A DNA stretch of 64,000 bases from Streptomyces dengpaensis. GTDB lineage: Bacteria > Actinomycetota > Actinomycetes > Streptomycetales > Streptomycetaceae. Shown piece by piece: positions 1-64,000 of the stretch; within the stretch, counting starts at the first letter, position 1, and each line of letters starts with the position of its first letter. The notes under the pieces are model-generated. The model did no database searches. It was not told the origin of the DNA and worked only from the letters and a program-made list of their open reading frames with translations. Location of the stretch: assembly GCF_002946835.1 (NCBI RefSeq), contig NZ_CP026652.1:3162001-3226000 (forward strand). The letters run 5' to 3'. The translations under genes were made by a program, and so were the position numbers.

Positions 1-1
1 C

Positions 2-1240
2 AACGAGTACCTGGTCGTCGGCGGTGTCGTGCTCCTGCTCGTCGGGGTCACCGCGCTGCTGCCCTGGCTCGTCGAGGCGGTCGTCGCCCGGCTGAACTCC
101 GGTGGCGTCTCCTGGCAACTGGCCGTCCGCAGGCTCCAGTTGAGCAGCGGCACCGCGGCCCGCATGGTCAACGGCATCGCGGTGGCGGTGGCCGGGGCGA
201 TCGCCCTGCAGATGCTGTTCGCCGGCGTCGACGACGACTACACCAAGGCCAGCGCGAACGACCTCACCCGGGCGCAGATGTCACTGGACGTACCGGAGAA
301 GGTCACCGCTGCCGAGGCCGTCCAGGCCCTGTCACGGACCAGGGGCGTCACGGACACGACGACCCTGTCGACGGCCTCGCTGGGCAACGGGCGCGACGAA
401 CCGGAGCAGTACGCCAGTGTGACCGTCGGCGACTGCGCGGCCCTGCGTGAGGCGGCGAAGCTGCCGTCGTGCAGCGACGGCGACGTCTTCGCCGTACGGA
501 ACGCCCCGTACGACGAGTACACGGAGCAGCTGAGCAAGGCCGGCGCGTCGCTGTACATCGACCCGTCCTCCGGCAGCGACGAAAAGGGCCGGGAGATCGC
601 CTGGACGGTACCGAAGGACATCAAGCGGGCGGACGCTCATAAGGATCCGCAGGGCAACGAGCGCGGCGGCTTCCTGTTCACTCCCGGCGCCCTGCCCAAG
701 GGGGCGGCGTCGGCCGCGTCCGCGACCGTCTACCTCTCCCTCGACGCGTCGGTGCCGGAGGCCCGCGAGTTCGTCCGCAACGCCGCGGCGAAGCTCGATC
801 CGCTCGCCCATCCCCAGACCTGGTCGGCGACCGAGCAGTCCAATCGCTTCACCTCCATCCGCACCGGCCTGTTCGTCGGCGCGACCTGCGTGCTGATCCT
901 CATCGGCGCGAGCCTGCTCGTCTCCCAGCTGGAGCAGCTGCGCGAGCGCAAGAAGCTGCTGTCGTCCCTGGTCGCCTTCGGCACCCGGCGCCGCACGCTG
1001 AGCCTGTCCGTGCTGTGGCAGACCGCCATCCCGATCGCCCTGGGACTCATCCTGGCCACGGCCGTGGGTCTGTCCCTAGGCACGGTCCTGCTGAAGATGA
1101 CCAACACCCCGGTGGGCGTGGACTGGGCGAGCGTGCTGTCGATGACCGGCATCGGCGCGGGAGTCGTGGTGCTGGTGACAGCGCTCAGCCTGCCGCCGCT
1201 GATCCGACTGATGCGGCCGGACGGGCTGCGTACGGAGTAG
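2..1240 (+). CDS. FtsX-like ABC permease, C-terminal part (5' end outside window)
   Basis: The frame is open from the first bases, so only the last 412 residues are present and the true start lies upstream. The layout is that of the FtsX/MacB permease family: two membrane segments near the visible N terminus, a large extracytoplasmic loop of about 200 residues with a Cys pair (GDCAALREA...LPSC), then three membrane segments. The cytoplasmic RKKLLSSLVAFGTRRRTL stretch just after the first of these is typical of the last permease repeat. Family members work with an ABC ATPase to move lipids or peptides or to drive cell-wall hydrolases. The partner gene is not in the window, so the substrate is unknown. 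Confidence 0.85.
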   Translation, partial: NEYLVVGGVVLLLVGVTALLPWLVEAVVARLNSGGVSWQLAVRRLQLSSGTAARMVNGIAVAVAGAIALQMLFAGVDDDYTKASANDLTRAQMSLDVPEKVTAAEAVQALSRTRGVTDTTTLSTASLGNGRDEPEQYASVTVGDCAALREAAKLPSCSDGDVFAVRNAPYDEYTEQLSKAGASLYIDPSSGSDEKGREIAWTVPKDIKRADAHKDPQGNERGGFLFTPGALPKGAASAASATVYLSLDASVPEAREFVRNAAAKLDPLAHPQTWSATEQSNRFTSIRTGLFVGATCVLILIGASLLVSQLEQLRERKKLLSSLVAFGTRRRTLSLSVLWQTAIPIALGLILATAVGLSLGTVLLKMTNTPVGVDWASVLSMTGIGAGVVVLVTALSLPPLIRLMRPDGLRTE

Positions 1241-1245
1241 TCCCC

Positions 1246-1270
1246 GAGGCTCCGGAATCCCTGGAGCCTC
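1246..1270. terminator. Hairpin between convergent permease and oxyR genes
   Basis: A perfect 8-bp inverted repeat (GAGGCTCC / GGAGCCTC) with a 9-base loop lies 6 bases after the permease stop and before the end of the convergent oxyR gene. It probably terminates in both directions. There is no clear U tract, which is common in Streptomyces. Confidence 0.55.
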
Positions 1271-1293
1271 GAAACCCCTGGAGCCCCCGAGGC

Positions 1294-2241
1294 TCACAAC
1301 ACCCGTACGGGCAACGGCCGCAGCGCTTCTCTCAGCGCTGCGGCCAGTTCCTCGTACTCCGCGCGGCGCGCCGCGCCCGCCCGCATGGCGAGGGCGATGC
1401 GGCGGGTCGGTGCCGGGTCCGCGAAGTAGCCGGTGAGGAGCTGGTTGCTGCGGGTCGTCTCGACCTTGACCGCGGTACGCGGGAGGAGGGTCACGCCGAG
1501 ACCGCCCGCGACGAGCTGGACGAGGGTGGACAGGCCCGCGGCGGTGGTGGTGACGGGCGCGTCGGCGCGGCCCGCCTCCCGGCAGATGTCCAGGGCCTGG
1601 TCCCGCAGACAGTGCCCCTCGTCGAGCAGCAGCAGATTCAGCTCCCTCAGGGCCTCGCGCGGGATCCCCTCTCTGCCGCCCAGCCAATGGTCCAGCGGGG
1701 TGACGAGGACGAAGTCCTCGTCGAACAGCGGGAGTTCGACCACGCCGGGCACTCCGAGCGGGACCGCGAGCAGCAGCAGGTCGAGGCGGCCGGAGGTCAG
1801 CCCTTCGAGCAGGTTCGCGGTCTGTTCCTCGTGCACCTGGAGGTCGAGGTCCGGGTAGCGGTCGTGGCAGAGGCGCAGGACGGTGGGCAGGAGGTACGGC
1901 GCCACGGTCGGGATGACACCGAGGCGCAGGGCCCCGGTGAAGGGCGCGCGCACGGCCTCGGCCTCCTCCATGAGCGCCCCGACTTCCTCCAGCACCGCCT
2001 TGGCGCGTACGGCGAGACGCTCGCCGGCGGGTGAGAGCAGCACCTTGCGGGTCGTACGCTCCAGCAGGGTCACCCCGAGGATCTCCTCCAGCGCCGAGAC
2101 CGCACCCGACAGCGCGGGCTGGCTCATGCCGATCGCGGCGGCGGCGTCGCGGAAGTGAAGGTGCTCGGCGACGGCCGCGAAGGCGCGCAGCTGGGAGAGG
2201 CTGGGCTGGCGGCGCCCGTTGGTGTTCTTGGCCGCGGCCAT
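1294..2241 (-). CDS. oxyR: OxyR, LysR-family peroxide-sensing regulator
   Basis: This is a 315-residue LysR regulator. The N-terminal winged HTH covers about residues 13-70 (LSQLRAFAAVAEHLHF, SQPALSGAVSALEE), followed by a LysR substrate-binding domain. The OxyR signature GHCLRDQALDIC is present, with Cys211 and Cys220 separated by nine residues like the redox pair Cys199/Cys208 of E. coli OxyR. In the family, peroxide oxidises this pair and switches the protein to an activator. The gene is divergent from ahpC, the classic actinomycete oxyR-ahpCD arrangement, so it most likely controls ahpCD and itself. Confidence 0.96.
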   Translation of the reverse strand: MAAAKNTNGRRQPSLSQLRAFAAVAEHLHFRDAAAAIGMSQPALSGAVSALEEILGVTLLERTTRKVLLSPAGERLAVRAKAVLEEVGALMEEAEAVRAPFTGALRLGVIPTVAPYLLPTVLRLCHDRYPDLDLQVHEEQTANLLEGLTSGRLDLLLLAVPLGVPGVVELPLFDEDFVLVTPLDHWLGGREGIPREALRELNLLLLDEGHCLRDQALDICREAGRADAPVTTTAAGLSTLVQLVAGGLGVTLLPRTAVKVETTRSNQLLTGYFADPAPTRRIALAMRAGAARRAEYEELAAALREALRPLPVRVL

Positions 2242-2400
2242 GGCCGTACCCCTTACTAACTGTCACTGATAGTTGTCACCGATCAACTGAACCGAGTGTA
2301 GCTATTTCCGTAATCAATGCACCCTGTGCCAGGATCGAGATCGTCCAACCCATGAGATACGGCTCGTCAACGGAGCGTATCTTCGCTGCAAGGAGAGCGT
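2242..2400. promoter_or_regulatory. oxyR-ahpC divergent control region
   Basis: The 159-bp gap between divergent oxyR and ahpC must hold both promoters and the OxyR site. It is less GC-rich than its surroundings. One visible candidate element is the inverted repeat AGATACG / CGTATCT at 2355-2361 and 2376-2382, just upstream of the ahpC ribosome binding site AAGGAG (about 2390). Which sequence OxyR binds cannot be decided by eye. Confidence 0.5.
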
Positions 2401-2955
2401 GTGCTCACTGTCGGTGACAAGTTCCCCGAGTTCGATCTGACTGCCTGTGTCTCGCTGGAGAAGGGCAAGGAGTTCGAGCAGATCAACCACAAGACCTACG
2501 AGGGCAAGTGGAAGATCGTCTTCGCATGGCCCGAGGACTTCACCTTCGTGTGCCCGACCGAGATCGCGGCCTTCGGCAAACTGAACGACGAGTTCGCCGA
2601 CCGTGACGCCCAGGTGCTCGGCTTCTCCGGCGACTCCGAGTTCGTGCACCACGCCTGGCGCAAGGACCACGACGACCTGCGCGACCTGCCCTTCCCGATG
2701 ATGGCCGACTCGAAGCACGAGCTCATGCGTGACCTCGGCATCGAGGGCGAGGACGGCTTCGCCAAGCGTGCCGTGTTCATCGTCGACCAGAACAACGAGA
2801 TCCAGTTCACCATGGTGACCGCGGGTTCCGTCGGCCGTAACCCGAAGGAGGTCCTCCGGGTCCTCGACGCGCTCCAGACGGACGAGCTGTGCCCGTGCAA
2901 CTGGAGCAAGGGCGACGAGACCCTGGACCCGGTCGCCCTGCTGGCCGGTGAGTGA
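2401..2955 (+). CDS. ahpC: Alkyl hydroperoxide reductase AhpC (peroxiredoxin)
   Basis: A 184-residue 2-Cys peroxiredoxin. The peroxidatic cysteine is Cys51 in [13 protein letters not shown], and the C-terminal cysteines at 164 and 166 ([15 protein letters not shown]) fit the actinobacterial AhpC type, in which AhpD supplies electrons. It reduces organic peroxides, H2O2 and peroxynitrite in the cytoplasm. The GTG start is set by AAGGAGAGC eight bases upstream. It overlaps ahpD by 4 bases and is divergent from oxyR, which is expected to induce it. Confidence 0.97.
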
Positions 2956-3494
2956 CTGACATGTCGCTCGACTCCCTCAAGTCCGCCGTTCCGGACTACG
3001 CCAAGGACCTGAAGCTCAACCTGGGTTCGGTCATCGGCAACTCCGATCTGCCGGCGCAGCAGCTGTGGGGCACCGTGCTGGCGACCGCCATCGCCTCGCG
3101 TTCCCCGATCGTCCTGCGGGAGCTGGAGCCGGAGGCGAAGGCGAACCTCTCGCCGGAGGCGTACACCGCGGCGAAGTCCGCGGCGGCCGTCATGGCGATG
3201 AACAACGTCTTCTACCGGACGCGTCATCTGCTCTCGGACCACGAGTACGGCACGCTGCGTGCGGGGCTGCGGATGAACGTCATCGGCAACCCCGGTGTCG
3301 ACAAGGTCGACTTCGAGCTGTGGTCGTTCGCCGTCTCCGCCATCAATGGCTGCGGCCTGTGCCTCGACTCGCACGAGCAGGTGCTGCGCAATGCGGGGCT
3401 CTCCCGTGAGGTGATCCAGGAGGCGTTCAAGATCGCTGCGGTGGTCCAGGCGGTCGGTACGACGCTGGAGACCGAGGCTGTTCTCGCGGAGTAG
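2952..3494 (+). CDS. ahpD: Alkylhydroperoxidase AhpD
   Basis: A 180-residue AhpD/CMD-family protein. The catalytic CxxC is Cys134-Cys137 ([12 protein letters not shown]) followed by His141, matching the Cys130/Cys133/His137 relay of the M. tuberculosis enzyme. It passes reducing equivalents, through dihydrolipoamide in the mycobacterial system, to AhpC. The GTG start overlaps the ahpC stop as GTGA, implying translational coupling. An ATG nine bases further in (2961) is a possible alternative start. Confidence 0.96.
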
Positions 3495-3513
3495 CCTCCG
3501 CGGGCGTTTCCTT

Positions 3514-3553
3514 CTTGAGCCCTGTTCACCCTTTGTGGTGGGCGGGGCTCAAG
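3514..3553 (+). terminator. ahpCD terminator hairpin
   Basis: A 9-bp inverted repeat (CTTGAGCCC / GGGCTCAAG) encloses a smaller inner hairpin (CACC...GGTG) and is followed by GCCTTTT. It lies 20 bases after the ahpD stop. Confidence 0.7.
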
Positions 3554-3555
3554 GC

Positions 3556-3660
3556 CTTTTCGCCCCCTCCGCCCCTGCCCGTCCCGTACCTGGGCCCGCG
3601 GCGGAGCCGCTGATCGATGCAGCGCCCCAGACCCCGCTCCTCAAACGCCGGAGGGGCTGA
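3556..3660. repeat. Dispersed intergenic repeat, copy 1
   Basis: This stretch shares long near-identical blocks with 61164-61267: TTTTCGCCCCCTCCGCCCCT, CCCGTCCC-TACCTGGG, CCCCAGACCCC and TCCTCAAACGCCGGA-GGGCTG. Both copies lie outside genes and just downstream of, or upstream of, transcription units. A CTCAAACGCCGG-type intergenic element is known to be common in Streptomyces genomes. Its function is unknown, with terminator or REP-like roles possible. Confidence 0.75.
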
Positions 3661-3668
3661 TTTCAGCT

Positions 3669-5063
3669 CTACCCGCGCGGTGGCGCGGCCGCGTCCACCG
3701 CCGTGGCGCCCCGCGGCTCCGGCGCCTGGCGGAGGCCCGGCTCCTGGGCGTACGAACGCAGGTACACGACCACCGTGTTGGTGACGGCGACCAGCGGGAC
3801 GGCGACCACCGCGCCCCCGATCCCGGCCACCACACCCCCCGCGGCGACGGACAGCACGACCGCCAGCGGGTGAACCCGAACGGCCCGCCCCAGGATGAAC
3901 GGCTGCAGCACGTGCCCCTCGATCTGCTGCACGGCGAGGACCACGACAAGCGTCATCACGGCGGTGAAGACCCCCTGCGTCACCAGCGCGACGACGACCG
4001 CCAGCGCCCCCGACACCACCGCACCCACCAGCGGAATGAAGGCGAAGAGGAAGATGAAGACGGCGAGCGGGACGGCCATCGGGACGTCCAGGAAGTAGAT
4101 CCCCAGGCCGATGAAGGTCGCGTCGATCAGAGCGACTATCACCGTCCCGCGCACGTACGCCGTCAGCGTCCGCCACGCCCGGGGCCCGGCCCCGGCGACC
4201 CCCTCCCGCGCGGCGGCCGGGACGAGCTTGAGCGTCCACTGCCAGATGCGCTTGCCGTCGTAGAGGAGGAAGAGGGTGGAGAACACGGTCAGGAGGATGC
4301 CCGTGAGGGCTTCCACGATGACCGTCACGCCCTCAAGACCCGCGGACGTGATCGCGTCCGTGTTCGCCCCGATCGCCTCGCGCAGATTCTTGGCGATCTC
4401 GTTGATCTGTTTGTCCGTCACATGGAACGGGCTGGTGAGGAGCCACTTGCGCAACTCGTCGATGCCGTCCTGGATTTGGTCGGAGAGGTTGTCGATGTTC
4501 TCCTGGACCTGCCAGGTCACGAACCAGCCGATCAGCCCCATGATGACGAAGCCGAGGATTGCGCTGAGCGCCGTGGCGAGCCCGCGCGGCACCCCGTAAT
4601 GCTTCAGACGGGCCACCGTCGGCTGCAGCAGCGCGGTGATGAGCAGCGCGGCCACGAAGGCCAGCACCACCAGCTGTACGGCGCTGATGATGCGCATCAA
4701 CACCCAGACGGTGCCCGCGAGTACGAGCAGCCGCCAGCCGGCCTCGGCCGCGACCCGCACACCCCACGGCACGGCGAGGGCGGGATCGGGACGACGCTCG
4801 GCGGCCGCGACGGGCACACGCGCCGCGGCAGCCGCGGATGCCTGCCCGGCGGGGACCTCGTGCGAGGGCGAGGGCGAGGGCGCGGATGTCTCGGCGCCCG
4901 CCTCCGAGTCAGCCGATTCGCCGCCCCGGACCTCGTGCGCCTCCCCGGCGTCCGGCGAGCCCGCCGCCTCCTTCTCCACCTCGGCCCGGCGCTTGTCCAA
5001 CCGGTCCCCCAGCTCGGACAGTCCGGCCCCCAGCCGGCCGAGCCACCCTGGCACTCGAGACAT
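3669..5063 (-). CDS. AI-2E family (PerM-like) membrane transporter
   Basis: A 464-residue integral membrane protein. About 110 charged, Ala/Glu-rich residues are followed by the AI-2E/UPF0118 fold of seven to eight membrane segments. Family hallmarks include the long amphipathic central stretch with QIQDGIDELRKWL and the C-terminal PLVGAVVSGALAVVVAL and QQIEGHVLQPFILGRAV. Members export autoinducer-2 or act as Na+/H+ antiporters, so the substrate here is open. The ATG at 5063 was chosen because it follows GAGGA. A frame extension to 5096 has no better signal. It is transcribed alone. Confidence 0.88.
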   Translation of the reverse strand: MSRVPGWLGRLGAGLSELGDRLDKRRAEVEKEAAGSPDAGEAHEVRGGESADSEAGAETSAPSPSPSHEVPAGQASAAAAARVPVAAAERRPDPALAVPWGVRVAAEAGWRLLVLAGTVWVLMRIISAVQLVVLAFVAALLITALLQPTVARLKHYGVPRGLATALSAILGFVIMGLIGWFVTWQVQENIDNLSDQIQDGIDELRKWLLTSPFHVTDKQINEIAKNLREAIGANTDAITSAGLEGVTVIVEALTGILLTVFSTLFLLYDGKRIWQWTLKLVPAAAREGVAGAGPRAWRTLTAYVRGTVIVALIDATFIGLGIYFLDVPMAVPLAVFIFLFAFIPLVGAVVSGALAVVVALVTQGVFTAVMTLVVVLAVQQIEGHVLQPFILGRAVRVHPLAVVLSVAAGGVVAGIGGAVVAVPLVAVTNTVVVYLRSYAQEPGLRQAPEPRGATAVDAAAPPRG

Positions 5064-5133
5064 GATCCGTCCTCTTCCCCCGTTGCTCCCCACCACTCCC
5101 CCCTGGAGTCGTCGGATCCGACCGTACAGGGCC

Positions 5134-5166
5134 GAAGCCCCTCACCCTAAGACGGTGAGGGGCTTC
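5134..5166 (-). terminator. Terminator of the lytic transglycosylase-like gene
   Basis: A perfect 13-bp inverted repeat (GAAGCCCCTCACC / GGTGAGGGGCTTC) with a 7-base loop lies 33 bases beyond the stop codon of the minus-strand gene at 5200-5904. Confidence 0.8.
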
Positions 5167-5199
5167 GCAAGGTTGAGCGGCCGACGTACGGCGTGGGGC

Positions 5200-5904
5200 T
5201 CAGTACCAGTGGTTGGCCTGCCAGAACGACCAGGCGCCACAGGGGCTGTCGTACCGGTCGTTCATGTAGTTGAGGCCCCACTGGATCTGGGTGGCCGGGT
5301 TCGTCTGCCAGTCGGCGCCGACGGACGACATCTTGGAGCCGGGCAGGGCCTGGAAGAGGCCGTACGCGCCGGAGGAGGGGTTGACCGCCTTGTAGTTCCA
5401 GTCGGACTCGTGGTCCACGATGTTGCTGAAGCACTGGAACTGGTCGGCCGGCACGATCTGGCGCGCCATCGCCTGGATCTGCGCGATGGAGTACGAAGAC
5501 TGGACGGCGAAGCTGGAGGCGTCACGCGTCGCGGAGCGACTGGCCGCTTCCTCGGCCTCCTCGCGCTCCTTGGCCTCCTTCGCCGCCTGCTCGGCCTTCT
5601 CCGCGGCCTCCTGCTTCGCGACCGCGTCCTTGGCGGCCTGCTTGCGGGCGGCCTCTTCCGCGTCCTTCTTGGCGCTCGCGTCGGCGGCGATGGCCTGTGC
5701 GTCGGCCTGCTGCGTCAGGGACGCGGTCTGCACCTGGGCCTGCTGGCCGGCAGGTATGTCCGCGAGGAGGGTCGAGTCGCTTGCCGTCGCCTCGGCATCG
5801 ATCGGCTGGGCGGTGCTGCCCGAGGCAACTCCGACGACGCTTCCGACAGCGGTGACCGCGGTGGCCGAGGCCACTGCGAATCCCCGGACCGAAATCCGGC
5901 TCAC
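5200..5904 (-). CDS. Secreted transglycosylase SLT-domain protein
   Basis: A 234-residue secreted protein. A signal peptide covers about residues 1-32 (ISVRGFAVASATAVTAVGSVVG). A helical Ala/Glu/Lys-rich coiled-coil region follows (KDAEEAARKQAAKDAVAKQE). The C-terminal SLT/lysozyme-like domain has QFQCFSNIVDHESDWNYKAVN, in which the Glu of HESDW is the expected catalytic acid, and GAYGLFQALPGSKM. It probably cleaves or remodels peptidoglycan outside the membrane. The GTG at 5904 is preceded by GGAAGGA; an ATG six codons earlier (5922) lacks a good ribosome binding site. The 430-bp upstream leader is long for a gene of this kind. Confidence 0.86.
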   Translation of the reverse strand: MSRISVRGFAVASATAVTAVGSVVGVASGSTAQPIDAEATASDSTLLADIPAGQQAQVQTASLTQQADAQAIAADASAKKDAEEAARKQAAKDAVAKQEAAEKAEQAAKEAKEREEAEEAASRSATRDASSFAVQSSYSIAQIQAMARQIVPADQFQCFSNIVDHESDWNYKAVNPSSGAYGLFQALPGSKMSSVGADWQTNPATQIQWGLNYMNDRYDSPCGAWSFWQANHWY

Positions 5905-6352
5905 ACGATTTCCTTCCAGCATCGCCCGCTGTAGGTGACCCTCGCGGACGCAATCGTGCCCCTGGCGCTGGCCTCCCAACTGCGGGGTCACGGGAGGCAC
6001 GGGCCCGGTGGGCAACTCCCGCGAGGGGAGCGCCGCGTGGTGCTCGGGCGGCATACGACGGCTCTATGGAGTTCTGCGATTCCTGTTGTGCCGTACCTCC
6101 CCCAGAGCCCTGAGGGCCTGGGCGGTACCCCCAGGGGTACAGGTGTGTCGTATGCGGGGCCTGACAGGAGTGAGACTCTGCCGCAATCCGGCGGCGCAAG
6201 GCAATTCCCCGCCGGGTGTGAAAGCTCACACCTCGTTTGCCCCAGGCGTTTTCCGGAAACGAGCACACGCCAAGACGCCGCCCGGCTAGGCTCTTCGCCT
6301 TTGCCGGACGGCGCAAACCAGCCAGTAGCCACCCCAAGTTCACCACTCAGGG
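5905..6352. other. Long intergenic leader with two inverted repeats
   Basis: About 450 bp without a gene lies upstream of the SLT-domain gene and downstream of phoH. It holds a perfect 7-bp inverted repeat GGTGTGA-AAGC-TCACACC at 6215-6232 and a second, GTACCCC-CA-GGGGTAC, near 6125-6140. c-di-AMP (ydaO-type) riboswitches precede related Streptomyces genes, but I could not find their conserved blocks here. Confidence 0.4.
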
Positions 6353-7678
6353 TCAGATCTGCCCGTCCTCCAGCATTTCGGTCACAAGGGCAGCAATCTG
6401 GGATCGTTCGGACCGGTTGAGGGTCACATGCGCGAACAGCGGATGGCCCTTCAACTTCTCTACGACCGCGACGACTCCGTCATATCGACCGACGCGCAGA
6501 TTGTCCCTTTGCGCCACGTCATGGGTGAGAACAACCCGCGAATTGGCGCCGATTCGGGACAGAACGGTCAGCAGGACGTTCCGTTCCAGTGACTGCGCCT
6601 CGTCCACGATCACAAAGGCGTCGTGCAGGGAGCGGCCGCGGATGTGGGTGAGCGGCAGGACCTCCAGCATGCCGCGTGCGGTGACCTCTTCGATGACCTC
6701 GCGGCTGGTGACCGCGGAGAGCGTGTCGAAGACGGCCTGCGCCCAGGGGCTCATCTTCTCGGACTCGGAGCCGGGCAGATAGCCCAGCTCCTGTCCGCCC
6801 ACCGCGTACAGCGGCCGGAAGACCATGATCTTCTGGTGCTGACGCCGCTCCAGGACGGCCTCCAGGCCCGCGCAGAGCGCGAGCGCGGACTTGCCGGTGC
6901 CGGCCCGGCCGCCCATCGACACGATCCCGATGTCGGGGTCGAGCAGCAGATCAAGGGCGATGCGCTGCTCCGCGCTGCGGCCCTTGATGCCGAACGCCTC
7001 CCGATCGCCGCGTACGAGACGGACGTTGCCCTCGGACGTCACGCGCCCGAGCGCCTTGCCGCGCTCCGACTGGATCGTCAGGCCCGTGTGCACCGGCAGC
7101 TCGGAAGCCTCGGGGACGTAGGCGTGGCCTACGTCGAAGAGGACGTCGACCTGCTCACCCGACAGCGTCAGTTCGGACATTCCGGTCCAGCCGGAGGAGC
7201 CCGTGATGGCGAGTTCGGCGCGGTACTCCTCGGCGAGGAGTCCGACGGACGAGGCCTTGATCCTGAGCGGCAGATCCTTCGACACGACGGTGACGTCGTA
7301 CCCCTCGGCCTGCAGATTGCGGGCGACCGCGAGGATCCGGGAGTCGTTGTCGCCCAGACGGTAGCCGCTGGGCAGCACGCTGGGGTCCGAGTGATTGAGC
7401 TCGACGCGTACGGTCCCGCCGAGGTCCCCGATCGGGATGGGAGAGTCGAGGCGGCCGTGCCGCACCCGGAACTCGTCGAGCAGACGCAAGGCCTGCCGGG
7501 CGAAGTAGCCGAGTTCGGGATGGTGCCGCTTGGCCTCCAGTTCCGTGACCACGACGATCGGAAGCACGACCTCGTGCTCGTCGAAGCGGTTCAGGGCATG
7601 CGGGTCGGCCAGCAGGACGCTGGTGTCGAGAACATAGGTGCGCCGGTCTGGCTTGTGGCGCTTTGTGCTGGTCACCAC
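6353..7678 (-). CDS. PhoH-family ATPase with N-terminal PIN domain
   Basis: A 441-residue protein of the PIN-PhoH (YlaK) type. The N-terminal PIN nuclease domain starts at [14 protein letters not shown], with acidic residues and [10 protein letters not shown]. The C-terminal PhoH ATPase has Walker [13 protein letters not shown] and Walker [12 protein letters not shown]. PhoH2 proteins of this architecture act as RNA helicases/RNases. The GTG at 7678 follows GAGGGGG; a second GTG is adjacent at 7675. It is transcribed alone, with about 370 bp of leader. Confidence 0.9.
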
Positions 7679-8051
7679 GGAAGGACGTACCCCCTCGGAT
7701 GAGGTCGGGGAGCGACGGAGAGGAGCTGGACCGGTTCCGGCCGCTTCGCGCGGGCCGGGAACCGGCCCTCCGTCTCGTCCGTACTGACCGCACGGTCGGG
7801 CTGGTGCAAAGGGCCTCCCGGGCGGACGGCCCCGTGCCGCCCGCTGAGACACGACGCCCGTGATTCGGGCATCGACCTGGAAGGCTTATGCCCTCGAACG
7901 CGCCACGCCATGCCACGGCATATGACGGCGCGTTCGTTAACTCCTGATGACGTATGGTCCCCGGGGGCCGGTGAGGTGGGCCCCGAAGGCCGCCGAGGTC
8001 AGCCGCGGGCGCAGCCGAGGCCGTCCTCCGTAGCGGCGGAATCCGCCGGTT
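7679..8051. other. Gene-free stretch between phoH-like and prenyltransferase genes
   Basis: About 370 bp with no convincing coding frame. It carries the phoH leader and the end of the prenyltransferase unit. The word CCGTAGCGGCGG occurs twice, the second copy inside the prenyltransferase C terminus. No other structure was seen. Confidence 0.4.
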
Positions 8052-8825
8052 TCAGCCGCCGTAGCGGCGGTGTCGCGCCGCGTAGTCGCGCAGGGCGCGC
8101 AGGAAGTCGACCTTGCGGAAGGCCGGCCAGAAGACTTCGCAGAAGTAGTACTCGGAGTGCGCGGTCTGCCAGAGCATGAATCCGGACAGCCGCTGTTCGC
8201 CGCTGGTACGGATCACCAGGTCGGGGTCGGGCTGGGCGCGGGTGTAGAGGTGCTTGCCGATGAGGTCGATGTCGACCGTGTCGGCGAGGTCCTCCAGCGA
8301 GGTGCCCTTGTCGGCGGCGTCGAGGATCATCGAGCGGACGGCGTCGGCGATCTCCTGGCGGCCGCCGTAGCCGATGGCGACGTTGACGACTATCCCGTCG
8401 ACGTGCGCGGTGGACTCCTCGGCCTCCTTGAGGGCCGTCTGCATCTGCGCGGGCAGCAGGTCGGGCGTGCCCACGTGGTGCACACGCCAGCGGCCGTCGG
8501 CGGCCAGGGTGCGTACGACGCCCTCGATGATGCCCAGCAGCGGGCCGAGCTCCTCCTGCGGGCGGTCGAAGTTGTCCGTGGACAGCAGCCACAGGGTGAC
8601 GACCTCGACATCGGTCTCGGAGCACCAGCCGAGGAATTCCCCGATCTTGTCGGCCCCGGCCCGGTGGCCCTGGGCCGTGGTGGAACCCGCGGCCTTCGCC
8701 CAGCGCCGGTTGCCGTCCATGATGACCCCGATGTGCTTGGGCACCTGGGCGTGGTCGAGGTTGCCTTCCACCCTGCGTGCATAGAACCTGACCAGCAGAC
8801 GGCGCAGGTTGTCGCGCAGGTTCAC
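8052..8825 (-). CDS. uppS: Isoprenyl transferase (cis-prenyltransferase, UppS family)
   Basis: A 257-residue cis-prenyltransferase. The signature HIGVIMDGNRRWAKAAG carries the Mg2+/diphosphate-binding Asp. ADKIGEFLGWCSE, TLWLLSTDN and the C-terminal TSGEQRLSGFMLWQ and SEYYF are also present. It condenses isopentenyl diphosphates onto an allylic primer to make the polyprenyl diphosphate carrier for cell-wall and glycan synthesis. Streptomyces usually encode more than one such enzyme and the chain length cannot be read from the sequence. The GTG start at 8825 lacks a strong ribosome binding site. Confidence 0.93.
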   Translation of the reverse strand: MNLRDNLRRLLVRFYARRVEGNLDHAQVPKHIGVIMDGNRRWAKAAGSTTAQGHRAGADKIGEFLGWCSETDVEVVTLWLLSTDNFDRPQEELGPLLGIIEGVVRTLAADGRWRVHHVGTPDLLPAQMQTALKEAEESTAHVDGIVVNVAIGYGGRQEIADAVRSMILDAADKGTSLEDLADTVDIDLIGKHLYTRAQPDPDLVIRTSGEQRLSGFMLWQTAHSEYYFCEVFWPAFRKVDFLRALRDYAARHRRYGG

Positions 8826-9001
8826 GTGTTGTCAGCCCCTCCGTGCGGATCAGACAGGCGCGCCGGGCACGCAGTCCCTGTCCGTATGGCGTTCCCCGGG
8901 GGCGAAGCCTACCCCCGGCCGTGTTCCCCCGGAGAACACCCCTGGCCCCGGGGCTGGGCCGTTGCTGTGAGGTGTCAGTGGCTTGTCGTAGGTTCCTCTG
9001 C

Positions 9002-10039
9002 ATGAACGACATGTCTGTATACCGGGCCGCAACAGGACGGTACGACTCGATGGAATACCGGCGCAGCGGGCGCAGCGGGCTGAAGCTGCCCGCCGTCTCG
9101 CTCGGCCTGTGGCACAACTTCGGCGACGACCGCTCGCTGGACTCCCAGCGCGCGATCCTGCGCCGCGCCTTCGACCTGGGCGTGACGCACTTCGACCTCG
9201 CGAACAACTACGGGCCGCCGCCCGGCTCTGCCGAGCTGAACTTCGGCAAGCTGTTCCGGCAGGACTTCGCGCCCTACCGTGACGAACTGGTCATTTCCAC
9301 CAAGGCGGGGTACCTGATGCACCCCGGTCCGTACGGCGAGTGGGGTTCGCGCAAGTACCTGCTCTCGTCCCTGGACGCGTCGCTGACGCGGATGGGCGTC
9401 GACTACGTCGACATCTTCTACTCGCACCGCTTCGATCCGGACACTCCGCTGGAGGAGACCATGGGCGCGCTCGCGTCCGCGGTCCAGCAGGGCAAGGCGC
9501 TGTACGTGGGTGTGTCGTCGTACACCAGCGAACAGACCGCCGAGGCCGCCCGCATCCTCACCGAGATGGGCGTCCGTCCCCTCATCCACCAGCCGTCGTA
9601 CTCGATGATCAACCGCTGGACGGAGGAGGACGAGCTGCTCGACACGCTCGAGGAAGCCGGCATGGGCTGCATCTCCTTCGTGCCGCTCGCGCAGGGTCTG
9701 CTGACGGGCAAGTACCTCAAGGGCATCCCGGAGGGCTCGCGTGCCACGCAGGGCAAGTCGCTGGACCCGGACCTGCTGAGCGACGAGGTCGTACGACGGC
9801 TGAACGGGCTGAACGACATCGCGGCCCGCCGCGGCCAGTCCCTTGCCCAGCTCGCGCTCACCTGGGTGCTGCGCGACGAGCGGATGACCTCCGCCCTCAT
9901 CGGCGCGTCCAGCGTGGCGCAGCTGGAGGAGAACGTGGCGGCGCTGGCGGCGCCGCCGCTCACGGACGAGGAGCTGAAGGAGATCGACGCGTTCGCGGTG
10001 TCGACGCCGGGGACGAACATCTGGGCCGGACGGAGCTGA
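9002..10039 (+). CDS. Aldo/keto reductase, YghZ (L-glyceraldehyde-3-P reductase) type
   Basis: A 345-residue NADPH-dependent aldo/keto reductase. It closely follows the E. coli YghZ pattern: LKLPAVSLGLWHNFG, THFDLANNYGPPPGSAE with the catalytic Tyr, STKAGYLM with the catalytic Lys, and FYSHRFDPDTPLEETM with the catalytic His. The C-terminal LIGASSVAQLEENV helps bind cofactor. Relatives reduce methylglyoxal and L-glyceraldehyde 3-phosphate. The ATG at 9002 was chosen because it preserves the family N terminus; ATG 9011 is possible. It is followed by a strong hairpin. Confidence 0.93.
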   Translation: MNDMSVYRAATGRYDSMEYRRSGRSGLKLPAVSLGLWHNFGDDRSLDSQRAILRRAFDLGVTHFDLANNYGPPPGSAELNFGKLFRQDFAPYRDELVISTKAGYLMHPGPYGEWGSRKYLLSSLDASLTRMGVDYVDIFYSHRFDPDTPLEETMGALASAVQQGKALYVGVSSYTSEQTAEAARILTEMGVRPLIHQPSYSMINRWTEEDELLDTLEEAGMGCISFVPLAQGLLTGKYLKGIPEGSRATQGKSLDPDLLSDEVVRRLNGLNDIAARRGQSLAQLALTWVLRDERMTSALIGASSVAQLEENVAALAAPPLTDEELKEIDAFAVSTPGTNIWAGRS

Positions 10040-10256
10040 GCCGGGGCGGTGGCCGGCGGCGGCCGGGGGGTTCGTCCCTCGCCGCGTCGAGGCGGTCGCC
10101 TGTCGCCGTGTCGAGGCGGCCGTAGCTCGCCTGGTCGGAGTGGTCGGGCGGCGCCGGAACGAGCGGCCGGGGCGCTGAGTCACCGGAGCCGGCGCCCGTG
10201 GTGTCGGGGGGCGCACGGGGGCGTCCGTGGGGGGTGCCGCGCGTGGGCAGAAAAAA

Positions 10257-10292
10257 CGGGCCGGTCCGTGGGGGGGGAGACGGACCGGCCCG
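10257..10292. terminator. 13-bp stem hairpin with A tract on its left
   Basis: A perfect inverted repeat CGGGCCGGTCCGT / ACGGACCGGCCCG with a 10-base loop is preceded by AAAAAA. Read on the minus strand, this is a textbook hairpin plus U tract. On the plus strand it lies 217 bp after the aldo/keto reductase and is followed by G then TTT. Confidence 0.75.
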
Positions 10293-10322
10293 AGGGGGGG
10301 TTTCCACCATAACCCTTCGTAA

Positions 10323-10589
10323 GTGATGCTGCGCGCATCGGCGTGCCACAACTACTCTCCGAAATCGGCCGACGACGCCCCGGTGGGCGCGGAAGCCGCA
10401 ATTCCGGGCCCGATCATGGCTGAATCACAACTAATTCAAAGGGAAACGCGGGGGATCCGGAGAGATCCGATGGGTTTGCACCCGGTTGCGATGTCCGCGC
10501 CGACCCGCCGGGACGTACTCCGCGAGGGTGATGCCAGTGGCGAACGCCCGCTTGACGCCGTCGCCGACTTCGCGGCCATGGCCGCGTGA
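10323..10589 (+). CDS. Possible small hypothetical protein
   Basis: A frame of 88 codons from ATG 10323; an internal ATG at 10416 would give about 57 residues (MAESQLIQRETRGIRRDPMG). Third-position GC is only moderate, well below true genes nearby, and there is no clear ribosome binding site. The product has no motif I recognise. It may be a real small protein in an atypical patch or simply open intergenic sequence. Confidence 0.25.
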   Translation: MMLRASACHNYSPKSADDAPVGAEAAIPGPIMAESQLIQRETRGIRRDPMGLHPVAMSAPTRRDVLREGDASGERPLDAVADFAAMAA

Positions 10590-10597
10590 CGTCACGC
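10571..10597. repeat. Two adjoining perfect palindromes
   Basis: CGCGGCCATGGCCGCG (10571-10586) runs into GCGTGACGTCACGC (10584-10597). Both are perfect and share three bases. The function is unknown; they could be protein-binding sites or chance. Confidence 0.4.
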
Positions 10598-10857
10598 CAG
10601 AGGGGCAGCGCCGCTCAGCCCCCTCCACTGCGCGGTGCCACAAGCGCAGCTTTGCTCACGCGAATTAGCTTGGTCTGAACCTATGTGACGCGAACAGCCG
10701 AGGCGAGCCGTCATCGATAACGATGTGGAAACGCGGGCGGGGGTCGCTTTCCGCCAGCGGGAAAGGGAGCTTCTCAACCGGCACGCGCGCGTGCGAGGCA
10801 TTTTCCTGTGGGTTCCTGCCGCCCTTCGCTGTCAGTGGCCGCTGCTAGTTTCCGGAC

Positions 10858-11370
10858 ATGACGACTCATCAAGGGGCTGTCCGGGTGCCGTACACCGGGG
10901 GCGAGAAGGAAAGTCTGCACGCGAGTCTCAACCGGCATCGGGACGCCGTGCTGTGGAAGCTGGAAGGCCTCGACGACGAGCAGGTGCGACGGGTGATGAC
11001 CCCGTCGGGCACGAACCTGCTCGGCCTGGTGAAGCACCTCGCGTCCGTCGAGTACGGCTGGTTCTGCTCGACGTTCGGGCGCGAGGTCGAGCCCCTGTGG
11101 TTCGACCCGTTCAAGAACGAGGACATGAGCGCCGGCCAGGGCGAGACGACGGAGCAGATCGTCGCGTTCTACGGCCGCGCCCGCGCCGCCGCCGACCGCA
11201 CCATCTCCGAGCTGTCGCTCGACGAGCTGGGCACGTCGTGGAACGGCACGACGGTCTCGCTGCGCTGGGTGCTCATCCACATGGTCGAGGACACCGCCCG
11301 GCACGCGGGGCACATGGACATCCTCCGGGAGCTGATCGACGGGCGGACGGGGGATCACCGGCCGGGCTGA
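10858..11370 (+). CDS. DinB/YfiT-like (DUF664) protein
   Basis: A 170-residue DinB-like four-helix protein. The three His residues that bind a metal in the fold are visible in LGLVKHLASVEYGWF and in HMVEDTARHAGHMD, and WVLIHMVEDTARH is the family signature. Members include mycothiol/bacillithiol-dependent S-transferases; the actual substrate here is unknown. The ATG start is at 10858. It is monocistronic and convergent with the next gene. Confidence 0.85.
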   Translation: MTTHQGAVRVPYTGGEKESLHASLNRHRDAVLWKLEGLDDEQVRRVMTPSGTNLLGLVKHLASVEYGWFCSTFGREVEPLWFDPFKNEDMSAGQGETTEQIVAFYGRARAAADRTISELSLDELGTSWNGTTVSLRWVLIHMVEDTARHAGHMDILRELIDGRTGDHRPG

Positions 11371-11422
11371 GTCCGCCGTCCTTCGGACAGGGCCGCGGCA
11401 GGCGGTCCGCCACCCTCGCCGG

Positions 11423-12331
11423 CTAGGGGACCAGCGGGCGTACGTCCTCGGCCACGAACCGTACGAAGCCCTCGGGATCCGGTTCGTCGGCGGTGGGCTG
11501 GAGGATGACGGTGTCGGCTCCCGCGTCCACGAGCTGCTGGACGGCCTCGGCGACAGTGCCCGGGGCACCGGCGACCCCGTGCTCGGGGAGCGGATCCTCG
11601 CCGTTGGCCTCGATCTGGGCGCGCAGCCGCGCGGCGGCGTCGGGCCCGGTGGCGGTGTGGAGGTAGACGGCCACCCGGTGCCGGTCGGTCCGTCCGGCCG
11701 CCTGCCGCCCCTCGTCGATGAGCCGGCGCGCCCGCCGTACTTCGTCCGGTGTGGTGGAGGCGGTGAGGATGGTGCCGTCGGCGGCCTCCCCGGAGAGCCG
11801 GAGCGTACGGGGCCCGGTGGCGCCGGTGAGGACCTCGGGCGCCCCGGCCGGCGGCCAGTCGAGGGCGACACCGTCGAGCTTCACGTACCGCCCGTCGGTG
11901 GTCACCCGCTCCCCCCGCAGCAGCGCGCGCAACGCGTCGAGGTGCTCGCGCAGCAGCGTCAGCGGCGACTCGGCCCGCGCGCCGACCTGCCCCATCCAGT
12001 CCTGTACGCCGTGGCCGACGCCCAGGACGGCGCGCCCCGGAAACAGCCGGTGCAGCGTGGCGGCCTCCATCGCGGTGACGGCGACGTTCCGCAGGGGTAC
12101 GGGCAGCAGACCCACGCCGACCCGCAGCCGCTCGGTCCACGCGAGCGCGGCCGCCGCGGCGGAGATCCCGCCTTCGAGGAAGCAGTCCTCCCAGAGCCAC
12201 AGCTCCTCGAGACCCGCGTCGTCCGCGACGCGCGCCATGGCTCGCAGCCGCTCCGGGGGGAGTTGGGGCCGGAACACGGCACCGAGTGCGGTCGTACGGC
12301 TCGGGGCGCTCACAGGGCTCGCAGGGCTCAT
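11423..12331 (-). CDS. LLM-class (luciferase-like) oxidoreductase, probably F420-dependent
   Basis: A 302-residue TIM-barrel protein of the bacterial luciferase-like family. Signs are AAALAWTERLRVGVGLLPVPLRN, VLGVGHGVQDWMGQVG and the C-terminal DTVILQPTADEPDPEGFVRF. Actinobacterial members mostly use coenzyme F420 rather than FMN. The substrate is unknown. It is transcribed leftward from ATG 12331, with a 40-bp gap to the DHFR-like gene upstream, and the two may be cotranscribed. Confidence 0.88.
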   Translation of the reverse strand: MSPASPVSAPSRTTALGAVFRPQLPPERLRAMARVADDAGLEELWLWEDCFLEGGISAAAAALAWTERLRVGVGLLPVPLRNVAVTAMEAATLHRLFPGRAVLGVGHGVQDWMGQVGARAESPLTLLREHLDALRALLRGERVTTDGRYVKLDGVALDWPPAGAPEVLTGATGPRTLRLSGEAADGTILTASTTPDEVRRARRLIDEGRQAAGRTDRHRVAVYLHTATGPDAAARLRAQIEANGEDPLPEHGVAGAPGTVAEAVQQLVDAGADTVILQPTADEPDPEGFVRFVAEDVRPLVP

Positions 12332-12371
12332 ACGACGTTCCTAGCGGGTGCCCCGCCGCCGTACAACTCCT

Positions 12372-12965
12372 TTATCCTTCTTCGGCGTTGGCTGCATCGG
12401 CGACATCCGCGCGCTCATACCGCAGCTGTACGACACCGTTGCCGAAGAGGCGTGCCTCGATGAACCGGAGGCGGGTCAGGGTATCCGTCTCGGGGAAGAG
12501 CGGCTTGCCACGGCCGATCAGTACGGGATGGATGTACAGCCAGAACTCGTCCACGAGGTCTTGGCGCATGAACTCTGCGGCGAGATCGGCCCCGCCGAGC
12601 CCCAGATCCCCGATCGACCGCTCCTTCAGCGCCTGGATCTCTTCGGGCACGACCTCCCGCACGATCGTCGTGTGCCGCTCGCCCCGCTCCAGCGTCCGCG
12701 AGAACACCACCTTGGGGATGTTCCGCCAGATCCCGGCGAACTCGACCACCTCGGGCGCAGCCTCCGGGTCCTCGTCGGCCGTGGGCCAGAACCCGGCCAT
12801 CAACTCGTACGTCACCCGCCCGCTCAGCAGGGCACCCAGCTTCCGGATCTCGTGATTGAAGTGCCGGTGCAGCTCGGCGTCGACCATGTGCCAGTCGATC
12901 TCGCGGTTCGGCCCCTCGATGTATCCGTCGAGGGACACCGACATCATCAGGATGATCTTGCTCAT
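12372..12965 (-). CDS. Dihydrofolate reductase-family (RibD C-terminal-like) protein
   Basis: A 197-residue RibD_C/DHFR-like reductase. The N terminus IILMMSVSLDGYIEG, central LLSGRVTYELMAGFW, and DLGLGGADLAAEFMRQDLVDE with IHPVLIGRGKPLF all fit the family. It probably binds NADPH; the substrate is not known and it is not a housekeeping FolA. The start is ATG 12965 (MSKIILMM); a longer open frame upstream has no coding character. It may share a transcript with the LLM oxidoreductase 40 bp downstream. Confidence 0.87.
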   Translation of the reverse strand: MSKIILMMSVSLDGYIEGPNREIDWHMVDAELHRHFNHEIRKLGALLSGRVTYELMAGFWPTADEDPEAAPEVVEFAGIWRNIPKVVFSRTLERGERHTTIVREVVPEEIQALKERSIGDLGLGGADLAAEFMRQDLVDEFWLYIHPVLIGRGKPLFPETDTLTRLRFIEARLFGNGVVQLRYERADVADAANAEEG

Positions 12966-13241
12966 GGGGACCTCGCCGGAGTCGTTTACGGGCCATTTCG
13001 GGGCATGGTCCCAGGTGACTCGGCCACTCGACCAGGACGCGGCGGACCGTGTCGCCGCGTCCCGGGCGCGCGTGCGGGTGTCATCCCGGTTGCGGGGACG
13101 CTCCGCATCTCGGGCAGGCGCAGGGCGGGAAAGCGGCCGTCTGCGGGGTGGGGTCGATGCGGCTGCCGGGAGAGGGGGCGGGCGATACCTCGACCCCGTA
13201 ATAGCGGACGGCAGACGGCACATAGGCGCTCGCTTGGCAGC
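12966..13241. other. Intergenic stretch upstream of DHFR-like gene and antitoxin remnant
   Basis: 276 bp with no supported gene. It should hold the leftward promoter of the DHFR-like gene and the rightward promoter of the antitoxin-like gene. No repeat or hairpin stands out. Confidence 0.35.
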
Positions 13242-13576
13242 GTGACCAGCATCGAGCAGTACGGCCAGGGCGAGGGCGCAGTCCAGAGGGTCCGCGTTTC
13301 CATGCCCGCAGGCCGCGTCGCCGCGATCAGGCAGCGGGTGGGCGTCCGCGGCTTCTCGGCGTACGTCAGCACGGCGGTCGAGCGGCAACTGCAACGCGAT
13401 CTGCTGGAGGAATTGCTACAGGCGAAGGCAGCGGAGATCGGCGCCCCCTCCCGGAGATTCAGGAATGGAGCGCAGAGATCCTCCAGGAGGCCGAGGCATT
13501 GGCGGCGAGCGAGCCATCGGCAGAAGCCCACGAAGGGGGCAGCGGCCCTGAATGGCCCGCGCACAGGGCCCGTTAG
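13242..13576 (+). pseudogene. Ribbon-helix-helix antitoxin-like gene broken by a frameshift
   Basis: From GTG 13242 the frame encodes an RHH-like N terminus (VQRVRVSMPAGRVAAIRQRV, GFSAYVSTAVERQLQRDLL) and then AKAAEIGAP. After this the coding pattern jumps to another frame, continuing LPEIQEWSAEILQEAEALAA to a stop at 13574. Adding one C to the C5 run at 13444-13448 (GGCGCCCCCTCC) restores a continuous protein of about 111 residues of usual antitoxin shape. So either a single base has been lost or the run was miscalled. No cognate toxin gene follows; the next gene is the separate yefM-yoeB pair. Confidence 0.65.
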
Positions 13577-13581
13577 TAGTG

Positions 13582-13619
13582 GTACCGTTTCTTGTACCAT
13601 CGCTCCAGGAGGTTAGTAC
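13582..13619 (+). promoter_or_regulatory. yefM-yoeB operator candidate: three GTAC cores
   Basis: GTAC occurs at 13582, 13594 and 13616 (GGTACCGTTTCTTGTACCA, then TTAGTACC). The first two cores are exactly 12 bp apart, the spacing known for the TGTACA cores bound by E. coli YefM-YoeB. The last core touches the yefM start, so binding would block initiation. This suggests conditional autorepression. Confidence 0.55.
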
Positions 13620-13620
13620 C

Positions 13621-13899
13621 GTGTCGATCACTGCCAGTGAGGCCCGTCGCCGGCTCTTCCCTCTGATCGAAGAGGTCAACAGCGACCAGAGCGCCATAGA
13701 GATCGTCTCCAAGAACGGCAGCGCGTACCTTGTCGCGGCCGACGAGTACGAGGCTCTCCTTGAGACCTCCTACCTGCTGCGCTCCCCTGCGAACGCCCGC
13801 CGACTGCTCCGCTCGTTCCAGCACGCCCTGGACGGCGAGTACGAGAGCCGCGGACTCATTCGCGACGAGAGCGACGAGAGCAACGAGGACCGCCGGTGA
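13621..13899 (+). CDS. yefM: YefM/Phd-family antitoxin
   Basis: A 92-residue Phd/YefM antitoxin. The N-terminal DNA-binding fold is seen in [19 protein letters not shown] and [24 protein letters not shown]. The C-terminal acidic tail ([11 protein letters not shown]) should wrap the toxin. The GTG start at 13621 sits nine bases after AGGAGG. It overlaps yoeB by 4 bases (GTGA), so the two are translationally coupled. It neutralises YoeB and, with YoeB as corepressor, probably represses its own promoter. Confidence 0.93.
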
Positions 13900-14153
13900 A
13901 GCTGGCCTTCACCCCGCAAGGGTGGGAGGACTACGTCCACTGGCAGACCGCCGACCGGAAGATCCTCAAGCGTATTAACCGCCTCATTGACGACACCCTC
14001 CGCGACCCGTACGAAGGCATCGGCAAACCCGAACCGCTCAAGCACGCACTGGCCGGAGCCTGGTCCCGACGTATCACCGATGAACACCGGCTGGTGTACC
14101 TCCCCCGGGACGCCGAGGTGATCGTGCTCCAAGCCCGCTACCAGTACGAATAG
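13896..14153 (+). CDS. yoeB: YoeB/Txe-family toxin with His83 to Gln change
   Basis: An 85-residue RelE-fold ribosome-dependent mRNA interferase. It aligns residue for residue with E. coli YoeB: Glu46 (GKPEPLKH), Arg59 (WSRRI), Arg65 (DEHRLVY) and Tyr84 are all present. The final E. coli RYHY is RYQYE here, so catalytic His83 is Gln and one extra Glu ends the protein. Activity may therefore be altered. The GTG start overlaps the yefM stop. Confidence 0.93.
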
Positions 14154-14157
14154 GACC

Positions 14158-14808
14158 TCAGTCCACGTTGGATCCTGACGCCGTGCCCCTCGGGAACGTC
14201 ACCTCCACGCGGCGGTTCTTGCGGCGGCCCTGTTCCGAGGTGTTGTCGGCGATCGGGTAGTCCTCGCTGTAGCCGCGTACCTCGAAGGTGATGTTCGTCG
14301 AGCCCAGGGAAGCCGCCAGTTGGTCGTGGACCGCGTCCGCGCGCTTCTTGGAGAGGGTCAGGCCGTGGGCGTACGAGCCTAGGTTGTCGGTGAAGCCGAA
14401 GACCCTGACCGTCGTCGTGTTCTGCGCCTTGATCTCGTCCGCGATCGCCTGGATACGTGAACGGGCCTCGGGGTTGAGTTTCGAGCTGTCCTTGGGGAAC
14501 AGCACCTCTGCCTGCAACGCGAACGTCACGTCCGCGTTGGTGTCCTCCCGGCGCTCCTCGCCACCCAGGTCCTCTACGACCGACTTGATGTCCAGGACCT
14601 TGGCTTCGGCGAGTGTGGCGCCGTCGGCGAGCTTGAGGCCGGGGCTGTTCGCGTCCACTTCCGGGGGCGGGGACGTCGTCACACTGCCCGGGGGTGCGCT
14701 CGGGTCCTCGTCGTCGGCATAGGCCGGGCCGCCGGGGAGGGTGAGCGTGACCAGTACGGCGAGGGCCGTGAGCATTGTCGCGGTGGCGCGGGGCGGGAGG
14801 GCGGCCAT
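14158..14808 (-). CDS. Secreted OmpA-domain protein at the end of the Tad locus
   Basis: A 216-residue protein with a signal peptide (TMLTALAVLVTLTLPGGPAYA) and a C-terminal OmpA-like peptidoglycan-binding domain over about residues 95-205. Key parts are VLFPKDSSKLNPEA, VRVFGFTDNLGS, LSKKRADAVHDQL and the end motif GRRKNRRVEVTF with the conserved Asp and Arg. It would bind cell-wall peptide stems outside the membrane. It follows a lipoprotein gene by 3 bases and ends the operon of Tad-type genes. Tad loci of Gram-negatives also carry OmpA-like genes, so a role in anchoring a surface appendage is plausible. Confidence 0.88.
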   Translation of the reverse strand: MAALPPRATATMLTALAVLVTLTLPGGPAYADDEDPSAPPGSVTTSPPPEVDANSPGLKLADGATLAEAKVLDIKSVVEDLGGEERREDTNADVTFALQAEVLFPKDSSKLNPEARSRIQAIADEIKAQNTTTVRVFGFTDNLGSYAHGLTLSKKRADAVHDQLAASLGSTNITFEVRGYSEDYPIADNTSEQGRRKNRRVEVTFPRGTASGSNVD

Positions 14809-14811
14809 GGG

Positions 14812-15408
14812 TCACTCGCCCTCGGAGAGTTCGATGGAGGCGGGGGGCATGGCGCCGACCTGGAAGTCGACCTTGGTGGTATCGGTGGGTGGGGCGGGGA
14901 ATTGGGCGAACCATTGGGCGGTCGCGCCCTGGCGGACGCCGCCGGTGAACTGCGTACACAGACACCGGCCTGAGGTGTCCCGGAGGATGAGGTACTTCTT
15001 CTTGCCCTTCTGGTCGATCAGGCTGGCGCCCGCGATGGATGCGCCGTTCTTCGACAACTCACGCTCGTCGCCACGCCAGTTCGCCGCGATCCAGGCGTTG
15101 TCCGTGTTGTTCGTGACCGTCCCCTCGACTGTCACGAAGCCTCCCTGGTCGCGCTTGGCGGAGGTGATCGTGAGCGTCAGACCGTTCTCGCCCTTCACCT
15201 CGGCAAGCACCGCATCGGACTCCGGCGCCTTGGATTCCGAGCCGCCGTTACCACTGCCGCTCTTCGCGGGAGCCGACGGAGACGATGCTCCCTTGTCGGA
15301 GCCCTCATCGCCGCCCCCGCCGCAGCCGGCCACCGTGAGGAGCAGCCCAGCCGTGACCGCCACCGCACTCAGCGCCCTGCGGCCCTTCATGGTGTGCCGA
15401 AAGTCCAT
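14812..15408 (-). CDS. Lipoprotein of unknown function in the Tad locus
   Basis: A 198-residue predicted lipoprotein. The lipobox TVAGC follows a hydrophobic segment (LSAVAVTAGLLLTVAG), then comes a Gly/Ser/Lys linker. The mature part (VTVEGTVTNNTDNAWIAANW, DTSGRCLCTQF) has an Ig-like feel like DUF4352-type secreted domains; this is a guess. ATG 15408 is preceded by GAGGAAG; an internal ATG at 15390 lacks one. It sits 15 bp after the TadG-like gene and 3 bp before the OmpA-domain gene. Confidence 0.82.
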   Translation of the reverse strand: MDFRHTMKGRRALSAVAVTAGLLLTVAGCGGGGDEGSDKGASSPSAPAKSGSGNGGSESKAPESDAVLAEVKGENGLTLTITSAKRDQGGFVTVEGTVTNNTDNAWIAANWRGDERELSKNGASIAGASLIDQKGKKKYLILRDTSGRCLCTQFTGGVRQGATAQWFAQFPAPPTDTTKVDFQVGAMPPASIELSEGE

Positions 15409-15423
15409 CGGTATGGCTTCCTC

Positions 15424-16032
15424 TCACTCGGCCAGATGCACGGCGAACAGCACGGACGCGTCCGGCAGCTCGTCCGGATCGAAGTCTCCGGGATCGATTT
15501 CCACGATCTCGCCGTCACAGTCCAGTTCGACGGGTTTCTCGGGATCCGCGTCCAGATCGAAATCGCAGCGCGGCTTGATGACGGCGACGGCGTGGGCCGT
15601 GGCCTTCATACCCTCCGTGCCGGGAATGATCGAGTCGCCGACCGTGTAGTTGGTCTGGATGTCGGCCTGAAACCCGGGATAGCCGTTCCTCGTGACGGGC
15701 TGAACGCCCAGAAGGGATGAGTCGTTCTCGGCGGCCAGTTGTTGAGCCGCGGCAGCCGCACCCGCTCCCTCGGGGTCGAGCTCGCCATCGAGCCAGTCCA
15801 GCCAGTTGTCGTCCTGGCCGACGGCCTCTCCCAGGCGGTCCATCAGCTCGTCGCGGGCGTCCTGTGCCGCCGCCAACGCCGCAGCGTCCGCCGCGGATTG
15901 AGCTCCGTTACGGGCGGACGCTGCTTGGGCGAATGCGAAGAAGGCGAACGCAGCGAAGAGCAGTATCCCCGTCAGCCAGATATAGATGGGGAGAGTCGCC
16001 CCTCGGTCGCTGCGCAGCCGTGCGGAGATCAG
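15424..16032 (-). CDS. TadG/TadE-like membrane-anchored pseudopilin, apparent CTG start
   Basis: About 202 residues. The N terminus RSDRGATLPIYIWLTGILLF is the Tad pseudopilin type (charged residues, Gly, hydrophobic helix), and ARNGAQSAADAAALAAAQDA is typical of TadG-like proteins. The rest is extracytoplasmic with a Cys pair. The open frame extends to 16350, but that part is an out-of-frame shadow of the pilin gene. No ATG, GTG or TTG lies in frame near the coding start; the first usable codon is CTG at 16032, overlapping the pilin stop as CTGA. Coupled re-initiation is likely. Confidence 0.8.
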   Translation of the reverse strand: MISARLRSDRGATLPIYIWLTGILLFAAFAFFAFAQAASARNGAQSAADAAALAAAQDARDELMDRLGEAVGQDDNWLDWLDGELDPEGAGAAAAAQQLAAENDSSLLGVQPVTRNGYPGFQADIQTNYTVGDSIIPGTEGMKATAHAVAVIKPRCDFDLDADPEKPVELDCDGEIVEIDPGDFDPDELPDASVLFAVHLAE

Positions 16033-16229
16033 CCGCCGATGACGTCGTTCACCGCGTTGAGTATCGCCGTTGAGATCAGCCCGTCCAATCCGAGGCTGTC
16101 GATCAACGTGAAAATCCCCGCAATGATGATCATCAGGCCCGCATACTCCACAAACCCGGCCCCCGCGTCCCGCCCGCTCCCCCGCACCCGGGAGACAACG
16201 GTCCGCGTCCACCTGTCGAACCTGTTCAT
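16029..16229 (-). CDS. Flp/Tad-type small pilin
   Basis: A 66-residue prepilin-like protein. A basic leader (MNRFDRWTRTVVSRVRGS) precedes GRDAGAGFVEYAGLMIIIAG, in which the Gly-Phe-Val-Glu-Tyr stretch resembles the Flp processing site with Glu+5/Tyr+6, followed by one hydrophobic helix. It should be the major pilus subunit, cleaved by a TadV/CpaA prepilin peptidase not encoded in this window. ATG 16229 follows GGGAGGG. It is the first gene after the response regulator, and its stop overlaps the next start. Confidence 0.85.
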   Translation of the reverse strand: MNRFDRWTRTVVSRVRGSGRDAGAGFVEYAGLMIIIAGIFTLIDSLGLDGLISTAILNAVNDVIGG

Positions 16230-16337
16230 CGTCACTGCCCTCCCACCCGGCACGCCAACCACCGACCCGAGCACCGTACGTGAGAAGACGCCTACTCCGG
16301 GTGGGCCCAGGGGCCCAACTTCCGGCGGGTGGTGGGG

Positions 16338-17081
16338 TCATCGGGGCCACCCCTCGTGGGCCGTGCCCAGCCAGTGGGCGATCGCTTCGCTGCGTGAGGA
16401 ACTGTGCAGTTTCGCGAAGATGCGGTTGATGTGGTTCTTGACGGTCTTCTCGGTGATGAAGCAGGTGGCGGCGATTTGGCGGTTGTTCATGCCGGCCGCG
16501 ATGAGGTCCATCACCTCCACCTCCCTTGAACTCAGGCCGAAGTCGGGCCGGTTGGGGGCACGGCGGTGAAGTCCCGCCGCGTACAAGGGTTGAGCCTTTG
16601 ACGACTGTGCCACAGATGGTTGCAGATGCGAAGCGAGTTCGCTCGGTTCGTGGGAAACTCCGAGTGAATCCGGGACAGTTGGGCGGCCGCCGTGGCGTAC
16701 GTCGCGTACGTCTCGTACCGCCGTGATCAGTTCCGCTGCCGTGAATTCGCCGTGGACCAGGTAGCCGGACGCGCCTCGGCGCAGGGCCTCCGCCACGACC
16801 TCGGGTTCGCGGCTGTACGTCAGCATCATCACGGGGGCCATGCGGGCCAGTTCGGGGAGGGCGGTGAGCCCGTCGGTGCCGGGCATGCGGACGTCGAGGA
16901 GGACGACGTCCGGGGTGAGGTGTGCGGTGGCCTTCAGGGCTTCTGCGCCGTCTGCCGCCGCCGCGACCACCTCGATGTCCGGGTGGCCGCCCAGGAGTGC
17001 GGTCAGGCCGGCCCTGACGACCGGGTTGTCGTCGGCCACCAGTACACGGAGGGGCGGGCCGGTAAGTGCCTGGTCAGGCAT
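16338..17081 (-). CDS. NarL/LuxR-family response regulator
   Basis: A 247-residue regulator. The receiver domain (about 12-125) has the acidic pair DD in VLVADDNPVVRAGL, the phospho-acceptor Asp in DVVLLDVRMPGTDG and the conserved Lys replaced by Gly/His context (GASGYLVHGEF), so the switch residue is not the usual Lys. The C-terminal LuxR HTH has SSREVEVMDLIAAGMNNRQIA and TVKNHINRIFAKL. The linker is unusually long. It overlaps the kinase gene by 8 bases and lies 108 bp upstream of the pilin gene, so it probably controls the pilus operon. Confidence 0.92.
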   Translation of the reverse strand: MPDQALTGPPLRVLVADDNPVVRAGLTALLGGHPDIEVVAAAADGAEALKATAHLTPDVVLLDVRMPGTDGLTALPELARMAPVMMLTYSREPEVVAEALRRGASGYLVHGEFTAAELITAVRDVRDVRHGGRPTVPDSLGVSHEPSELASHLQPSVAQSSKAQPLYAAGLHRRAPNRPDFGLSSREVEVMDLIAAGMNNRQIAATCFITEKTVKNHINRIFAKLHSSSRSEAIAHWLGTAHEGWPR

Positions 17082-18522
17082 GTGCGGCCTCCTCTTGCGG
17101 AGTGGGGGGAGGGTGCGGGACGGCCGCGGGGAGCGGGAGGGTCAGGTGGACCTCCGTGCCTCCCTGCGGGGAACGGTTCAGGGCGATGCGGCCGCCCAGG
17201 GACGCGGCGCGTTCCGTCATGCCGAGCAGGCCGAAATGGCCGGTTCTCGACAGGTCGTCGAGGGTGACGGTGGGAGGAACACCCACTCCGTCGTCCTGTA
17301 TCCGTAGGCCGAACTCGGTCGCGGAGACGTCCAGTTCGATCGTCGCCTGGGTCGCTTCAGCGTGGCGGTGGGCGTTCTCCAGGGCCTCGGAGGCGATCGC
17401 CAGGACGTGACGGGCCGTGGTGCGGGGGAACAGGATCGCGCCCGCGGTTGTGTGGTGCAGTGTTGTCGGCAGGTGCGTACGGGACTCGAAGTCCGCCGTA
17501 TGGGCATGGAGTTCGGACAGGATGTCCGTGTCGGGGGTGGTCAGGTCCGTGTGGCGGCGCAGGTCCGTCAGCAGGGCTCGGGACTCCGTCGCCGCTCTGC
17601 GTGCCGCGCTCGCCACCGTCGTCGCCTGGCGTTTGACCGTGTGGGGGTCCGAGGCATCCGCCGAGGCCGCCAGGGCCTCCGCCGCCAGGGCCAGGCCGTG
17701 CAGCGTCTTCGCCACCGAGTCGTGCATATCGCGGGCCAGGCGGGCCCGTTCGGACTCCACGGCCTCCGCCACGGCCAGGCGGGAGTTCGCCTCCGAGAGA
17801 GCCTGGCTGGCCGTACCGAAGCGGAACATCAGGTTGCGGAGCGTTACGCCGATGATGCCGGCGCCGATGCAGAAGCCCGCGACGAGGAGGGTGTTGGCGC
17901 CTGCGCCGGGGCGGTGTTCCCATGCCCGGAAGACCGTGAGCAGGACGATCAGCTGGAGGCCCGTGAAAACTCCTGAGCCGCGCCAGCCGTACAGCAGGCC
18001 TGCCAGGAGTGGGGTGCAGACGGTTGCGTAGGCGAGGGGGGACGCCGGGGATGCCGTCAGGAGCAGGATCGCGCCGAAGGTGAGGTCCACGGCCATCAGG
18101 GTGGGGTGGGCGAGGAGGCGGGGGCCGAAGCGGTCCCAGTCTCTGAGCATGGCGTACGAACCCATGACGCCGAGGACGGCCGCGGCGAGGACCGCGTAGC
18201 GGGGTGGGCCGTCTGTCGCGTTCGTCATCGCGAAGGGGGCGCCTATCGCTATGGCCGCGAGGCGTACGGCGAATGCCTGGCGGCACAGGGCTTGGAGGGC
18301 GTTGAGCTGGAGGCGGATGCCGCCGGGGGCGGGGGCGTCGTCTGCTAGATACCCCGTGGCGGGGGGTCGGCCTTTGTTCTTGCCTAGCCCCCTTGCCAGG
18401 TGCCCGGCGTCACGGTTGCTGTCGGGGGGGGGTCGCTTACCGGCGCTGACAGGGTGCCGCTCTCTGTGGGACGGGCGCCGCCCCAGCGGCACGACTGCCC
18501 ACAGCTTGGTCCACTTCATCAT
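17074..18522 (-). CDS. Sensor histidine kinase (NarL-system type)
   Basis: About 482 residues if the ATG overlapping the tadC stop (ATGA at 18519-18522) is used. The first 60-70 residues have poor coding character, so a later start near LADDAPAPGGIRLQ is possible. Five to six membrane segments follow, then the HisKA_3 motif RLARDMHDSVAKTLHGLALA with phospho-accepting His. The ATP-binding domain has ALENAHRHAEATQATI, QDDGVGVPP and GHFGLLGMTERAASLGG. It pairs with the overlapping response regulator. The signal it senses is unknown. Confidence 0.9.
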   Translation of the reverse strand: MMKWTKLWAVVPLGRRPSHRERHPVSAGKRPPPDSNRDAGHLARGLGKNKGRPPATGYLADDAPAPGGIRLQLNALQALCRQAFAVRLAAIAIGAPFAMTNATDGPPRYAVLAAAVLGVMGSYAMLRDWDRFGPRLLAHPTLMAVDLTFGAILLLTASPASPLAYATVCTPLLAGLLYGWRGSGVFTGLQLIVLLTVFRAWEHRPGAGANTLLVAGFCIGAGIIGVTLRNLMFRFGTASQALSEANSRLAVAEAVESERARLARDMHDSVAKTLHGLALAAEALAASADASDPHTVKRQATTVASAARRAATESRALLTDLRRHTDLTTPDTDILSELHAHTADFESRTHLPTTLHHTTAGAILFPRTTARHVLAIASEALENAHRHAEATQATIELDVSATEFGLRIQDDGVGVPPTVTLDDLSRTGHFGLLGMTERAASLGGRIALNRSPQGGTEVHLTLPLPAAVPHPPPTPQEEAAHA

Positions 18523-19409
18523 CGCCCCAAGATCGAGCCGAAGTTTGTTCCCGAGCCCAGGAACATGCCTGTCGCGATGAGGATCATCGTTGCCGGGAGC
18601 ATGAAGACCAGGGTGACCATCGTGGCCTTGGGGATGGTTTTGGCGGCGCGGCGGCGGGCGTTCTGGGCGTCTGTGCGGCGCATGTCCGTGGCGAGTTGGA
18701 TGAGGGTCTCGGCGATCGGGGAGCCGAGTTCCTCGCCCTGTTGGAGGGCGGACACGAACTGGGCGACCTGTTCGGAGGAGTTGCGCTTGCGCAGTTCGTC
18801 GAAGGCCTGGCGGCGGCTGACACCCATGTCCATCTGCCGCAGGGTGATCCTCAGCTCGTCCGCCCAGGGGCCCTCGTACTTCTCCGCCACCCGGTCCAGG
18901 GCCTGGCGGAAGCTCAGGCCCGCCGAGACCACGACCGCCAGCACGTCCAGGAAGTCCGGCAGCGTACGGTCGATGACCTCCTTGCGTTCCCGCACCGCCT
19001 GCCAGATGGTGGCGTCGGCGGCGAGCAGGCCGAAGGCCAATGCCAGGGCGGCGAAGAGGAGTTGGTCGTTGGTGAGGAAGACCAGGGCGAGGACGACGCC
19101 GAAGATGCCGTACACCGCGCGGCGGGCCGCGTAGCGGTTCAGGGTCAGGCCGCCGGGGTTGCCCGCCATGTCGATGCGGCGACGCTTGGCGTCGACGCGG
19201 CGCGGGCCCATCAGGCGCAGGACCGTGGGGGCGAAGCGCATGCCGAGGCGGTCGACGGCCGAGTCCGCCTTGGAGACGCGGGTTCCGCCGACCTCAAGGG
19301 CGAGCGCGAGGTCGGAGGGCAGCTTGGCGTCGGCGCGGATCATGCGGATGCCCAGGAGGGCGCCCGCGACGGCCGCGCCCATCAGGACGGCGAGCAGCAG
19401 CGGCAGCAA
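18519..19409 (-). CDS. tadC: TadC-like type II/IV secretion inner-membrane protein
   Basis: A 296-residue T2SSF-domain protein. Membrane segments lie at the N terminus, around 95-135 and at the C terminus. The GspF-like domain includes VVVSAGLSFRQALDRVAEKY and MDMGVSRRQAFDELRKRN, then SALQQGEELGSPIAETLIQL. It forms, with TadB, the membrane platform on which TadA acts. The start is TTG 19409, backed by the strong GGGAGGGG. It lies 13 bp after tadB, and its stop overlaps the kinase start. Confidence 0.9.
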   Translation of the reverse strand: MLPLLLAVLMGAAVAGALLGIRMIRADAKLPSDLALALEVGGTRVSKADSAVDRLGMRFAPTVLRLMGPRRVDAKRRRIDMAGNPGGLTLNRYAARRAVYGIFGVVLALVFLTNDQLLFAALALAFGLLAADATIWQAVRERKEVIDRTLPDFLDVLAVVVSAGLSFRQALDRVAEKYEGPWADELRITLRQMDMGVSRRQAFDELRKRNSSEQVAQFVSALQQGEELGSPIAETLIQLATDMRRTDAQNARRRAAKTIPKATMVTLVFMLPATMILIATGMFLGSGTNFGSILGR

Positions 19410-19422
19410 CGTAACCCCTCCC

Positions 19423-20364
19423 TCATACTTCGATCTTGCCGAGGCGGCGGATGACGAAGAAACCGACGGTGTAGAGGCCGAGGGCGAGCAGGACCAGGCC
19501 CTGGCCGAGGGGGGAACCGGTGACGCGGGCCAGGGCTCCCTCGTTCGAGGAGTTGATCAGCACCAGGGAGCCGATGCCGAGGAACGGGACGGTGAAGGCC
19601 GTCGCGTTCACCTCGGAGAGCATCGTGCGGACCTCGCGGCGCGTTTCCTTGCGGTCTTCCAGGGTCTGGGTGAGGTTGCGCAGCGAGCTGACGACCGAGC
19701 CGCCCGCCTTGTTGGCGAGGACGAGGGTGGTGACGAGGACGATGAGCTCGCGGGAGGGCAGGCGTTCGGAGAGTTCGTTGAGCGCGTCGTCGACCGTCCT
19801 GCCCAGGGTCAACTGGTCGGCGACATGCGCCAGTTCCTCGCCCGCCGGGGCTTCCAGTTCCTCCGCCGCCATGGCCAGCGCCGTCCGCAGGGCCAGGCCC
19901 GCCGCCGTCGCGTTCGCCAGCAGGCGTGCCACGTCGGGGAGTTGGCCGATGAACGCCTCGATGCGTTTCTGGCGCTGCCAGTTCAGGAAGATGGCCGCGC
20001 TCCACACGCCCACGAATGCGGCGATCGGGCCGAAGAAGGGCGCCAGTGTCGCCGCCGCGATCAGCCACAGCGCCACGACCACCGCCGTGACGTAGGTGAA
20101 GAACTCCCCCGGCGTCACGTCGAGTCCCGTCGCCGACAGGCGCAGCTGGATCGTGCGGCCGAGGCGGGTGCGGCGCAGCCGGCGGTCGATGCCCGCGAAA
20201 CGGCGTACGCGGCCCGCCGCCGTACGGAGGGGGCCGCCGCCGGAGAGGCGGTCGACGAGAGCCTGGCGCTGGGCGCGCCCGGCGGCGTACGTGTGGACGC
20301 CCGCGACGGCGAGTGTGCCGCACAGGACGGTCGCGCCGAGGGCGAGGAGGGCGGGGTTGTTCAT
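19423..20364 (-). CDS. tadB: TadB-like type II/IV secretion inner-membrane protein
   Basis: A 313-residue T2SSF-domain protein with an N-terminal membrane segment, a central pair (about 110-145) and two C-terminal segments (TVPFLGIGSLVLI, GLVLLALGLYTVGFFVI). The GspF domain shows LANATAAGLALRTALAMAAEEL and VDDALNELSERLPSRE. It is the partner of TadC in the Tad secretion platform. It lies 61 bp after tadA in the same operon. Confidence 0.9.
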   Translation of the reverse strand: MNNPALLALGATVLCGTLAVAGVHTYAAGRAQRQALVDRLSGGGPLRTAAGRVRRFAGIDRRLRRTRLGRTIQLRLSATGLDVTPGEFFTYVTAVVVALWLIAAATLAPFFGPIAAFVGVWSAAIFLNWQRQKRIEAFIGQLPDVARLLANATAAGLALRTALAMAAEELEAPAGEELAHVADQLTLGRTVDDALNELSERLPSRELIVLVTTLVLANKAGGSVVSSLRNLTQTLEDRKETRREVRTMLSEVNATAFTVPFLGIGSLVLINSSNEGALARVTGSPLGQGLVLLALGLYTVGFFVIRRLGKIEV

Positions 20365-20425
20365 GGCCGCCTCCCTTCGGAGATGTCGGGGGTGCTGGAC
20401 CCGGGAGAGTCGGCGGCGGGCGGCG

Positions 20426-21766
20426 TCATCCGATGGCCTGCCTCGTGTTGAGTACGTCGATGGCCTCCGCGATGCCGAAGGCGGGCGGCAGCGGCTCGTT
20501 GGCGACGTACAGCTTCTCCGCGATCGGGCGTGGGAGGGGCAGGTGCTCGAAGTGGCCGTGGACGACGCGGTCGGGGCCGACGGGGCGGGGGACGAAACGG
20601 GTGACGGGCACGATGCGGAACTGTTCGCGGCCGTGCGAGACCAGCAGCGCGATCTCGGTGACCTTGCGGGAGCCGTCGGCGTGCCGGGCCAGCTGGACGA
20701 CGACGTCGACCGCGGAGTTGATCTGGTCCTTCAGGGCCTCGAAGGGGATCTGGACCTCGGACATCGAGCCGAGGGTCTGCAGGCGCATCAGCGCGTCCTC
20801 GGCGGAGTTCGCGTGGACGGTGGCGAGCGAGCCGTCGTGGCCGGTCGACATGGCCTGGAGCATGTCGAGGGTCTCGCCGCCGCGGACCTCACCGACGATG
20901 ATGCGGTCGGGGCGCATGCGCAGCGAGTTGCGGACCAGGTCGCGGATGGTGATCTGGCCCTTGCCCTCCACGTTCGGGGGGCGCGATTCGAGGCGGATGA
21001 CGTGCTCCTGCTGGAGCTGGAGTTCGGCCGAGTCCTCGATGGTGATGATGCGTTCGTGGGACGGGATCAGGCCGGAGAGGGCGTTGAGGAGGGTCGTCTT
21101 CCCGCTGCCGGTGCCGCCGCTGACGATCAGGTTGAAGCGGGCCCGTACGAAGGCGGCAAGCAGCATGAGCATCTGCTCGTCGAGGGAGCCGAGGCCGATC
21201 AACTCCGGGAGGGTGTACGCGCGCGGGAAGCGGCGGATCGTGAGCGTGGGGCCGGTCAGGGCGAGCGGCGGGATGATGACGTTGACGCGCTCGCCGGTGG
21301 GGAGGCGGGCGTCGACCATCGGGTTCGACTCGTCGACGCGGCGGTTGACCGTCGAGACGATGCGTTCGATGGTCTGCATGAGCTGTTCGTTGGACGCGAA
21401 GCGCAGGGGCAACTGCTCCACGCGTCCGGCTCGCTCCACGAAGATGGAGTCCGGGCCGTTGACCATGATCTCGGTGATCGACGCGTCGGCGAGGAGGGGT
21501 TCGAGGACGCCGAGACCGAGTGCCTCGTCGACGACCCTGCGGATCAGCTGGGAGCGTTCCGCGGAGGAGAGGACCGGGCCCTCGCGGCTGATGATGTGGC
21601 CCAGGACGCGTTCCAGGCGTACGCGGCGTTCGGCCGCCGCCAGGCTCGACATCTCGGCGAGGTCGATCTCTTCGAGCAGCTTCGCGCGGTAGACGGCGAC
21701 GAGGTGTCCGTCCTCACGGGCGGGTCCCCCCTCGTCGGGGGCGGCGATACGGGAACGCAGGCTCAT
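20426..21766 (-). CDS. tadA: TadA/CpaF secretion ATPase
   Basis: A 446-residue type II/IV secretion ATPase of the CpaF class. The Walker A is SGGTGSGKTTLLNALSG, an Asp box (IITIEDSAELQL) follows, Walker B is DRIIVGEVRGGETLDML, and the His box is STGHDGSLATVHANS. The N-terminal domain has VDEALGLGVLEPLLAD and ASITEIMVNGPDSIF. It powers pilus assembly at the cytoplasmic face. It lies 18 bp after the tadE gene. Confidence 0.96.
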   Translation of the reverse strand: MSLRSRIAAPDEGGPAREDGHLVAVYRAKLLEEIDLAEMSSLAAAERRVRLERVLGHIISREGPVLSSAERSQLIRRVVDEALGLGVLEPLLADASITEIMVNGPDSIFVERAGRVEQLPLRFASNEQLMQTIERIVSTVNRRVDESNPMVDARLPTGERVNVIIPPLALTGPTLTIRRFPRAYTLPELIGLGSLDEQMLMLLAAFVRARFNLIVSGGTGSGKTTLLNALSGLIPSHERIITIEDSAELQLQQEHVIRLESRPPNVEGKGQITIRDLVRNSLRMRPDRIIVGEVRGGETLDMLQAMSTGHDGSLATVHANSAEDALMRLQTLGSMSEVQIPFEALKDQINSAVDVVVQLARHADGSRKVTEIALLVSHGREQFRIVPVTRFVPRPVGPDRVVHGHFEHLPLPRPIAEKLYVANEPLPPAFGIAEAIDVLNTRQAIG

Positions 21767-21784
21767 GTCTTCGGCTCCTCTCGG

Positions 21785-22168
21785 TCAGTCGTCGATGTCG
21801 TTGGGCATGGTGGCCTGGCGGGTCACGGTGTAGGGGCCCAGGAGGGGAATGACTCCGGGAACGGTGACCTGGACCGTGGCGGTCGTGAGGTCGGACCCCT
21901 CGTCGGGCGTCACGTTCGGGCTGAGCCACCCGCTTACGGCGGCCTGTCCGGCCGCCGTGCCGTCCCCGCCCTGCGACTGGACCCGCGCGGCGGCACGCGC
22001 CCCGGAGCCGGCCTGGTTGATGCCGTACCCGATGAGGCCGAGCTGAATGGCGGCCATCCCGATGACGAGGAGGATGGGGAGGAAACCGGCGAACTCCAGG
22101 ATGGAGACGCCTCGGTCGTCGCGGAGCCCGCGCGCGGCGCCGAGCCTCCGCCTGACGAGGGCCCTCAT
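21785..22168 (-). CDS. TadE-like pseudopilin
   Basis: A 127-residue TadE-family protein. DDRGVSILEFAGFLPILLV is the pseudopilin-like site with Glu after the leader, followed by one hydrophobic helix, and the remainder is extracytoplasmic. It is expected to be a minor component or initiator of the pilus. The ATG overlaps the upstream fusion gene by 4 bases (ATGA). Confidence 0.88.
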   Translation of the reverse strand: MRALVRRRLGAARGLRDDRGVSILEFAGFLPILLVIGMAAIQLGLIGYGINQAGSGARAAARVQSQGGDGTAAGQAAVSGWLSPNVTPDEGSDLTTATVQVTVPGVIPLLGPYTVTRQATMPNDIDD

Positions 22169-23781
22169 CCCTCGACCCCCTCCAGCGCCGCCCCCGCTTC
22201 ACCGTTCACGCGCCACCCCGCGTCGAACCCCGGGAAGAAGAGCGGTACCTCGACCTCGACGGTGGCCGTCATCACCGAGCCCGACGCGGTGCAGTCGATG
22301 TCCGCGCCGCTCCAGGCCCCCGGCAGATGCTCGCCCCCCGCCGCCGCGCACGCGCCCGGCACATCGCCGTCGACCGCGTACGCCGCCGTGGCCGCCCGCG
22401 CCGCCTCGTCCGCCGCGTTCCCGGCCAACGAGTACGTGTAGCCGTACAGCACGCACTGCCACAGGATGGTCATGACGACGAGCAGGAGGGGGAACATCCC
22501 GGCGAATTCGAGGGTCACCGCTCCCCGGTCGCCGCCCCTGCGGCGGAGCGCCGGCGCGCCCCGGTCCGACGACGTCTTGCGGCGTCGGCCGCCGCCCCCG
22601 CCCTCCTGGGCGGCCACCAGGCCCAGTTCGCCCGCGAGCGCCCACAGCGCCTGCTTCACGGTCGAGCGGGCGTCCAGGTCCTGGAGCCGGCCCGCGTCGA
22701 CCACGGACTGGAGTTCCTTGAAGGCGGCGGGGACCGCGGAGCGGGCGACCTTGGTGCCGGTGACACGTTCGACGAGGGACGGCTGGATCTCCGTACCGCG
22801 GGCGAAACGGTTGACGACGGTGGTCGTCTCCTCCGCCTTGCGGATCTGGAGGCGGTCCCACAGGCGGACCATGCGTTTGGCGGCGCGGACGGCGACGACG
22901 TCCGGGGTGACGAGGAGCAGGGCCAGGTCGGCCATCTCGACGGCGGCGGCGGTCGCGGCGTTCATCTGGGAGCCGCAGTCGACGACCACCACGTCGTGGC
23001 GGGAGCGCAGGGCGGCCAGCACCTGGCGGGCCACCCGGTCGGTGACCTCCTCACCGCGTTCGCCCTCGGCGGGGGCCAGCAGCAGGCCGATGCCGCTGTC
23101 GTGCGTGTAGATCGCGTCCTGGAGGACCCGTGGGTTGATGTCGCTGATGCCGGCGAGGTCGGCGACCGACCTGCGGAACTGCACGTCCAGGTACGACGCC
23201 ACGTCCCCGGACTGGAGGTCGAGGTCGACCAGCGCGACGGAGCGGCCCGACGCGCCTGCCGCCAGGGCGAGTTGGGCGGCTGCCACGGTCGCGCCCACGC
23301 CGCCCTTCGCGCCGGTCACCGTGACGACGGTGCCGCCCGGGCCCGCGTACAGCTCGGGTGTACCGCTGCCGAGGTGGCGGCGCATGCCGATGGACCAGGC
23401 GGCGGCGGCCTGGACGCGTTCGGCGAGGGCGTCGTAGCCGAGGGGCAGGCCGATGATGCCGCGGGCGCCGGAGTCCATGGCGGCGGTGAGGACGCCGGTG
23501 CTGGTGTCGGCGGTGACGAGGACGACGCCGACCGCCGGGAAGCGCATCACCAGGTCGCGGATGAGGTCCAGCGCCGGTACGGGGCCTATGCGTTCGTGGA
23601 CGAGGACGACCTCGGGCAGCTCGTCCAGGGACACGGCGGCGAGGCGGGCGAGGGTGTCGAGGAGGGCGGTGGTGTCGGGGACGGGCGGGGCCGGTTCGGC
23701 GTCGGCGAGCTGGCTCAGCAGCGTGGTGAGCGCACGGGCCGAGTCGATGTCACCGACGGCGGGGAGGATACGGATGGTCAT
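22165..23781 (-). CDS. TadZ/CpaE ATPase fused to a C-terminal TadE-like domain
   Basis: About 538 residues with two parts. Residues 1 to about 395 are CpaE/TadZ-like: an atypical receiver domain (GVVLVTADTSTGVLTAAMDS), then a MinD/ParA-type ATPase with GAKGGVGATVAAAQLALA, VDLDLQSGDVASYL and VVVDCGSQMN. The deviant Walker A lacks the final Lys-Ser/Thr, as is common in TadZ. After a basic/Gly linker, residues from about 420 form a TadE domain (DRGAVTLEFAGMFPLLLVVM, one helix, two Cys). ATG 23781 follows GAGG; GTG 23787 is an alternative. Confidence 0.88.
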   Translation of the reverse strand: MTIRILPAVGDIDSARALTTLLSQLADAEPAPPVPDTTALLDTLARLAAVSLDELPEVVLVHERIGPVPALDLIRDLVMRFPAVGVVLVTADTSTGVLTAAMDSGARGIIGLPLGYDALAERVQAAAAWSIGMRRHLGSGTPELYAGPGGTVVTVTGAKGGVGATVAAAQLALAAGASGRSVALVDLDLQSGDVASYLDVQFRRSVADLAGISDINPRVLQDAIYTHDSGIGLLLAPAEGERGEEVTDRVARQVLAALRSRHDVVVVDCGSQMNAATAAAVEMADLALLLVTPDVVAVRAAKRMVRLWDRLQIRKAEETTTVVNRFARGTEIQPSLVERVTGTKVARSAVPAAFKELQSVVDAGRLQDLDARSTVKQALWALAGELGLVAAQEGGGGGRRRKTSSDRGAPALRRRGGDRGAVTLEFAGMFPLLLVVMTILWQCVLYGYTYSLAGNAADEAARAATAAYAVDGDVPGACAAAGGEHLPGAWSGADIDCTASGSVMTATVEVEVPLFFPGFDAGWRVNGEAGAALEGVEG

Positions 23782-23820
23782 CGGCACGACCTCGTAGGCG
23801 TGGACCTCATGCGCGGCCTC

Positions 23821-24534
23821 CTACTTGTCCTCGTCGAGGGTGTACGTACGGTCGCCGGGTGCGACGGGCGCGTCGGAGCCGCCCGCGACCAGGGCGAGCC
23901 GGACGTGTTCGGCGAACGACTCGGCGTACGCCACGCGCTGCGCGTCGGCGGTGTCGAGCGCGAAGGTGATGGGGACGGCCTGGTCAGCGCTGTTGCGCCG
24001 GTCGGAGCTGGACTGGCCGGGGTCGAGCGCGGTGAGCTTGCCGACGTCGATGACCCGGGCGTTCTCGACGATGACCTTGGACTGGTCGGTGCCCCTGTCG
24101 TTCTCGGCCTTGAAGGTGGCGTAGATGTTGACCCGCGAACCGGGGTTGATCTTGCCGGCGACACCCGTCGCCGCGTCGATCATGATCGCGATCTCCTGCT
24201 GCCCGGCTGCGAGTTCGGGCCGGTCCACGATCATGTCGGTCTGCAGCAGGGAGCCCTTCTCCAGCTGGGTGACCGCGATCTTGCCGCGGATCTGGGAGAG
24301 GCTGGTGACGGCCGTGGACGTCAGCCAGCGCTCGGGCATCGAGATCTTCTCGAACTGGTCGGCCGACAGCTCCTTGTAGGGCGCGATGTCGCCCTTCAGG
24401 CGGTACGCCGCCACCTCCGGGCCGACCTTGGAGTTCACGTCACGGATCACCGAGAGCACTCCGGCGAAGGCGCCCAGGGCGCACAGGGCCGAGAGAACCA
24501 GCAGGATGACGCCGCGGCGCTGGCGTGAGTTCAT
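23821..24534 (-). CDS. cpaB: CpaB/RcpC-like SAF-domain pilus protein
   Basis: A 237-residue protein with one N-terminal membrane segment (GVILLVLSALCALGAFAG) and a SAF/RcpC domain (DIAPYKELSADQFEKISMPE, QLEKGSLLQTDMI, INPGSRVNIYATF). CpaB proteins sit outside the membrane in the Tad machine and may bind peptidoglycan. The ATG at 24534 was preferred over an upstream TTG (24546). It is the first gene of the core Tad block, 39 bp before the TadZ fusion. Confidence 0.88.
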   Translation of the reverse strand: MNSRQRRGVILLVLSALCALGAFAGVLSVIRDVNSKVGPEVAAYRLKGDIAPYKELSADQFEKISMPERWLTSTAVTSLSQIRGKIAVTQLEKGSLLQTDMIVDRPELAAGQQEIAIMIDAATGVAGKINPGSRVNIYATFKAENDRGTDQSKVIVENARVIDVGKLTALDPGQSSSDRRNSADQAVPITFALDTADAQRVAYAESFAEHVRLALVAGGSDAPVAPGDRTYTLDEDK

Positions 24535-24580
24535 GATTCCGGACAACCTCGATCGTGGGGCGGGAACGGCGGGGTCGAGC

Positions 24581-24600
24581 GGTCGTACCAGGTCGTACCA
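24581..24600. repeat. Tandem 10-bp repeat upstream of cpaB
   Basis: GGTCGTACCA occurs twice in direct tandem, about 50 bp upstream of the cpaB start in a 114-bp gap. Ten-bp phasing puts both copies on one face of the helix, so it could be an operator for the Tad operon. Confidence 0.4.
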
Positions 24601-24648
24601 GTTGGTGTTCCGTTGTGTTCTGCCGTGTTCAGTTGTGCCCGGTTGCGC

Positions 24649-25539
24649 CTATGTGGTGCCTCGGGGCAGGGCGCGTACTGAGGAGACTGCCCGGGCGGCG
24701 GTGACCGGAAGCTCGTTCGACGACGGTGGTGGCGGAAGAGGCGCGGCGCAGAACCCGCAGCGGTCACCGATGAGTTCGAGACCGCACCAGTGGCACTCCT
24801 CGCGCCGGACGGAGGCGACGAGCTGGTAGAGCACGGAGACGTCGTACAGACCGGCGGCGAACTCGACGAGCCGCGACGTGCCCCACCAGTGGCCCGACTC
24901 CTCCGGGAGCGGGACGGTCGCGACGCCCTGCACCCGCCAGGCGGGGGCGAGCGTGGCGGTGACCCAGTCGGAGGGCGGCTGGCCCGCGGCCACGAGCATC
25001 CGGGTGCCGAACTCGGGCCCGGTCAGCCCCCCTTGACCGAGTCTGATGAGCTGCGGCCGCGGGTTGGCCAGTACGGCGAACTGGGCGCCCACCCAGGACT
25101 TGGCGTGGGACTTCAGGGACACCGGAATCCGGTCGAGCTTGGCGACAGAGCCGAGCAGGCCACCGGCGTAAATGTAGTGGGCGAGCAGGCGGGCGGAGGA
25201 CGCGAGCACGCCGGGGCTGAAGTCGCAGACCGAGAGCTGGCGCAACTGCTGGGCGAGCAGGGCGAGTCCGAGCGGCGGAAGGTCGATCCCGAGCAGGGCG
25301 ATGCGGTCGCTCTCCAGGACGGAGCGGACGGTGTGCAGCCGTCGCGTGACCGCACCGTCCACCGAGGACGGATAGAGCGCAATGACGTACCCGTGCTGCT
25401 CGATGAGCGCGTACATCCCGGTGAGGGAGTCTTCGAGGGTGTCGAGCGGCTGGACGACGGCGGGCGGGGTCTGCCGGTCGTGCGGTGGCAGCACCAGGTC
25501 GGGACTGGTGACGGCTATCGCGGTCGGCACGCTGCACAC
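24649..25539 (-). CDS. Conserved hypothetical protein with C-terminal zinc ribbon
   Basis: A 296-residue cytoplasmic protein. The C terminus holds two CxxC pairs (CHWCGLELIGDRCGFC) typical of a zinc ribbon, then a Pro-rich tail. The rest (LEDSLTGMYALIEQHGYVIA, LLGIDLPPLGLALLAQQL) has no domain I recognise. GTG starts at 25539 or 25530 are both possible. It is on the same strand as, and directly upstream of, the Tad operon, so it may belong to it; the 114-bp gap may carry a second promoter. Confidence 0.75.
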   Translation of the reverse strand: MCSVPTAIAVTSPDLVLPPHDRQTPPAVVQPLDTLEDSLTGMYALIEQHGYVIALYPSSVDGAVTRRLHTVRSVLESDRIALLGIDLPPLGLALLAQQLRQLSVCDFSPGVLASSARLLAHYIYAGGLLGSVAKLDRIPVSLKSHAKSWVGAQFAVLANPRPQLIRLGQGGLTGPEFGTRMLVAAGQPPSDWVTATLAPAWRVQGVATVPLPEESGHWWGTSRLVEFAAGLYDVSVLYQLVASVRREECHWCGLELIGDRCGFCAAPLPPPPSSNELPVTAARAVSSVRALPRGTT

Positions 25540-25919
25540 ACCCCGTTCACTGCGGCGGGGTGGTCAACCGCCGCCTCAGATCGCCCCTGTTGCGCCATGA
25601 ACCGTCACAGTCGGGCGTACGGATGACCGCAGACCGTCACTGTGGCGTCGTCTTGCATCAGCACCATATCCACGGCATGCCCCGCTCAACACCGAATCTC
25701 CGAGATCAACTCACCGAAGGTACGGGCGCGATCAACGGAGAGTGAGACGAGGGTGCAACAACTCGGCGGCCCCGCACGGGGGTTGGGGGATCCAGAGGTC
25801 TTGACAACCGGATTGGTCTGGACCAGCTTGGACGACCAGCGGTGGCCACCGTTGCACCTCTCCCCCACCTCTCCCCTTCCCCGGAGGCCCCAGTGGACCG
25901 CGTCACAGGTAGGACACGT
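25540..25919. other. Divergent control region of zinc-ribbon and chitinase genes
   Basis: 380 bp without a gene. It carries the chitinase promoter with a DasR-type palindrome (25814-25825) after TTGACA (25801-25806), and presumably the leftward promoter of the zinc-ribbon gene. GC content is lower in 25590-25700. Confidence 0.5.
25814..25825 (+). promoter_or_regulatory. DasR-responsive element (dre) candidate
   Basis: TGGTCTGGACCA, in the context ATTGGTCTGGACCAGCT, differs from the palindromic chitinase/DasR element TGGTCTAGACCA at one centre base. It starts 7 bp after a perfect -35 hexamer TTGACA, so bound DasR would block RNA polymerase. Release by glucosamine-6-phosphate, as known for DasR, would induce the chitinase. 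Confidence 0.7.
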
Positions 25920-27629
25920 ATGCCCAGACGGAGATGGACGGGCTTGCCCGGACGGCGATGGGCGGGAGTCCTCGCCGCCGCCGTCACCGCGTCCGTCCTC
26001 TCCCTCACCGGCCTGGCCGGCCAGGCCCAGGCGGCCGACGTCAACAACGCCAAGAACGCCGGCTACGAGTCGGGCCTGAGCAACTGGACGTGTTCCGCGA
26101 ACAGCGGTACGACCGTCTCCTCGCCGGTGCACGGCGGCTCGGCCGCGCTGAAGGCCACGCCCGCCGGGCAGGACAACGCCAGGTGCACCCAGACCGTGGC
26201 GGTCAGGCCCAACTCCACCTACACGCTGAGCGCCTGGGTGCAGGGCGGCTACACCTTCCTCGGCGTGACCGGCACGGGGACGACGGACGTGTCGACGTGG
26301 ACGCCGGACTCGACGAGCTGGAAGCAGCTGTCGACGACCTTCACCACCGGCGCCTCGACGACCTCGGTGACGGTGTACACGCACGGCTGGTACGGGCAGG
26401 CCGCGTACTACGCGGACGACCTGTCGGTGTACGGCCCCGACGGCGGCGGTGGCGGCGACCCCGACCCCGTGGTCCCCGCGACCCCAGCCGGTCTGGCGGT
26501 CTCCTCCACGACCTCGTCGTCCGTCTCCCTCGCCTGGAACCCGGTGCCGGGCGCGACCGGCTACAACGTCTACCGGGCCGGTACGAAGGTCCAGTCGGTG
26601 TCCGGGACATCGGCGACGGACTCCGGACTCGCCGCCTCGACGTCGTACTCCTTCCAGGTCACGGCGACGAACGCGGCCGGTGAGTCCGCGAAGTCGACGG
26701 CGGTCACGGGGACGACGAAGGCCTCCGGCGGCGGTGGCGGCGACCTGCCGAAGCACGCCGTCACGGGGTACTGGCAGAACTTCAACAACGGCGCGCGGGT
26801 CCAGAAGATCTCCGACGTGCAGGCGCAGTACGACATCATCGCCGTCGCCTTCGCGGACGCGACGGGCACACCCGGCGCGGTCGACTTCCACCTCGACTCG
26901 GCCGGGCTCGGCGGCTACACCGTCGACCAGTTCAAGGCGGACGTCGCCGCCAAGCAGGCCGCGGGCAAGAAGGTCATCATCTCCATCGGCGGCCAGAACG
27001 GCACGGTGTCGGTGAACGACTCGGCATCCGCGACGAACTTCGCGAACTCGGTCTACGCGCTGATGCAGACGTACGGCTTCGACGGCGTCGACATCGACCT
27101 GGAGAACGGCCTCAACGCCACGTACATGACGCAGGCGCTGCGATCCCTGTCCTCGAAGGCGGGCCCGTCCCTCGTCATCACGATGGCCCCGCAGACGATC
27201 GACATGCAGTCGACGTCCAACTCGTACTTCCAGACGGCGCTGAACATCAAGGACATCCTGACCGTCGTCAACATGCAGTACTACAACAGCGGTTCGATGC
27301 TCGGCTGCGACGGCAAGGTGTACAGCCAGGGGTCCGTGGACTTCCTGACGGCGCTGGCCTGCATCCAGCTCGAGGGCGGCCTCTCCCCGTCCCAGGTGGG
27401 CCTGGGGCTGCCTGCATCACCCAGCGGTGCGGGCAGCGGGTACGTCTCACCTTCCATCGTGAACAACGCCCTGGACTGCCTGGCCAAGGGCACCAACTGC
27501 GGCTCCTTCAAGCCGTCCAGGACCTACCCCGACCTGCGCGGCGCGATGACCTGGTCGACAAACTGGGACGCGTCGGCGGGCAACGCCTGGTCGAACGCGG
27601 TGGGGCCACACGTGCACGCGCTGCCGTAG
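25920..27629 (+). CDS. Secreted GH18 chitinase with carbohydrate-binding and FnIII domains
   Basis: About 569 residues. A signal peptide ends near GLAGQAQA. It is followed by a carbohydrate-binding module (NAGYESGLSNWTCSANSG, WYGQAAYYADDLSVYG), a Gly/Pro linker, an FnIII domain (TPAGLAVSSTTSSSVSLAWN) and a GH18 barrel. The catalytic motif is FDGVDIDLENG with the DxxDxDxE acid Glu; KKVIISIGGQNG and the final GAMTWSTNWD are subfamily B features. It hydrolyses chitin outside the cell. ATG 25920 follows AGGTAGGA; GTG 25893 after GGAGG is an equal candidate. The promoter carries a DasR-type site. Confidence 0.94.
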   Translation: MPRRRWTGLPGRRWAGVLAAAVTASVLSLTGLAGQAQAADVNNAKNAGYESGLSNWTCSANSGTTVSSPVHGGSAALKATPAGQDNARCTQTVAVRPNSTYTLSAWVQGGYTFLGVTGTGTTDVSTWTPDSTSWKQLSTTFTTGASTTSVTVYTHGWYGQAAYYADDLSVYGPDGGGGGDPDPVVPATPAGLAVSSTTSSSVSLAWNPVPGATGYNVYRAGTKVQSVSGTSATDSGLAASTSYSFQVTATNAAGESAKSTAVTGTTKASGGGGGDLPKHAVTGYWQNFNNGARVQKISDVQAQYDIIAVAFADATGTPGAVDFHLDSAGLGGYTVDQFKADVAAKQAAGKKVIISIGGQNGTVSVNDSASATNFANSVYALMQTYGFDGVDIDLENGLNATYMTQALRSLSSKAGPSLVITMAPQTIDMQSTSNSYFQTALNIKDILTVVNMQYYNSGSMLGCDGKVYSQGSVDFLTALACIQLEGGLSPSQVGLGLPASPSGAGSGYVSPSIVNNALDCLAKGTNCGSFKPSRTYPDLRGAMTWSTNWDASAGNAWSNAVGPHVHALP

Positions 27630-27646
27630 GGCTCGATTCATGATCT

Positions 27647-27685
27647 CGGCGCCACACCGGACCCCTGGGCTCCGGTGTGGCGCCG
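27647..27685 (+). terminator. Chitinase terminator, 15-bp perfect stem
   Basis: The inverted repeat CGGCGCCACACCGGA / TCCGGTGTGGCGCCG has a 9-base loop and starts 17 bases after the chitinase stop. It lies between convergent genes and probably works both ways. Confidence 0.85.
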
Positions 27686-27687
27686 CG

Positions 27688-28227
27688 TCAGCCCATGGGG
27701 CGGTAGTAGCTCAGTACCTGGGCGAGTTGGGTGAACCACTCGTGGAGGCGGTCCTTGCGCTTGGCGTCGACGGTGCACTCGTAGACGCGGCCGTCGGCGT
27801 GGACGACGGTCATGATGAGGGCCTTGCCGGTGGTGTTCGGGCGGTAGTGGACGCTGCGTATCTGGGGCCAGGAGAAGTCGATGGACAGGCCGTGGTCCTC
27901 GAAGGAGACGCCGGTGGCGTCCACGACGACGGAGTTGTGGCGGTCGACCACCAGGAACTCCGGGGCAACGGGGGCCGGTTGTGCCGGGTATGCGGGCTGA
28001 GCCGGGTATGCGGGCTGAGCCGGGTACGGGGTCGCGTACGGCTGCTGGGGTGCGGGCGGTGCGTACGGCTGCTGGGGCGCGGGCGCTGCGTACGGCTGCT
28101 GGGGCGCGGGCGCTGCGTACGGCTGCTGGGGCGCGGGCGCTGCGTGCGGCTGCTGGGGAGTGGGAGCGTACGGCTGTGGAGGTGGGCCGAAGCCCTGCGG
28201 GGGCGGGGTGTGCGGTGGCTGGTGCAT
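27688..28227 (-). CDS. Hypothetical protein: Pro/Gln-rich repeats plus PH-like domain
   Basis: 179 residues. The first 85 are low-complexity: five near-identical nonapeptides APAPQQPYA and three PAQPAY hexapeptides. The C-terminal 95 residues form a compact domain (FLVVDRHNSVVVDATGVSFE, FSWPQIRSVHY, VYECTVDAKRKDRLHEWFTQ) resembling bacterial PH-like folds. The same pattern recurs in the gene at 32091-32762. No signal peptide or membrane segment is present, so it is probably cytoplasmic. Function unknown. ATG 28227 was chosen because upstream codons overlap a gene remnant on the other strand. Confidence 0.72.
   Translation of the reverse strand: MHQPPHTPPPQGFGPPPQPYAPTPQQPHAAPAPQQPYAAPAPQQPYAAPAPQQPYAPPAPQQPYATPYPAQPAYPAQPAYPAQPAPVAPEFLVVDRHNSVVVDATGVSFEDHGLSIDFSWPQIRSVHYRPNTTGKALIMTVVHADGRVYECTVDAKRKDRLHEWFTQLAQVLSYYRPMG
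28034..28168. repeat. Five 27-bp tandem repeats inside a coding region
   Basis: The unit starting GCGTACGGCTGCTGGGGCG recurs with exact 27-bp period at 28034, 28061, 28088, 28115 and 28142, encoding the nonapeptide repeats. Three 18-bp repeats (GCCGGGTATGCGGGCTGA) precede it near 27980-28030. Such arrays are prone to copy-number change. Confidence 0.85.
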
Positions 28228-28241
28228 GATCGAACCGTAGT

Positions 28242-28493
28242 CAGTCCGGCCCGGACGACGAGACCCTGCCCGACGGCACCAAGGTCGCCACACAGAAGCG
28301 GCCCGGCGAGAAGGGCGGCGCGGGAGTCGTGATGTGGACCGTCGACACCATCAGGACCGACGGCATGCGGGTGGTCGTCAGCGGGTTCAACACCGGCAGT
28401 CAGAACTCGGCGGCGACCCGTGACACCCCCGCGCTGACCGTGGAGGAGCTGAGGACGATCGCCCTCAGCCCGAAGTGGCTGAAGCTTCTGTGA
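28242..28493 (+). pseudogene. 5'-truncated remnant of a conserved (lipo)protein gene
   Basis: Plus-strand codons from 28242 to the stop at 28491 keep strong Streptomyces coding bias and read DETLPDGTKVATQKRPGEKG, VVMWTVDTIRTDGMRVVVS, ALTVEELRTIALSPKW. This is the C terminus of a longer Streptomyces protein as I recall it. The frame is closed upstream at 28227 with no start codon or signal sequence, so roughly the N-terminal part is missing. The break coincides with the start of the divergent gene at 28227. ATG 28329 could still give about 54 residues. Confidence 0.65.
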
Positions 28494-28631
28494 GCGACTG
28501 CGGCGAGGGCTGAGAGATGGTCGGGGCATGTGGGGGCGCCGCAGCACGGGTCGGCGTCACGCCAGGAAGTCAACGCAGCGCCGCGGTCGCTGCGTCGGCC
28601 CCAGTGCGCCCCGCCCGTACGGCGCGTGTGA

Positions 28632-28955
28632 TCAGCGCAGCGTGGCCTTGTCGGCCGTGCCGTAGCCGAGCGGGTTGAGGAAGCGGATCTCGGGCTCGGC
28701 GGCGAGCAGTTCTCCCACCCGGCCCATGGCTTCGGCGAGGTAGGGGGCCTGGCTGTGCTCGTCGACGGCCTGCTGCGAGGCCCACCTCTCGACGAGAACC
28801 ATGGTGAGCGGATCGGCGGCGTCCTCATGTGCGGCGAACGTGAGGCAGCCCGCGTCCTCGTGGGTTCGCGCGACCAACGACTCGATGACCTTCCGGGCTT
28901 CGTCCGCCCGGTCCTCGCGCAGGCGAAGGGTACTGATCACAACCACAGATTCCAT
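28632..28955 (-). CDS. Antibiotic biosynthesis monooxygenase (ABM)-domain protein
   Basis: 107 residues of ferredoxin-like ABM fold: VVVISTLRLREDRADEARKV, THEDAGCLTFAAHEDAAD, MVLVERWASQQAVDEHSQAP. Small ABM proteins oxidise quinol-like substrates or bind heme; the substrate is unknown. The start ATG 28955 is fixed by AAGGAGC; 20 upstream in-frame codons are not needed. Two CACCTGGTG sites lie about 90-120 bp upstream. Confidence 0.87.
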   Translation of the reverse strand: MESVVVISTLRLREDRADEARKVIESLVARTHEDAGCLTFAAHEDAADPLTMVLVERWASQQAVDEHSQAPYLAEAMGRVGELLAAEPEIRFLNPLGYGTADKATLR

Positions 28956-29040
28956 TGCTGATGCTCCTTGGTACGCGCGCCGGCAGGCCCGGCGCGCTGC
29001 CACTGAAGCACGCAACCAGCTAGGGCGGAAGATCCGTTAT

Positions 29041-29073
29041 CACCTGGTGAAAACCGCCCGGAATCACCTGGTG
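29041..29073. promoter_or_regulatory. Paired CACCTGGTG operator candidate
   Basis: The 9-bp palindrome CACCTGGTG occurs at 29041-29049 and 29065-29073, 24 bp apart, each followed by a similar tail ending in CGCCCG. It sits between the Nramp-like gene end and the ABM gene start, so it most likely regulates the ABM gene. Confidence 0.45.
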
Positions 29074-29093
29074 GGAATCGCCCGACCGGCTTG

Positions 29094-30404
29094 TCAGAAG
29101 AACTCCGACCACGGCTGGTCCCAGATCTGTTTCACGCACAGGATCAGGAAGAGGAGTCCGGCGACGGCCAGCATGACGTTGCTCAGCACGCCGTTGCGCC
29201 ATTCTCTCGGCGTACGGGAGGAGTTGAGCAGCCAGATCAGCGTGCCCGCCAGGAAGGGGAGGAAGGCCGCGCCCAGGACGCCGTACAGGATGATCAGGCG
29301 GAAGGGCTGGCCCTGGAAGAGCAGGACAATGGGCGGGAAGGTCAGCCACAGGAGATACGCACGGAACGGCCACGACTTCTCCCGCTCGCCGGAGGCGACT
29401 TCCTCGCCCGTCGTCGCCGCGCGCTTGCGGTAGCGCTCCACGAAGTCCGCGAACATCAGGCTGACGCCGTGCCAGACGCCGATCAGTGACGTGAAGGACG
29501 TCGCGAAGAAGCCGATGAGGAAGAACTTGGCGGTCGCCGTGCCGTACTCCGCCTCCAGGATGTCGCCTAGCTGGATCAGGCCCTTGTCGCCGCTCGCGAT
29601 GGCCACGTTGGCGGAGTGCAGCAGCTCCGCGCCGACGAAGAGCATGGAGACCACGAAGATGCCCGTCGTGGCGTACGCGACCCGGTTGTCGAACCGCATC
29701 ACCTTCATCCAGCTCGTGTTCGTCCAGCCCTTCGCGTTGACCCAATAGCCGTACGCGGCGAGGGTGATGGTGCCGCCGACGCCGCCGATCAGGCCGAGGG
29801 TGTTGAGGATCGAGTCCTTCTCGTCAGGGAGGACGGGGAGCAGGCCGGCGAAGGCGTCGCCGAGGTTCGGGGTGACGCGGATCGCCAGGTAGACGGTGAC
29901 CACGAACATCACGCCCACCAGCACGGTCATGACCTTCTCGAAGACCGCGTACTTGTTGAACCAGACGAAGACCAGGCCCACGAGCCCGCACGCGATGCCC
30001 CACCACTTCAGGTCCATCACGTCGGGGAACAGCGCCTGCAGCGGCAGCGCGCTCGACGACATCGCCGCCGCGCCGTAGACGAAGCCCCAGACGACCGCGT
30101 AGACGACGAAGAAGTACGTCGTCCAACGGCCGAGGCTCGCCCAGCCGTCGAAGAGGGTGCGGCCGGTGGACAGATGCCAGCGGCCCGCCGCCTCGGCCAG
30201 CGAGATCTTGACCAGACAGCCGATGACGGCCGCCCAGAGCAGGGTGTAGCCGAAATTGCTGCCCGCGATGAGCGTCGCGACGAGGTCTCCCGCGCCGACA
30301 CCGGTCGCCGCGACGACGATGCCGGGGCCGATGTACTTCCAACTGGACTTGCGGGGGCGGGAGATGTCCTCCCCTGGCGCTGACTTCCCAGTGATCTCCG
30401 TCAT
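29094..30404 (-). CDS. Nramp-related transporter lacking canonical metal motif
   Basis: A 436-residue protein with about 11 membrane segments that follows the Nramp layout. Segment 1 reads GPGIVVAATGVGAGDLVATL where canonical members have DPGN, and segment 6 (LGLIGGVGGTITLAAYGYWV) lacks the MPH motif. The usual metal ligands are therefore missing, so Mn2+/Fe2+ transport should not be assumed. ATG 30404 (MTEITGKSAPG) has no obvious ribosome binding site; upstream in-frame codons lack coding character. Its promoter region carries 12-bp direct repeats. Confidence 0.85.
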   Translation of the reverse strand: MTEITGKSAPGEDISRPRKSSWKYIGPGIVVAATGVGAGDLVATLIAGSNFGYTLLWAAVIGCLVKISLAEAAGRWHLSTGRTLFDGWASLGRWTTYFFVVYAVVWGFVYGAAAMSSSALPLQALFPDVMDLKWWGIACGLVGLVFVWFNKYAVFEKVMTVLVGVMFVVTVYLAIRVTPNLGDAFAGLLPVLPDEKDSILNTLGLIGGVGGTITLAAYGYWVNAKGWTNTSWMKVMRFDNRVAYATTGIFVVSMLFVGAELLHSANVAIASGDKGLIQLGDILEAEYGTATAKFFLIGFFATSFTSLIGVWHGVSLMFADFVERYRKRAATTGEEVASGEREKSWPFRAYLLWLTFPPIVLLFQGQPFRLIILYGVLGAAFLPFLAGTLIWLLNSSRTPREWRNGVLSNVMLAVAGLLFLILCVKQIWDQPWSEFF

Positions 30405-30710
30405 GGCAATCAAGGAAGCGTAAAGGGCACGGCGGCACAAGGGGGCGTACCGCGAAGGAATGGCGTGAGAAATCGGCCGGTGGCAGGCGACCGGCGGGAG
30501 GTCGGTGATCGGCCGCCGGCCGGCCGGTGATCGGCCGGTTTCCGCCATCAACCCCTCCACTGCCTTGACCTGGTCATGCCACACGCCCACCATGAGCGCC
30601 ACATCCGCACCCCGTACGTCGCAGAGAAGCACCCCCCAGCTCCACTCCCCACATCCGGAGACCCCGGAGATCCCGGAACTCCGGAACCCCTGGAGAAACA
30701 AGGAGATTTC
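30405..30710. other. Divergent promoter region with 22-bp-spaced direct repeats
   Basis: 306 bp between the Nramp-like and carboxypeptidase genes. GGTGATCGGCCG occurs at 30504-30515 and 30526-30537, exactly 22 bp apart, inside a CGGCC-rich run (30470-30545). The right half contains the carboxypeptidase leader. Confidence 0.5.
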
Positions 30711-32066
30711 ATGCGACTTCGCATACGCGGCTCAGGCGCCCGAGGCGGCAGACGCACCGCCGCCCTGGCCGCCCTGGCGGCCTTCGCGCTCGCGGCTCCC
30801 CTCGCCGCCACGGCGACCGACGCCACCGCGACCAGCGGCAAGCGCCCGGCGGCCTCGGCGGACGACATCCGCCAGTACGAGGTCCACATGCACTCGACCG
30901 TCAAGGACCGTACGGCGCTCCAGCAGGCGGGCGTGAGCGTTGACGAGGCCGACGACCACGGCGTCGTGATCTCGGGCCGCGCCGCCCAGATCGAGAAGCT
31001 GCGCGAACTCGGCTACGACGTCACCCCGTTGGGCGCGGTGCCCGACCCTTCGGCAGGCGAGGACGACGTACGGCTCCTCGACTTCCCGTCGGCCGACTCG
31101 AGGTACCACAACTACACGGAGATGACGAACGAGATCAGCTCCGTCATCTCGGCCCACCCGGGCCTCGTGAGCCAGCGTGTCATCGGCACCTCGTACCAGG
31201 GCCGGAACATCGTGGCCCTCAAGGTCAGCGACAACGTCGCCACGGACGAGTCCGAGCCGGAGGTGCTGTTCACCCACCACCAGCACGCCCGCGAGCACCT
31301 CACCGTCGAGATGGCGCTCTACCTGCTGCGCGAGCTGACCTCCGACTACGGCACCGACTCCCGGGTCACCAGCATGGTGAACAACCGCGAGATCTGGATC
31401 GTCCCGGACGTCAACCCGGACGGCGGCGAGTACGACATCGCGACCGGCTCCTACCGCTCGTGGCGCAAGAACCGTCAGCCCAACAGCGGTTCGTCGTTCG
31501 TGGGCACCGACCTCAACCGCAACTGGAACTACCGCTGGGGCTGCTGCGGCGGTTCGTCCGGCTCGACGTCCTCGGAGACGTACCGCGGTCCGGCGGCCGA
31601 GTCGGCGCCCGAGGTGAAGGTCGTCGCCGACTTCGTGCGCAGCCGGGTCGTCGGCGGGACGCAGCAGATCAAGGCGGGCATCGACTTCCACACATACAGC
31701 GAACTGGTGTTGTGGCCCTTCGGGTACACCACCGCCGACACGACGACCGGGATGACGGCCGACGACCGCAACGCGTTCGCCACCGTCGGCGGGAAGATGG
31801 CCGCGAGCAACGGCTACACGGCCGAGCAGTCCAGCGACCTGTACATCACCGACGGGTCGATCGACGACTGGCTGTGGGGCAACCAGAAGATCTTCGGGTA
31901 CACCTTCGAGATGTACCCGAGGTCCAGCTCCGGCGGCGGCTTCTACCCGCCCGACGAGGTCATCGAGCGGGAGACGTCACGCAACCGGGACGCGGTGCTG
32001 CAACTGCTGGAGAACGCGGACTGTATGTACCGGTCCATCGGCAAGGAGGCGCAGTACTGCGGCTGA
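30711..32066 (+). CDS. Secreted M14-family zinc carboxypeptidase
   Basis: 451 residues with a signal peptide ([17 protein letters not shown]), a propeptide of about 90 residues and an M14 catalytic domain. Zinc ligands are in [20 protein letters not shown] (HxxE) and [16 protein letters not shown] (His); substrate residues are in [12 protein letters not shown], and the catalytic Glu is in YTFEMYPR. It trims C-terminal residues from peptides outside the cell. Paired cysteines suit secretion. ATG 30711 follows AAGGAGA. It ends at a bidirectional hairpin. Confidence 0.94.
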
Positions 32067-32081
32067 TGCCGCCGAGCCCGC

Positions 32082-32115
32082 CCTGGACGCCTACTCCTGG
32101 AAGTAGGCGTCCAGG
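32082..32115. terminator. Bidirectional terminator between convergent genes
   Basis: A perfect 12-bp inverted repeat CCTGGACGCCTA / TAGGCGTCCAGG with a 10-base loop lies 15 bases after the carboxypeptidase stop. Its right arm overlaps the last codons of the opposing gene. Confidence 0.75.
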
Positions 32116-32762
32116 ACCTCGTCCAGCCGCGTCTCCCACTCCTTGAAGCGCGCCCGGGCCGTCGCCTCGATCTCGATCGGGTACCAGCGGTGGTCCGGCG
32201 TGTGCACCGTGACCGTGAACCGCTTGCCGAAGCGGGGCGACTCCGTCTCCACGGCCCCGATCTCGTCCCAGCGGAACTCCGCCTCCTGGTCGTCCAGTCG
32301 CAGATGTACGCCGCTGTGGTCGGCCTTGATCGAGGCGCGCCGGTCGGAGGCCTCGAAGACGGGACCGTCGGGGTCGGGGTCGGCGTCGGGCTCGGGGTCT
32401 GCCCCGGCCTCGGGCTCGGGCTCGGGCTCGGGCTCGGCCTCGGGCTCGGCCTCGGGCTCGGCCTCGGGCTCGGGCTCGGCCTCGGCGTCAGACTCGGCTT
32501 CGGCCTCGAACTCGGCCTCGGCTTCGGTGTCTTCGAGAGCCTCGCCCTCGGAGACCGTTTCCTCCGTCGTGGCCTCCTCGGCCTTCTCGGCCTCCTCGAC
32601 GACCTCGTCCTTCGGCTCCGCGTCCTTCGGCACGGCGGGCACGGGTGACGTAAGCCCGGGGATGTGCGCCGGGTTCACGGCGGCGGCGTCCAGGGGCTGG
32701 CTCTTCGAACCTATGCGCTGCTCCACAGCGGGCAGTATGGTCGAGGATCCTGTGGCGGACAC
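32091..32762 (-). CDS. Hypothetical protein: Glu/Ala/Pro-rich region plus PH-like domain
   Basis: 223 residues. Residues about 45-135 are very acidic and repetitive (EPEPEAEPEAEPEAEPE), probably disordered. The C-terminal 85 residues (RRASIKADHSGVHLRLDDQE, EFRWDEIGAVETES, EWETRLDEVLDAYF) are a PH-like domain of the same pattern as the protein at 27688-28227: a beta-rich stretch, a WxEI/WPQI-like turn and a final amphipathic helix. No signal or membrane segment is present. Function unknown. GTG start at 32762. Confidence 0.75.
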   Translation of the reverse strand: MSATGSSTILPAVEQRIGSKSQPLDAAAVNPAHIPGLTSPVPAVPKDAEPKDEVVEEAEKAEEATTEETVSEGEALEDTEAEAEFEAEAESDAEAEPEPEAEPEAEPEAEPEPEPEPEAGADPEPDADPDPDGPVFEASDRRASIKADHSGVHLRLDDQEAEFRWDEIGAVETESPRFGKRFTVTVHTPDHRWYPIEIEATARARFKEWETRLDEVLDAYFQE

Positions 32763-32809
32763 AGCCAGCCCCTACTTAGCTGCACGGCTGTTATACGAAC
32801 CACGAACAA

Positions 32810-33214
32810 TCAGCCGAGTACCGCCAAGGCGTCAATCTCGACGAGAAGCCTCTTCGGCAGCCCGACGTACACCGTGGTCCGAGCAGGTGGCGCCTCAGTA
32901 AGGCCCGCGAAGTACTGGTCGTAGGTCTCGTTGAACTCGGCGAAGTGGGCGGTATCCGTGAGGTAGACGCGGATCATCATCGCGTCGTCCCAGGTGGCGC
33001 CGCCCTCTTCGAGGACCGCCTGGACGTTGGCGAGGGTCTGGAGGGTCTGCTCGCGCAGGGTCGGGCCCGCGGGCGTCGGGGGTTTGCCCTCCTCGGCCGG
33101 GAGGAAGCCGACCTGGCCGGCGACCTGGAGGATGTTCCCCTTCTTCACGCCGTGCGAGAACTTGGCGGGCGGGGTGGTGTGGGTCTTGGGGGTGAGAGCG
33201 ATCTTGTCTGTCAT
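32810..33214 (-). CDS. RidA/YjgF-family enamine/imine deaminase
   Basis: 134 residues of RidA fold: GNILQVAGQVGFLPAE, LREQTLQTLANVQAVLEEGG, ARTTVYVGLPKRLLVEIDALAVL, with the conserved Arg of APPARTT that binds the acid product. RidA hydrolyses reactive enamines released by PLP enzymes. The ATG overlaps the stop of an IclR-type remnant (ATGA), and the D-amino-acid deaminase gene is divergent, which fits removal of 2-aminoacrylate-like products. Confidence 0.92.
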   Translation of the reverse strand: MTDKIALTPKTHTTPPAKFSHGVKKGNILQVAGQVGFLPAEEGKPPTPAGPTLREQTLQTLANVQAVLEEGGATWDDAMMIRVYLTDTAHFAEFNETYDQYFAGLTEAPPARTTVYVGLPKRLLVEIDALAVLG

Positions 33215-33657
33215 GAACTGGCTTCCTTCGTGGGGGGTGTTCCGGAGAAGTCACCGCTGATGGCGTCCACGGTACGGCGCACCGGCGGGAGGACGGTGAG
33301 GAGTTCGTCGGCGGTGACGACGACGTTCGGGACGGAGCCGCAAGCCCCCGCGGAGCAGGGCAGGGAGAGACGAATCGCCGTCAGGGCGGTTCGTCGTCTG
33401 TCCCCGGTGGTGGGGGTGGCCTCCGGCAGATGCAGTGTCTCGGCGTTGGGGGAGCGCCGGTCCGCGGTGTGCCCGCACTGCTCGTTGAAGCGTACGAGGT
33501 GGGGGTGGGCGACCTCGCGGATGTCCAGTTTTTCGACGGCCTCTTGGGCGAGGGCGAAGAGGCGGGCGCCGAGGCGGTGGCGCTGGTCGGACTGGCGGTA
33601 GACGAGGCCGTGCTCGCGCAGTCGGCCTCCTGGTGACGGCGTACGTACCTCCGCGAT
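33211..33657 (-). pseudogene. Decayed IclR-family regulator
   Basis: One continuous minus-strand frame reads GIAEV, then a gap, then RLREHGLVYRQSDQRHRLGA and LFALAQEAVEKLDIREVAHPH, the familiar HTH-to-linker segment of IclR proteins. It then runs to a short tail (NVVVTADELLTVLPPVRRTV) and a stop overlapping the ridA start. About 145 codons remain instead of about 250. The first part of the HTH and most of the effector-binding domain are missing, and no start codon lies before the stop at 33687. It was probably the regulator of the adjoining D-amino-acid genes. Confidence 0.65.
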
Positions 33658-33734
33658 CCCCGATACTAAACAGCGGGATGCGAATTACGGAGCGCGTACT
33701 GCAGATTGCGCAACACGTCACTTGGGAGCCTCGC

Positions 33735-35012
33735 ATGACCACCAACAAGACCCTCGAAGCGCTCTCGCATCTCGCCGGGGAACGCGTCGACCACCGTTTC
33801 AAGGGCCTCCCCCCGGATGCCGACGGCCTGACCGTCCGCGAGCTGGCCGCCCAGCGCCGCAACCTCTTCACGGACGGCTTCACCACCCCCGTCCTCGCCC
33901 TCTCCGCCGAGCGCCTGACGCACAACCTCGAACTCATGGAGGCGTACGCCGCCCGCCACGGCCTCGCCTTCGCCCCGCACGGCAAGACCTCGATGGCCCC
34001 GCAGCTGTTCTGGAAGCAGATCGAGCACGGCGCCTGGGGCATCACGCTCGCGGTGCCGCACCAGGTGCGCGTGGCCAGGGAGTTCGGCATCGACCGGATC
34101 TTCCTCGCGAACGAGCTCGTCGACGCGGCGGCTCTGCGCTGGATCGCCGCCGAGCTGACAGCGGACGAGAACTTCCGCTTCATCTGCTACGTCGACTCCG
34201 TACGCGGGGTGGAACTGATGGACGCGGCGCTCCGGGGCACGTCCCGCCCCCTCGACGTCGTCGTCGAACTCGCCGCCGGTGAGGGCGCCCGCACCGGCGT
34301 CCGTACAGAGGCGGAGTGCGCGGCGGTCGCGGACGCGGTGGCCGCGACGGCGTCGCTCCGTCTGGTCGGCGTGGCGGGCTACGAGGGCGAGGTCCCGCAG
34401 GCGGACCCGGAGCGCGTGCACGCGTGGCTGCGCCGGCTGACCGCGCTGGCGGCGGAGTTCGACGGGGCCGGGCGCTTCAAGGGTCTCGACGAGATCGTCG
34501 TCAGCGCGGGCGGCAGTGCCTGGTTCGACGCGGTGGCCGACGTGTTCGCGGAGATCCCCGAACTGAGCTCCCCTGTCCTGAAGTTGCTGCGCTCGGGCGC
34601 CTACGTCTCGCACGACGACGGCCACTACCGCAAGCTGACGCCCTTCACCCGCGTCCCGGAGGAGGGCGCCCTGCACCCCGCCTTCCGCCTCTGGGCCCAG
34701 GTCGTCTCCCGCCCCTCCGCCGAGCAGGCCTTCGCCAACGCGGGCAAGCGGGACGCGGCGTACGACCTGGACCTGCCGTTCGCCCAGGTCGTACGCCGGG
34801 ACGGCACCGAGCGCCCGGCCACCGGCATCGAGGTCACCGCCCTCTCCGACCAGCACGCCTGGCTGCGTACGGCCCCCGAGGCGGACCTCGCGGTCGGCGA
34901 CTGGCTCGGCATGGGCCTCTCCCACCCCTGCACGTCCTTCGACAAGTGGCAGCTGATTCCGCTGGTGGAGGCGGACGGCACGGTCGTCGACTACATCCGT
35001 ACGTACTTCTGA
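33735..35012 (+). CDS. D-amino-acid deaminase / D-threonine aldolase-like PLP enzyme
   Basis: 425 residues. The N-terminal alanine-racemase-like PLP barrel has TPVLALSAERLTHNLELMEA and FAPHGKTSMAPQLF with the PLP Lys, and GVAGYEGEVPQADPERVHAW. The C-terminal D-serine dehydratase-like metal domain ends MGLSHPCTSFDKW, where His and Cys bind metal. It is usually annotated as amino acid deaminase and is expected to act on D-amino acids. ATG 33735. The next gene, a D-aminoacylase, follows 17 bp later, so one operon releases and then degrades D-amino acids. Confidence 0.87.
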   Translation: MTTNKTLEALSHLAGERVDHRFKGLPPDADGLTVRELAAQRRNLFTDGFTTPVLALSAERLTHNLELMEAYAARHGLAFAPHGKTSMAPQLFWKQIEHGAWGITLAVPHQVRVAREFGIDRIFLANELVDAAALRWIAAELTADENFRFICYVDSVRGVELMDAALRGTSRPLDVVVELAAGEGARTGVRTEAECAAVADAVAATASLRLVGVAGYEGEVPQADPERVHAWLRRLTALAAEFDGAGRFKGLDEIVVSAGGSAWFDAVADVFAEIPELSSPVLKLLRSGAYVSHDDGHYRKLTPFTRVPEEGALHPAFRLWAQVVSRPSAEQAFANAGKRDAAYDLDLPFAQVVRRDGTERPATGIEVTALSDQHAWLRTAPEADLAVGDWLGMGLSHPCTSFDKWQLIPLVEADGTVVDYIRTYF

Positions 35013-35029
35013 GCTGCCAAGGAGCACCC

Positions 35030-36655
35030 GTGGAAGACCTCGTCATCCGTGACGCGGACGTCATAGACGGCAGCGGCACCCCCTCGTACCGCGCCGACGT
35101 CGTCGTGGACGGCGGCAGGATCGTCTCGATCGTCCAGGAGGCCGCGGCGGCCGGCTGTCAACGTCCCGTCGCACGCCGGGTCCTTGACGCCGAAGGACTC
35201 GCCCTCGCCCCCGGTTTCATCGACATGCACGCGCACAGCGATCTCGCGCTGCTCCGGGACCCGGACCACAGCGCGAAGGCGGCGCAGGGGGTGACCCTGG
35301 AGGTCATCGGCCAGGACGGGCTGTCGTACGCGCCGGTGGACGACCGTACGCTCGCCGAGGTCCGCAAGGCGATCACCGGCTGGAACGGCTCCGGCGACGA
35401 CATCGACTTCACATGGCGGTCGGTCGGTGAGTACCTGGACCGCCTCGACCACGGCTTCGACGGCGAGGGCATCGCGGTCAACGCCGCCTACCTCATCCCG
35501 CAGGGGACGGTGCGCATGCTCGCCGTCGGCTGGGACGACCGCGAGGCGACACCCCAAGAGCTGGACCGTATGCGGCAGTTGGTCGCCGACGGGATGCGCG
35601 AGGGCGCCGTCGGCATGTCCTCCGGGCTGACATACACGCCCGGGATGTACGCCAAGGACGCCGAACTCACCGAACTGTGCAGGGTGGTGGCCGAGTACGG
35701 CGGCTACTACTGCCCGCACCACCGCTCGTACGGGGCGGGCGCCCTGGCGGCGTACGAGGAGATGGTGGCCCTCACCCGCGAGGCCGGCTGCCCGCTCCAT
35801 CTGGCGCACGCCACCATGAACTTCGGCGTGAACAAGGGCAGGGCCCCCGACCTGCTCGCCCTCCTGGACAAGGCGCTGGCCCAGGGCGCCGACATCACCC
35901 TCGACACCTACCCGTACACCCCCGGCAGTACGACCCTCGCGGCGATGCTGCCGAGCTGGGCGAGCGAGGGCGGCCCGGAGGCGGTCCTCGCCCGGCTGAA
36001 GGACGACGCGACGGCCGAGCGGATCCGGCATCACATGGAGGTCATCGGCTCCGACGGCTGCCACGGCGTGCCCATCGAGTGGGACACGATCGAGATCTCG
36101 GGGGTCGGCGACCCGGCGCTGGCGTCCCATGTCGGCAGGACGGTCCGGCAGTCCGCCGACGAGCGCGGCGAGGCCCCCTGGGTCACCGCCCGCCGCCTCC
36201 TCGTCGACGACGGCCTCGGCTCGACGATCCTCCAGCACGTCGGCCACGAGGAGAACGTCCAGGCGATCATGCGGCACCCCGTGCACACGGGCGGCTCCGA
36301 CGGCATCGCGCGGGGCGACAAGCCGCACCCGCGCGCGTACGGCACCTTCCCGCAGTATCTCGGCCGGTATGTACGGGAGTTGGGCGTGCTGTCTTTGGAG
36401 GAGTGCGTCGCCCATCTCACGGGCAGGCCCGCCGCCCGCCTGCGGCTGCCCGACCGCGGACTCGTCCGCGAGGGCTACCGCGCCGACGTGGTCCTCTTCG
36501 ACCCGGCCACGGTCGCGGCGGGCTCGACCTTCGAGGCGCCGCGCACGCTGCCGGCCGGCATCCCGCATGTCCTCGTCGACGGCCGGTTCGTGATCGAGGA
36601 CGGGCGCAGGACGGACGTACTGGCGGGGCGGGCGGTCCGCCGTACTCCCCGGTGA
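35030..36655 (+). CDS. N-acyl-D-amino-acid deacylase (D-aminoacylase)
   Basis: 541 residues of the amidohydrolase superfamily. The N-terminal small domain is LVIRDADVIDGSGTPSYRAD, then the metal motif GFIDMHAHSDLALL. APDLLALLDKALAQGADITL and LDTYPYTPGST follow, and GGSDGIARGDKPHPRAYGTF near the C terminus supplies the late Asp. It removes the acyl group from N-acyl-D-amino acids. GTG 35030 follows AAGGAGC. It is the second gene of the D-amino-acid operon. Confidence 0.92.
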   Translation: MEDLVIRDADVIDGSGTPSYRADVVVDGGRIVSIVQEAAAAGCQRPVARRVLDAEGLALAPGFIDMHAHSDLALLRDPDHSAKAAQGVTLEVIGQDGLSYAPVDDRTLAEVRKAITGWNGSGDDIDFTWRSVGEYLDRLDHGFDGEGIAVNAAYLIPQGTVRMLAVGWDDREATPQELDRMRQLVADGMREGAVGMSSGLTYTPGMYAKDAELTELCRVVAEYGGYYCPHHRSYGAGALAAYEEMVALTREAGCPLHLAHATMNFGVNKGRAPDLLALLDKALAQGADITLDTYPYTPGSTTLAAMLPSWASEGGPEAVLARLKDDATAERIRHHMEVIGSDGCHGVPIEWDTIEISGVGDPALASHVGRTVRQSADERGEAPWVTARRLLVDDGLGSTILQHVGHEENVQAIMRHPVHTGGSDGIARGDKPHPRAYGTFPQYLGRYVRELGVLSLEECVAHLTGRPAARLRLPDRGLVREGYRADVVLFDPATVAAGSTFEAPRTLPAGIPHVLVDGRFVIEDGRRTDVLAGRAVRRTPR

Positions 36656-36676
36656 CCGCCCGCCTCGGCACAGTCC

Positions 36677-37603
36677 TTACGGCTTGGGCAGGGTACAGCC
36701 GCTCGCGCTCAGGTCGAGCTTGTTGTCGATCCCGAAGCAGGCCGGGATCTGGTAGGTCTGCTGGGCGTAGTTGATGCCCTGGCGGACGGTGACGTTGCCG
36801 TCGGCGTCGACCTCGCACGGGTTGTTGTCGGTGCAGCGGCCGCCGTCCTCGTTGCCGGTGTTGTTGACGGCGACGACCTTGCCGGTGGCGTTGTCGATGA
36901 CCGGCGAGCCCGAGGTGCCGCCGATGGTCTGGCAGGCGGAGGTGTAGCGGACCGAGTCCTTCCAGGTCCACTGGCCTTCCTTGAGGCGGTAGACGGAGCC
37001 GTCGACGTTGCAGGCGTAGGTCCGCTTCCAGTAACCGGAGACGACCGTGATCGCGGTACCGGCGACCGGGTGCGTGTCGTTCAGCGTGAGCGCGCTGATG
37101 CCGTACGAGCTCTTGATCTGCGCGTAGGTGGTGGTGAGCTGGTACAGGGAGACGTCCGTGTCGGTCATCGTCGCGTACGCGACCTTGCCGGCGCGCAGGG
37201 TGGCGACCCGGGTGCCGGCGGAGTTGAGCAGGCCGAAGGTGCGGCTGGAGGCCTGGTCGACGACGACCTCACCGGGCGCCGGGAAACCGGACTCCAGGCA
37301 GTGGCCGTTGGACATCACCAGCGCCGGGTCGTCGTCCTCCGAGTCCGGGAAACGGATGACGGAGCCGGAGCAGTTGCTGAGCGCGACGGTGCCGGCGAAG
37401 TCGACGGCCTGGGCCGACGGTCCGGTGAGCCGGGAGATGCTCGCCGTGGCGGACGTGACCACGTCGTTGACCACGGACGTGATCGCACCCGGTTCCGCGG
37501 CCGTGCCCGAGCCCGTGGCGGTCGGCTCGGCCGCGGCCGCGGGAGTCGCGCCGACCCCGGCTATCGCCAGGGCGCAGAGCGCGACGACCAGAGGTTTTCT
37601 CAT
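36677..37603 (-). CDS. Secreted trypsin-fold serine protease
   Basis: 308 residues. A signal peptide (VVALCALAIAGVGATPAAAA) and a short propeptide precede a chymotrypsin-fold domain. The catalytic His is in VMSNGHCLE, the Asp probably in TDTDVSLYQL, and the Ser in QTIGGTSGSPVID. The GTSGSP version is common in V8/glutamyl-endopeptidase-like and other Streptomyces secreted proteases rather than GDSGGP. Several Cys suggest disulfides. ATG 37603. A 24-bp perfect palindrome lies 25 bp upstream of the start. Confidence 0.88.
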   Translation of the reverse strand: MRKPLVVALCALAIAGVGATPAAAAEPTATGSGTAAEPGAITSVVNDVVTSATASISRLTGPSAQAVDFAGTVALSNCSGSVIRFPDSEDDDPALVMSNGHCLESGFPAPGEVVVDQASSRTFGLLNSAGTRVATLRAGKVAYATMTDTDVSLYQLTTTYAQIKSSYGISALTLNDTHPVAGTAITVVSGYWKRTYACNVDGSVYRLKEGQWTWKDSVRYTSACQTIGGTSGSPVIDNATGKVVAVNNTGNEDGGRCTDNNPCEVDADGNVTVRQGINYAQQTYQIPACFGIDNKLDLSASGCTLPKP

Positions 37604-37627
37604 GTGGGGGTCCCCTCTTGCGGCGAA

Positions 37628-37651
37628 GGCGACCGGAGATCTCCGGTCGCC
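37628..37651. promoter_or_regulatory. 24-bp perfect palindrome in the protease leader
   Basis: GGCGACCGGAGA / TCTCCGGTCGCC, with no spacer, begins 25 bp upstream of the protease ATG. It could be an operator or an RNA hairpin in the leader; the sequence does not decide. Confidence 0.5.
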
Positions 37652-37783
37652 GTAGCTTTGTCATGCGCATTGTGAACAGGCGCACGCGAGGGGTACAAGG
37701 AGTTGTTTCAGGCCGGGCCCCGTTTCAGGCCGGACGTCGCCGGATCTCCACGATCACCGCATGGGATCACCGCAAGACAGGGG

Positions 37784-38542
37784 CTACCTGGGGCCCTTGG
37801 TGCCGCCTGGCCCATGTCCTGGCTTGTCCCTCACCTGGCTCGGGGAGGAGGTGGCCGGGACGGGATCGGAGGTCGTCGTCGCGCCGGCGGTGGGGGACCC
37901 GCTCGAGCGGTCCTTCGGCTTCGTCCCGGCCGAGGCGGAGCCGCTCGCCGAGGGGGACGGGGCGGCGGACGCCGAGTCGGACGACTCCCCGCTGCCCGAC
38001 GGGCCGCCGGTCCGCGCGGTGTCCGACGCCGAGGCCCCGTCCGATTCCGCGGGCGCCCCGGACTCCCCCGCCGTGGACCCCGTGCGGTCGTCCTTGTCCT
38101 GGGCCCCGGACGGCGAACCCGAGAAGGCGAACCCGGCGATCAGCGCGGCCGCCGAGACGGCACCCGCCGCTCCCGCGGCCACCACCACGCGGCGCGAGCG
38201 CCAGGGACTGGGCTTGCGCCGGGAACGCCCACCGGAGCCGTGCCGGCGCGCGTCCGCGCCGGCCCAGCCGGCACCCCGGCCCTCGCCGGGCTCACCGCCC
38301 GCACCGCCCGCACCGCTCTCACCACCCGCACCACCCGCACCGCCCGCACCGCTCGCGTCGGCGGCGACCGGAGGCAGTTCACGCGTCTCGTCGTACGCGT
38401 TCTCCCAGCCGTGGGCAGCCGCCGGATCGGCGTACTCGTCGTACGCCGGAGCCGGGGCAGCCTGCGGGTGGTACACGTTCGGCGGCTCCTGGGGCTCGTA
38501 AGCACCGTGCGCCCCGTTGCCGTCATGAGGTGGCATGGACAT
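37784..38542 (-). CDS. Single-pass membrane protein with disordered flanks, unknown function
   Basis: 252 residues. A Pro/Ala/Tyr-rich and then Gly-rich N-terminal half (GAGGAGGAGGESGAGGAGG) leads to a basic stretch (RSRRKPSPWRSRR), one membrane helix (VVVAAGAAGAVSAAALIAGF), and a Ser/Ala/Gly-rich, acidic external tail. No catalytic motif is visible. The basic-helix order suggests an intracellular N terminus. An ATG two codons later (38536) is possible. No domain assignment is offered. Confidence 0.7.
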   Translation of the reverse strand: MSMPPHDGNGAHGAYEPQEPPNVYHPQAAPAPAYDEYADPAAAHGWENAYDETRELPPVAADASGAGGAGGAGGESGAGGAGGEPGEGRGAGWAGADARRHGSGGRSRRKPSPWRSRRVVVAAGAAGAVSAAALIAGFAFSGSPSGAQDKDDRTGSTAGESGAPAESDGASASDTARTGGPSGSGESSDSASAAPSPSASGSASAGTKPKDRSSGSPTAGATTTSDPVPATSSPSQVRDKPGHGPGGTKGPR

Positions 38543-38617
38543 AGCGGCGGATTATAGAGACGGGAGGGGCCGGCGACACAGCGCGCGGCGATATCCACCC
38601 AAAACGCCGCGTCTCAT

Positions 38618-38634
38618 GTGGTGGAAAGCACCAC
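38618..38634. promoter_or_regulatory. Inverted repeat upstream of the aminotransferase
   Basis: GTGGTG-GAAAG-CACCAC is a perfect 6-bp inverted repeat 34 bp before the aminotransferase ATG. It may be an operator. Confidence 0.35.
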
Positions 38635-38668
38635 CCGTGCGGCGTTACCGCGCCGTAAGCTCCCTGAC

Positions 38669-39880
38669 ATGCAGGTGATCCAGTCGACGAAGCTCGCCAA
38701 CGTCTGTTACGAGATCCGGGGCCCGGTGCTCGAGGAGGCGATGCGGCTGGAAGCCGCTGGGCACCGCATCCTCAAGCTGAACACCGGCAATCCGGCCGCC
38801 TTCGGCTTCGACTGCCCGCCCGAGATCCTGGAGGACATCCTCCGGAACGTGTCGTCGGCGCACGGTTACGGCGACGCGAAGGGCCTGCTGGCCGCACGCC
38901 GCGCCGTCGTCATGCACAACCAGACCCTCGGCATCGAGACGGACGTCGAGCACGTCTTCATCGGCAACGGCGTCTCCGAGCTGATCGTGATGGCCATGCA
39001 GGGCCTGCTGGACGACGGCGACGAGGTGCTGGTCCCCGCCCCGGACTACCCCCTGTGGACAGCCGCGGTGTCCCTGTCCGGCGGTACGGCCGTGCACTAC
39101 CACTGCGACGAGCAGTCCGACTGGATGCCCGATCTCGCGGACGTGGAGCGGAAGGTCACCGACCGCACCAAGGCCATCGTGATCATCAACCCGAACAACC
39201 CGACGGGTGCGGTATACGACGAGGCGATGATCCGCGGGCTCACGGACATCGCCCGCCGGCACAACCTCCTCGTCTGCTCGGACGAGATCTACGACAAGAT
39301 CCTGTACGACGGCGCCACGCACACGGCGACCGCCGCGGTGGCCCCCGACCTGCTCACCCTCACCTTCAACGGCATGTCGAAGGCGTACCGGGTGGCCGGT
39401 TACCGGGTCGGCTGGATGTCGATCTCGGGCCCGCGCGCGCACGCGGACTCGTACATCGAGGGCCTGACGATCCTCGCGAACATGCGCCTGTGCGCGAACA
39501 TGCCGGGGCAGCACGGCGTGGTGGCGGCGCTCAGCGGCCGGCAGACGATCAACGACCTCGTCCTGCCCGGCGGACGGCTGAAGGAGCAGCGGGATGTGGC
39601 GTACGAGCTGCTGACGCAGATCCCGGGCGTGAGCTGTGTGAAGCCGAAGGGGGCGCTGTATCTCTTCCCGCGCCTCGACCCCAATGTGTTCAAGATCAAG
39701 GACGACCGGCAGATGGTGCTGGATCTTCTGCGCCGCGAGAAGATCATGGTCGTCCAGGGGACGGGCTTCAACTGGCCCCATTCCGACCACTTCCGGGTGG
39801 TCACGCTGCCGACGGTCGGGGACCTGACCGACGCGGTGACCCGGATCGGGAACTTCCTGGACGGCTACAGCCAGCCGTGA
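38669..39880 (+). CDS. PLP-dependent aminotransferase, AlaA-like
   Basis: 403 residues, fold-type I class I/II aminotransferase. Signs are ILKLNTGNPAAFGFDCPPEI, VFIGNGVSELIVMAMQGLL, IINPNNPTGAVYDEAMI, CSDEIYDKILYDG and the PLP-Lys motif TFNGMSKAYRVAGYRVGW. It resembles E. coli AlaA/YfbQ, a glutamate-pyruvate aminotransferase. ATG 38669 preserves the family N terminus (MQVIQSTKLANVCYEIRGPV). Confidence 0.93.
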   Translation: MQVIQSTKLANVCYEIRGPVLEEAMRLEAAGHRILKLNTGNPAAFGFDCPPEILEDILRNVSSAHGYGDAKGLLAARRAVVMHNQTLGIETDVEHVFIGNGVSELIVMAMQGLLDDGDEVLVPAPDYPLWTAAVSLSGGTAVHYHCDEQSDWMPDLADVERKVTDRTKAIVIINPNNPTGAVYDEAMIRGLTDIARRHNLLVCSDEIYDKILYDGATHTATAAVAPDLLTLTFNGMSKAYRVAGYRVGWMSISGPRAHADSYIEGLTILANMRLCANMPGQHGVVAALSGRQTINDLVLPGGRLKEQRDVAYELLTQIPGVSCVKPKGALYLFPRLDPNVFKIKDDRQMVLDLLRREKIMVVQGTGFNWPHSDHFRVVTLPTVGDLTDAVTRIGNFLDGYSQP

Positions 39881-39930
39881 CGCTCACGCTGCGTGCGCGG
39901 GCGCGGCGAGTTCCGCGACCGGGCTCAACT

Positions 39931-39945
39931 TTAGACGAAATCTAA
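39931..39945 (+). promoter_or_regulatory. Fur/PerR-type box candidate
   Basis: TTAGACGAAATCTAA is a near-perfect inverted repeat. It matches 12 of the 14 fixed positions of the TTAGAATNATTCTAA-like box bound by Streptomyces Fur-family peroxide regulators, as I recall that consensus. A -10-like TAGGAT follows at 39948-39953, so the box would overlap the promoter of the gene at 39985. Confidence 0.5.
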
Positions 39946-39984
39946 GCTAGGATGGTTTCCTGTCAGAGCACAGGAGGCCGTCCC

Positions 39985-40398
39985 ATGTACGAACCGATCC
40001 GCACCAAGTCGGTCCACACGATGGCCGGCACCGCCCCCTCGGACTTCCCCCACCGGTCGCGCGAAGAGGAGCTGGACATCCAGCTGGCCGGTCACCTCGC
40101 CGCGCTGCTCGCGGTCACGGACGAGATCCGCGCGCTCGCGCCGTCCGCCGACCTGGACACCGCCGCCGAGCGTCTCGCCGCGCAGGTGGCCCGGCTGCGG
40201 GGCGGGGTGCCGCCGGTGCGGGCGGCGGCCACGGACGAGCCGCACATCGCGGCCCTCCACCAGCGCGCGCACGCCCTCGCCGGACGCGCCCTCGTCGTCG
40301 CGGCATCCCGCGCCGACACCGCCGCCGCGATCCTGGCAGCCGAGCGCATGGACGCCCACGTATCCGCCGCCGAACCCCGCGAACTCGCGTCCCACTGA
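39985..40398 (+). CDS. Conserved small hypothetical protein
   Basis: 137 residues, mostly helical: MYEPIRTKSVHTMAGTAP, HRSREEELDIQLAGHLAALL, ADLDTAAERLAAQVARLRGG and a C-terminal helix (LVVAASRADTAAAILAAERM). No signal peptide, membrane helix or catalytic motif is seen. I recall similar proteins in other streptomycetes but no function. ATG 39985 follows AGGAGG. The promoter carries a Fur-like box, suggesting oxidative or metal control. Confidence 0.78.
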   Translation: MYEPIRTKSVHTMAGTAPSDFPHRSREEELDIQLAGHLAALLAVTDEIRALAPSADLDTAAERLAAQVARLRGGVPPVRAAATDEPHIAALHQRAHALAGRALVVAASRADTAAAILAAERMDAHVSAAEPRELASH

Positions 40399-40625
40399 GC
40401 CCCACGGCGCCCCGCGAACGGCCCCGGTCCGCGCGCATCCGCAGCGACGTGCGGACCAGGCACCACTTTTTTGTGCACACGACGCGTACATTCGGGTGGA
40501 CCGCGCGCCCTTAGTGCCCGCCAAACGGCGGCTGCATCACCACTGCCTCGTAACGTCGGTGGAAATGACGGTGGTTCGGACTCCGGCACGCCATCGTCCC
40601 TCACTATTCCACGAGATGTGACACA
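40399..40625. other. Intergenic region with promoter module shared with 42585-42720
   Basis: 227 bp. The segment 40516-40625 resembles 42610-42720 closely: an ACGGCGGC block, then CCTCGTAACGTCGGTG exactly 24 bp on (40546-40561), and later CTATTCCA-GAGATGTGACA before the start codon. Confidence 0.6.
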
Positions 40626-41201
40626 GTGAAACGTAGGCAATTGTTGGTGGGGCTCTTCGGTGTGGCTGTGGTTGCCACCGGAGTCACGTCGTGGGCGATT
40701 CATTCCTACTCGGCAGTGCCCCCGGATTCCAAGGCCCCGTCACCAGCGAAACAGAACCTGCAGGATGCCAATACGCTTTTGCAGGCCGGCATTCTGCAGC
40801 AGGAGCACCACGACTTCGAAGGGGCCGACCGTACCTACCGGCGAGTCCTGGAGCTGGACCCGCAGAACAAGTTCGCCTGGTACAACCTGGGAGTCATCGC
40901 GCATGAGGATGACAGGGTGGCCGATGCCCGTGCGGCCTACGACAAGGCCCTGAAGATCGATCCGGCGTTCCCGTCGGCTCTCTTCAACGAGGCGCTTCTG
41001 CTGGAGTCGAGCGATCCCGACCGGGCCGGCGGGCTCCTGAAGCGTGTCATTGCCGGCAATCCCAAGGCGGCCACGGCGCATCTGCGCCTCGGACGGATCT
41101 GGGCGCAGAAGAACCGTGACGACAAAGCCGCGGACGAGTTCCGTCGTGCGGTCGCGGCCGATCCCTCACTGCGTTCCCAAGTGCCGGAGGAATTCCGGTG
41201 A
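40626..41201 (+). CDS. Membrane-anchored TPR protein A
   Basis: 191 residues. An N-terminal hydrophobic helix (LLVGLFGVAVVATGVTSWAI) could be an uncleaved anchor or signal. At least three TPR units follow (YRRVLELDPQNKFAWYNLGV, ARAAYDKALKIDPAFPSALF, HLRLGRIWAQKNRDDKAADE). TPRs scaffold protein contacts, and no enzyme activity is expected. It is a paralogue of the protein at 42721-43308, and both end in QVPEEFR. GTG start at 40626. It lies 52 bp upstream of a glycosyltransferase fusion gene, probably in the same transcript. Confidence 0.85.
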   Translation: MKRRQLLVGLFGVAVVATGVTSWAIHSYSAVPPDSKAPSPAKQNLQDANTLLQAGILQQEHHDFEGADRTYRRVLELDPQNKFAWYNLGVIAHEDDRVADARAAYDKALKIDPAFPSALFNEALLLESSDPDRAGGLLKRVIAGNPKAATAHLRLGRIWAQKNRDDKAADEFRRAVAADPSLRSQVPEEFR

Positions 41202-41253
41202 TTCCTGACTCCTCAGTACCCTCACCGACATCGAGCCAAGCAGGGAGCAACAG

Positions 41254-42528
41254 ATGACGTCGACGGCGACACCGAAGTTCTCCGTCTTCACCCCCAGCCA
41301 CCGGCCCCGTTTCCTCGATGAGTGCCTGGCGACTCTGCAGGCGCAGACCTGTTCCGACTGGGAGTGGATCGTCCTGCTCAACAACGGCGCCCGGTGGCGG
41401 CCGGAGCGGCACGACGACAGGGTCCGCGTGGAGATCGCGGACGACGTCAAGGGCGTCGGAGCGGCGAAGCGCAGGGCCTGTGAACTGGCCCGCGGCGAGA
41501 TCCTCGTGGAACTCGACCACGACGACCTGCTGGCGAAGGCGTGCCTGGCGGAGCTTAGCAAGGCGTTCGACGCGCATCCCGAGGCCGTCTTCGTCTACAG
41601 CAACACCGCGCAGATCACCGAGGACGGAAAGCGGGACGACAACCGTTTCGACGAGACGTTCGGCTGGCAGTACGAGGAGGTGAAGGTCGACGGCCGCAAG
41701 CTGCTGCAGGTCGTCTCCCTGGCGCCGACGCCGCACAACGTCGCCTACATCTGGTACGCGCCCAACCATGTGCGGGCGTTCCGCAAGGAGAGCTACGAGA
41801 AGGCCGGCGGGTACGACGCAGAGCTCACGGTCCTGGACGACCAGGACCTGATGTGCCGCCTCTTCCACGTCGGCGACTTCCACCACATCAACCGCTGCCT
41901 GTACCTCCAGCGGGTTCACTCCGGGAACACCCAGAGCGACCCGGAGATCAACGCGCACATCCAGCGCCGGACGGTCGCCCTGTACGACAAGTACATCGAG
42001 GCCAACGCCCTCGCCTGGACCTACCGGCGCGGACTGCTCGCGCTGGACCTCGGCGCGGCCCACCGGAAGCCGCCGGGCTACGTCGGCGTGGACCAGCGGC
42101 CGGGAGAGGGTGTCGACATCGTCGCGACCCTGCCGGGGAAGCTGGACCTGCCCGACGGCTCCGTCGGCCTGATGCGGGCGAGGGACTTCCTCGAGTACGT
42201 GCCCGCGAAGGTGCCGCTGATCAACGAGCTGTACCGGCTGCTGGCGCCCGGTGGCATGCTCCTCACCATGACGCCCAGCTCCGACGGCCGCGGCGCGTAC
42301 CAGGACCCCACGCACGTCGCCTACTACAACGAGAACTCGTTCTGGTACTACACGGACGACCAGTACCGCACCTTCGTGCCGGACCTCGAGGCCCGGTTCC
42401 AGTCGTCGCGACTGGTCACCTACTTCCCGAGTGAGTTCCACTCCCAGAACGACATCTCGTACGTGGTCGCCAACCTCATCGCGATGAAGGACGGCACCGC
42501 GCGGTGCGGCGGAAAGCTCCTGGTCTAG
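41254..42528 (+). CDS. Family 2 glycosyltransferase fused to methyltransferase-like domain
   Basis: 424 residues. Residues 1-235 are a GT-A glycosyltransferase (FSVFTPSHRPRFLDECLATL, GAAKRRACELARGEILVELD, then DHDD as the metal motif, and VLDDQDLMCRL). Residues from about 245 resemble a class I SAM-dependent methyltransferase: LLALDLGAAHRKPPGYVGVD, a degenerate motif IV, and LYRLLAPGGMLLTMTPSSDG. It has no membrane segment. It may transfer and modify a sugar on a glycan or glycoprotein; donor and acceptor are unknown. It lies between two TPR genes. Confidence 0.85.
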   Translation: MTSTATPKFSVFTPSHRPRFLDECLATLQAQTCSDWEWIVLLNNGARWRPERHDDRVRVEIADDVKGVGAAKRRACELARGEILVELDHDDLLAKACLAELSKAFDAHPEAVFVYSNTAQITEDGKRDDNRFDETFGWQYEEVKVDGRKLLQVVSLAPTPHNVAYIWYAPNHVRAFRKESYEKAGGYDAELTVLDDQDLMCRLFHVGDFHHINRCLYLQRVHSGNTQSDPEINAHIQRRTVALYDKYIEANALAWTYRRGLLALDLGAAHRKPPGYVGVDQRPGEGVDIVATLPGKLDLPDGSVGLMRARDFLEYVPAKVPLINELYRLLAPGGMLLTMTPSSDGRGAYQDPTHVAYYNENSFWYYTDDQYRTFVPDLEARFQSSRLVTYFPSEFHSQNDISYVVANLIAMKDGTARCGGKLLV

Positions 42529-42540
42529 ACCCCGCGGAAC

Positions 42541-42583
42541 AGCAGGCGCCCGGTGGACCGTGAGGTTCCGCCGGGCACCTGCT
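42541..42583 (+). terminator. Hairpin after the glycosyltransferase fusion gene
   Basis: AGCAGG-C-GCCCGG pairs with CCGGGC-A-CCTGCT around a 17-base loop, giving a 13-position stem with one mismatch. It starts 13 bases after the stop codon. Confidence 0.6.
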
Positions 42584-42609
42584 CTGTCATTCGGGTGGTT
42601 TGCACGCCC

Positions 42610-42720
42610 CAAGCGCCTGCCGAACGGCGGCGCCATCGGGGCGGCCTCGTAACGTCGGTGTCGGCCACCTGAGGTAAGACGTATCCATCCATCCTCTGCT
42701 ATTCCATGAGATGTGACAAA
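42610..42720 (+). promoter_or_regulatory. Duplicated promoter module of the TPR genes
   Basis: GAACGGCGGC (42622) and CCTCGTAACGTCGGTG (42645-42660) repeat the arrangement at 40523 and 40546-40561 with identical 24-bp spacing, while the bases between differ. Conserved blocks at fixed spacing suggest a promoter or activator site rather than simple recent duplication. Confidence 0.5.
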
Positions 42721-43308
42721 ATGACACGTAGGAGATTGTGGGCAGGGCTCGTAGCGACGGCGACGGTCGCCACCGGGGTGACCGTCTGGGCGCTTCAATC
42801 CCCGTCGTCCGTGCTGTCGGAATCCAAGTCCGCGTCCGTGACCCGGAACAGCAAGCCGGCAGAGGCACTCTTGCAGTCCGCACTTCAGCGCCAGACGCAC
42901 CAGGATTCCCTTGGGGCTGCCCGGGACTACCGGCGTGTGCTGGAACTGGACCCCGAGAACAAGCTCGCCTGGTACGGCCTCGGCGCCATCGAGCAGCAGA
43001 ACGGCAGGACGGCGGATGCCCGTGCAGCGTACGAGAAGGCTCTCGAGACCGATCCGAAATTCATGTCCGCGCTTTACAGCGAGGCGTTGCTGCTGAGGTC
43101 GAGCGATCCCGACCGGGCCATTGAGCTCTTGAAGCGTGCCGTTGCCGCCGATCCGAAGGCCACCGCGATCCAGGTGGAACTGGGTAACCTCCTGGCCGAG
43201 CAGCACCGCAAGGGCGAGGCCGAGGATGTGTTCCGTCATGCGGTCGCGGTCGACCACCAGATCCTTTCCCAAGTGCCGGAAGAGTTCCGGAGTTCCGTGA
43301 GCCGCTGA
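42721..43308 (+). CDS. Membrane-anchored TPR protein B
   Basis: 195 residues, a paralogue of the protein at 40626. The N-terminal hydrophobic helix is LVATATVATGVTVWAL. TPR units are DYRRVLELDPENKLAWYGLG, ARAAYEKALETDPKFMSALY and AIELLKRAVAADPKATAIQV. SSDPDRA and SQVPEEFR are shared with copy A. It probably scaffolds an envelope or glycan complex. ATG 42721 (MTRRRLWAG) matches the start of copy A; an in-frame ATG five codons earlier is less likely. It is convergent with rmlD. Confidence 0.85.
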   Translation: MTRRRLWAGLVATATVATGVTVWALQSPSSVLSESKSASVTRNSKPAEALLQSALQRQTHQDSLGAARDYRRVLELDPENKLAWYGLGAIEQQNGRTADARAAYEKALETDPKFMSALYSEALLLRSSDPDRAIELLKRAVAADPKATAIQVELGNLLAEQHRKGEAEDVFRHAVAVDHQILSQVPEEFRSSVSR

Positions 43309-43335
43309 GTACCTGGCGGCGCGGACGACACCAGG

Positions 43336-43377
43336 GAAGGCGCCCTGCGGACCCATCTGGTTCCGCAGGGCGCCTTC
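43336..43377. terminator. 16-bp perfect-stem terminator between TPR gene and rmlD
   Basis: GAAGGCGCCCTGCGGA / TCCGCAGGGCGCCTTC has a 10-base loop and touches the rmlD stop codon. It probably terminates both convergent units. Confidence 0.85.
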
Positions 43378-44288
43378 TACCTGTGGCGGGCGCTCGCGCG
43401 CGCCGCGGCGGCCGACCCGGCGAACGCGGGTTCCTTGAGGGCGGCCACCAGCTGGTCGTCCCACGGGGGGAGGGGGGCGAGACCGGCCCGCAGCCAGTTG
43501 CCGTGGCCGAGGACACCGAAGGCCGGGCGGGCGGCCGGACGCGGGAACTTGTCCGAGCCGACCGGGCGGATCCGCTCGGGATCGAGGCCGCTGAGCCGGA
43601 AGGTCTCACGCGCCAGACCGCACCATGTGGTGCGGCCGGCCGCCGTGCCGTGGTAGATGCCGGCCGGTGCCTGTCCGGTCAGCGCGGCACTGCCGAGGGC
43701 GGCCAGCTGCCGGGCGAGCGCCCGGGACCATGTCGGCTGGCCGTGCTGGTCGGCCACCACGTCCAAGGTCTCGTGCCGGGACGCGAGTTCGAGCATGGTG
43801 GCCGCGAAGTTCGGGCCGTGCGCGCCGTAGAGCCAGGCGGTGCGCACGACGTAGCCGGTGCGCGGCAGCAGTTCGAGGACTGCCCGCTCCCCCGCCAGTT
43901 TGCTCCGCCCGTACGCGTTGACGGGCCCCGTCGGCGCGTCTTCGGGGTACGGCCGACGGCCGTCGCCCGGGAACACGTAGTCGGTGGAGATGTGGAGCAG
44001 GAGCGCGCCGCTGTCCGCGCAGGCGCGTGCGAGGTGGCGGACGCCCGTGCCGTTCACGGCTGTGGCCGCCGCCTCGGACCGCTCGGCGCCGTCGACGTCC
44101 GTCCAGGCGGCACAGTTGACGACCACTCGGTGGCCGGTGACGGCGGCGCGGACGGCTGTCGGGTCGGTGATGTCGAGCCTGTCTCGGCTCAGTCCCGTGA
44201 CCTCGGCGTCCGGATCGCCGGCGAGCTCGGCCAGCACGTCCTGGCCGAGGAGCCCGCGTGCGCCGGTCACCAGCCAGCTGGTTGTCAT
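43377..44288 (-). CDS. rmlD: dTDP-4-dehydrorhamnose reductase
   Basis: 303-residue SDR enzyme. The N-terminal Rossmann motif is WLVTGARGLLGQDVLAELAG, followed by LDITDPTAV, VVNCAAWTDVDGAE, LLHISTDYVFPGDG and YGRSKLAGE with the Tyr-x-x-x-Lys pair. It catalyses the last step to dTDP-L-rhamnose using NADPH. ATG 44288 overlaps the rmlB stop (ATGA); upstream in-frame codons belong to rmlB in another frame. It is the last gene of the rml operon. Confidence 0.95.
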   Translation of the reverse strand: MTTSWLVTGARGLLGQDVLAELAGDPDAEVTGLSRDRLDITDPTAVRAAVTGHRVVVNCAAWTDVDGAERSEAAATAVNGTGVRHLARACADSGALLLHISTDYVFPGDGRRPYPEDAPTGPVNAYGRSKLAGERAVLELLPRTGYVVRTAWLYGAHGPNFAATMLELASRHETLDVVADQHGQPTWSRALARQLAALGSAALTGQAPAGIYHGTAAGRTTWCGLARETFRLSGLDPERIRPVGSDKFPRPAARPAFGVLGHGNWLRAGLAPLPPWDDQLVAALKEPAFAGSAAAARASARHR

Positions 44289-45259
44289 CGCAGCTCGGCC
44301 CTCTCCTTGAGCGGCTCCCACCAGGAGCGGTGTGCGCGGTACCAGGCGACCGTGGCGGCCAGGCCCTCCGTGAAGGACACCTGCGGGGCGTAGCCGAGCT
44401 GCTCACGGATCTTGCTGTCGTCCAGCGAGTAGCGCAGGTCGTGGCCTTTGCGGTCGGCCACGTACTCGACCCGGTCCCAGCCGGCGCCGACCGCGTCCAG
44501 CAGCAGGCCGGTGAGCTTGTGGTTGCTCAGCTCGGTCCCGCCGCCGATGTGGTAAACCTCTCCGGCCCTTCCGCCCTTCAGGACCAGTTCGATGCCCTGG
44601 CAGTGGTCGGAGACGTGCAGCCAGTCGCGGATGTTGCGGCCGTCTCCGTACAGGGGGACCGTGTTCCCGTCGATCAGGTTGGTGATGAAGAGCGGGATGG
44701 CCTTCTCGGGGAACTGGTACGGCCCGTAGTTGTTGGTGCACCGGGTGACCACCACGTCGAGGCCGTGGGTGCGGTGGTAGGCGAGCGCCAGCAGGTCGGA
44801 GCCGGCTTTCGACGCGGAGTACGGGGAGTTCGGCGCCAAAGGCCACCCTTCGGTCCATGAGCCTTCGCTGATCGAGCCGTAGACCTCGTCGGTGGAGACG
44901 TGCACGAATCGGCCGACACCGTGCCGGCGGGCCGCGTCCAAAAGCACCTGCGTGCCCATCACATTGCTGCGAACGAACGGACCGGCCCCGTAGATCGACC
45001 GGTCCACGTGCGACTCGGCGGCGAAATGGACCACCGCGTCCTGGCCCGTCATCACCTGGTCGACCACGTCCGGCTCGCAGATGTCGCCCCGGACAAGGGT
45101 GTAGCCCGAATGTTCCGACACCGGTGCCAGATTGGCCTCGACCCCCGAGTAGGTGAGTTTGTCGAGGACGGTGATCCGCGCTGTCGGATCCGATTCCAGC
45201 CGTCGGCGGACGTATTCCGAACCGATGAATCCGGCGCCGCCGGTCACAAGGATGCGCAT
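44285..45259 (-). CDS. rmlB: dTDP-glucose 4,6-dehydratase
   Basis: 324-residue extended SDR. MRILVTGGAGFIGSEYVRR binds NAD, VVHFAAESHVDRSI and VHVSTDEVYGSI are diagnostic, and PYSASKAGSDLLALAYHRTH gives Tyr-x-x-x-Lys. YGDGRNIRDWLHVSDHC is also typical. It makes dTDP-4-keto-6-deoxyglucose, the second step to dTDP-L-rhamnose. GGAG precedes ATG 45259. It is separated from the upstream rml genes by the collagen-like gene and a 276-bp gap. Confidence 0.96.
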   Translation of the reverse strand: MRILVTGGAGFIGSEYVRRRLESDPTARITVLDKLTYSGVEANLAPVSEHSGYTLVRGDICEPDVVDQVMTGQDAVVHFAAESHVDRSIYGAGPFVRSNVMGTQVLLDAARRHGVGRFVHVSTDEVYGSISEGSWTEGWPLAPNSPYSASKAGSDLLALAYHRTHGLDVVVTRCTNNYGPYQFPEKAIPLFITNLIDGNTVPLYGDGRNIRDWLHVSDHCQGIELVLKGGRAGEVYHIGGGTELSNHKLTGLLLDAVGAGWDRVEYVADRKGHDLRYSLDDSKIREQLGYAPQVSFTEGLAATVAWYRAHRSWWEPLKERAELR

Positions 45260-45535
45260 AGTTCTCCGAGTTTTCTTGCTGCCCGGCGTTCAGCACCGGG
45301 GGTGTGACTGGTCACCCAAGTATCTGCGCCACTTACGCTACTCAGGGCTGCAGCATCTCCCAGGCAGGCAGGACCGATTCACGCTGGTGTTGTCGATTAC
45401 GAGCCGGCGCATTCCTCGATTCCGCGGGCGCGGGCAGAATGCGGACGGTGCCCGCCAGGCCGAAGCCTCGCGGGCACCGTCGTTCATTCCCAGGTAAAGC
45501 GGGCGGCCGGTACGGCACCGCCGCTCACATGGGAG
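45260..45535. other. Gap between collagen-like gene and rmlB
   Basis: 276 bp with no gene. It contains an 11-bp-stem terminator (45445-45480) downstream of the collagen-like gene and presumably a separate promoter for rmlB-rmlD. Confidence 0.5.
45445..45480 (-). terminator. Terminator after the collagen-like gene
   Basis: ACGGTGCCCGC / GCGGGCACCGT, a perfect 11-bp stem with a 14-base loop, lies 56 bases beyond the collagen-like stop on the minus strand. Confidence 0.75.
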
Positions 45536-46285
45536 TCACGGGCCAGGAACCGGGCTGCAGACCGCGAAGGCCTGGATGGTGCCAGTGCTCGGGAATTGGC
45601 CGGCGGCCTGCCATCCGTCGGTCGGGGAGCTCTTGAACGGGGTACTCCTAAGCGTCATGGAGACGACGTTGGGAGGGCCCTCGATGTATCCGCCGCCGGT
45701 GACGACATCGTTGCCGATGCAGAAGGCTTCCGACGAGACAGTGGTCCCGCCCAACCCGGAAACCACCTCGCCGGGCACGACGTAGGTGGAAATCGAGCCC
45801 ACGCCCGACGCACCCTGGCTACCCTGCGCGCCCTGCGCGCCCTGGGCACCCTGCGCGCCCTGAGCACCCTGCGCGCCCTGAGCACCCTGCACGCCTGCGC
45901 CCGTTGCGCCCTGGGCACCCTGCGCGCCCTGAGCACCCTGGACACCCACACCGTTGGCGCCCTGCGCGCCCTGAGCGCCCTGAGCGCCCTGCGGACCCTG
46001 CGGACCCCGCGGACCCTGCGCGCCCTGCGGACCCCGCGCGCCCTGCGGACCCCGCTTGCCTTCCTTGCCCGGCTTGCCCTGGGCCCCCTGGGGGCCCCGG
46101 TCGCCCCGGTCGCCGCTCTTTTCTTTTTCACCGTACGAGCTGACAGTGGTGTCGACGCCCGACCTGTCGATCGCGTCGGCGATGGCCACCGAGCTCGGCG
46201 CAGCGTTGAGCACCACCGCGAGAGCGCCCGCCGACACCAGCGTGGCGGACCTCAGGCGTGAACTTCGAATCGTTCTACGGTTCAA
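45536..46285 (-). CDS. Secreted collagen-like (Gly-X-Y) repeat protein
   Basis: 249 residues. A signal peptide ([20 protein letters not shown]...VAIADA) precedes about 60 residues of linker. Then come more than 35 Gly-X-Y triplets, first mixed ([20 protein letters not shown]), then mostly GAQ, with two short breaks at GANGVGVQG and GATGAGVQG. The last 85 residues form a globular domain with Cys in AFCIGND and FAVCSPVPG. There is no LPxTG or membrane anchor. Bacterial collagen-like proteins trimerise and are often surface glycoproteins. The start is TTG 46285 after GAGGAAGG. It lies between rmlC and rmlB. Confidence 0.88.
45810..46095. repeat. 9-bp coding repeat array of the collagen-like gene
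   Basis: On the plus strand the array appears as runs of CTGCGCGCC and CTGAGCGCC-like nonamers encoding Gly-Ala-Gln and Gly-Pro-Gln. It is likely to vary in copy number between strains. Confidence 0.8.
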
Positions 46286-46446
46286 GAGAACCTTCCTCAG
46301 GAACTGGGAGGGAATCAGGCCGCAAGCGCGCGCACCCGGTGCGCTTTATTCGCATGCGCGTCACGTCGCCTTTGGCTACGGACAAAGCCATTCTTAATCT
46401 CTCGGCAATCGAATGGTCACGGATCACGCCACGACTTGCGCGAGGA
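46286..46446. other. Leader of the collagen-like gene
   Basis: 161 bp between rmlC and the collagen-like gene, less GC-rich than average (for example ATTAAGAATGG on the minus strand). This gap, together with the terminator downstream, suggests the collagen-like gene has its own promoter. Confidence 0.4.
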
Positions 46447-47091
46447 TCACCCGTGCGGCCTCAGTGGACCTACATTCTCCGTGTCTTCCTCGCAGATTCC
46501 TTTGGCGAGCCCTCTGCGATACGCGGTGCAGCCCTCGAAGGAAGGCAGCAGACCTTGTCGCCCGGCTTCCTCCAGCGTGGGCGCAGTGGCGTCCTTGTCG
46601 GAAAGGTGCGGGGCGAGTTCCTCGGGCCAGGCGATGGCCAACTCGGGGTCGAGCGGGTTGATCCCGTGTTCGCGCTGCGGCGCGTATCCCTGTGAACAGA
46701 GGTATACGACGGTGGAATTGTCCTCCAGCGCCATGAAGGCGTGGCCCAGCCCTTCCGAGATGTACACGCAGCGGTGCGTCGTGTCGTCGAGTCTGACCGC
46801 CTCCCACCTCCCGAAGCTCGGAGAACCGGTGCGGATGTCGACCACCACGTCGAGGACGGCGCCGCTGACGCAAGTGACGTACTTGGCCTGGCCCGGTGGG
46901 ACCGATGCGTAGTGGATGCCGCGGAGGGTGCCGATAACGGAGCGGGAGCAGTTGGCCTGCTCGAGTCGGAGCCCCTGGCCGATGGAATCACGAAACCCTT
47001 CACTCTTGAACCACTCGTGGAATCTGCCCCTGCCGTCCGCGAACACCTTGGGCGTGTCTACCCAGGCCCCTTCGATACCCAGTGGCTCCAT
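46447..47091 (-). CDS. rmlC: dTDP-4-dehydrorhamnose 3,5-epimerase
   Basis: 214-residue cupin epimerase. Signs are DGRGRFHEWFKSEGF, LRLEQANCSRSVIGTLRGIH with the catalytic His region, KYVTCVSGAVLDVVVDIRTG, VYISEGLGHAFMALEDNSTV and YAPQREHGINPLDPELAIAW. It epimerises C3 and C5 of dTDP-4-keto-6-deoxyglucose. ATG 47091 follows AAGGAG. It lies 30 bp after rmlA. The C-terminal 20 or so residues extend beyond the usual family end. Confidence 0.95.
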   Translation of the reverse strand: MEPLGIEGAWVDTPKVFADGRGRFHEWFKSEGFRDSIGQGLRLEQANCSRSVIGTLRGIHYASVPPGQAKYVTCVSGAVLDVVVDIRTGSPSFGRWEAVRLDDTTHRCVYISEGLGHAFMALEDNSTVVYLCSQGYAPQREHGINPLDPELAIAWPEELAPHLSDKDATAPTLEEAGRQGLLPSFEGCTAYRRGLAKGICEEDTENVGPLRPHG

Positions 47092-47121
47092 GTGAATGCT
47101 CCTTTTCGCCGCACAGTCGGT

Positions 47122-48054
47122 TCAGGGCCGGCCCAGGGGTTCTTCGTGGCGCGATCCCCCGCCTCTCTGGGGCACGACGACATATCGGTAGTCCTCCAGC
47201 AGTCCCAGCAGATAGTGGCCGTACCCGCTCTTCAGCAGGGGCTGGGCCAGTTCCCGGAGCCGGTCGTCATCGATCAGGCCGGCACGCCACACCGCTTCCT
47301 CCACGCATCCGACCTTGAAGCCCTGGCGCTCCTCGATCACCCGGACGAACTCCGAAGCCTGCATCATGGAGGTGAAGGTCCCGGTGTCCAGCCAGGCGGT
47401 GCCGCGGTCCAGTCGCGTGACGTGCAGCGTCCCGGCCTCCAGATAGACCCGGTTGAGGTCGGAGATCTCCAACTCGCCCCGGGCGCTGGGCCGCAGACCG
47501 CGGGCGATGTCCACGACGTGATGGTCGTAGAAGTAGAGGCCGGGCACGGCGTAGCGGGACTTCGGCCGGGCCGGTTTCTCCTCGATGGACAGCGCCATGC
47601 CCGACTCGTCGAATTCCACCACGCCGTAGGCCGAGGGGTTGACGACCTGGTAGGCGAACACCCTGCCGCCCTTGAGGTCGTCGTCGTGGCGGGCCAACCG
47701 GGTGCCGAGGCCGCTCCCGTGGAAGATGTTGTCGCCCAGGATCAGGGCCACCGACTCGCTGCCGATGAAGTCGGCCCCCAGGAGGAAGGCCTGGGCGATG
47801 CCCTCCGGACGCTCCTGCGCCATGTACTCGAGCCGCAGGCCCAGTTGACTGCCGTCGCCGAGCAAGCGGCGGAACTGGTACTGGTCTTGAGGGGTGGTGA
47901 TGATCAGGATCTCGTGGACACCGGCCATCACCAGCGTGGAAAGCGGGTAATAGATCATCGGTTTGTCGAAAACCGGCAGCAGTTGCTTCGACACAGAGTG
48001 GGTCAGTGGCCACAGTCGCGAGCCGGTGCCCCCGGCCAGGAGAATTCCTCGCAT
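47122..48054 (-). CDS. rmlA: Glucose-1-phosphate thymidylyltransferase
   Basis: 310-residue nucleotidyltransferase. [18 protein letters not shown] and [20 protein letters not shown] form the active site. [12 protein letters not shown] binds metal, [20 protein letters not shown] is sugar-binding, and [20 protein letters not shown] is also present. It starts the dTDP-L-rhamnose pathway. ATG 48054 is the first gene of the minus-strand rml cluster, divergent from a GT-C glycosyltransferase. Confidence 0.96.
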
Positions 48055-48191
48055 GGCAGCACCCTAGGCGAAATGCCCATAAACGCCGGTTTGTTACACG
48101 TCGCTAAGGGGTGTTTCGGACATACTGATCGCCGCCGCGCCCGGACGCCGTCCGCACGGCGCGATCGAGCGCGACCTGAACGGAGTCCGGA

Positions 48192-49472
48192 ATGCCCGAC
48201 ACAGCCGCCGAGGCCCCCCGCCGGCACACCGCCGATTCGACCGTGCTGGCGCTGGCCGCATACACCACGGTGACGGTAGCCCTCCTGGTCCGTGTGCTTC
48301 TGCTGCCCGGCGAGTCGGGCGACTATGTCACCTTTCTCGAGCCCTGGTACTGGCACATCGTGAGCCACGGCGGGTTCCACGCTCTCGCTGACCCCAGCTT
48401 CTCGGACTACAACGTCCCCTACCTCTATCTGATGGCCGCGCTGACCTACCTGCCGCTGTCGTCGCTGGTGGGCATCAAGTGTGTCTCGATGCTGTTCGAC
48501 CTGGCGCTGGCGTACTACGCCTTCCGCATGGTGTCCCTGTTGCGGCCCACGCACCGCTGGGCGGCCATCGGCGCGGCCGCGGTCGTACTCTTCCTGCCCA
48601 CTGTCGTCACCAACAGCGGTTGGTGGGGGCAGTGCGACGCCGTCTACACGGCCTTCCTGGTCGGTGGGGTCCACTACGTGCTGCGCCACCGGCCGTGGTG
48701 GGCGTGCACGTTCTTCGGGATCGCGCTGGCGTTCAAGTTCCAGGCCGTTTTCCTCTTCCCCTTCCTGCTCGTACTGGTGCTGGTGGGACGGGTGCCGTGG
48801 CGGTGCCTGCTCGCCGTTCCCGCGGCGTACCTCGCACTCGCTGTCCCGGCCCTCGTGATCGGCGCCGACCCGGGGCGGCTGCTGACGGTCTACGCCCGGC
48901 AGACGGACACGTACCACTTCCTCACCGTCAACGCGCCGTCCGTCTACCAGTTCGTGTCGGTGCCAGGTGACCCCAACCCCGTGCGCAGCGCGGGCGTTCT
49001 GGTCGCGGGGGTGCTGGTGTCGCTCCTGATGGGGCTGGCGGTCTGGTCCCTGCGGCGCGGCCGACGCGGCGTGCCGGACTCCGGCCTTCGCGTGCCGGCA
49101 CTCACGGACACCCGGATCGTGTTGCTGGCCACCTGCTCCGCGATCGTGGTGCCGTTCCTGCTGCCCTCGATGCACGAGCGGTACTTCTACGTCGCAGACG
49201 TGTTCACCGTGATGGCCGCGTTCCTGCGGCCCCGGCAGCTTTGGTACGTGCCGGTGCTGGTGCAGCTCGCCTCGTTCGGCAGTTACCTGGTGTGCGTTGC
49301 CCCGCGCGTGGCTCCGTATCTGTCGATGCCTGCGCACGGTGTGCTGATGCTGCTGGCGCTGATGGCCGTGCTCCGGACGACGGTCCACGAGTTCCGCCAC
49401 GGACCCGAAGCACCGAGCATGCCCGGCCAGCCGGTCGCCGGCAGGACCACGTCCGAGCCGGCCCGGACGTAG
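48192..49472 (+). CDS. GT-C type polyprenol-dependent glycosyltransferase
   Basis: 426 residues with ten or more membrane segments. The first external loop carries the acidic signature ESGDYVTFLEPWYWHIVSHG, as in mannosyltransferase/PMT-like GT-C enzymes. NSGWWGQCDAVYTAFLVGGV, IALAFKFQAVFLFPFLLVLV and LPSMHERYFYVADVFTVMAA resemble Alg6/8-like bacterial members. It should move a sugar from a polyprenyl-phosphate donor to an acceptor outside the membrane. It is divergent from rmlA and convergent with a dolichol-phosphate-type glycosyltransferase that could supply its donor. Confidence 0.87.
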   Translation: MPDTAAEAPRRHTADSTVLALAAYTTVTVALLVRVLLLPGESGDYVTFLEPWYWHIVSHGGFHALADPSFSDYNVPYLYLMAALTYLPLSSLVGIKCVSMLFDLALAYYAFRMVSLLRPTHRWAAIGAAAVVLFLPTVVTNSGWWGQCDAVYTAFLVGGVHYVLRHRPWWACTFFGIALAFKFQAVFLFPFLLVLVLVGRVPWRCLLAVPAAYLALAVPALVIGADPGRLLTVYARQTDTYHFLTVNAPSVYQFVSVPGDPNPVRSAGVLVAGVLVSLLMGLAVWSLRRGRRGVPDSGLRVPALTDTRIVLLATCSAIVVPFLLPSMHERYFYVADVFTVMAAFLRPRQLWYVPVLVQLASFGSYLVCVAPRVAPYLSMPAHGVLMLLALMAVLRTTVHEFRHGPEAPSMPGQPVAGRTTSEPART

Positions 49473-49490
49473 CCCGGTAGCGGGAGTTCC

Positions 49491-49546
49491 CCCACTGCCG
49501 ACGGCCCGGCGCGCCGACGTCGGCGCGCCGGGCCGTCGGCAGTGGG
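49491..49546. terminator. 56-bp perfect palindrome between convergent genes
   Basis: The left arm 49491-49518 (CCCACTGCCGACGGCCCGGC...) is the exact reverse complement of 49519-49546, with no spacer, giving a 28-bp uninterrupted stem. It lies between the stops of two convergent genes, so a bidirectional terminator is the simplest reading. Confidence 0.8.
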
Positions 49547-49567
49547 ACCGAGCCTTTGCGGGACGGC

Positions 49568-50614
49568 CTAGCCGCCGACGGAATCCTGTCGGCTTCCCTG
49601 GCCGCGTCGTGGGCCCGGCCAGGCGACGCCCATCGCGGGGGCGGTCGCCGTGCCGGTGTCTTCGGCGACGTAGTAGGTCGGGCGTTGCTGGACGACGGTG
49701 TAGATGCGGCCAATGTACTCGCCGAGCACGCCCAGGCAGATGAGCTGGACGGCGCCGATGAAGAGAACGGCGATGATCAGGGAAGCCCAGCCGGGGGTGG
49801 TGTCGCCCGCCGCGTACACGGCCAGCGTGTACACGAGCGTGCCGAGGCAGACGAAGAAGGCGAGGGTGCCGAGCCAGGTGGCCAGGCGCAGCGGGGCGAC
49901 GGAGAAGCTGATGATGCTGTCGACCGCCAGCAGGATCATCTTGCGCAGGGGGTACTTGGTCTGACCGGCGACGCGTTCGTCACGGTGGTAGGTGACCTCT
50001 CCGCTGGGGAAGCCGAACCAGGGCACCAGGAGCCGGTACACCTGCGGCTGGTCGGGCAGGGCCTTCAGGGCGTCGAGGGCGTTGCGCGACAGAAGGCGGA
50101 AGTCGCCGGCCTGGGCGGGGACGTGGTTGCCGACCAAGCGACGCATGAGCCAGTAGTAGGCCCCGGCGGTGCGGCGCTTGAAACCGGTGTCGGTGGATCG
50201 GTTGGCGCGTACTCCGTAGACGATGTCCAGGCGCCGGGAGCGGGCCAGGACGAGCATCTCAGGGATCTTCTCCGGGGGGTCCTGGAGATCGGCGTCGAGG
50301 CTCGCGGCGTAGCGACCGCGGGCGTGGTGCAGGCCGGCGGTCAGCGCTGCCTGGTGTCCACTGTTGCGGCGCAGTCGTACCATCCGCAGTTGGGGCCAGG
50401 TGGCCCGCAGCTCCAGCAGTAGCTCGGCCGTCCTGTCCGTGGAGCCGTCGTCCACCGCGACGACCTCGTACGGCTCGCCCGTGCCGTCCAGCACTGGCCG
50501 TAGCCGCCCCACCAGCGCCGGCAACGCCTCTTCCTCGTTGAACATCGGGATCACGACCGACAACTCAACCGCATACTCGATCCGGTCGGTCGGGTCGTGG
50601 AGCACATCAATCAT
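49568..50614 (-). CDS. Family 2 polyprenyl-phosphate glycosyltransferase (GtrB/DPM1-like)
   Basis: About 348 residues. The GT2 domain has LSVVIPMFNEEEALPALVGR, VVAVDDGSTDRTAELLLELR, SLDADLQDPPEKI and AGDFRLLSRNALDAL. Two C-terminal membrane helices (LATWLGTLAFFVCLGTLVYT, LIIAVLFIGAVQLICLGVLG) are typical of GtrB. It attaches a sugar to polyprenyl phosphate at the inner face. Starts at 50614 (MIDVLHD), 50632 and 50713 are possible; the first leaves room for divergent promoters. The divergent GtrA gene probably encodes its flippase partner. Confidence 0.9.
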   Translation of the reverse strand: MIDVLHDPTDRIEYAVELSVVIPMFNEEEALPALVGRLRPVLDGTGEPYEVVAVDDGSTDRTAELLLELRATWPQLRMVRLRRNSGHQAALTAGLHHARGRYAASLDADLQDPPEKIPEMLVLARSRRLDIVYGVRANRSTDTGFKRRTAGAYYWLMRRLVGNHVPAQAGDFRLLSRNALDALKALPDQPQVYRLLVPWFGFPSGEVTYHRDERVAGQTKYPLRKMILLAVDSIISFSVAPLRLATWLGTLAFFVCLGTLVYTLAVYAAGDTTPGWASLIIAVLFIGAVQLICLGVLGEYIGRIYTVVQQRPTYYVAEDTGTATAPAMGVAWPGPRRGQGSRQDSVGG

Positions 50615-50742
50615 TCGGAGATGCCAGCCCATTCTCGAGCGGGTCGGCGCAACAAAGCGCACGATTTGCTCGCATACGGTACTGTCTGGGGCTGTTTCAG
50701 TGTGTACAGACACACGCTCTCGAACCTCGGGTGCCGTAATCG

Positions 50743-51174
50743 ATGCCGAACTTCACCGAGCCCGCCCCCGCCGCCGTGACCGAGGCCGGGGTCGCCCGGC
50801 AGCTGCCGGTGTTCGCGATCATCGGTGTGCTGTCCACCGCCGCCTATCTGGGCCTGTACACGGCGCTCCGGCCGGCGCTCGACGCCCAGCCCGCCAACCT
50901 GGTCTCGCTGTTGGCCACCGCTGTGGCGAACACCGCCGCCAACCGCCGATTCACCTTCCGGGTGCACGGCGTGGACGGAGCTGCCCGGCATCAACTCCAG
51001 GGGCTGGTGGCCTTCTTCGCCGGGCTCGCGCTCAGCAGCGGCGCCCTCGCCGTGGTGCACCGGGCCCTGCCGGACGCGCCGCACGTGGAGGTCGGCGCAC
51101 TGATCGTGGCCAATGTCGCCGCGACCGCACTTCGCTTCCTGTTGCTGCGGCTTTGGGTGTTCAGAGGGCCGTAG
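50743..51174 (+). CDS. GtrA-family membrane protein
   Basis: 143 residues, four membrane segments. GVARQLPVFAIIGVLSTAAY and ATAVANTAANRRFTF are the GtrA signature. It ends ATALRFLLLRLWVFRG. GtrA proteins are thought to flip polyprenyl-phosphate sugars made by GtrB. It is divergent from the GtrB-like gene by about 130 bp. Confidence 0.9.
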   Translation: MPNFTEPAPAAVTEAGVARQLPVFAIIGVLSTAAYLGLYTALRPALDAQPANLVSLLATAVANTAANRRFTFRVHGVDGAARHQLQGLVAFFAGLALSSGALAVVHRALPDAPHVEVGALIVANVAATALRFLLLRLWVFRGP

Positions 51175-51317
51175 AGCGACGCGTCCGACCAGCGCGGCCT
51201 CCTCGCCGCCCCACGTAGCGGCACCCCCGGTTCCGGTTGCGTACCGGGACCCGGTGGTCACCCCGTGTTCACCCCCCGAGACGGGGAACGTTGGGTTCCG
51301 AGGTGCACTCTCCAGGC

Positions 51318-52391
51318 GTGAGACGTATCGCAGGGATCGTCCTGGCGGTACTGCTGATCGGCGGAGTGGTAGCAGCCGTCGTCGCGGGCCGCAATGATCA
51401 GGACAAGGGCACGGCAACGAAGACCGTGCAGGGAGTGATCGGTTCGGAGAAGGCGGAGTTCTTCGCCGATCCCGACGTGGTGAAGGCCCTCGCTGCCAAG
51501 GGCTACACCGTGAAGACGGAGACCTCCGGGTCCTGGGCCATGGAAGGGCTCGACCTCAAGGGGTACGACTTCGCCTTCCCGTCCAGCCAGGCGCCGGCCG
51601 ACGAGCTCGCCGACAAGTACCACGTGCGGCAGCCCCTCCCCCGGCCCTTCTACTCGCCCCTTGTCGTGGTGGCCCATCGCAGCGCGGCCCAAGTACTCGC
51701 CGCCAACGGACTCGCCGCCCTCGACAAGAACACCGGCACCCTCAAGATGGCCGCCTACCTCGATGCGGCCGAGCACGACCGGACGTGGCAGCAGCTCAAG
51801 GGGGCCAAGGCGCACGGGGAGTTGAGCGGCACGCTCTACATCACCACCACCGACCCCGACACCTCCAACTCCGGCGCCCTCTACCTCGCCGCCGCCTCGT
51901 ACGTCGCCGACGGCGGACGCGTGGCCGCCGACACCGCCGCCGTCGAGCGCACCGCGCCCCTGATGCACAAGCTGATCAGCGTACAGGGCGCCCAACAGTC
52001 CAGCACGGACGCGGCGTTCAGGGACTTCATCAGCGGCGCGGGCAACCCGCTCGTCCTCGTGTACGAGTCGCAGGTCGCCGCACTGCTCGCCGAGGGCCAG
52101 GACGTCGGCGACCTCACCGTCCTCTACCCGGACACCACGGCGAACAGCGACCACACCGTCGTACCGCTCACGCCGCAGGGCCGTTCGCTCGGTGAACTCC
52201 TCAGCAGCGACCCGACGTTGCGCGAGCTCGCCGTCCGGCACGGTTTCCGGCCGCAGGGCGCGACCGCCGAGTTCACGGCGGCGACCGCGAGCCACACCGC
52301 GTATCTCAACCAGAAGCTGACCGGCGTCCGGCAGGCGCCCGTGCCCGCCTCCAAGGTGCTGCACGAGATGGCGCGCCGGGCCGGGAACTAG
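51318..52391 (+). CDS. Membrane-anchored substrate-binding-like protein
   Basis: 357 residues. An N-terminal hydrophobic helix (IAGIVLAVLLIGGVVAAVVA) without a lipobox is followed by a periplasmic-binding-protein-like domain (IGSEKAEFFADPDVVKALAA, EGLDLKGYDFAFPSSQAPAD, LYITTTDPDTSNSGALYLAA). GTG 51318 was chosen as it precedes the helix. It heads a row of four same-strand genes with telA and a VWA fusion whose N-terminal half is related in layout, so it may bind the ligand this system senses. Confidence 0.8.
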   Translation: MRRIAGIVLAVLLIGGVVAAVVAGRNDQDKGTATKTVQGVIGSEKAEFFADPDVVKALAAKGYTVKTETSGSWAMEGLDLKGYDFAFPSSQAPADELADKYHVRQPLPRPFYSPLVVVAHRSAAQVLAANGLAALDKNTGTLKMAAYLDAAEHDRTWQQLKGAKAHGELSGTLYITTTDPDTSNSGALYLAAASYVADGGRVAADTAAVERTAPLMHKLISVQGAQQSSTDAAFRDFISGAGNPLVLVYESQVAALLAEGQDVGDLTVLYPDTTANSDHTVVPLTPQGRSLGELLSSDPTLRELAVRHGFRPQGATAEFTAATASHTAYLNQKLTGVRQAPVPASKVLHEMARRAGN

Positions 52392-52404
52392 GGGGAAGCG
52401 ACAC

Positions 52405-53580
52405 ATGACGACCGAACAGAACGAGTTGACCCTCACACCGCCCGAGGCCGTCGCGCCCGTGCCCCGTGAGAAGGCCGGCGGGCTCGTCCCCGTCGACCCG
52501 TCCGTGCGGGACGAGATGGCGCGGCGCGCCGCCGAGTACGTCGGCGGGCTCGCCGCCCTCGACGCCCGCTCGCCCGAATTCGCCGGCAAGGTCGGTGAGA
52601 TCGCGGGCCTGGGCGCCGGCGAGATGCGGGGCGCCGCCGCGCAGTCCAACCGGATGCTGGAGCGCACCCTGCGCAGCCTGCCGGGCAAGGGCGAGGACGC
52701 CCAGTCGCATGTCGCGGGCTCGCTCGTCGAACTCCGTCGCGTGGTCGAGGACCTGGACCCGCGTGACCTGCCCGCGAGCAAGGGCAGGAAGTTCCTGTCC
52801 CGGCTCCCGGGCGGCAACAAACTGCGCGACCACGTCGCCAAGTACGCCTCCGCGCAGGGCACGTTGAACAAGATCGTGGGCTCCCTGCGCGGCGGCCAGG
52901 ATGAACTGCGCCGCGACAACGCGGCGCTGCAGACCGAGCGCGTCCGGCTCTGGGAGACGATGGGCAAGCTCCAGGAGTACGTCGTCCTGACCCAGGCCCT
53001 CGACACGGCGGTCGAGGAGCACATCGCCGGCGTGGAGACCCAGGACCCGACGCAGGCCGACACCCTCCGCTCCGACGTCCTCTTCCCCGTCCGCCAGAAG
53101 CACCAGGACCTGCTCACCCAGCTCGCCGTCTGCGCCCAGGGCTACCTGGCCATGGACGTGGTCAGGCGCAACAACGACGAGCTCATCAAGGGCGTCGACC
53201 GCGCGGCCACCACCACCGTCTCGGCCCTGCGTATCTCCGTGATGCTGGCCTCCGCCCTCGAGAACCAGCGCAAGGTCGTCGACCAGGTCAACGCCCTGCG
53301 CGGCACCACGGAGGACCTCATCCGCGGCAACGCCGAGATGCTCGCCACCCAGAGCGGCGAGATCCAGCGCATCGCCGCCGACCCGGCCGTCGGCGCGGAA
53401 ACCCTCCGCACCGCCTTCCAGCAGATCTACCGCACCCTCGACGCGATCGACACGTACAAGGTCCAGGCGACCGAGGCGATGGCGACGACGGTGGAGTCCC
53501 TGACCTCGGAACTCCAGCATGCGAGCGCCTACTTGGAGCGCAGCCGCTCGCAGAGTGCGCTGGAAGGCGGGCTCGCATGA
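52405..53580 (+). CDS. telA: TelA/KlaA-family toxic anion resistance protein
   Basis: 391 residues, almost wholly helical and coiled-coil: EFAGKVGEIAGLGAGEMRGA, LRRDNAALQTERVRLWETMG, VLTQALDTAVEEHI, NAEMLATQSGEIQRIA. TelA-family proteins occur with tellurite and colicin resistance and with Ter-type stress operons; the biochemical activity is unknown. The gene starts 13 bp after the binding-protein gene and overlaps the next by 4 bases (ATGA), showing translational coupling. Confidence 0.92.
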   Translation: MTTEQNELTLTPPEAVAPVPREKAGGLVPVDPSVRDEMARRAAEYVGGLAALDARSPEFAGKVGEIAGLGAGEMRGAAAQSNRMLERTLRSLPGKGEDAQSHVAGSLVELRRVVEDLDPRDLPASKGRKFLSRLPGGNKLRDHVAKYASAQGTLNKIVGSLRGGQDELRRDNAALQTERVRLWETMGKLQEYVVLTQALDTAVEEHIAGVETQDPTQADTLRSDVLFPVRQKHQDLLTQLAVCAQGYLAMDVVRRNNDELIKGVDRAATTTVSALRISVMLASALENQRKVVDQVNALRGTTEDLIRGNAEMLATQSGEIQRIAADPAVGAETLRTAFQQIYRTLDAIDTYKVQATEAMATTVESLTSELQHASAYLERSRSQSALEGGLA

Positions 53581-55115
53581 GACGACGTACGGCGTGCGCC
53601 GTCGTGGCGCTGCTCGCCGTCACGGCCTGCACGGCACAGGAAGAGAAGAAGTCCGAGGGCAACGCGGCCCCCGAACCCGGCACCCTCCGCGTCCTCGCCT
53701 CCAGCGAGCTCAGCGACATGAAGCCGATCCTCGACCGGATCCAGCAGGACACCGGCATCACGGTCAAGCCCACCTACATCGGCACCCTCGCCGCCGTGGA
53801 CCTGCTCGCGCAGGGCAAGGCGGACAGCGCGTACGACGCCCTCTGGCTGTCCTCCAACGACTACCTGCACCTTCGCCCGGACGCGGCGAAGAAGGTCGTC
53901 TCGGAGACCCCGGTCATGTCGAGCCCCGTGGCCATCGGCGTCAAGCCGGCGACCGTGAACGCACTCGGCTGGAAGCCGGACGACGTCACCTGGTCCCAGG
54001 TGGAGAAGGCGGTGGCGGACGGGAAGCTGACGTACGGCATGACCGACCCCGCCCGCTCCAACTCGGGTTTTTCCACGTTGATTTCGGTCGCCTCGGGCCT
54101 CTCCGGCGCCCAGTCAGCGCTCACGGACGCGGACGTGGACAAGGCCACGCCGAAACTGCGGGAGTTCTTCAAGGGTCAGAAGCTGACGTCGGGTTCCTCG
54201 GGTTGGCTGGCGACGGCGTACGAGCGTCGCGGCACGGTGGACGCGCTGCTCAACTACGAGTCGGTCCTCAAGGGCATGAAGGGCCTGACGGTCATCCGGC
54301 CGCGCGACGGAGTGGTGACCGCCGACTACCCGGTCTCCTCCCTGGCCGCGTCCAGCAAGGAGACCCGCGAGACCGTCCGCCGCCTCGCCGAGGCCCTGCG
54401 GACGCCGAAGGTGCAGGGCGAGATCACCCGTGACACGCATCGCCGTCCGGTCGTCGCCTCCGTGCCTCCGGCGGCGGGCCTGGACAGCGGAAGGCGTCGC
54501 GAACTCCCCTTCCCCGGCAGCCGATCCGTCGCCGACCGGCTCCTCGACTCGTACGAGAACAAGCTCCGCCGGCCGTCCAGGACCGTATACGTTCTCGATA
54601 CCTCGGGCTCGATGGGCGGCGACCGGCTCGCCCGGCTGAAGAAGGCGCTCACCGATCTGACGGGCGACTTCCGCGACCGCGAGGAGGTGACGCTGATGCC
54701 GTTCGGGTCGAAGGTCAAGAGCGTCCGCACGCATGTGATGCGACCCGAGGACCCGAAGGCCGGGCTCGACGGGATCCGCAAGGACACCCGCGCGCTCAGC
54801 GCCGAGGGCGACACCGCGATCTACACGTCGCTGGAGAAGGCGTACGAGCATCTGGGCACCGACGACGACACGTTCACGTCGATCGTGCTGATGACGGACG
54901 GCGAGAACACCACGGGCGCGAGCCCCGGACACTTCGACGACTTCTATTCCGGGCTGCCGGGCGGACAGCGGGAGATCCCGGTCTTCCCGATCCTGTTCGG
55001 CGACTCCGACCGCGGCGAGCTCCAGCACATCGCCGACCTGACCGGCGGCCGCCTCTTCGACGCCCAGAAGGGCTCGCTCGACGGCGCCTTCGAGGAGATC
55101 CGTGGCTACCAATAA
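53577..55115 (+). CDS. Lipoprotein fusing a solute-binding domain to a VWA domain
   Basis: 512 residues. A lipobox (AVTAC, Cys18) indicates surface lipidation. Residues about 35-300 are an ABC-type solute-binding domain (LRVLASSELSDMKPILDRIQ, DALWLSSNDYL, MTDPARSNSGFSTLISVASG). Residues about 335-510 are a VWA domain with MIDAS motif VYVLDTSGSMGGDRL, then SAEGDTAIYTSLEKA and IVLMTDGENTTG. The fusion implies ligand binding coupled to metal-dependent protein contact outside the membrane. It overlaps telA by 4 bases and the next gene by 14. Confidence 0.9.
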   Translation: MRRRTACAVVALLAVTACTAQEEKKSEGNAAPEPGTLRVLASSELSDMKPILDRIQQDTGITVKPTYIGTLAAVDLLAQGKADSAYDALWLSSNDYLHLRPDAAKKVVSETPVMSSPVAIGVKPATVNALGWKPDDVTWSQVEKAVADGKLTYGMTDPARSNSGFSTLISVASGLSGAQSALTDADVDKATPKLREFFKGQKLTSGSSGWLATAYERRGTVDALLNYESVLKGMKGLTVIRPRDGVVTADYPVSSLAASSKETRETVRRLAEALRTPKVQGEITRDTHRRPVVASVPPAAGLDSGRRRELPFPGSRSVADRLLDSYENKLRRPSRTVYVLDTSGSMGGDRLARLKKALTDLTGDFRDREEVTLMPFGSKVKSVRTHVMRPEDPKAGLDGIRKDTRALSAEGDTAIYTSLEKAYEHLGTDDDTFTSIVLMTDGENTTGASPGHFDDFYSGLPGGQREIPVFPILFGDSDRGELQHIADLTGGRLFDAQKGSLDGAFEEIRGYQ

Positions 55116-55707
55116 GTTCCTGGGCTATCTGGAGTCCCGCAAGAACCTCACCGGCAGCGGCTGCGGGCTCGTCGGCCTGGCGCTGACCTTCACCGGGGTC
55201 GCCGGCCCGTACTGGCCCGTCGTCGTCGCCGGCCTGTACGGCGCGGGCGCCCTGATCGCCCCGCCGGAGCGCCCCCCGCTCCCGGACTTCCCGGACCCGT
55301 CGGCCCAACTCGACGCATTGCGGCTCGACTTCGGCAAGCTGCGGGAGTATCTGGGCGGGGTCGAGCTGCCACCCGCCGCGGCCGGTCGGCTCACCGAACT
55401 GACGGAACTCCTGGCCGCGCTGCTGGACCCCGGTTGGGTCGCCGAGGTCCTCGCCCAGGACCCGGAGGGCGTGCATACGCTGTCCCGTGCCGTACGGCAG
55501 GACATCCCCGAGGCCGTCGACACCTTCGTAAGGACTCGGTGGTGGACCCGGCTGGCCCCAGGCACCGAACCGCCGGAGCGCCATCTGGAGCGCCAACTCA
55601 CCCTGTTGTACGAGGAGTCGGACCGGCTGGCGGCCTCGCTACGGGAGACGGAGGCGCGGCGGCAGGAGTCGCACACGCGCTATCTGGAAGACCGGGGGCG
55701 CTGGTAG
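55102..55707 (+). CDS. Small membrane-anchored coiled protein, unknown function
   Basis: 201 residues. Two closely spaced hydrophobic segments near the N terminus (GCGLVGLALTFTGVAGPYWP, VVVAGLYGAGALIAPPE) precede a soluble helical region (FGKLREYLGGVELPPAAAGR, ERQLTLLYEESDRLAASLRE). The GTG at 55102 overlaps the end of the VWA fusion by 14 bases. It ends the plus-strand operon and is convergent with the kinase at 55715. No domain recognised. Confidence 0.8.
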   Translation: MATNKFLGYLESRKNLTGSGCGLVGLALTFTGVAGPYWPVVVAGLYGAGALIAPPERPPLPDFPDPSAQLDALRLDFGKLREYLGGVELPPAAAGRLTELTELLAALLDPGWVAEVLAQDPEGVHTLSRAVRQDIPEAVDTFVRTRWWTRLAPGTEPPERHLERQLTLLYEESDRLAASLRETEARRQESHTRYLEDRGRW

Positions 55708-55714
55708 TAACGGC

Positions 55715-56875
55715 TCATCCCGCTCGCGTGGCGATGACGATCAGGATCACCACCACCGCGATCAGCAGGGCGACCTTCAGCGCCGTGGCCCACGCCCCGC
55801 CCGTCGGCTCCTGCTGCGGAGCGTCCGGCACCGGAACCGGCACCGGCCCGTTGAACACGTCGTGCCCCGTCACCGCTGCCCGCGTGCACCACGGGCAGGA
55901 CGTCAGATGGGAGCCGTATGTGTGCAGCGGCCGGTTCTGGCAGACCCGTACCAGGGAGCGCTCCTTGTCCAGGGCGCGCAGCCAGGCCTCCGCCGGGGGG
56001 CGCGCCGCGGGGGCGTGCACGCCGGGGCCGAAGGCGGCGCGGGCCAGGGTGAGGAGTTCGGGGGGCAGCACGGAGGGGTCGATGGTGCCGCGCGGGATGA
56101 CGACCAGCTCGGGGCGTACGACGTAGGAACAGCTGGCGGCGATGTTGTCCTTGACGGTCGACTCGGAGGCGCTGTCGTGCGGGACGCCGCCGAAGGGGTG
56201 GTTGCCCGCGGTCAGCAGCTGGTAGACGAGGACCGCGAGGGCGAAGTCGTCGGTGGCGCGGGTGGCGGGGCCGCCGGCCTGGCGCTCGGGGGACGAATAG
56301 TCGGTGGTGTGCATCAGACAGGGGAAGAGTTCCCCGGTCACCGGATCGTTGAAGGCGATGGAGTCGCAGTCGAGGAAGGTGACGAAGCCGTTGGCGTCGA
56401 CCACCACGTTGCTGCTGGAGAAGTCGCCGATGACGAGGTTGTCGTAGTGCATGCGGGCGGTCATGAAGGCGAGGTTCCAGGCGACGCCGAGCAGAAAGCG
56501 CCAGTCGGCCCGTTCGGGGAAGAGCTTGAGCCGCTGGGCTCGGGTGAACAGGCCGATCAGCTGGACGTGCTGGGGCTCGCCGAAGCGGCGCATGGCGTAG
56601 CCGAGGAACTCGCCCTGGGGGCCGCGGGCCAGGGCGGTGGGCCAGGCCAGTTCGGGCGGCTGGGACAGGTCGGTGGGGCGGGCGGCGAGCGGGGACATGA
56701 TCAGCATCCGCATCAGCCGGCGCTCCTGGTCCAGGCCCGGCGGTTCGCGGTAGAGCTTGACGACGATCCCGTCGTCGCCGACGACCGGGAAGACGGCCGC
56801 CTGGCCGCCGCCCTTGAGCGGCAGCTCCGCGAGGGTGACCTGCTTCCCGTCCAGGAACACCGTGAGGCCGCTCAT
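55715..56875 (-). CDS. Protein-kinase-like protein of a TerY-type triad
   Basis: 386 residues. The kinase-like domain has VVKLYREP with the ATP Lys, LVIGDFSSSNVVVDANGFVT in place of HRDxxxxN, and VTFLDCDSIAF in place of DFG. It is followed by YSSPERQAGGPATRATDDFA. Near the C terminus a zinc-ribbon-like part (CQNRPLHTYGSHLTSCPWC) precedes one membrane helix (ALLIAVVVILIVIATRAG). It matches the YegI-like kinases found beside PP2C and TerY genes. It overlaps the PP2C gene by 4 bases. Confidence 0.88.
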   Translation of the reverse strand: MSGLTVFLDGKQVTLAELPLKGGGQAAVFPVVGDDGIVVKLYREPPGLDQERRLMRMLIMSPLAARPTDLSQPPELAWPTALARGPQGEFLGYAMRRFGEPQHVQLIGLFTRAQRLKLFPERADWRFLLGVAWNLAFMTARMHYDNLVIGDFSSSNVVVDANGFVTFLDCDSIAFNDPVTGELFPCLMHTTDYSSPERQAGGPATRATDDFALAVLVYQLLTAGNHPFGGVPHDSASESTVKDNIAASCSYVVRPELVVIPRGTIDPSVLPPELLTLARAAFGPGVHAPAARPPAEAWLRALDKERSLVRVCQNRPLHTYGSHLTSCPWCTRAAVTGHDVFNGPVPVPVPDAPQQEPTGGAWATALKVALLIAVVVILIVIATRAG

Positions 56876-57666
56876 GGCCGCGCCTTGAGCACGGCCCGCA
56901 GCAGGGTCTTGTCGTCGGCGTTCAGGGCGGTGAGCCGGTCCGACCTCAGCAGGGTCGCGAGCCCCTCGTGGCTGTTGTCGGTCACGGTGTCGAGGGAGCG
57001 GAACACGGCGTCGACGAAGGAGGTGTTCGGGGACAGCGCGCCGCCGCCGGCGCGGTTGAGCGCGGCCTGCACGAGTCCGTCGGTGGACAGCAGCACCCCG
57101 TCGATCCCGTCGTCGGACACGCAGTCGGTGTGCACCCAGCGGACCGCGTCCGGCGAGGTGAGGAAGACCGTCTCGTTGCTGTACTCGCTGGCCGCCATCG
57201 CCTGCGGCAGCAGATGGAACTGCCGCTCGCCGTCCTCCGTACCGGCGCGCAGTACGACGAAGCCGTCGCCCACGGTGAGATGGCCAAGCCAGCCGGGCGC
57301 GAGCACCACGACGGTGAGGGTGGTCGCGAAGTCCGCGGCGTCGGCGCCGGTGGTGTCCAGGAACATCTTGCTGACGTCGTGGAAGGCGTCTTCGAGCAGC
57401 TCATGCACACTCTCGCCGGGCCGGCAGTCCGCCGCCGCGGCCGCCCGGCGCCCGAAGTGCTCGGCGGCCAGCTCCACCGCGAGCCGCGACCCTTCCTCCG
57501 AGCGCGGCCTGCTGCCCGCGCCGTCCGCGACCGCGAGGACGGCCACGGACGCCGACGCGGTGTACGCGCAGGCGTCCTGGCACGGCAGTTGCTGGCGGCG
57601 GTGACGGTAGCCCTCGACGCTCATGCCGTGGATCCGCCACGGCGACTCGCGCTCCCCTGAGTTCAT
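56872..57666 (-). CDS. PP2C-type protein phosphatase of a TerY-type triad
   Basis: 264 residues. Metal-binding Asp residues are seen in VLAVADGAGSRPRSEEGS and again in DDGIDGVLLSTDGLVQA. The N terminus (GYRHRRQQLPCQDACAY) matches PP2C proteins that open with an HRxxNQD-like stretch. It is predicted to dephosphorylate targets of the overlapping kinase. ATG 57666 lies 3 bp after the VWA gene, so VWA, PP2C and kinase genes form one unit. Confidence 0.9.
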   Translation of the reverse strand: MNSGERESPWRIHGMSVEGYRHRRQQLPCQDACAYTASASVAVLAVADGAGSRPRSEEGSRLAVELAAEHFGRRAAAAADCRPGESVHELLEDAFHDVSKMFLDTTGADAADFATTLTVVVLAPGWLGHLTVGDGFVVLRAGTEDGERQFHLLPQAMAASEYSNETVFLTSPDAVRWVHTDCVSDDGIDGVLLSTDGLVQAALNRAGGGALSPNTSFVDAVFRSLDTVTDNSHEGLATLLRSDRLTALNADDKTLLRAVLKARP

Positions 57667-57669
57667 CGG

Positions 57670-58431
57670 TCACGATTCCCAGGCCGGGCGCTGCGTCTTG
57701 AACTGGCTGAAGATCTTCTCGAAGACCTCGTCGCCCGCACCCTTCTGCTCGGCGTTCGCGCTGGCCGACATCATCTGGAGCAGCTCGCGGAAGGGGAAGC
57801 CCTGCAACCGCGCGTTGAACTTCGGCGCGAACGCCTGGAGCACCTGCTCGCCCATGTCGGTGATGCCGCCGACCCCTATCGCGTACAGCCGGAAGCGGCG
57901 GGCGCGCTGCTCGTCGGCGAGGACCGGGATCAACCGGTGCCAGGAGTCGGTGAGATGGCCCGTGCCGTCGGTCGGCAGCCCGTCGGTGACCAGGCAGATC
58001 TGCGGCCGGTAGTACTGGAGTCCGGAGGCGCGCAGCTCGGCCTTGCGGGCCGCGACGATGTGCATCGACAGCTCCAGCGCCTCCGTCATCAGGGTCACCC
58101 CGGCGGCGGTGAGCTGCGGTGGCCGGAACGTGTGCGCGGGCACGAAGGGGCTCACCGGGGCGCGCGGGGCGAGAAGTTGGGGACCGCGCCAGGCGGCGAC
58201 GCCCTGGCCCCCGAAGGTGACCACGGCGACCTCGACGCTGTAGCTGAGACTGACGTCGTCGTGCAGCTCCCGGGTCCACTCCATGAGCGCGTTGTTGAGT
58301 GTCTGGATGGGCTGTCCCGCCATGGAGCTGGAGGTGTCGAGGCACAGCACGAGCGGCAGGCGCTGGGCGTTGTTCTCGAACTCGATGTCGGCGTATTCCG
58401 CCGGCAGCGTGGGCGGGTATTCGCTGTGCAT
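57670..58431 (-). CDS. TerY-like VWA-domain protein
   Basis: 253 residues, one VWA domain. The MIDAS is LVLCLDTSSSMAGQPIQ (DxSxS), with LTAAGVTLMTEALELSMHIV giving the Thr and ICLVTDGLPTDGTG the later Asp. The tail (NAEQKGAGDEVFEKIFSQFK) is usual in TerY. TerY proteins bridge partners in tellurite/stress systems. ATG 58431 follows GGAGAG. It is the first gene of the VWA-PP2C-kinase triad. Confidence 0.92.
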   Translation of the reverse strand: MHSEYPPTLPAEYADIEFENNAQRLPLVLCLDTSSSMAGQPIQTLNNALMEWTRELHDDVSLSYSVEVAVVTFGGQGVAAWRGPQLLAPRAPVSPFVPAHTFRPPQLTAAGVTLMTEALELSMHIVAARKAELRASGLQYYRPQICLVTDGLPTDGTGHLTDSWHRLIPVLADEQRARRFRLYAIGVGGITDMGEQVLQAFAPKFNARLQGFPFRELLQMMSASANAEQKGAGDEVFEKIFSQFKTQRPAWES

Positions 58432-58462
58432 GTCTGTCTCTCCTGCTCTCAGGGCTGAGCGC

Positions 58463-59545
58463 TCAGGTCCGGGCGCCTTTGACGTGGCGTCCGGTGGCCG
58501 GCGGGAACGCGTACAGGACGTCGGAGTCCCGCTCCCGCGCGTCGGCGACGTCGACGAGGTGGCCGGGGGCGGGCGGCGGCCGTCCGGGCTCCGCCCACAC
58601 CGCCCGGTACAGCACGTGGTCGATCTCGACATAGCCCTGCGGGTGCAGTTCGGTGCGTACGACGGCGGACCTGGCGGGGCCCGGTACGTTCCCGACCCGA
58701 CGTCCGTACCGGGGCGTCGGCGTGACCCTGAGGCGGGTGGTGGTCTCGTCGGGAAGGCGGGTGGTGGTCTCGTCGGACGTACGGGTGTGCGCGGTGGAGG
58801 CGGGCACGGTGCCGACGCCCGGTGCGGCGAGGGCGCGGCGGGACAGGGTGCCCACCGCCTGGGAGGAGCGGCGGATGAGGAACAGGAGGAGGGCGAGCAG
58901 GAGGAAGAGCAGGACGCAGAGGGCGGCGAGGATCTTTGTGGGGGTGTCGAGGTCCGAGGTGCCCGTCTTCGGGTCGTCGGCCTTCGCGGTGGGGGTTCCG
59001 GCGGCGGACGGCGAGTCGGTGGCCGGCCCGGCGGGGGCGGCGACGGAGTAGGCCTTCAAGGGGCTGTAGAGGTCCGGGGCGGCCCGGGTCAGGGCGTTGC
59101 CGGTCAGCGGGCCTTTGGTGAGCCGTGTGCACAGGTCGGTGACGTTCTTGTCCTGACAGGCACCGGCGGTCCTCAGCTCCGGCAGGGCGCCTTTCGGCAG
59201 CGGATCGATCGTGGCGTCGGGCGCCACCCAACCGGTGTTCGCCAGCAGGAGCAGCGCTGTTCCGCCCGGGCCCGTGTGGCGCCGGGCCGGAACCTCGACC
59301 ACGAGGTGCTTGCGGTTGTCCCACAGCGTCTTCTCGATGGCCCTGCGGTCCGGCGCCCTGCCGTCGAACCGCACCTCGTCGTCCAGGGTCACCAGGACGG
59401 TGCCCTTGTCGATCCCGTCGGACCAGCACCGCAGCCGGGCCGCGAAGTCCCGGTCGCACGTCGCGCCGGCCGAAGCCGCCGCCCCCGCGGGCGCCAGCGC
59501 GACCAGCATTCCGAAAAGCACGGTGAAGTACAGCGAACGCCGCAT
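58463..59545 (-). CDS. Single-pass membrane protein upstream of the TerY-like triad
   Basis: 360 residues. A signal peptide (SLYFTVLFGMLVALAPAGAA) leads to an external domain with six Cys (TCDRDFAARLRC, AGACQDKNVTDLC). One membrane helix (ILAALCVLLFLLLALLLFLI) follows. The cytoplasmic tail has TRTSDETTTRLPDETTTRL repeats, Thr-rich sites that would suit a Ser/Thr kinase, and ends with a domain HPQGYVEIDHVLYRAVW. It could be a sensor linking outside to the triad; this is inference. ATG 59545. Confidence 0.75.
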   Translation of the reverse strand: MRRSLYFTVLFGMLVALAPAGAAASAGATCDRDFAARLRCWSDGIDKGTVLVTLDDEVRFDGRAPDRRAIEKTLWDNRKHLVVEVPARRHTGPGGTALLLLANTGWVAPDATIDPLPKGALPELRTAGACQDKNVTDLCTRLTKGPLTGNALTRAAPDLYSPLKAYSVAAPAGPATDSPSAAGTPTAKADDPKTGTSDLDTPTKILAALCVLLFLLLALLLFLIRRSSQAVGTLSRRALAAPGVGTVPASTAHTRTSDETTTRLPDETTTRLRVTPTPRYGRRVGNVPGPARSAVVRTELHPQGYVEIDHVLYRAVWAEPGRPPPAPGHLVDVADARERDSDVLYAFPPATGRHVKGART

Positions 59546-59550
59546 GGGCA

Positions 59551-59583
59551 ACCCCCGTGGCCTGAAACCACACCCCCGTGGCC
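59551..59583. repeat. 12-bp direct repeats upstream of the membrane-protein gene
   Basis: ACCCCCGTGGCC occurs at 59551-59562 and 59572-59583, exactly 21 bp apart, just before the ATG of the minus-strand gene at 59545. Two-turn spacing on the same helix face suggests an operator, though it would lie in the leader. Confidence 0.45.
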
Positions 59584-59659
59584 TTGAAAGGCACTCGCCC
59601 ATAGTGGCGGCAACCGGCGTGCGCCCGGAAGGGGTTGGGGCACACGACGGCTTTCACTT

Positions 59660-60124
59660 CTACAACTTGAAAACCTGATGGCAGCGGGTGAACATCTGCC
59701 GCGCCCGTTCCACCCAATCACTGGCCAAAGCATCGAAATCCGCTTGCGTCATCCGGCAGGTCAGCGGGAGATCGCAGACCCCGGCGAGACAGGGCCGGGG
59801 CCCCCGTACGTCCCACACGGACAGCATGGGATTCAGCTGTTCGGTATTCCACGCGTTCGACGCCGCCGCGGCGACGGCCAGTTGATCCTGGCGCAGGTAA
59901 TGGCCGTCGGTCGCAAAGGCGACAAGGAGCCGTTTGGTGGTCATGAATCTCACCGTGACCACCCGTCCCGTTTCCTTGAGATCGAATTGCATGGACACGG
60001 AAACGGTGTCGGTCGTGGTGTGGTAATTCCGCCGGGCCACCCAGTTCCGCACCAACTGCTGCCAGTGCGTGCCTATTTCGAGGATGTCGTGCCCCCGCCC
60101 GGCAAGGGAATCAGGCGTCGCCAC
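59660..60124 (-). CDS. Small YbjN-like/sensory hypothetical protein
   Basis: 154 residues. TTDTVSVSMQFDLKETGRVV, TTKRLLVAFATDGHYLRQDQ and AVAAAASNAWNTEQLNPMLS resemble the YbjN/T3SS-chaperone-like fold common in actinobacteria; this is a tentative assignment. It has no signal or membrane helix. GTG 60124 overlaps the kinase gene end by 14 bases and follows GAGGCGG, so it is cotranscribed with the kinase. Confidence 0.72.
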   Translation of the reverse strand: MATPDSLAGRGHDILEIGTHWQQLVRNWVARRNYHTTTDTVSVSMQFDLKETGRVVTVRFMTTKRLLVAFATDGHYLRQDQLAVAAAASNAWNTEQLNPMLSVWDVRGPRPCLAGVCDLPLTCRMTQADFDALASDWVERARQMFTRCHQVFKL

Positions 60125-61103
60125 GGCCCACCGCCTCGGCGACCATCGCGTCGGTCAGCCCGGCGTCCAGCAGCGCCTGGGCGTGCAGCAGGAGGCAGGA
60201 GGGGACGGACACGCTGGGGCCATCCTTGCGGCGGTTCGCCAGGTCGCGGGTGCGCACCTTGATGCTGTGGGCCACGGCGGGCGGTGGCCACAGCTCCGAG
60301 GGCGTCTTGGGTGTCTGCTCCAGCAACTCGGCGAGCAGTTCCCCCAGTTGGGGCCGGTCCTCGGGCCGCTTGGCCAGACAGTGCGCGATCAGATCCCGCA
60401 TTCCCCTTGGTACGTCGCCGAGTTCAGGCTCGGCGAGGACGACCCGGTAGCGCACCGCCTCCCCGCTGCCGTGCGGCGGGCGGCCCGTCAGGGCGTACAC
60501 CAGCACTCCGCCGAGGGAGAAGACGTCGCTCGGCGGGCCCACGGGGGCTCCCTTGATCTGTTCCGGCGACATGAACGGCGGGGTGCCGACCACGATGCCG
60601 GCCTGGGTGAGCCCGGGTGCGCCGTCGACGCGGGAGATCCCGAAGTCGATGACACGGGGCCCGTCGGACGCGAGCAGCACGTTCGCCGGTTTCAGATCCC
60701 GGTGCACCACGCGGGCGGCGTGGATGGCCTGGAGTGCCTCGACCAGGCCCGCGCCGAGCCGGCGCACCTGTGGCTCGGGCAGCGGGCCGTCCGTGCGGAC
60801 CGCCTCGGCGAGCGAGGGTCCGGGCACGTACATCGTGGCCAGCCACGGCAGTTCGGCCTCGGTGTCGGCGTCGATCACGGCCGCGGTGTACGCGCCGCTC
60901 ACCACCCGCGCGGCCGCGACCTCGCGCGCGAAGCGCTGCCGGAACTCGCCCTCCGCCGCGAGCTCGGGTCGCACGACCTTGACGGCGACCTCGCGGCCGG
61001 CCGGCGAGCGGCCGAGGTACACCCATCCCATCCCGCCGGAGCCGAGCCGTCCCACGATGCGGTACGGGCCGATCTTCATGGGGTCACTGACCGGTGTGCG
61101 CAT
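60111..61103 (-). CDS. Cytoplasmic Ser/Thr protein kinase (PknB-like)
   Basis: 330 residues. IVGRLGSGGMGWVYLGRSPA is the P-loop, VAVKVVRP has the ATP Lys, VVHRDLKPANVLLASDGPRV the catalytic loop, DFGISRV the metal Asp and GTPPFMSPEQIKG the activation end. A Pro/Leu linker and a short C-terminal helical domain follow. No membrane helix is present. Starts at 61103 or 61079 are possible; longer frames run into a dispersed repeat and are not supported. It probably acts with the neighbouring TerY-type genes. Confidence 0.93.
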   Translation of the reverse strand: MRTPVSDPMKIGPYRIVGRLGSGGMGWVYLGRSPAGREVAVKVVRPELAAEGEFRQRFAREVAAARVVSGAYTAAVIDADTEAELPWLATMYVPGPSLAEAVRTDGPLPEPQVRRLGAGLVEALQAIHAARVVHRDLKPANVLLASDGPRVIDFGISRVDGAPGLTQAGIVVGTPPFMSPEQIKGAPVGPPSDVFSLGGVLVYALTGRPPHGSGEAVRYRVVLAEPELGDVPRGMRDLIAHCLAKRPEDRPQLGELLAELLEQTPKTPSELWPPPAVAHSIKVRTRDLANRRKDGPSVSVPSCLLLHAQALLDAGLTDAMVAEAVGRGDA

Positions 61104-61163
61104 GTCCTGAGTGTCCCGCGGATTCCCTTCCGGGGCGGAGGTGATGCGGGAAATGGCGCCGGG

Positions 61164-61267
61164 GGTTTTCGCCCCCTCCGCCCCTACCCGTCCCATACCT
61201 GGGGGCTGCCGCCCCCAGACCCCCGCTTCGGCCTGAACGGCCTCGTCCTCAAACGCCGGACGGGCTG
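61164..61267. repeat. Dispersed intergenic repeat, copy 2
   Basis: It matches copy 1 (3556-3660) over its outer blocks, including TTTTCGCCCCCTCCGCCCCT and TCCTCAAACGCCGGACGGGC. The centre differs and can form the hairpin GGGGGCTGCCGCCCCC. It lies in the 249-bp gap upstream of the kinase and downstream of pckG. Confidence 0.75.
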
Positions 61268-61352
61268 GAGACGCCGGCGTCACCGCGGCCGGTCGTGATG
61301 ACATCGCAGGTCAGGGCAAGTCCGACCGGCCGCGGAGTTTACAAGGCGGGCG

Positions 61353-63179
61353 TCAGCCCAGGCGCTGCACCAGCGCCCGGTACTCGTCCCACAGCTCCTT
61401 CGGCGTGTGGTCACCGAAGGTGTTGAGGTGCTCGGGCACCAGCGCGGCCTCCTCGCGCCAGACCTCCTTGTCGACCGTGAGCAGGAAGTCGAGGTCGGAC
61501 TCGGACAGTTCGAGACCGTCGGTGTCCAGGGCCTCCCTGGTCGGCAGGACGCCGATCGGGGTCTCGACGCCCTCGGCCTGGCCGTCGAGGCGGTCCACGA
61601 TCCACTTCAGGACGCGGCTGTTCTCGCCGAAGCCGGGCCAGACGAACTTGCCCGCGTCGTTCTTGCGGAACCAGTTCACGTAGTAGATCTTCGGGAGCTT
61701 CTCCTGGTCCCTGCCCTTGGCGACGTCGACCCAGTGGCCCATGTAGTCGCCCATGTTGTAGCCGCAGAACGGCAGCATGGCGAAGGGGTCGCGGCGCAGC
61801 TCGCCGACCTTGCCCTCGGCGGCGGCGGTCTTCTCGGAGGCGACGTTCGCGCCGAGGAAGACGCCGTGGTTCCAGCCGAAGGACTCGGTCACCAGCGGGA
61901 CCGCGGTGGCGCGGCGGCCGCCGAAGAGGATCGCCGAGATCGGCACGCCCTTGGGGTCCTCCCACTCGGGCGCGATGATCGGGCACTGCGAGGCGGGGAC
62001 GGTGAACCGGGCGTTCGGGTGGGCGGCCGGGGTCTCGGACCGAGGCGTCCAGTCGTTGCCCTTCCAGTCCGTCAGGTGGGCCGGAGTCTCCTCCGTCATG
62101 CCCTCCCACCAGATGTCGTTGTCGTCGGTCAGCGCGACGTTCGTGAAGACGGAGTTGCCCCACAGCGTCTTCATCGCGTTGGCGTTGGTGTGCTCACCGG
62201 TGCCGGGCGCGACGCCGAAGAAACCGGCCTCGGGGTTGATCGCGTACAGCCGGCCGTCCTCGCCGAACCGCATCCACGCGATGTCGTCACCGATCGTCTC
62301 GACGGTCCAGCCGGAGATCGTCGGCTCCAGCATGGCGAGGTTGGTCTTGCCGCAGGCGCTCGGGAAGGCGGCGGCAACGTACTTCGGCTCTCCCTGCGGC
62401 GGTGTGAGCTTGAGGATCAGCATGTGCTCGGCGAGCCAGCCCTCGTCGCGCGCCATCACGGAGGCTATGCGCAGGGCGTAGCACTTCTTGCCGAGCAGCG
62501 CGTTGCCGCCGTAGCCGGAGCCGTAGGACCAGATCTCGCGGGTCTCGGGGAAGTGCGAGATGTACTTCGTGGAGTTGCACGGCCACGGCACATCCGCCTC
62601 GCCCTCGGCCAGCGGCGCTCCGAGCGTGTGCACGGCACGCACGAAGAAGCCGTCGGAGCCGAGCTCGTCCAGGACCGGCTGTCCCATACGGGTCATGGTG
62701 CGCATGGACACGGCGACGTAGGCGGAGTCGGTGATCTCGACGCCTATCGCGGAGAGGTCCGAGCCGAGCGGGCCCATGCAGAACGGGACGACGTACATCG
62801 TCCGGCCCTTCATCGAGCCGCGGAAGACGCCCTGCTCACCGGTGAAGATCTCCCGCATCTCGGCGGGGGCCTTCCAGTGGTTGGTCGGGCCCGCGTCCTC
62901 TTCCTTCTCGGAGCAGATGAACGTCCGGTCCTCGACCCGCGCGACATCGGTCGGGTCGGAAGCGGCGTAGTACGAGTTGGGGCGCTTGATCGGATCGAGC
63001 TTCTTGAAGGTGCCCTTGCGGACGAGCTCTTCGGACAGTCGATCGTATTCGGCCTCGGATCCGTCACACCAGACCACGCTGTCCGGCTGCGTCAGTTCGG
63101 CGATCTCGTTCACCCACGAGATCAGTTCCGGGTGCTTGGTGGGGACGGCCGTAGTGGGAGCCGCGATGTCGCGCGCCAC
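61353..63179 (-). CDS. pckG: Phosphoenolpyruvate carboxykinase (GTP)
   Basis: 608 residues. The kinase P-loop [17 protein letters not shown] carries the GTP-type reactive Cys. [20 protein letters not shown] and [16 protein letters not shown] are family motifs, and [20 protein letters not shown] is present. It converts oxaloacetate to PEP with GTP in gluconeogenesis and anaplerosis. GTG 63179 follows TTAGGAG; in-frame codons further upstream are not coding-like. It is monocistronic. Confidence 0.97.
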
Positions 63180-63590
63180 GATTGCTCCTAAGTGAGGGTT
63201 CTGTTGTTGTGCCCCGTGGGGGCTGCGACCCGGATGCTTCACGGTGGTCGATCTCTGGCGCTCATCCGGTGCCGACCGCACTCATTTGATCATCCGACGA
63301 GAGTGCGCATATGTCCAGAGGGCGTCACACCTGAGCGGAGTGAGCATTGCCACGTGTAGGGGCGTCCCTTTGCGTCCATGCCGGATTCAGCCGAGCGCCT
63401 CTTTGCGCGGCGCCCACACGGCCACCGAGCGGCCGCCGTGCCACCACCGAGCACCGGCGCGCGACCGTCTCATTGGCCGAAAAGGGCCGCCCTCCGTCGC
63501 CGAGCGAACTGATGGGCGCCGTGAGATGATGGCCACTCTTGGCCGGTCATTTCTCCACACTGATACGTAACTTACGGTTCCGTAGGTACG
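63180..63590. other. Divergent promoter region of pckG and hemolysin III gene
   Basis: About 410 bp with no supported gene. It contains the pckG leader on the left and, on the right, an imperfect palindrome ACTTACGG-TT-CCGTAGGT at 63570-63587. Nothing else recognisable was seen. Confidence 0.45.
63570..63587 (+). promoter_or_regulatory. Palindrome at the hemolysin III start
   Basis: ACTTACGG-TT-CCGTAGGT is an 8-bp inverted repeat with one mismatch ending 3 bases before ATG 63591. Such TTACGG-type palindromes are typical of TetR-family operators; the regulator is unknown. Confidence 0.4.
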
Positions 63591-63599
63591 ATGCCCCCC

Positions 63600-64000
63600 A
63601 TGACTGCGTCCGTCCCCGACGCGCCCACGGACTCGCCGGACACCGGCCGCGGTCCGGTCGCGCGCTCCCGTCCGCACGAGATCAAGCCGAAGCTGCGCGG
63701 CTGGCTGCATCTCGGAATGTTTCCGGCCGTCCTGATCTCCGGCCTGGTACTCACCGCTCTCGCCGACTCGCCCCGCGGCCGCATCGCCTGCGGGATCTAC
63801 GTGCTGACGGCCTGCCTCCTGTTCGGAGTGAGCGCGCTCTACCACCGCGGCAACTGGAGCCCGCGGATGGACGGCGTCCTGCGCAGACTCGACCACGCGA
63901 ACATCTTCCTGATCATCGCGGGCACCTACACCCCGCTGACGATGCTCCTGCTCCCGGGCGCCAAGGGACAGTGGCTTCTGTGGGGCATCTGGGGCGCGGC
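63600..64000 (+). CDS. Hemolysin III family (TrhA/YqfA-like) membrane protein, 3' end outside window
   Basis: The first 133 codons are present and the frame runs off the window. After a Pro/Asp-rich N terminus comes KLRGWLHLGMFPAVLISGLV, then segments around GIYVLTACLLFGVSALYHRG and LRRLDHANIFLIIAGTYTPL, whose Ser, His and Asp residues are the PAQR/hemolysin III metal signature. Family members are seven-helix proteins tied to membrane energetics. ATG 63600 is used; ATG 63591, in frame, would add three residues and may be leaderless. Confidence 0.9.
   Translation, partial: MTASVPDAPTDSPDTGRGPVARSRPHEIKPKLRGWLHLGMFPAVLISGLVLTALADSPRGRIACGIYVLTACLLFGVSALYHRGNWSPRMDGVLRRLDHANIFLIIAGTYTPLTMLLLPGAKGQWLLWGIWGA

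Follow-up and report, generated by a model that had tools for sequence, protein, structure and literature searches.

Among bacteria and viruses, glycosylated collagens have been described in endospore-forming species and in giant viruses. Collagens of the BclA type possess a C1q/TNF-like trimerising head, and the glycan of Bacillus BclA is carried on Thr residues of the collagen repeats. As described in the respective reports, (i) SgtA of Clostridioides difficile, whose gene adjoins bclA3, glycosylates BclA3, attaching GlcNAc to Thr (or Ser) residues of collagen-repeat peptides (PMC7157674), (ii) the tetrasaccharide of Bacillus anthracis BclA contains three rhamnose residues (PMC6947953), and (iii) L230 of Mimivirus hydroxylates Lys residues of collagen-like proteins and then glucosylates them (PMC9614988).

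The locus analyzed here is located in Streptomyces dengpaensis, within a 64,000-nt stretch of DNA (the window). It resembles the three systems at the level of its genes: by neighborhood, a gene for a GT2-type enzyme lies beside a collagen-like gene, as in the case of SgtA (which modifies its collagen-like neighbor, a role predicted here for GTmt); the collagen-like protein is tied to rhamnose, as in the exosporium nap of B. anthracis; and a dedicated collagen-glycosylating enzyme, comparable to that of Mimivirus, can be predicted. It differs from BclA3/SgtA in its Gln-rich stalks, some of which lack Thr, in the methyltransferase-like domain of the glycosyltransferase and in its association with rml genes. 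BclA of B. anthracis belongs to the exosporium of the spore and bears its glycans within the collagen region, whereas the protein studied here carries a Sec-type signal; L230 acts on Lys, while the stalk of one of our loci (L121) contains none. We interpret the locus as a dedicated system, probably based on rhamnose, for glycosylating one secreted collagen-like protein, the predicted acceptor, and place the probability of this reading at roughly 0.55. The features of the window are as follows.

40626-41201, plus strand: TPR protein 1, with an N-terminal membrane anchor (read by eye), adjoining GTmt
41254-42528, plus strand: GTmt, a fusion of a GT2 glycosyltransferase and a methyltransferase-like domain (profile match), the constant neighbor of the collagen gene
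42706-43308, plus strand: TPR protein 2, paralogue of TPR protein 1
43377-44321, minus strand: rmlD, dTDP-4-dehydrorhamnose reductase (NCBIfam equivalog TIGR01214, 272 bits, over the cut-off)
44285-45259, minus strand: rmlB, dTDP-glucose 4,6-dehydratase (passes the NCBIfam equivalog cut-off)
about 45444-45481, minus strand: hairpin 3′ of the collagen gene
45536-46285, minus strand: collagen-like ORF, 249 aa (PF01391, a profile noisy in the genus, 56.4 bits, cut-off 27.2)
46447-47091, minus strand: rmlC (Pfam E 6.6e-58; NCBIfam 153.3 bits, just below the cut-off of 155.75)
47122-48054, minus strand: rmlA, glucose-1-phosphate thymidylyltransferase (passes the NCBIfam equivalog cut-off)
48192-49472, plus strand: GT87 GT-C enzyme, accessory
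49568-50713, minus strand: GtrB-like GT2, accessory
50743-51174, plus strand: GtrA-like membrane protein, accessory

Coordinates and profiles agree with the preliminary description, which placed all four rml genes on one strand and the gene of a secreted Gly-X-Y protein between rmlC and rmlB; the order on the minus strand is rmlA, rmlC, the collagen-like ORF (249 aa), rmlB and rmlD. The dTDP-L-rhamnose pathway is complete in the window, RmlA, RmlB, RmlC and RmlD all being present (RmlC slightly below the NCBIfam cut-off). The collagen gene starts with TTG at 46285, preceded by AGGAAGG; measurement from this codon confirmed the leader of 161 bp that had been assigned to it, and the gap to rmlB is 276 bp. 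The terminator placed at 45445-45480 was upheld as a strong hairpin (12-bp stem, z -5.4), but it has no U-run and was not called as a terminator by the pattern scan. The scan also revealed no sigma-70-type promoter in 45200-46500, which says little because Streptomyces promoters often differ. The GT-C enzyme, the GtrB/GtrA pair and the glycosyltransferase-methyltransferase fusion that had been listed in the same block were all recovered by profile search.

The collagen-like protein is composed of a Sec-type signal, a linker of approximately 19 residues, a Gly-X-Y stalk and an 87-aa C-terminal head with two Cys residues. It has the long stalk of a secreted bacterial collagen-like protein (34 scored triplets; signal read by eye), and cleavage is expected, also by eye, near AIA-DAI. 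Tat export was rejected by eye, the Arg pair not being conserved (RK in L004 and L130). Because PF01391 is noisy in the genus, with matches in 191 of 199 genomes and many of these on both strands of one stretch, its counts were rejected for estimating the number of collagen genes and replaced by those of a caller working at ORF level, and the identification rests on the ORF, the signal sequence and the homologues. The linker is longer in loci lacking a TPR gene: a later AIADAIRRAG-like motif occurs in 6/6 of them versus 1/11 others. The TPR-less loci may represent one clade, and we therefore give this association no weight.

The 17 linked stalks of the genus are Gln-rich, and in each of them Gln occupies the Y position more often than any other residue. 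The stalk of the window contains a single Thr, three of the 17 lack Ser, Thr and Asn, and two are Thr-rich. The composition of the linked stalks revealed no conserved acceptor residue. Judged by the sites available, the BclA analogy drawn in the preliminary description is not supported in detail: Thr decoration of the stalk is unlikely, and a Thr-glycosylated, BclA-like stalk was rejected as a general rule. The stalks of L118, L120 and L121 lack Ser, Thr, Asn and Tyr, so an O-glycan in these proteins would have to be located in the linker or head. The predicted fold of the head may differ from the TNF-like head of B. anthracis BclA. VIA-align of the predicted structure ranked the C-terminal modules of PCSK9 and resistin first, placing them among the closest known systems by head fold; Foldseek alone gave no significant match, and the likeness rests on VIA-align. 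Pfam searches of the head produced just two chance-level matches among 25 members.

The core partner of the collagen gene is GTmt. This enzyme was found in 17 of 199 genomes of the genus, and in all 17 a collagen-like ORF lies within 4.2 kb of it (72-4188 bp in the 16 fetched loci, 3007 bp in the window). The same caller found no collagen-like ORF in 20 arbitrarily chosen 20-kb regions from seven GTmt genomes or in 20 regions around other rmlC genes, and a raw Gly-X-Y scan of these 40 control regions was likewise negative. Outside the genus the ORF accompanies GTmt in 11 of 13 genomes; in the remaining pair, the contig stops on one flank of GTmt. The collagen gene is beside GTmt in 28/28 genomes in which both sides are visible or the gene was found. 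In the comparison of relatives set beforehand, it stays with GTmt and is not dispersed to unrelated loci in most of them. Related collagens with no GTmt nearby were also observed, the distance covered being 6 kb for L006 and about 10 kb for L133 and L137; these count against the favored reading.

Such a pair might be neighbors by common descent, having hitch-hiked together at a single site of the chromosome, with no common function. An aminotransferase gene neighbors 11 of the 17 loci, and many loci therefore share one site. The pair persists, however, where this gene is missing, as well as in other families and a planctomycete copy with 40% identity (L062, found via its collagen), and it remains while gene order and orientation vary among loci. 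Together with the distribution of second rml sets, described below, this renders hitch-hiking very improbable.

A further possibility is that GTmt modifies the neighboring TPR protein, of which the collagen-like protein would be a partner. The two genes are closely coupled: among the 24 loci given, 18 have a called TPR gene, and in nine of these the TPR stop codon and the start of GTmt share 4 bp. Outside the genus, the TPR proteins of L015, L228, L231 and L232 also carry a lipobox, read by eye. TPR is nevertheless missing from 6/17 loci of the genus in which GTmt and the collagen gene are retained, and we regard this explanation as improbable.

The linked rml genes point to a rhamnose-based system. 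An rmlC with at least 74% identity to the locus type occurs in 11 of 199 genomes, in each case beside GTmt, the best match elsewhere reaching 70%. The tree unites 16 linked rmlC in a single clade (support 100/99), which in the 199 genomes occurs only beside GTmt. The linked rmlC of G362 and G723 are not part of this clade; in both genomes the collagen gene is flanked by matches to RmlA, RmlB, RmlC and RmlD genes alike. The exact places of two long branches joined by the tree (L136 and L231) are unsure, but both lie outside the clade. The linked set is incomplete or frame-broken in 9/17 loci, although the frame breaks may be assembly errors. A second rmlC is present in 9/9 GTmt genomes with such a set versus 0/8 with an intact one, a split refined after the first count (7/7 vs 2/10, p 0.002) on seeing that the two exceptions, G101 and G117, have frame-broken linked sets. 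All 32 GTmt genomes checked contain rmlD (G405, G553, G293 and G362 included). It is present in 17/17 GTmt genomes of the genus versus 78/182 others and, over the cut-off, in 13/13 versus 126/233 in the class (weaker at a plain E cut-off, 13/13 vs 151/233, p 0.004). All of the tests, these included, leave shared ancestry uncorrected. The proposed link between the collagen and the rhamnose cluster was thus retained as regards GTmt and the dedicated rml clade of most loci. It was abandoned as regards GT-C and GtrB/GtrA as a core: in regions extending about 9 kb from GTmt, GT87, gtrB and gtrA were detected in only 3, 3 and 2 (tblastn) of the 17 loci.

GTmt is structurally nearest to K4CP, WrtF, RmlT and TarS, GT2 enzymes involved in polymer synthesis or in the decoration of cell-wall polymers. 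GTmt and the rml products could accordingly construct a surface polymer or cell-wall glycan that contains rhamnose, and the collagen-like protein would bind to it or be displayed on it without being the acceptor. The lack of a conserved acceptor residue in the stalk and the occurrence of GT87 and GtrB in three loci fit this explanation. No flippase- or polymerase-like member was apparent among the seven larger shared neighbor groups scanned (PEP carboxykinase, trypsin-like protease, amidohydrolase, D-serine-dehydratase-like enzyme, PfkB kinase, HlyIII protein and a group that matched no Pfam family), and the collagen gene lies beside GTmt in every assessable genome; both observations speak against a polymer. 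We consider it possible, but rather unlikely.

In the glycosylation system that we favor, RmlA-D would make dTDP-L-rhamnose, and GTmt would transfer rhamnose, or a rhamnose-containing glycan, to the collagen-like protein; this step would probably take place in the cytoplasm, prior to Sec export. Such glycosylation of a Gram-positive protein usually requires special handling; none was seen, which counts against the proposal. The glycan may be O-methylated in the Streptomyces forms by the methyltransferase-like C-terminal domain. A SAM-binding LDLGAA-like stretch is present in GTmt of the genus, of Micromonospora L015 and of G553 (L131), degenerate in L062 and absent from L227, L230, L231, L232 and L132; with this stretch lost, methylation by several distant GTmt is doubtful. 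The exported protein would trimerise outside the cell via its resistin-like head and stalk, where its tethering or assembly may fall to the membrane-anchored TPR protein. It may form the fibre or coat suggested in the preliminary description. That GTmt represents a new class of collagen-modifying enzyme, placing (methyl)rhamnose on non-Ser/Thr stalk residues such as Gln of a trimer capped by the resistin-like head, seems highly improbable.

The system is sparse: only a minority of Streptomyces genomes have it, along with some relatives across several families. Among the open-access papers listed by literature searches, no title or abstract described a Streptomyces collagen-glycosyltransferase system, and the gene content points to a sugar-coated bacterial collagen new to the literature. 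If the proposed reading is true, a dedicated actinobacterial system that brings along sugar-nucleotide genes of its own would extend glycosylated collagens to filamentous soil bacteria, and would offer a simple enzyme-substrate pair for producing decorated collagen-like fibres.

Inspection of the window sequence, supported by profile matches, confirmed the preliminary description with respect to five genes, their order and strand, the leader and the hairpin. The features considered here are as follows:

40626-43308, GTmt flanked by two paralogous genes of TPR proteins
41254-42528 (+), GT2-methyltransferase fusion (GTmt)
43377-44321 (-), rmlD
44285-45259 (-), rmlB
45536-46285 (-), collagen gene, encoding a secreted 249-aa Gly-X-Y protein
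46447-47091 (-), rmlC
47122-48054 (-), rmlA
48192-51174, GT87, GtrB-like GT2 and GtrA

The collagen-like protein starts at a TTG codon (46285), with a Shine-Dalgarno sequence upstream, and comprises a signal sequence, a linker of ~19 residues, a stalk and an 87-residue head. The stalk contains 34 scored Gly-X-Y triplets, with Gln at position Y in 62%, and its residues include Thr (1), Ser (2), Asn (1) and Lys (3).

A first scan of named genomes covered the best 80 of 142 confirmed loci. Nine of these 80 were from named Streptomyces, and GTmt was present within ~6 kb in seven of the nine (L004, L005, L011, L022, L041, L061 and L077) and absent from this distance in L006 and L040. The GTmt proteins of S. 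musisoli (L022) and S. aurantiogriseus (L041) share 92% and 87% identity, respectively, with the window copy, and these named relatives place the window in Streptomyces. In the reverse search, starting from GTmt, the gene was found in 17 of 199 genomes of the genus, and the 16 places other than the window were fetched with ~9 kb of flanking sequence on each side. A collagen-like ORF lies near GTmt in all 17 genomes (window included), at a distance of 72-4188 bp in the fetched loci and 3007 bp in the window; as called, the ORF of L124 is missing the usual signal. The same ORF caller, applied to 20 regions of 20 kb at arbitrary positions in seven GTmt genomes and to the surroundings of 20 other rmlC genes (part of ~90 other matches; regions of 13 to 20 kb), detected no collagen-like ORF, and a raw Gly-X-Y scan of these 40 control regions revealed no stretch. 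The comparison of 17/17 vs 0/20 gives a Fisher p of 6e-11, uncorrected for kinship. At two loci a different GT2 enzyme adjoins GTmt (L077:7037-8152 and L225:7142-8269); that of L077 is placed directly between GTmt and the collagen gene, and itself carries TPR repeats.

The head domain was detected in 12 of 392 genomes of the genus and adjoins GTmt in nine of them (window included). The head matches of the other three (G230, G034 and G275) are located away from GTmt. Two of these loci, L133 (G230) and L137 (G034), encode short collagen-like proteins with the same type of signal and have no GTmt within ~10 kb, while at L134 (G275) neither a called collagen ORF nor GTmt was found. Genome G034 does carry GTmt at a separate locus, where the collagen is more diverged. 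GTmt is thus accompanied by a collagen gene, and the converse fails for some such collagen genes.

GTmt was identified in 13 of 246 genomes of the class sample (11 outside the genus) and in 4 of 296 of the phylum sample (2 outside the genus). In 11 of these 13 outside-genus genomes a collagen-like stretch adjoins GTmt (nine from the ORF caller; L222 and L223 from the raw scan only). The pair is therefore present in 28 of 30 GTmt genomes, the remaining two being cut by contig ends: L229 has no collagen in 5.5 kb on one side and the contig end cuts GTmt on the other, and L131 has none in 9 kb on one side, with the contig stopping 436 bp past GTmt on the other. At a further GTmt place in G708 (L225), the collagen-like sequence is limited to a fragment of 15 triplets where the contig stops. 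A planctomycete contig (L062:7-2093), in which a collagen-like ORF overlaps a GTmt-like gene (40% identity), suggests that the pair extends beyond Actinomycetota. Two diverged GTmt copies lie a few kb apart in G820:C171 (L226), G759:C151 (L227) and G708:C35 (L225); L226 and L227 have one collagen gene close by. Genome G362 (L136:9825-18446) carries, beside GTmt, TPR and rml genes, a 2873-aa collagen-like ORF (1072 Gly, 634 Gln, longest run of 225 triplets), more than 10 times the length of the window protein.

Genes for rmlC with at least 74% identity occur in 11 of the 199 genus genomes, every one beside GTmt; the best match away from GTmt reaches 70%. In a tree of 38 RmlC sequences, 16 locus-linked proteins form one clade (support 100/99), and two further linked ones, of G362 and of G723 (another family), fall outside it. 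Both lie in the vicinity of further rml genes: in G362, sequences matching all four rml genes are found no more than 3.6 kb from the collagen gene, and G723 has TPR, GTmt, all four rml and the collagen gene inside ~6.5 kb. The rml genes thus appear to have joined GTmt and the collagen gene more than once.

All four rml genes were matched (tblastn) at 10 of the 17 genus GTmt loci, and the set is incomplete at seven (L117, L118, L120, L121, L122, L123 and L127); at L121, rmlA and rmlB are reduced to 50- and 34-residue matches beside rmlD. A second rmlC is present in all seven incomplete-set genomes vs 2 of the 10 four-gene genomes (G101 and G117; Fisher p 0.002), usually surrounded, in the former, by other rml-like genes; in G182 it lies ~12 kb from GTmt. 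In G101 and G117, whose second rmlC is elsewhere in the genome, frame changes affect linked genes (rmlD at L115 and rmlB at L116, respectively), which could reflect decay or assembly error, and the rmlD-like match at the G117 locus has only 49% identity. With the linked sets divided by intactness, a second rmlC accompanies 9/9 incomplete or frame-broken linked sets vs 0/8 intact ones, a chance of 1 in 24310 by simple counting, for a split defined after the data were seen. At the same cut-off, rmlC was found in 75 of 182 GTmt-negative genomes of the genus. No other result points as strongly to a rhamnose requirement of GTmt genomes as this second-rmlC split. The distribution of rmlD was also recorded: 17/17 GTmt genomes vs 78/182 others in the genus, and 13/13 vs 126/233 in the class at the curated cut-off (p 0.0005) or 13/13 vs 151/233 at a plain E cut-off (p 0.004), the genus and class samples overlapping in genus genomes, including the window's own and G013. 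With G405, G553, G293 and G362, rmlD is present in 32 of 32 GTmt genomes checked.

Among the aligned GTmt members, 20/20 match GT2 and 19/20 the methyltransferase model. The invariant residues include D88, D90, D91, D195, D196 and D198, a pattern that GT2 enzymes show in the stretches responsible for metal binding and catalysis. The putative SAM-binding stretch is kept in the genus, in Micromonospora and in G553, and is not kept in L227, L230, L231, L232 and L132. The structures closest to the predicted model (pLDDT 82) are K4CP, a Leptospira glycosyltransferase, SpsA with dTDP, WrtF and RmlT, neighbours that do not single out a donor or an acceptor. By eye, the GTmt sequence has no evident membrane segment, from which we infer a cytoplasmic reaction. 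TPR genes accompany GTmt in 11 of 17 genus loci. Of 18 loci at which a TPR gene was called, 9 (among them those of Micromonospora and G850) show a 4-bp overlap of the TPR stop with the GTmt start; 52 bp separate the two genes in the window. By eye, the N-terminus of the TPR proteins is a membrane anchor, with a lipobox in its place outside the genus, which indicates that they probably work outside the membrane. At the six TPR-less genus loci (L117, L122, L123, L126, L127 and L128) every collagen linker carries a later AIADAIRRAG-like motif, similar to one in 1 of the 11 remaining loci (L119); this may mark TPR-linker contact, or a single clade.

Three of the 17 stalks (L118, L120 and L121) are devoid of Ser, Thr, Asn and Tyr, and that of L121 also of Lys; two are Thr-rich (L129 and L130). 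This composition rules out a general stalk glycan of the type carried by BclA, the Bacillus collagen-like spore glycoprotein. The linker and head, in which all 17 proteins have Ser or Thr, are the likelier acceptor sites. A bolder option, judged from residue composition, would be Gln of the stalk, the commonest Y residue in 17/17.

The linked collagen-sugar system proposed in the preliminary description is well supported in outline, while GT87 and GtrAB did not hold as general parts of it. GT87 with GtrAB is a local feature. The core of the system is GTmt and the collagen gene; the rml genes accompany this core, their linkage is not required, and the rhamnose demand of GTmt genomes may be wider than the GTmt locus.
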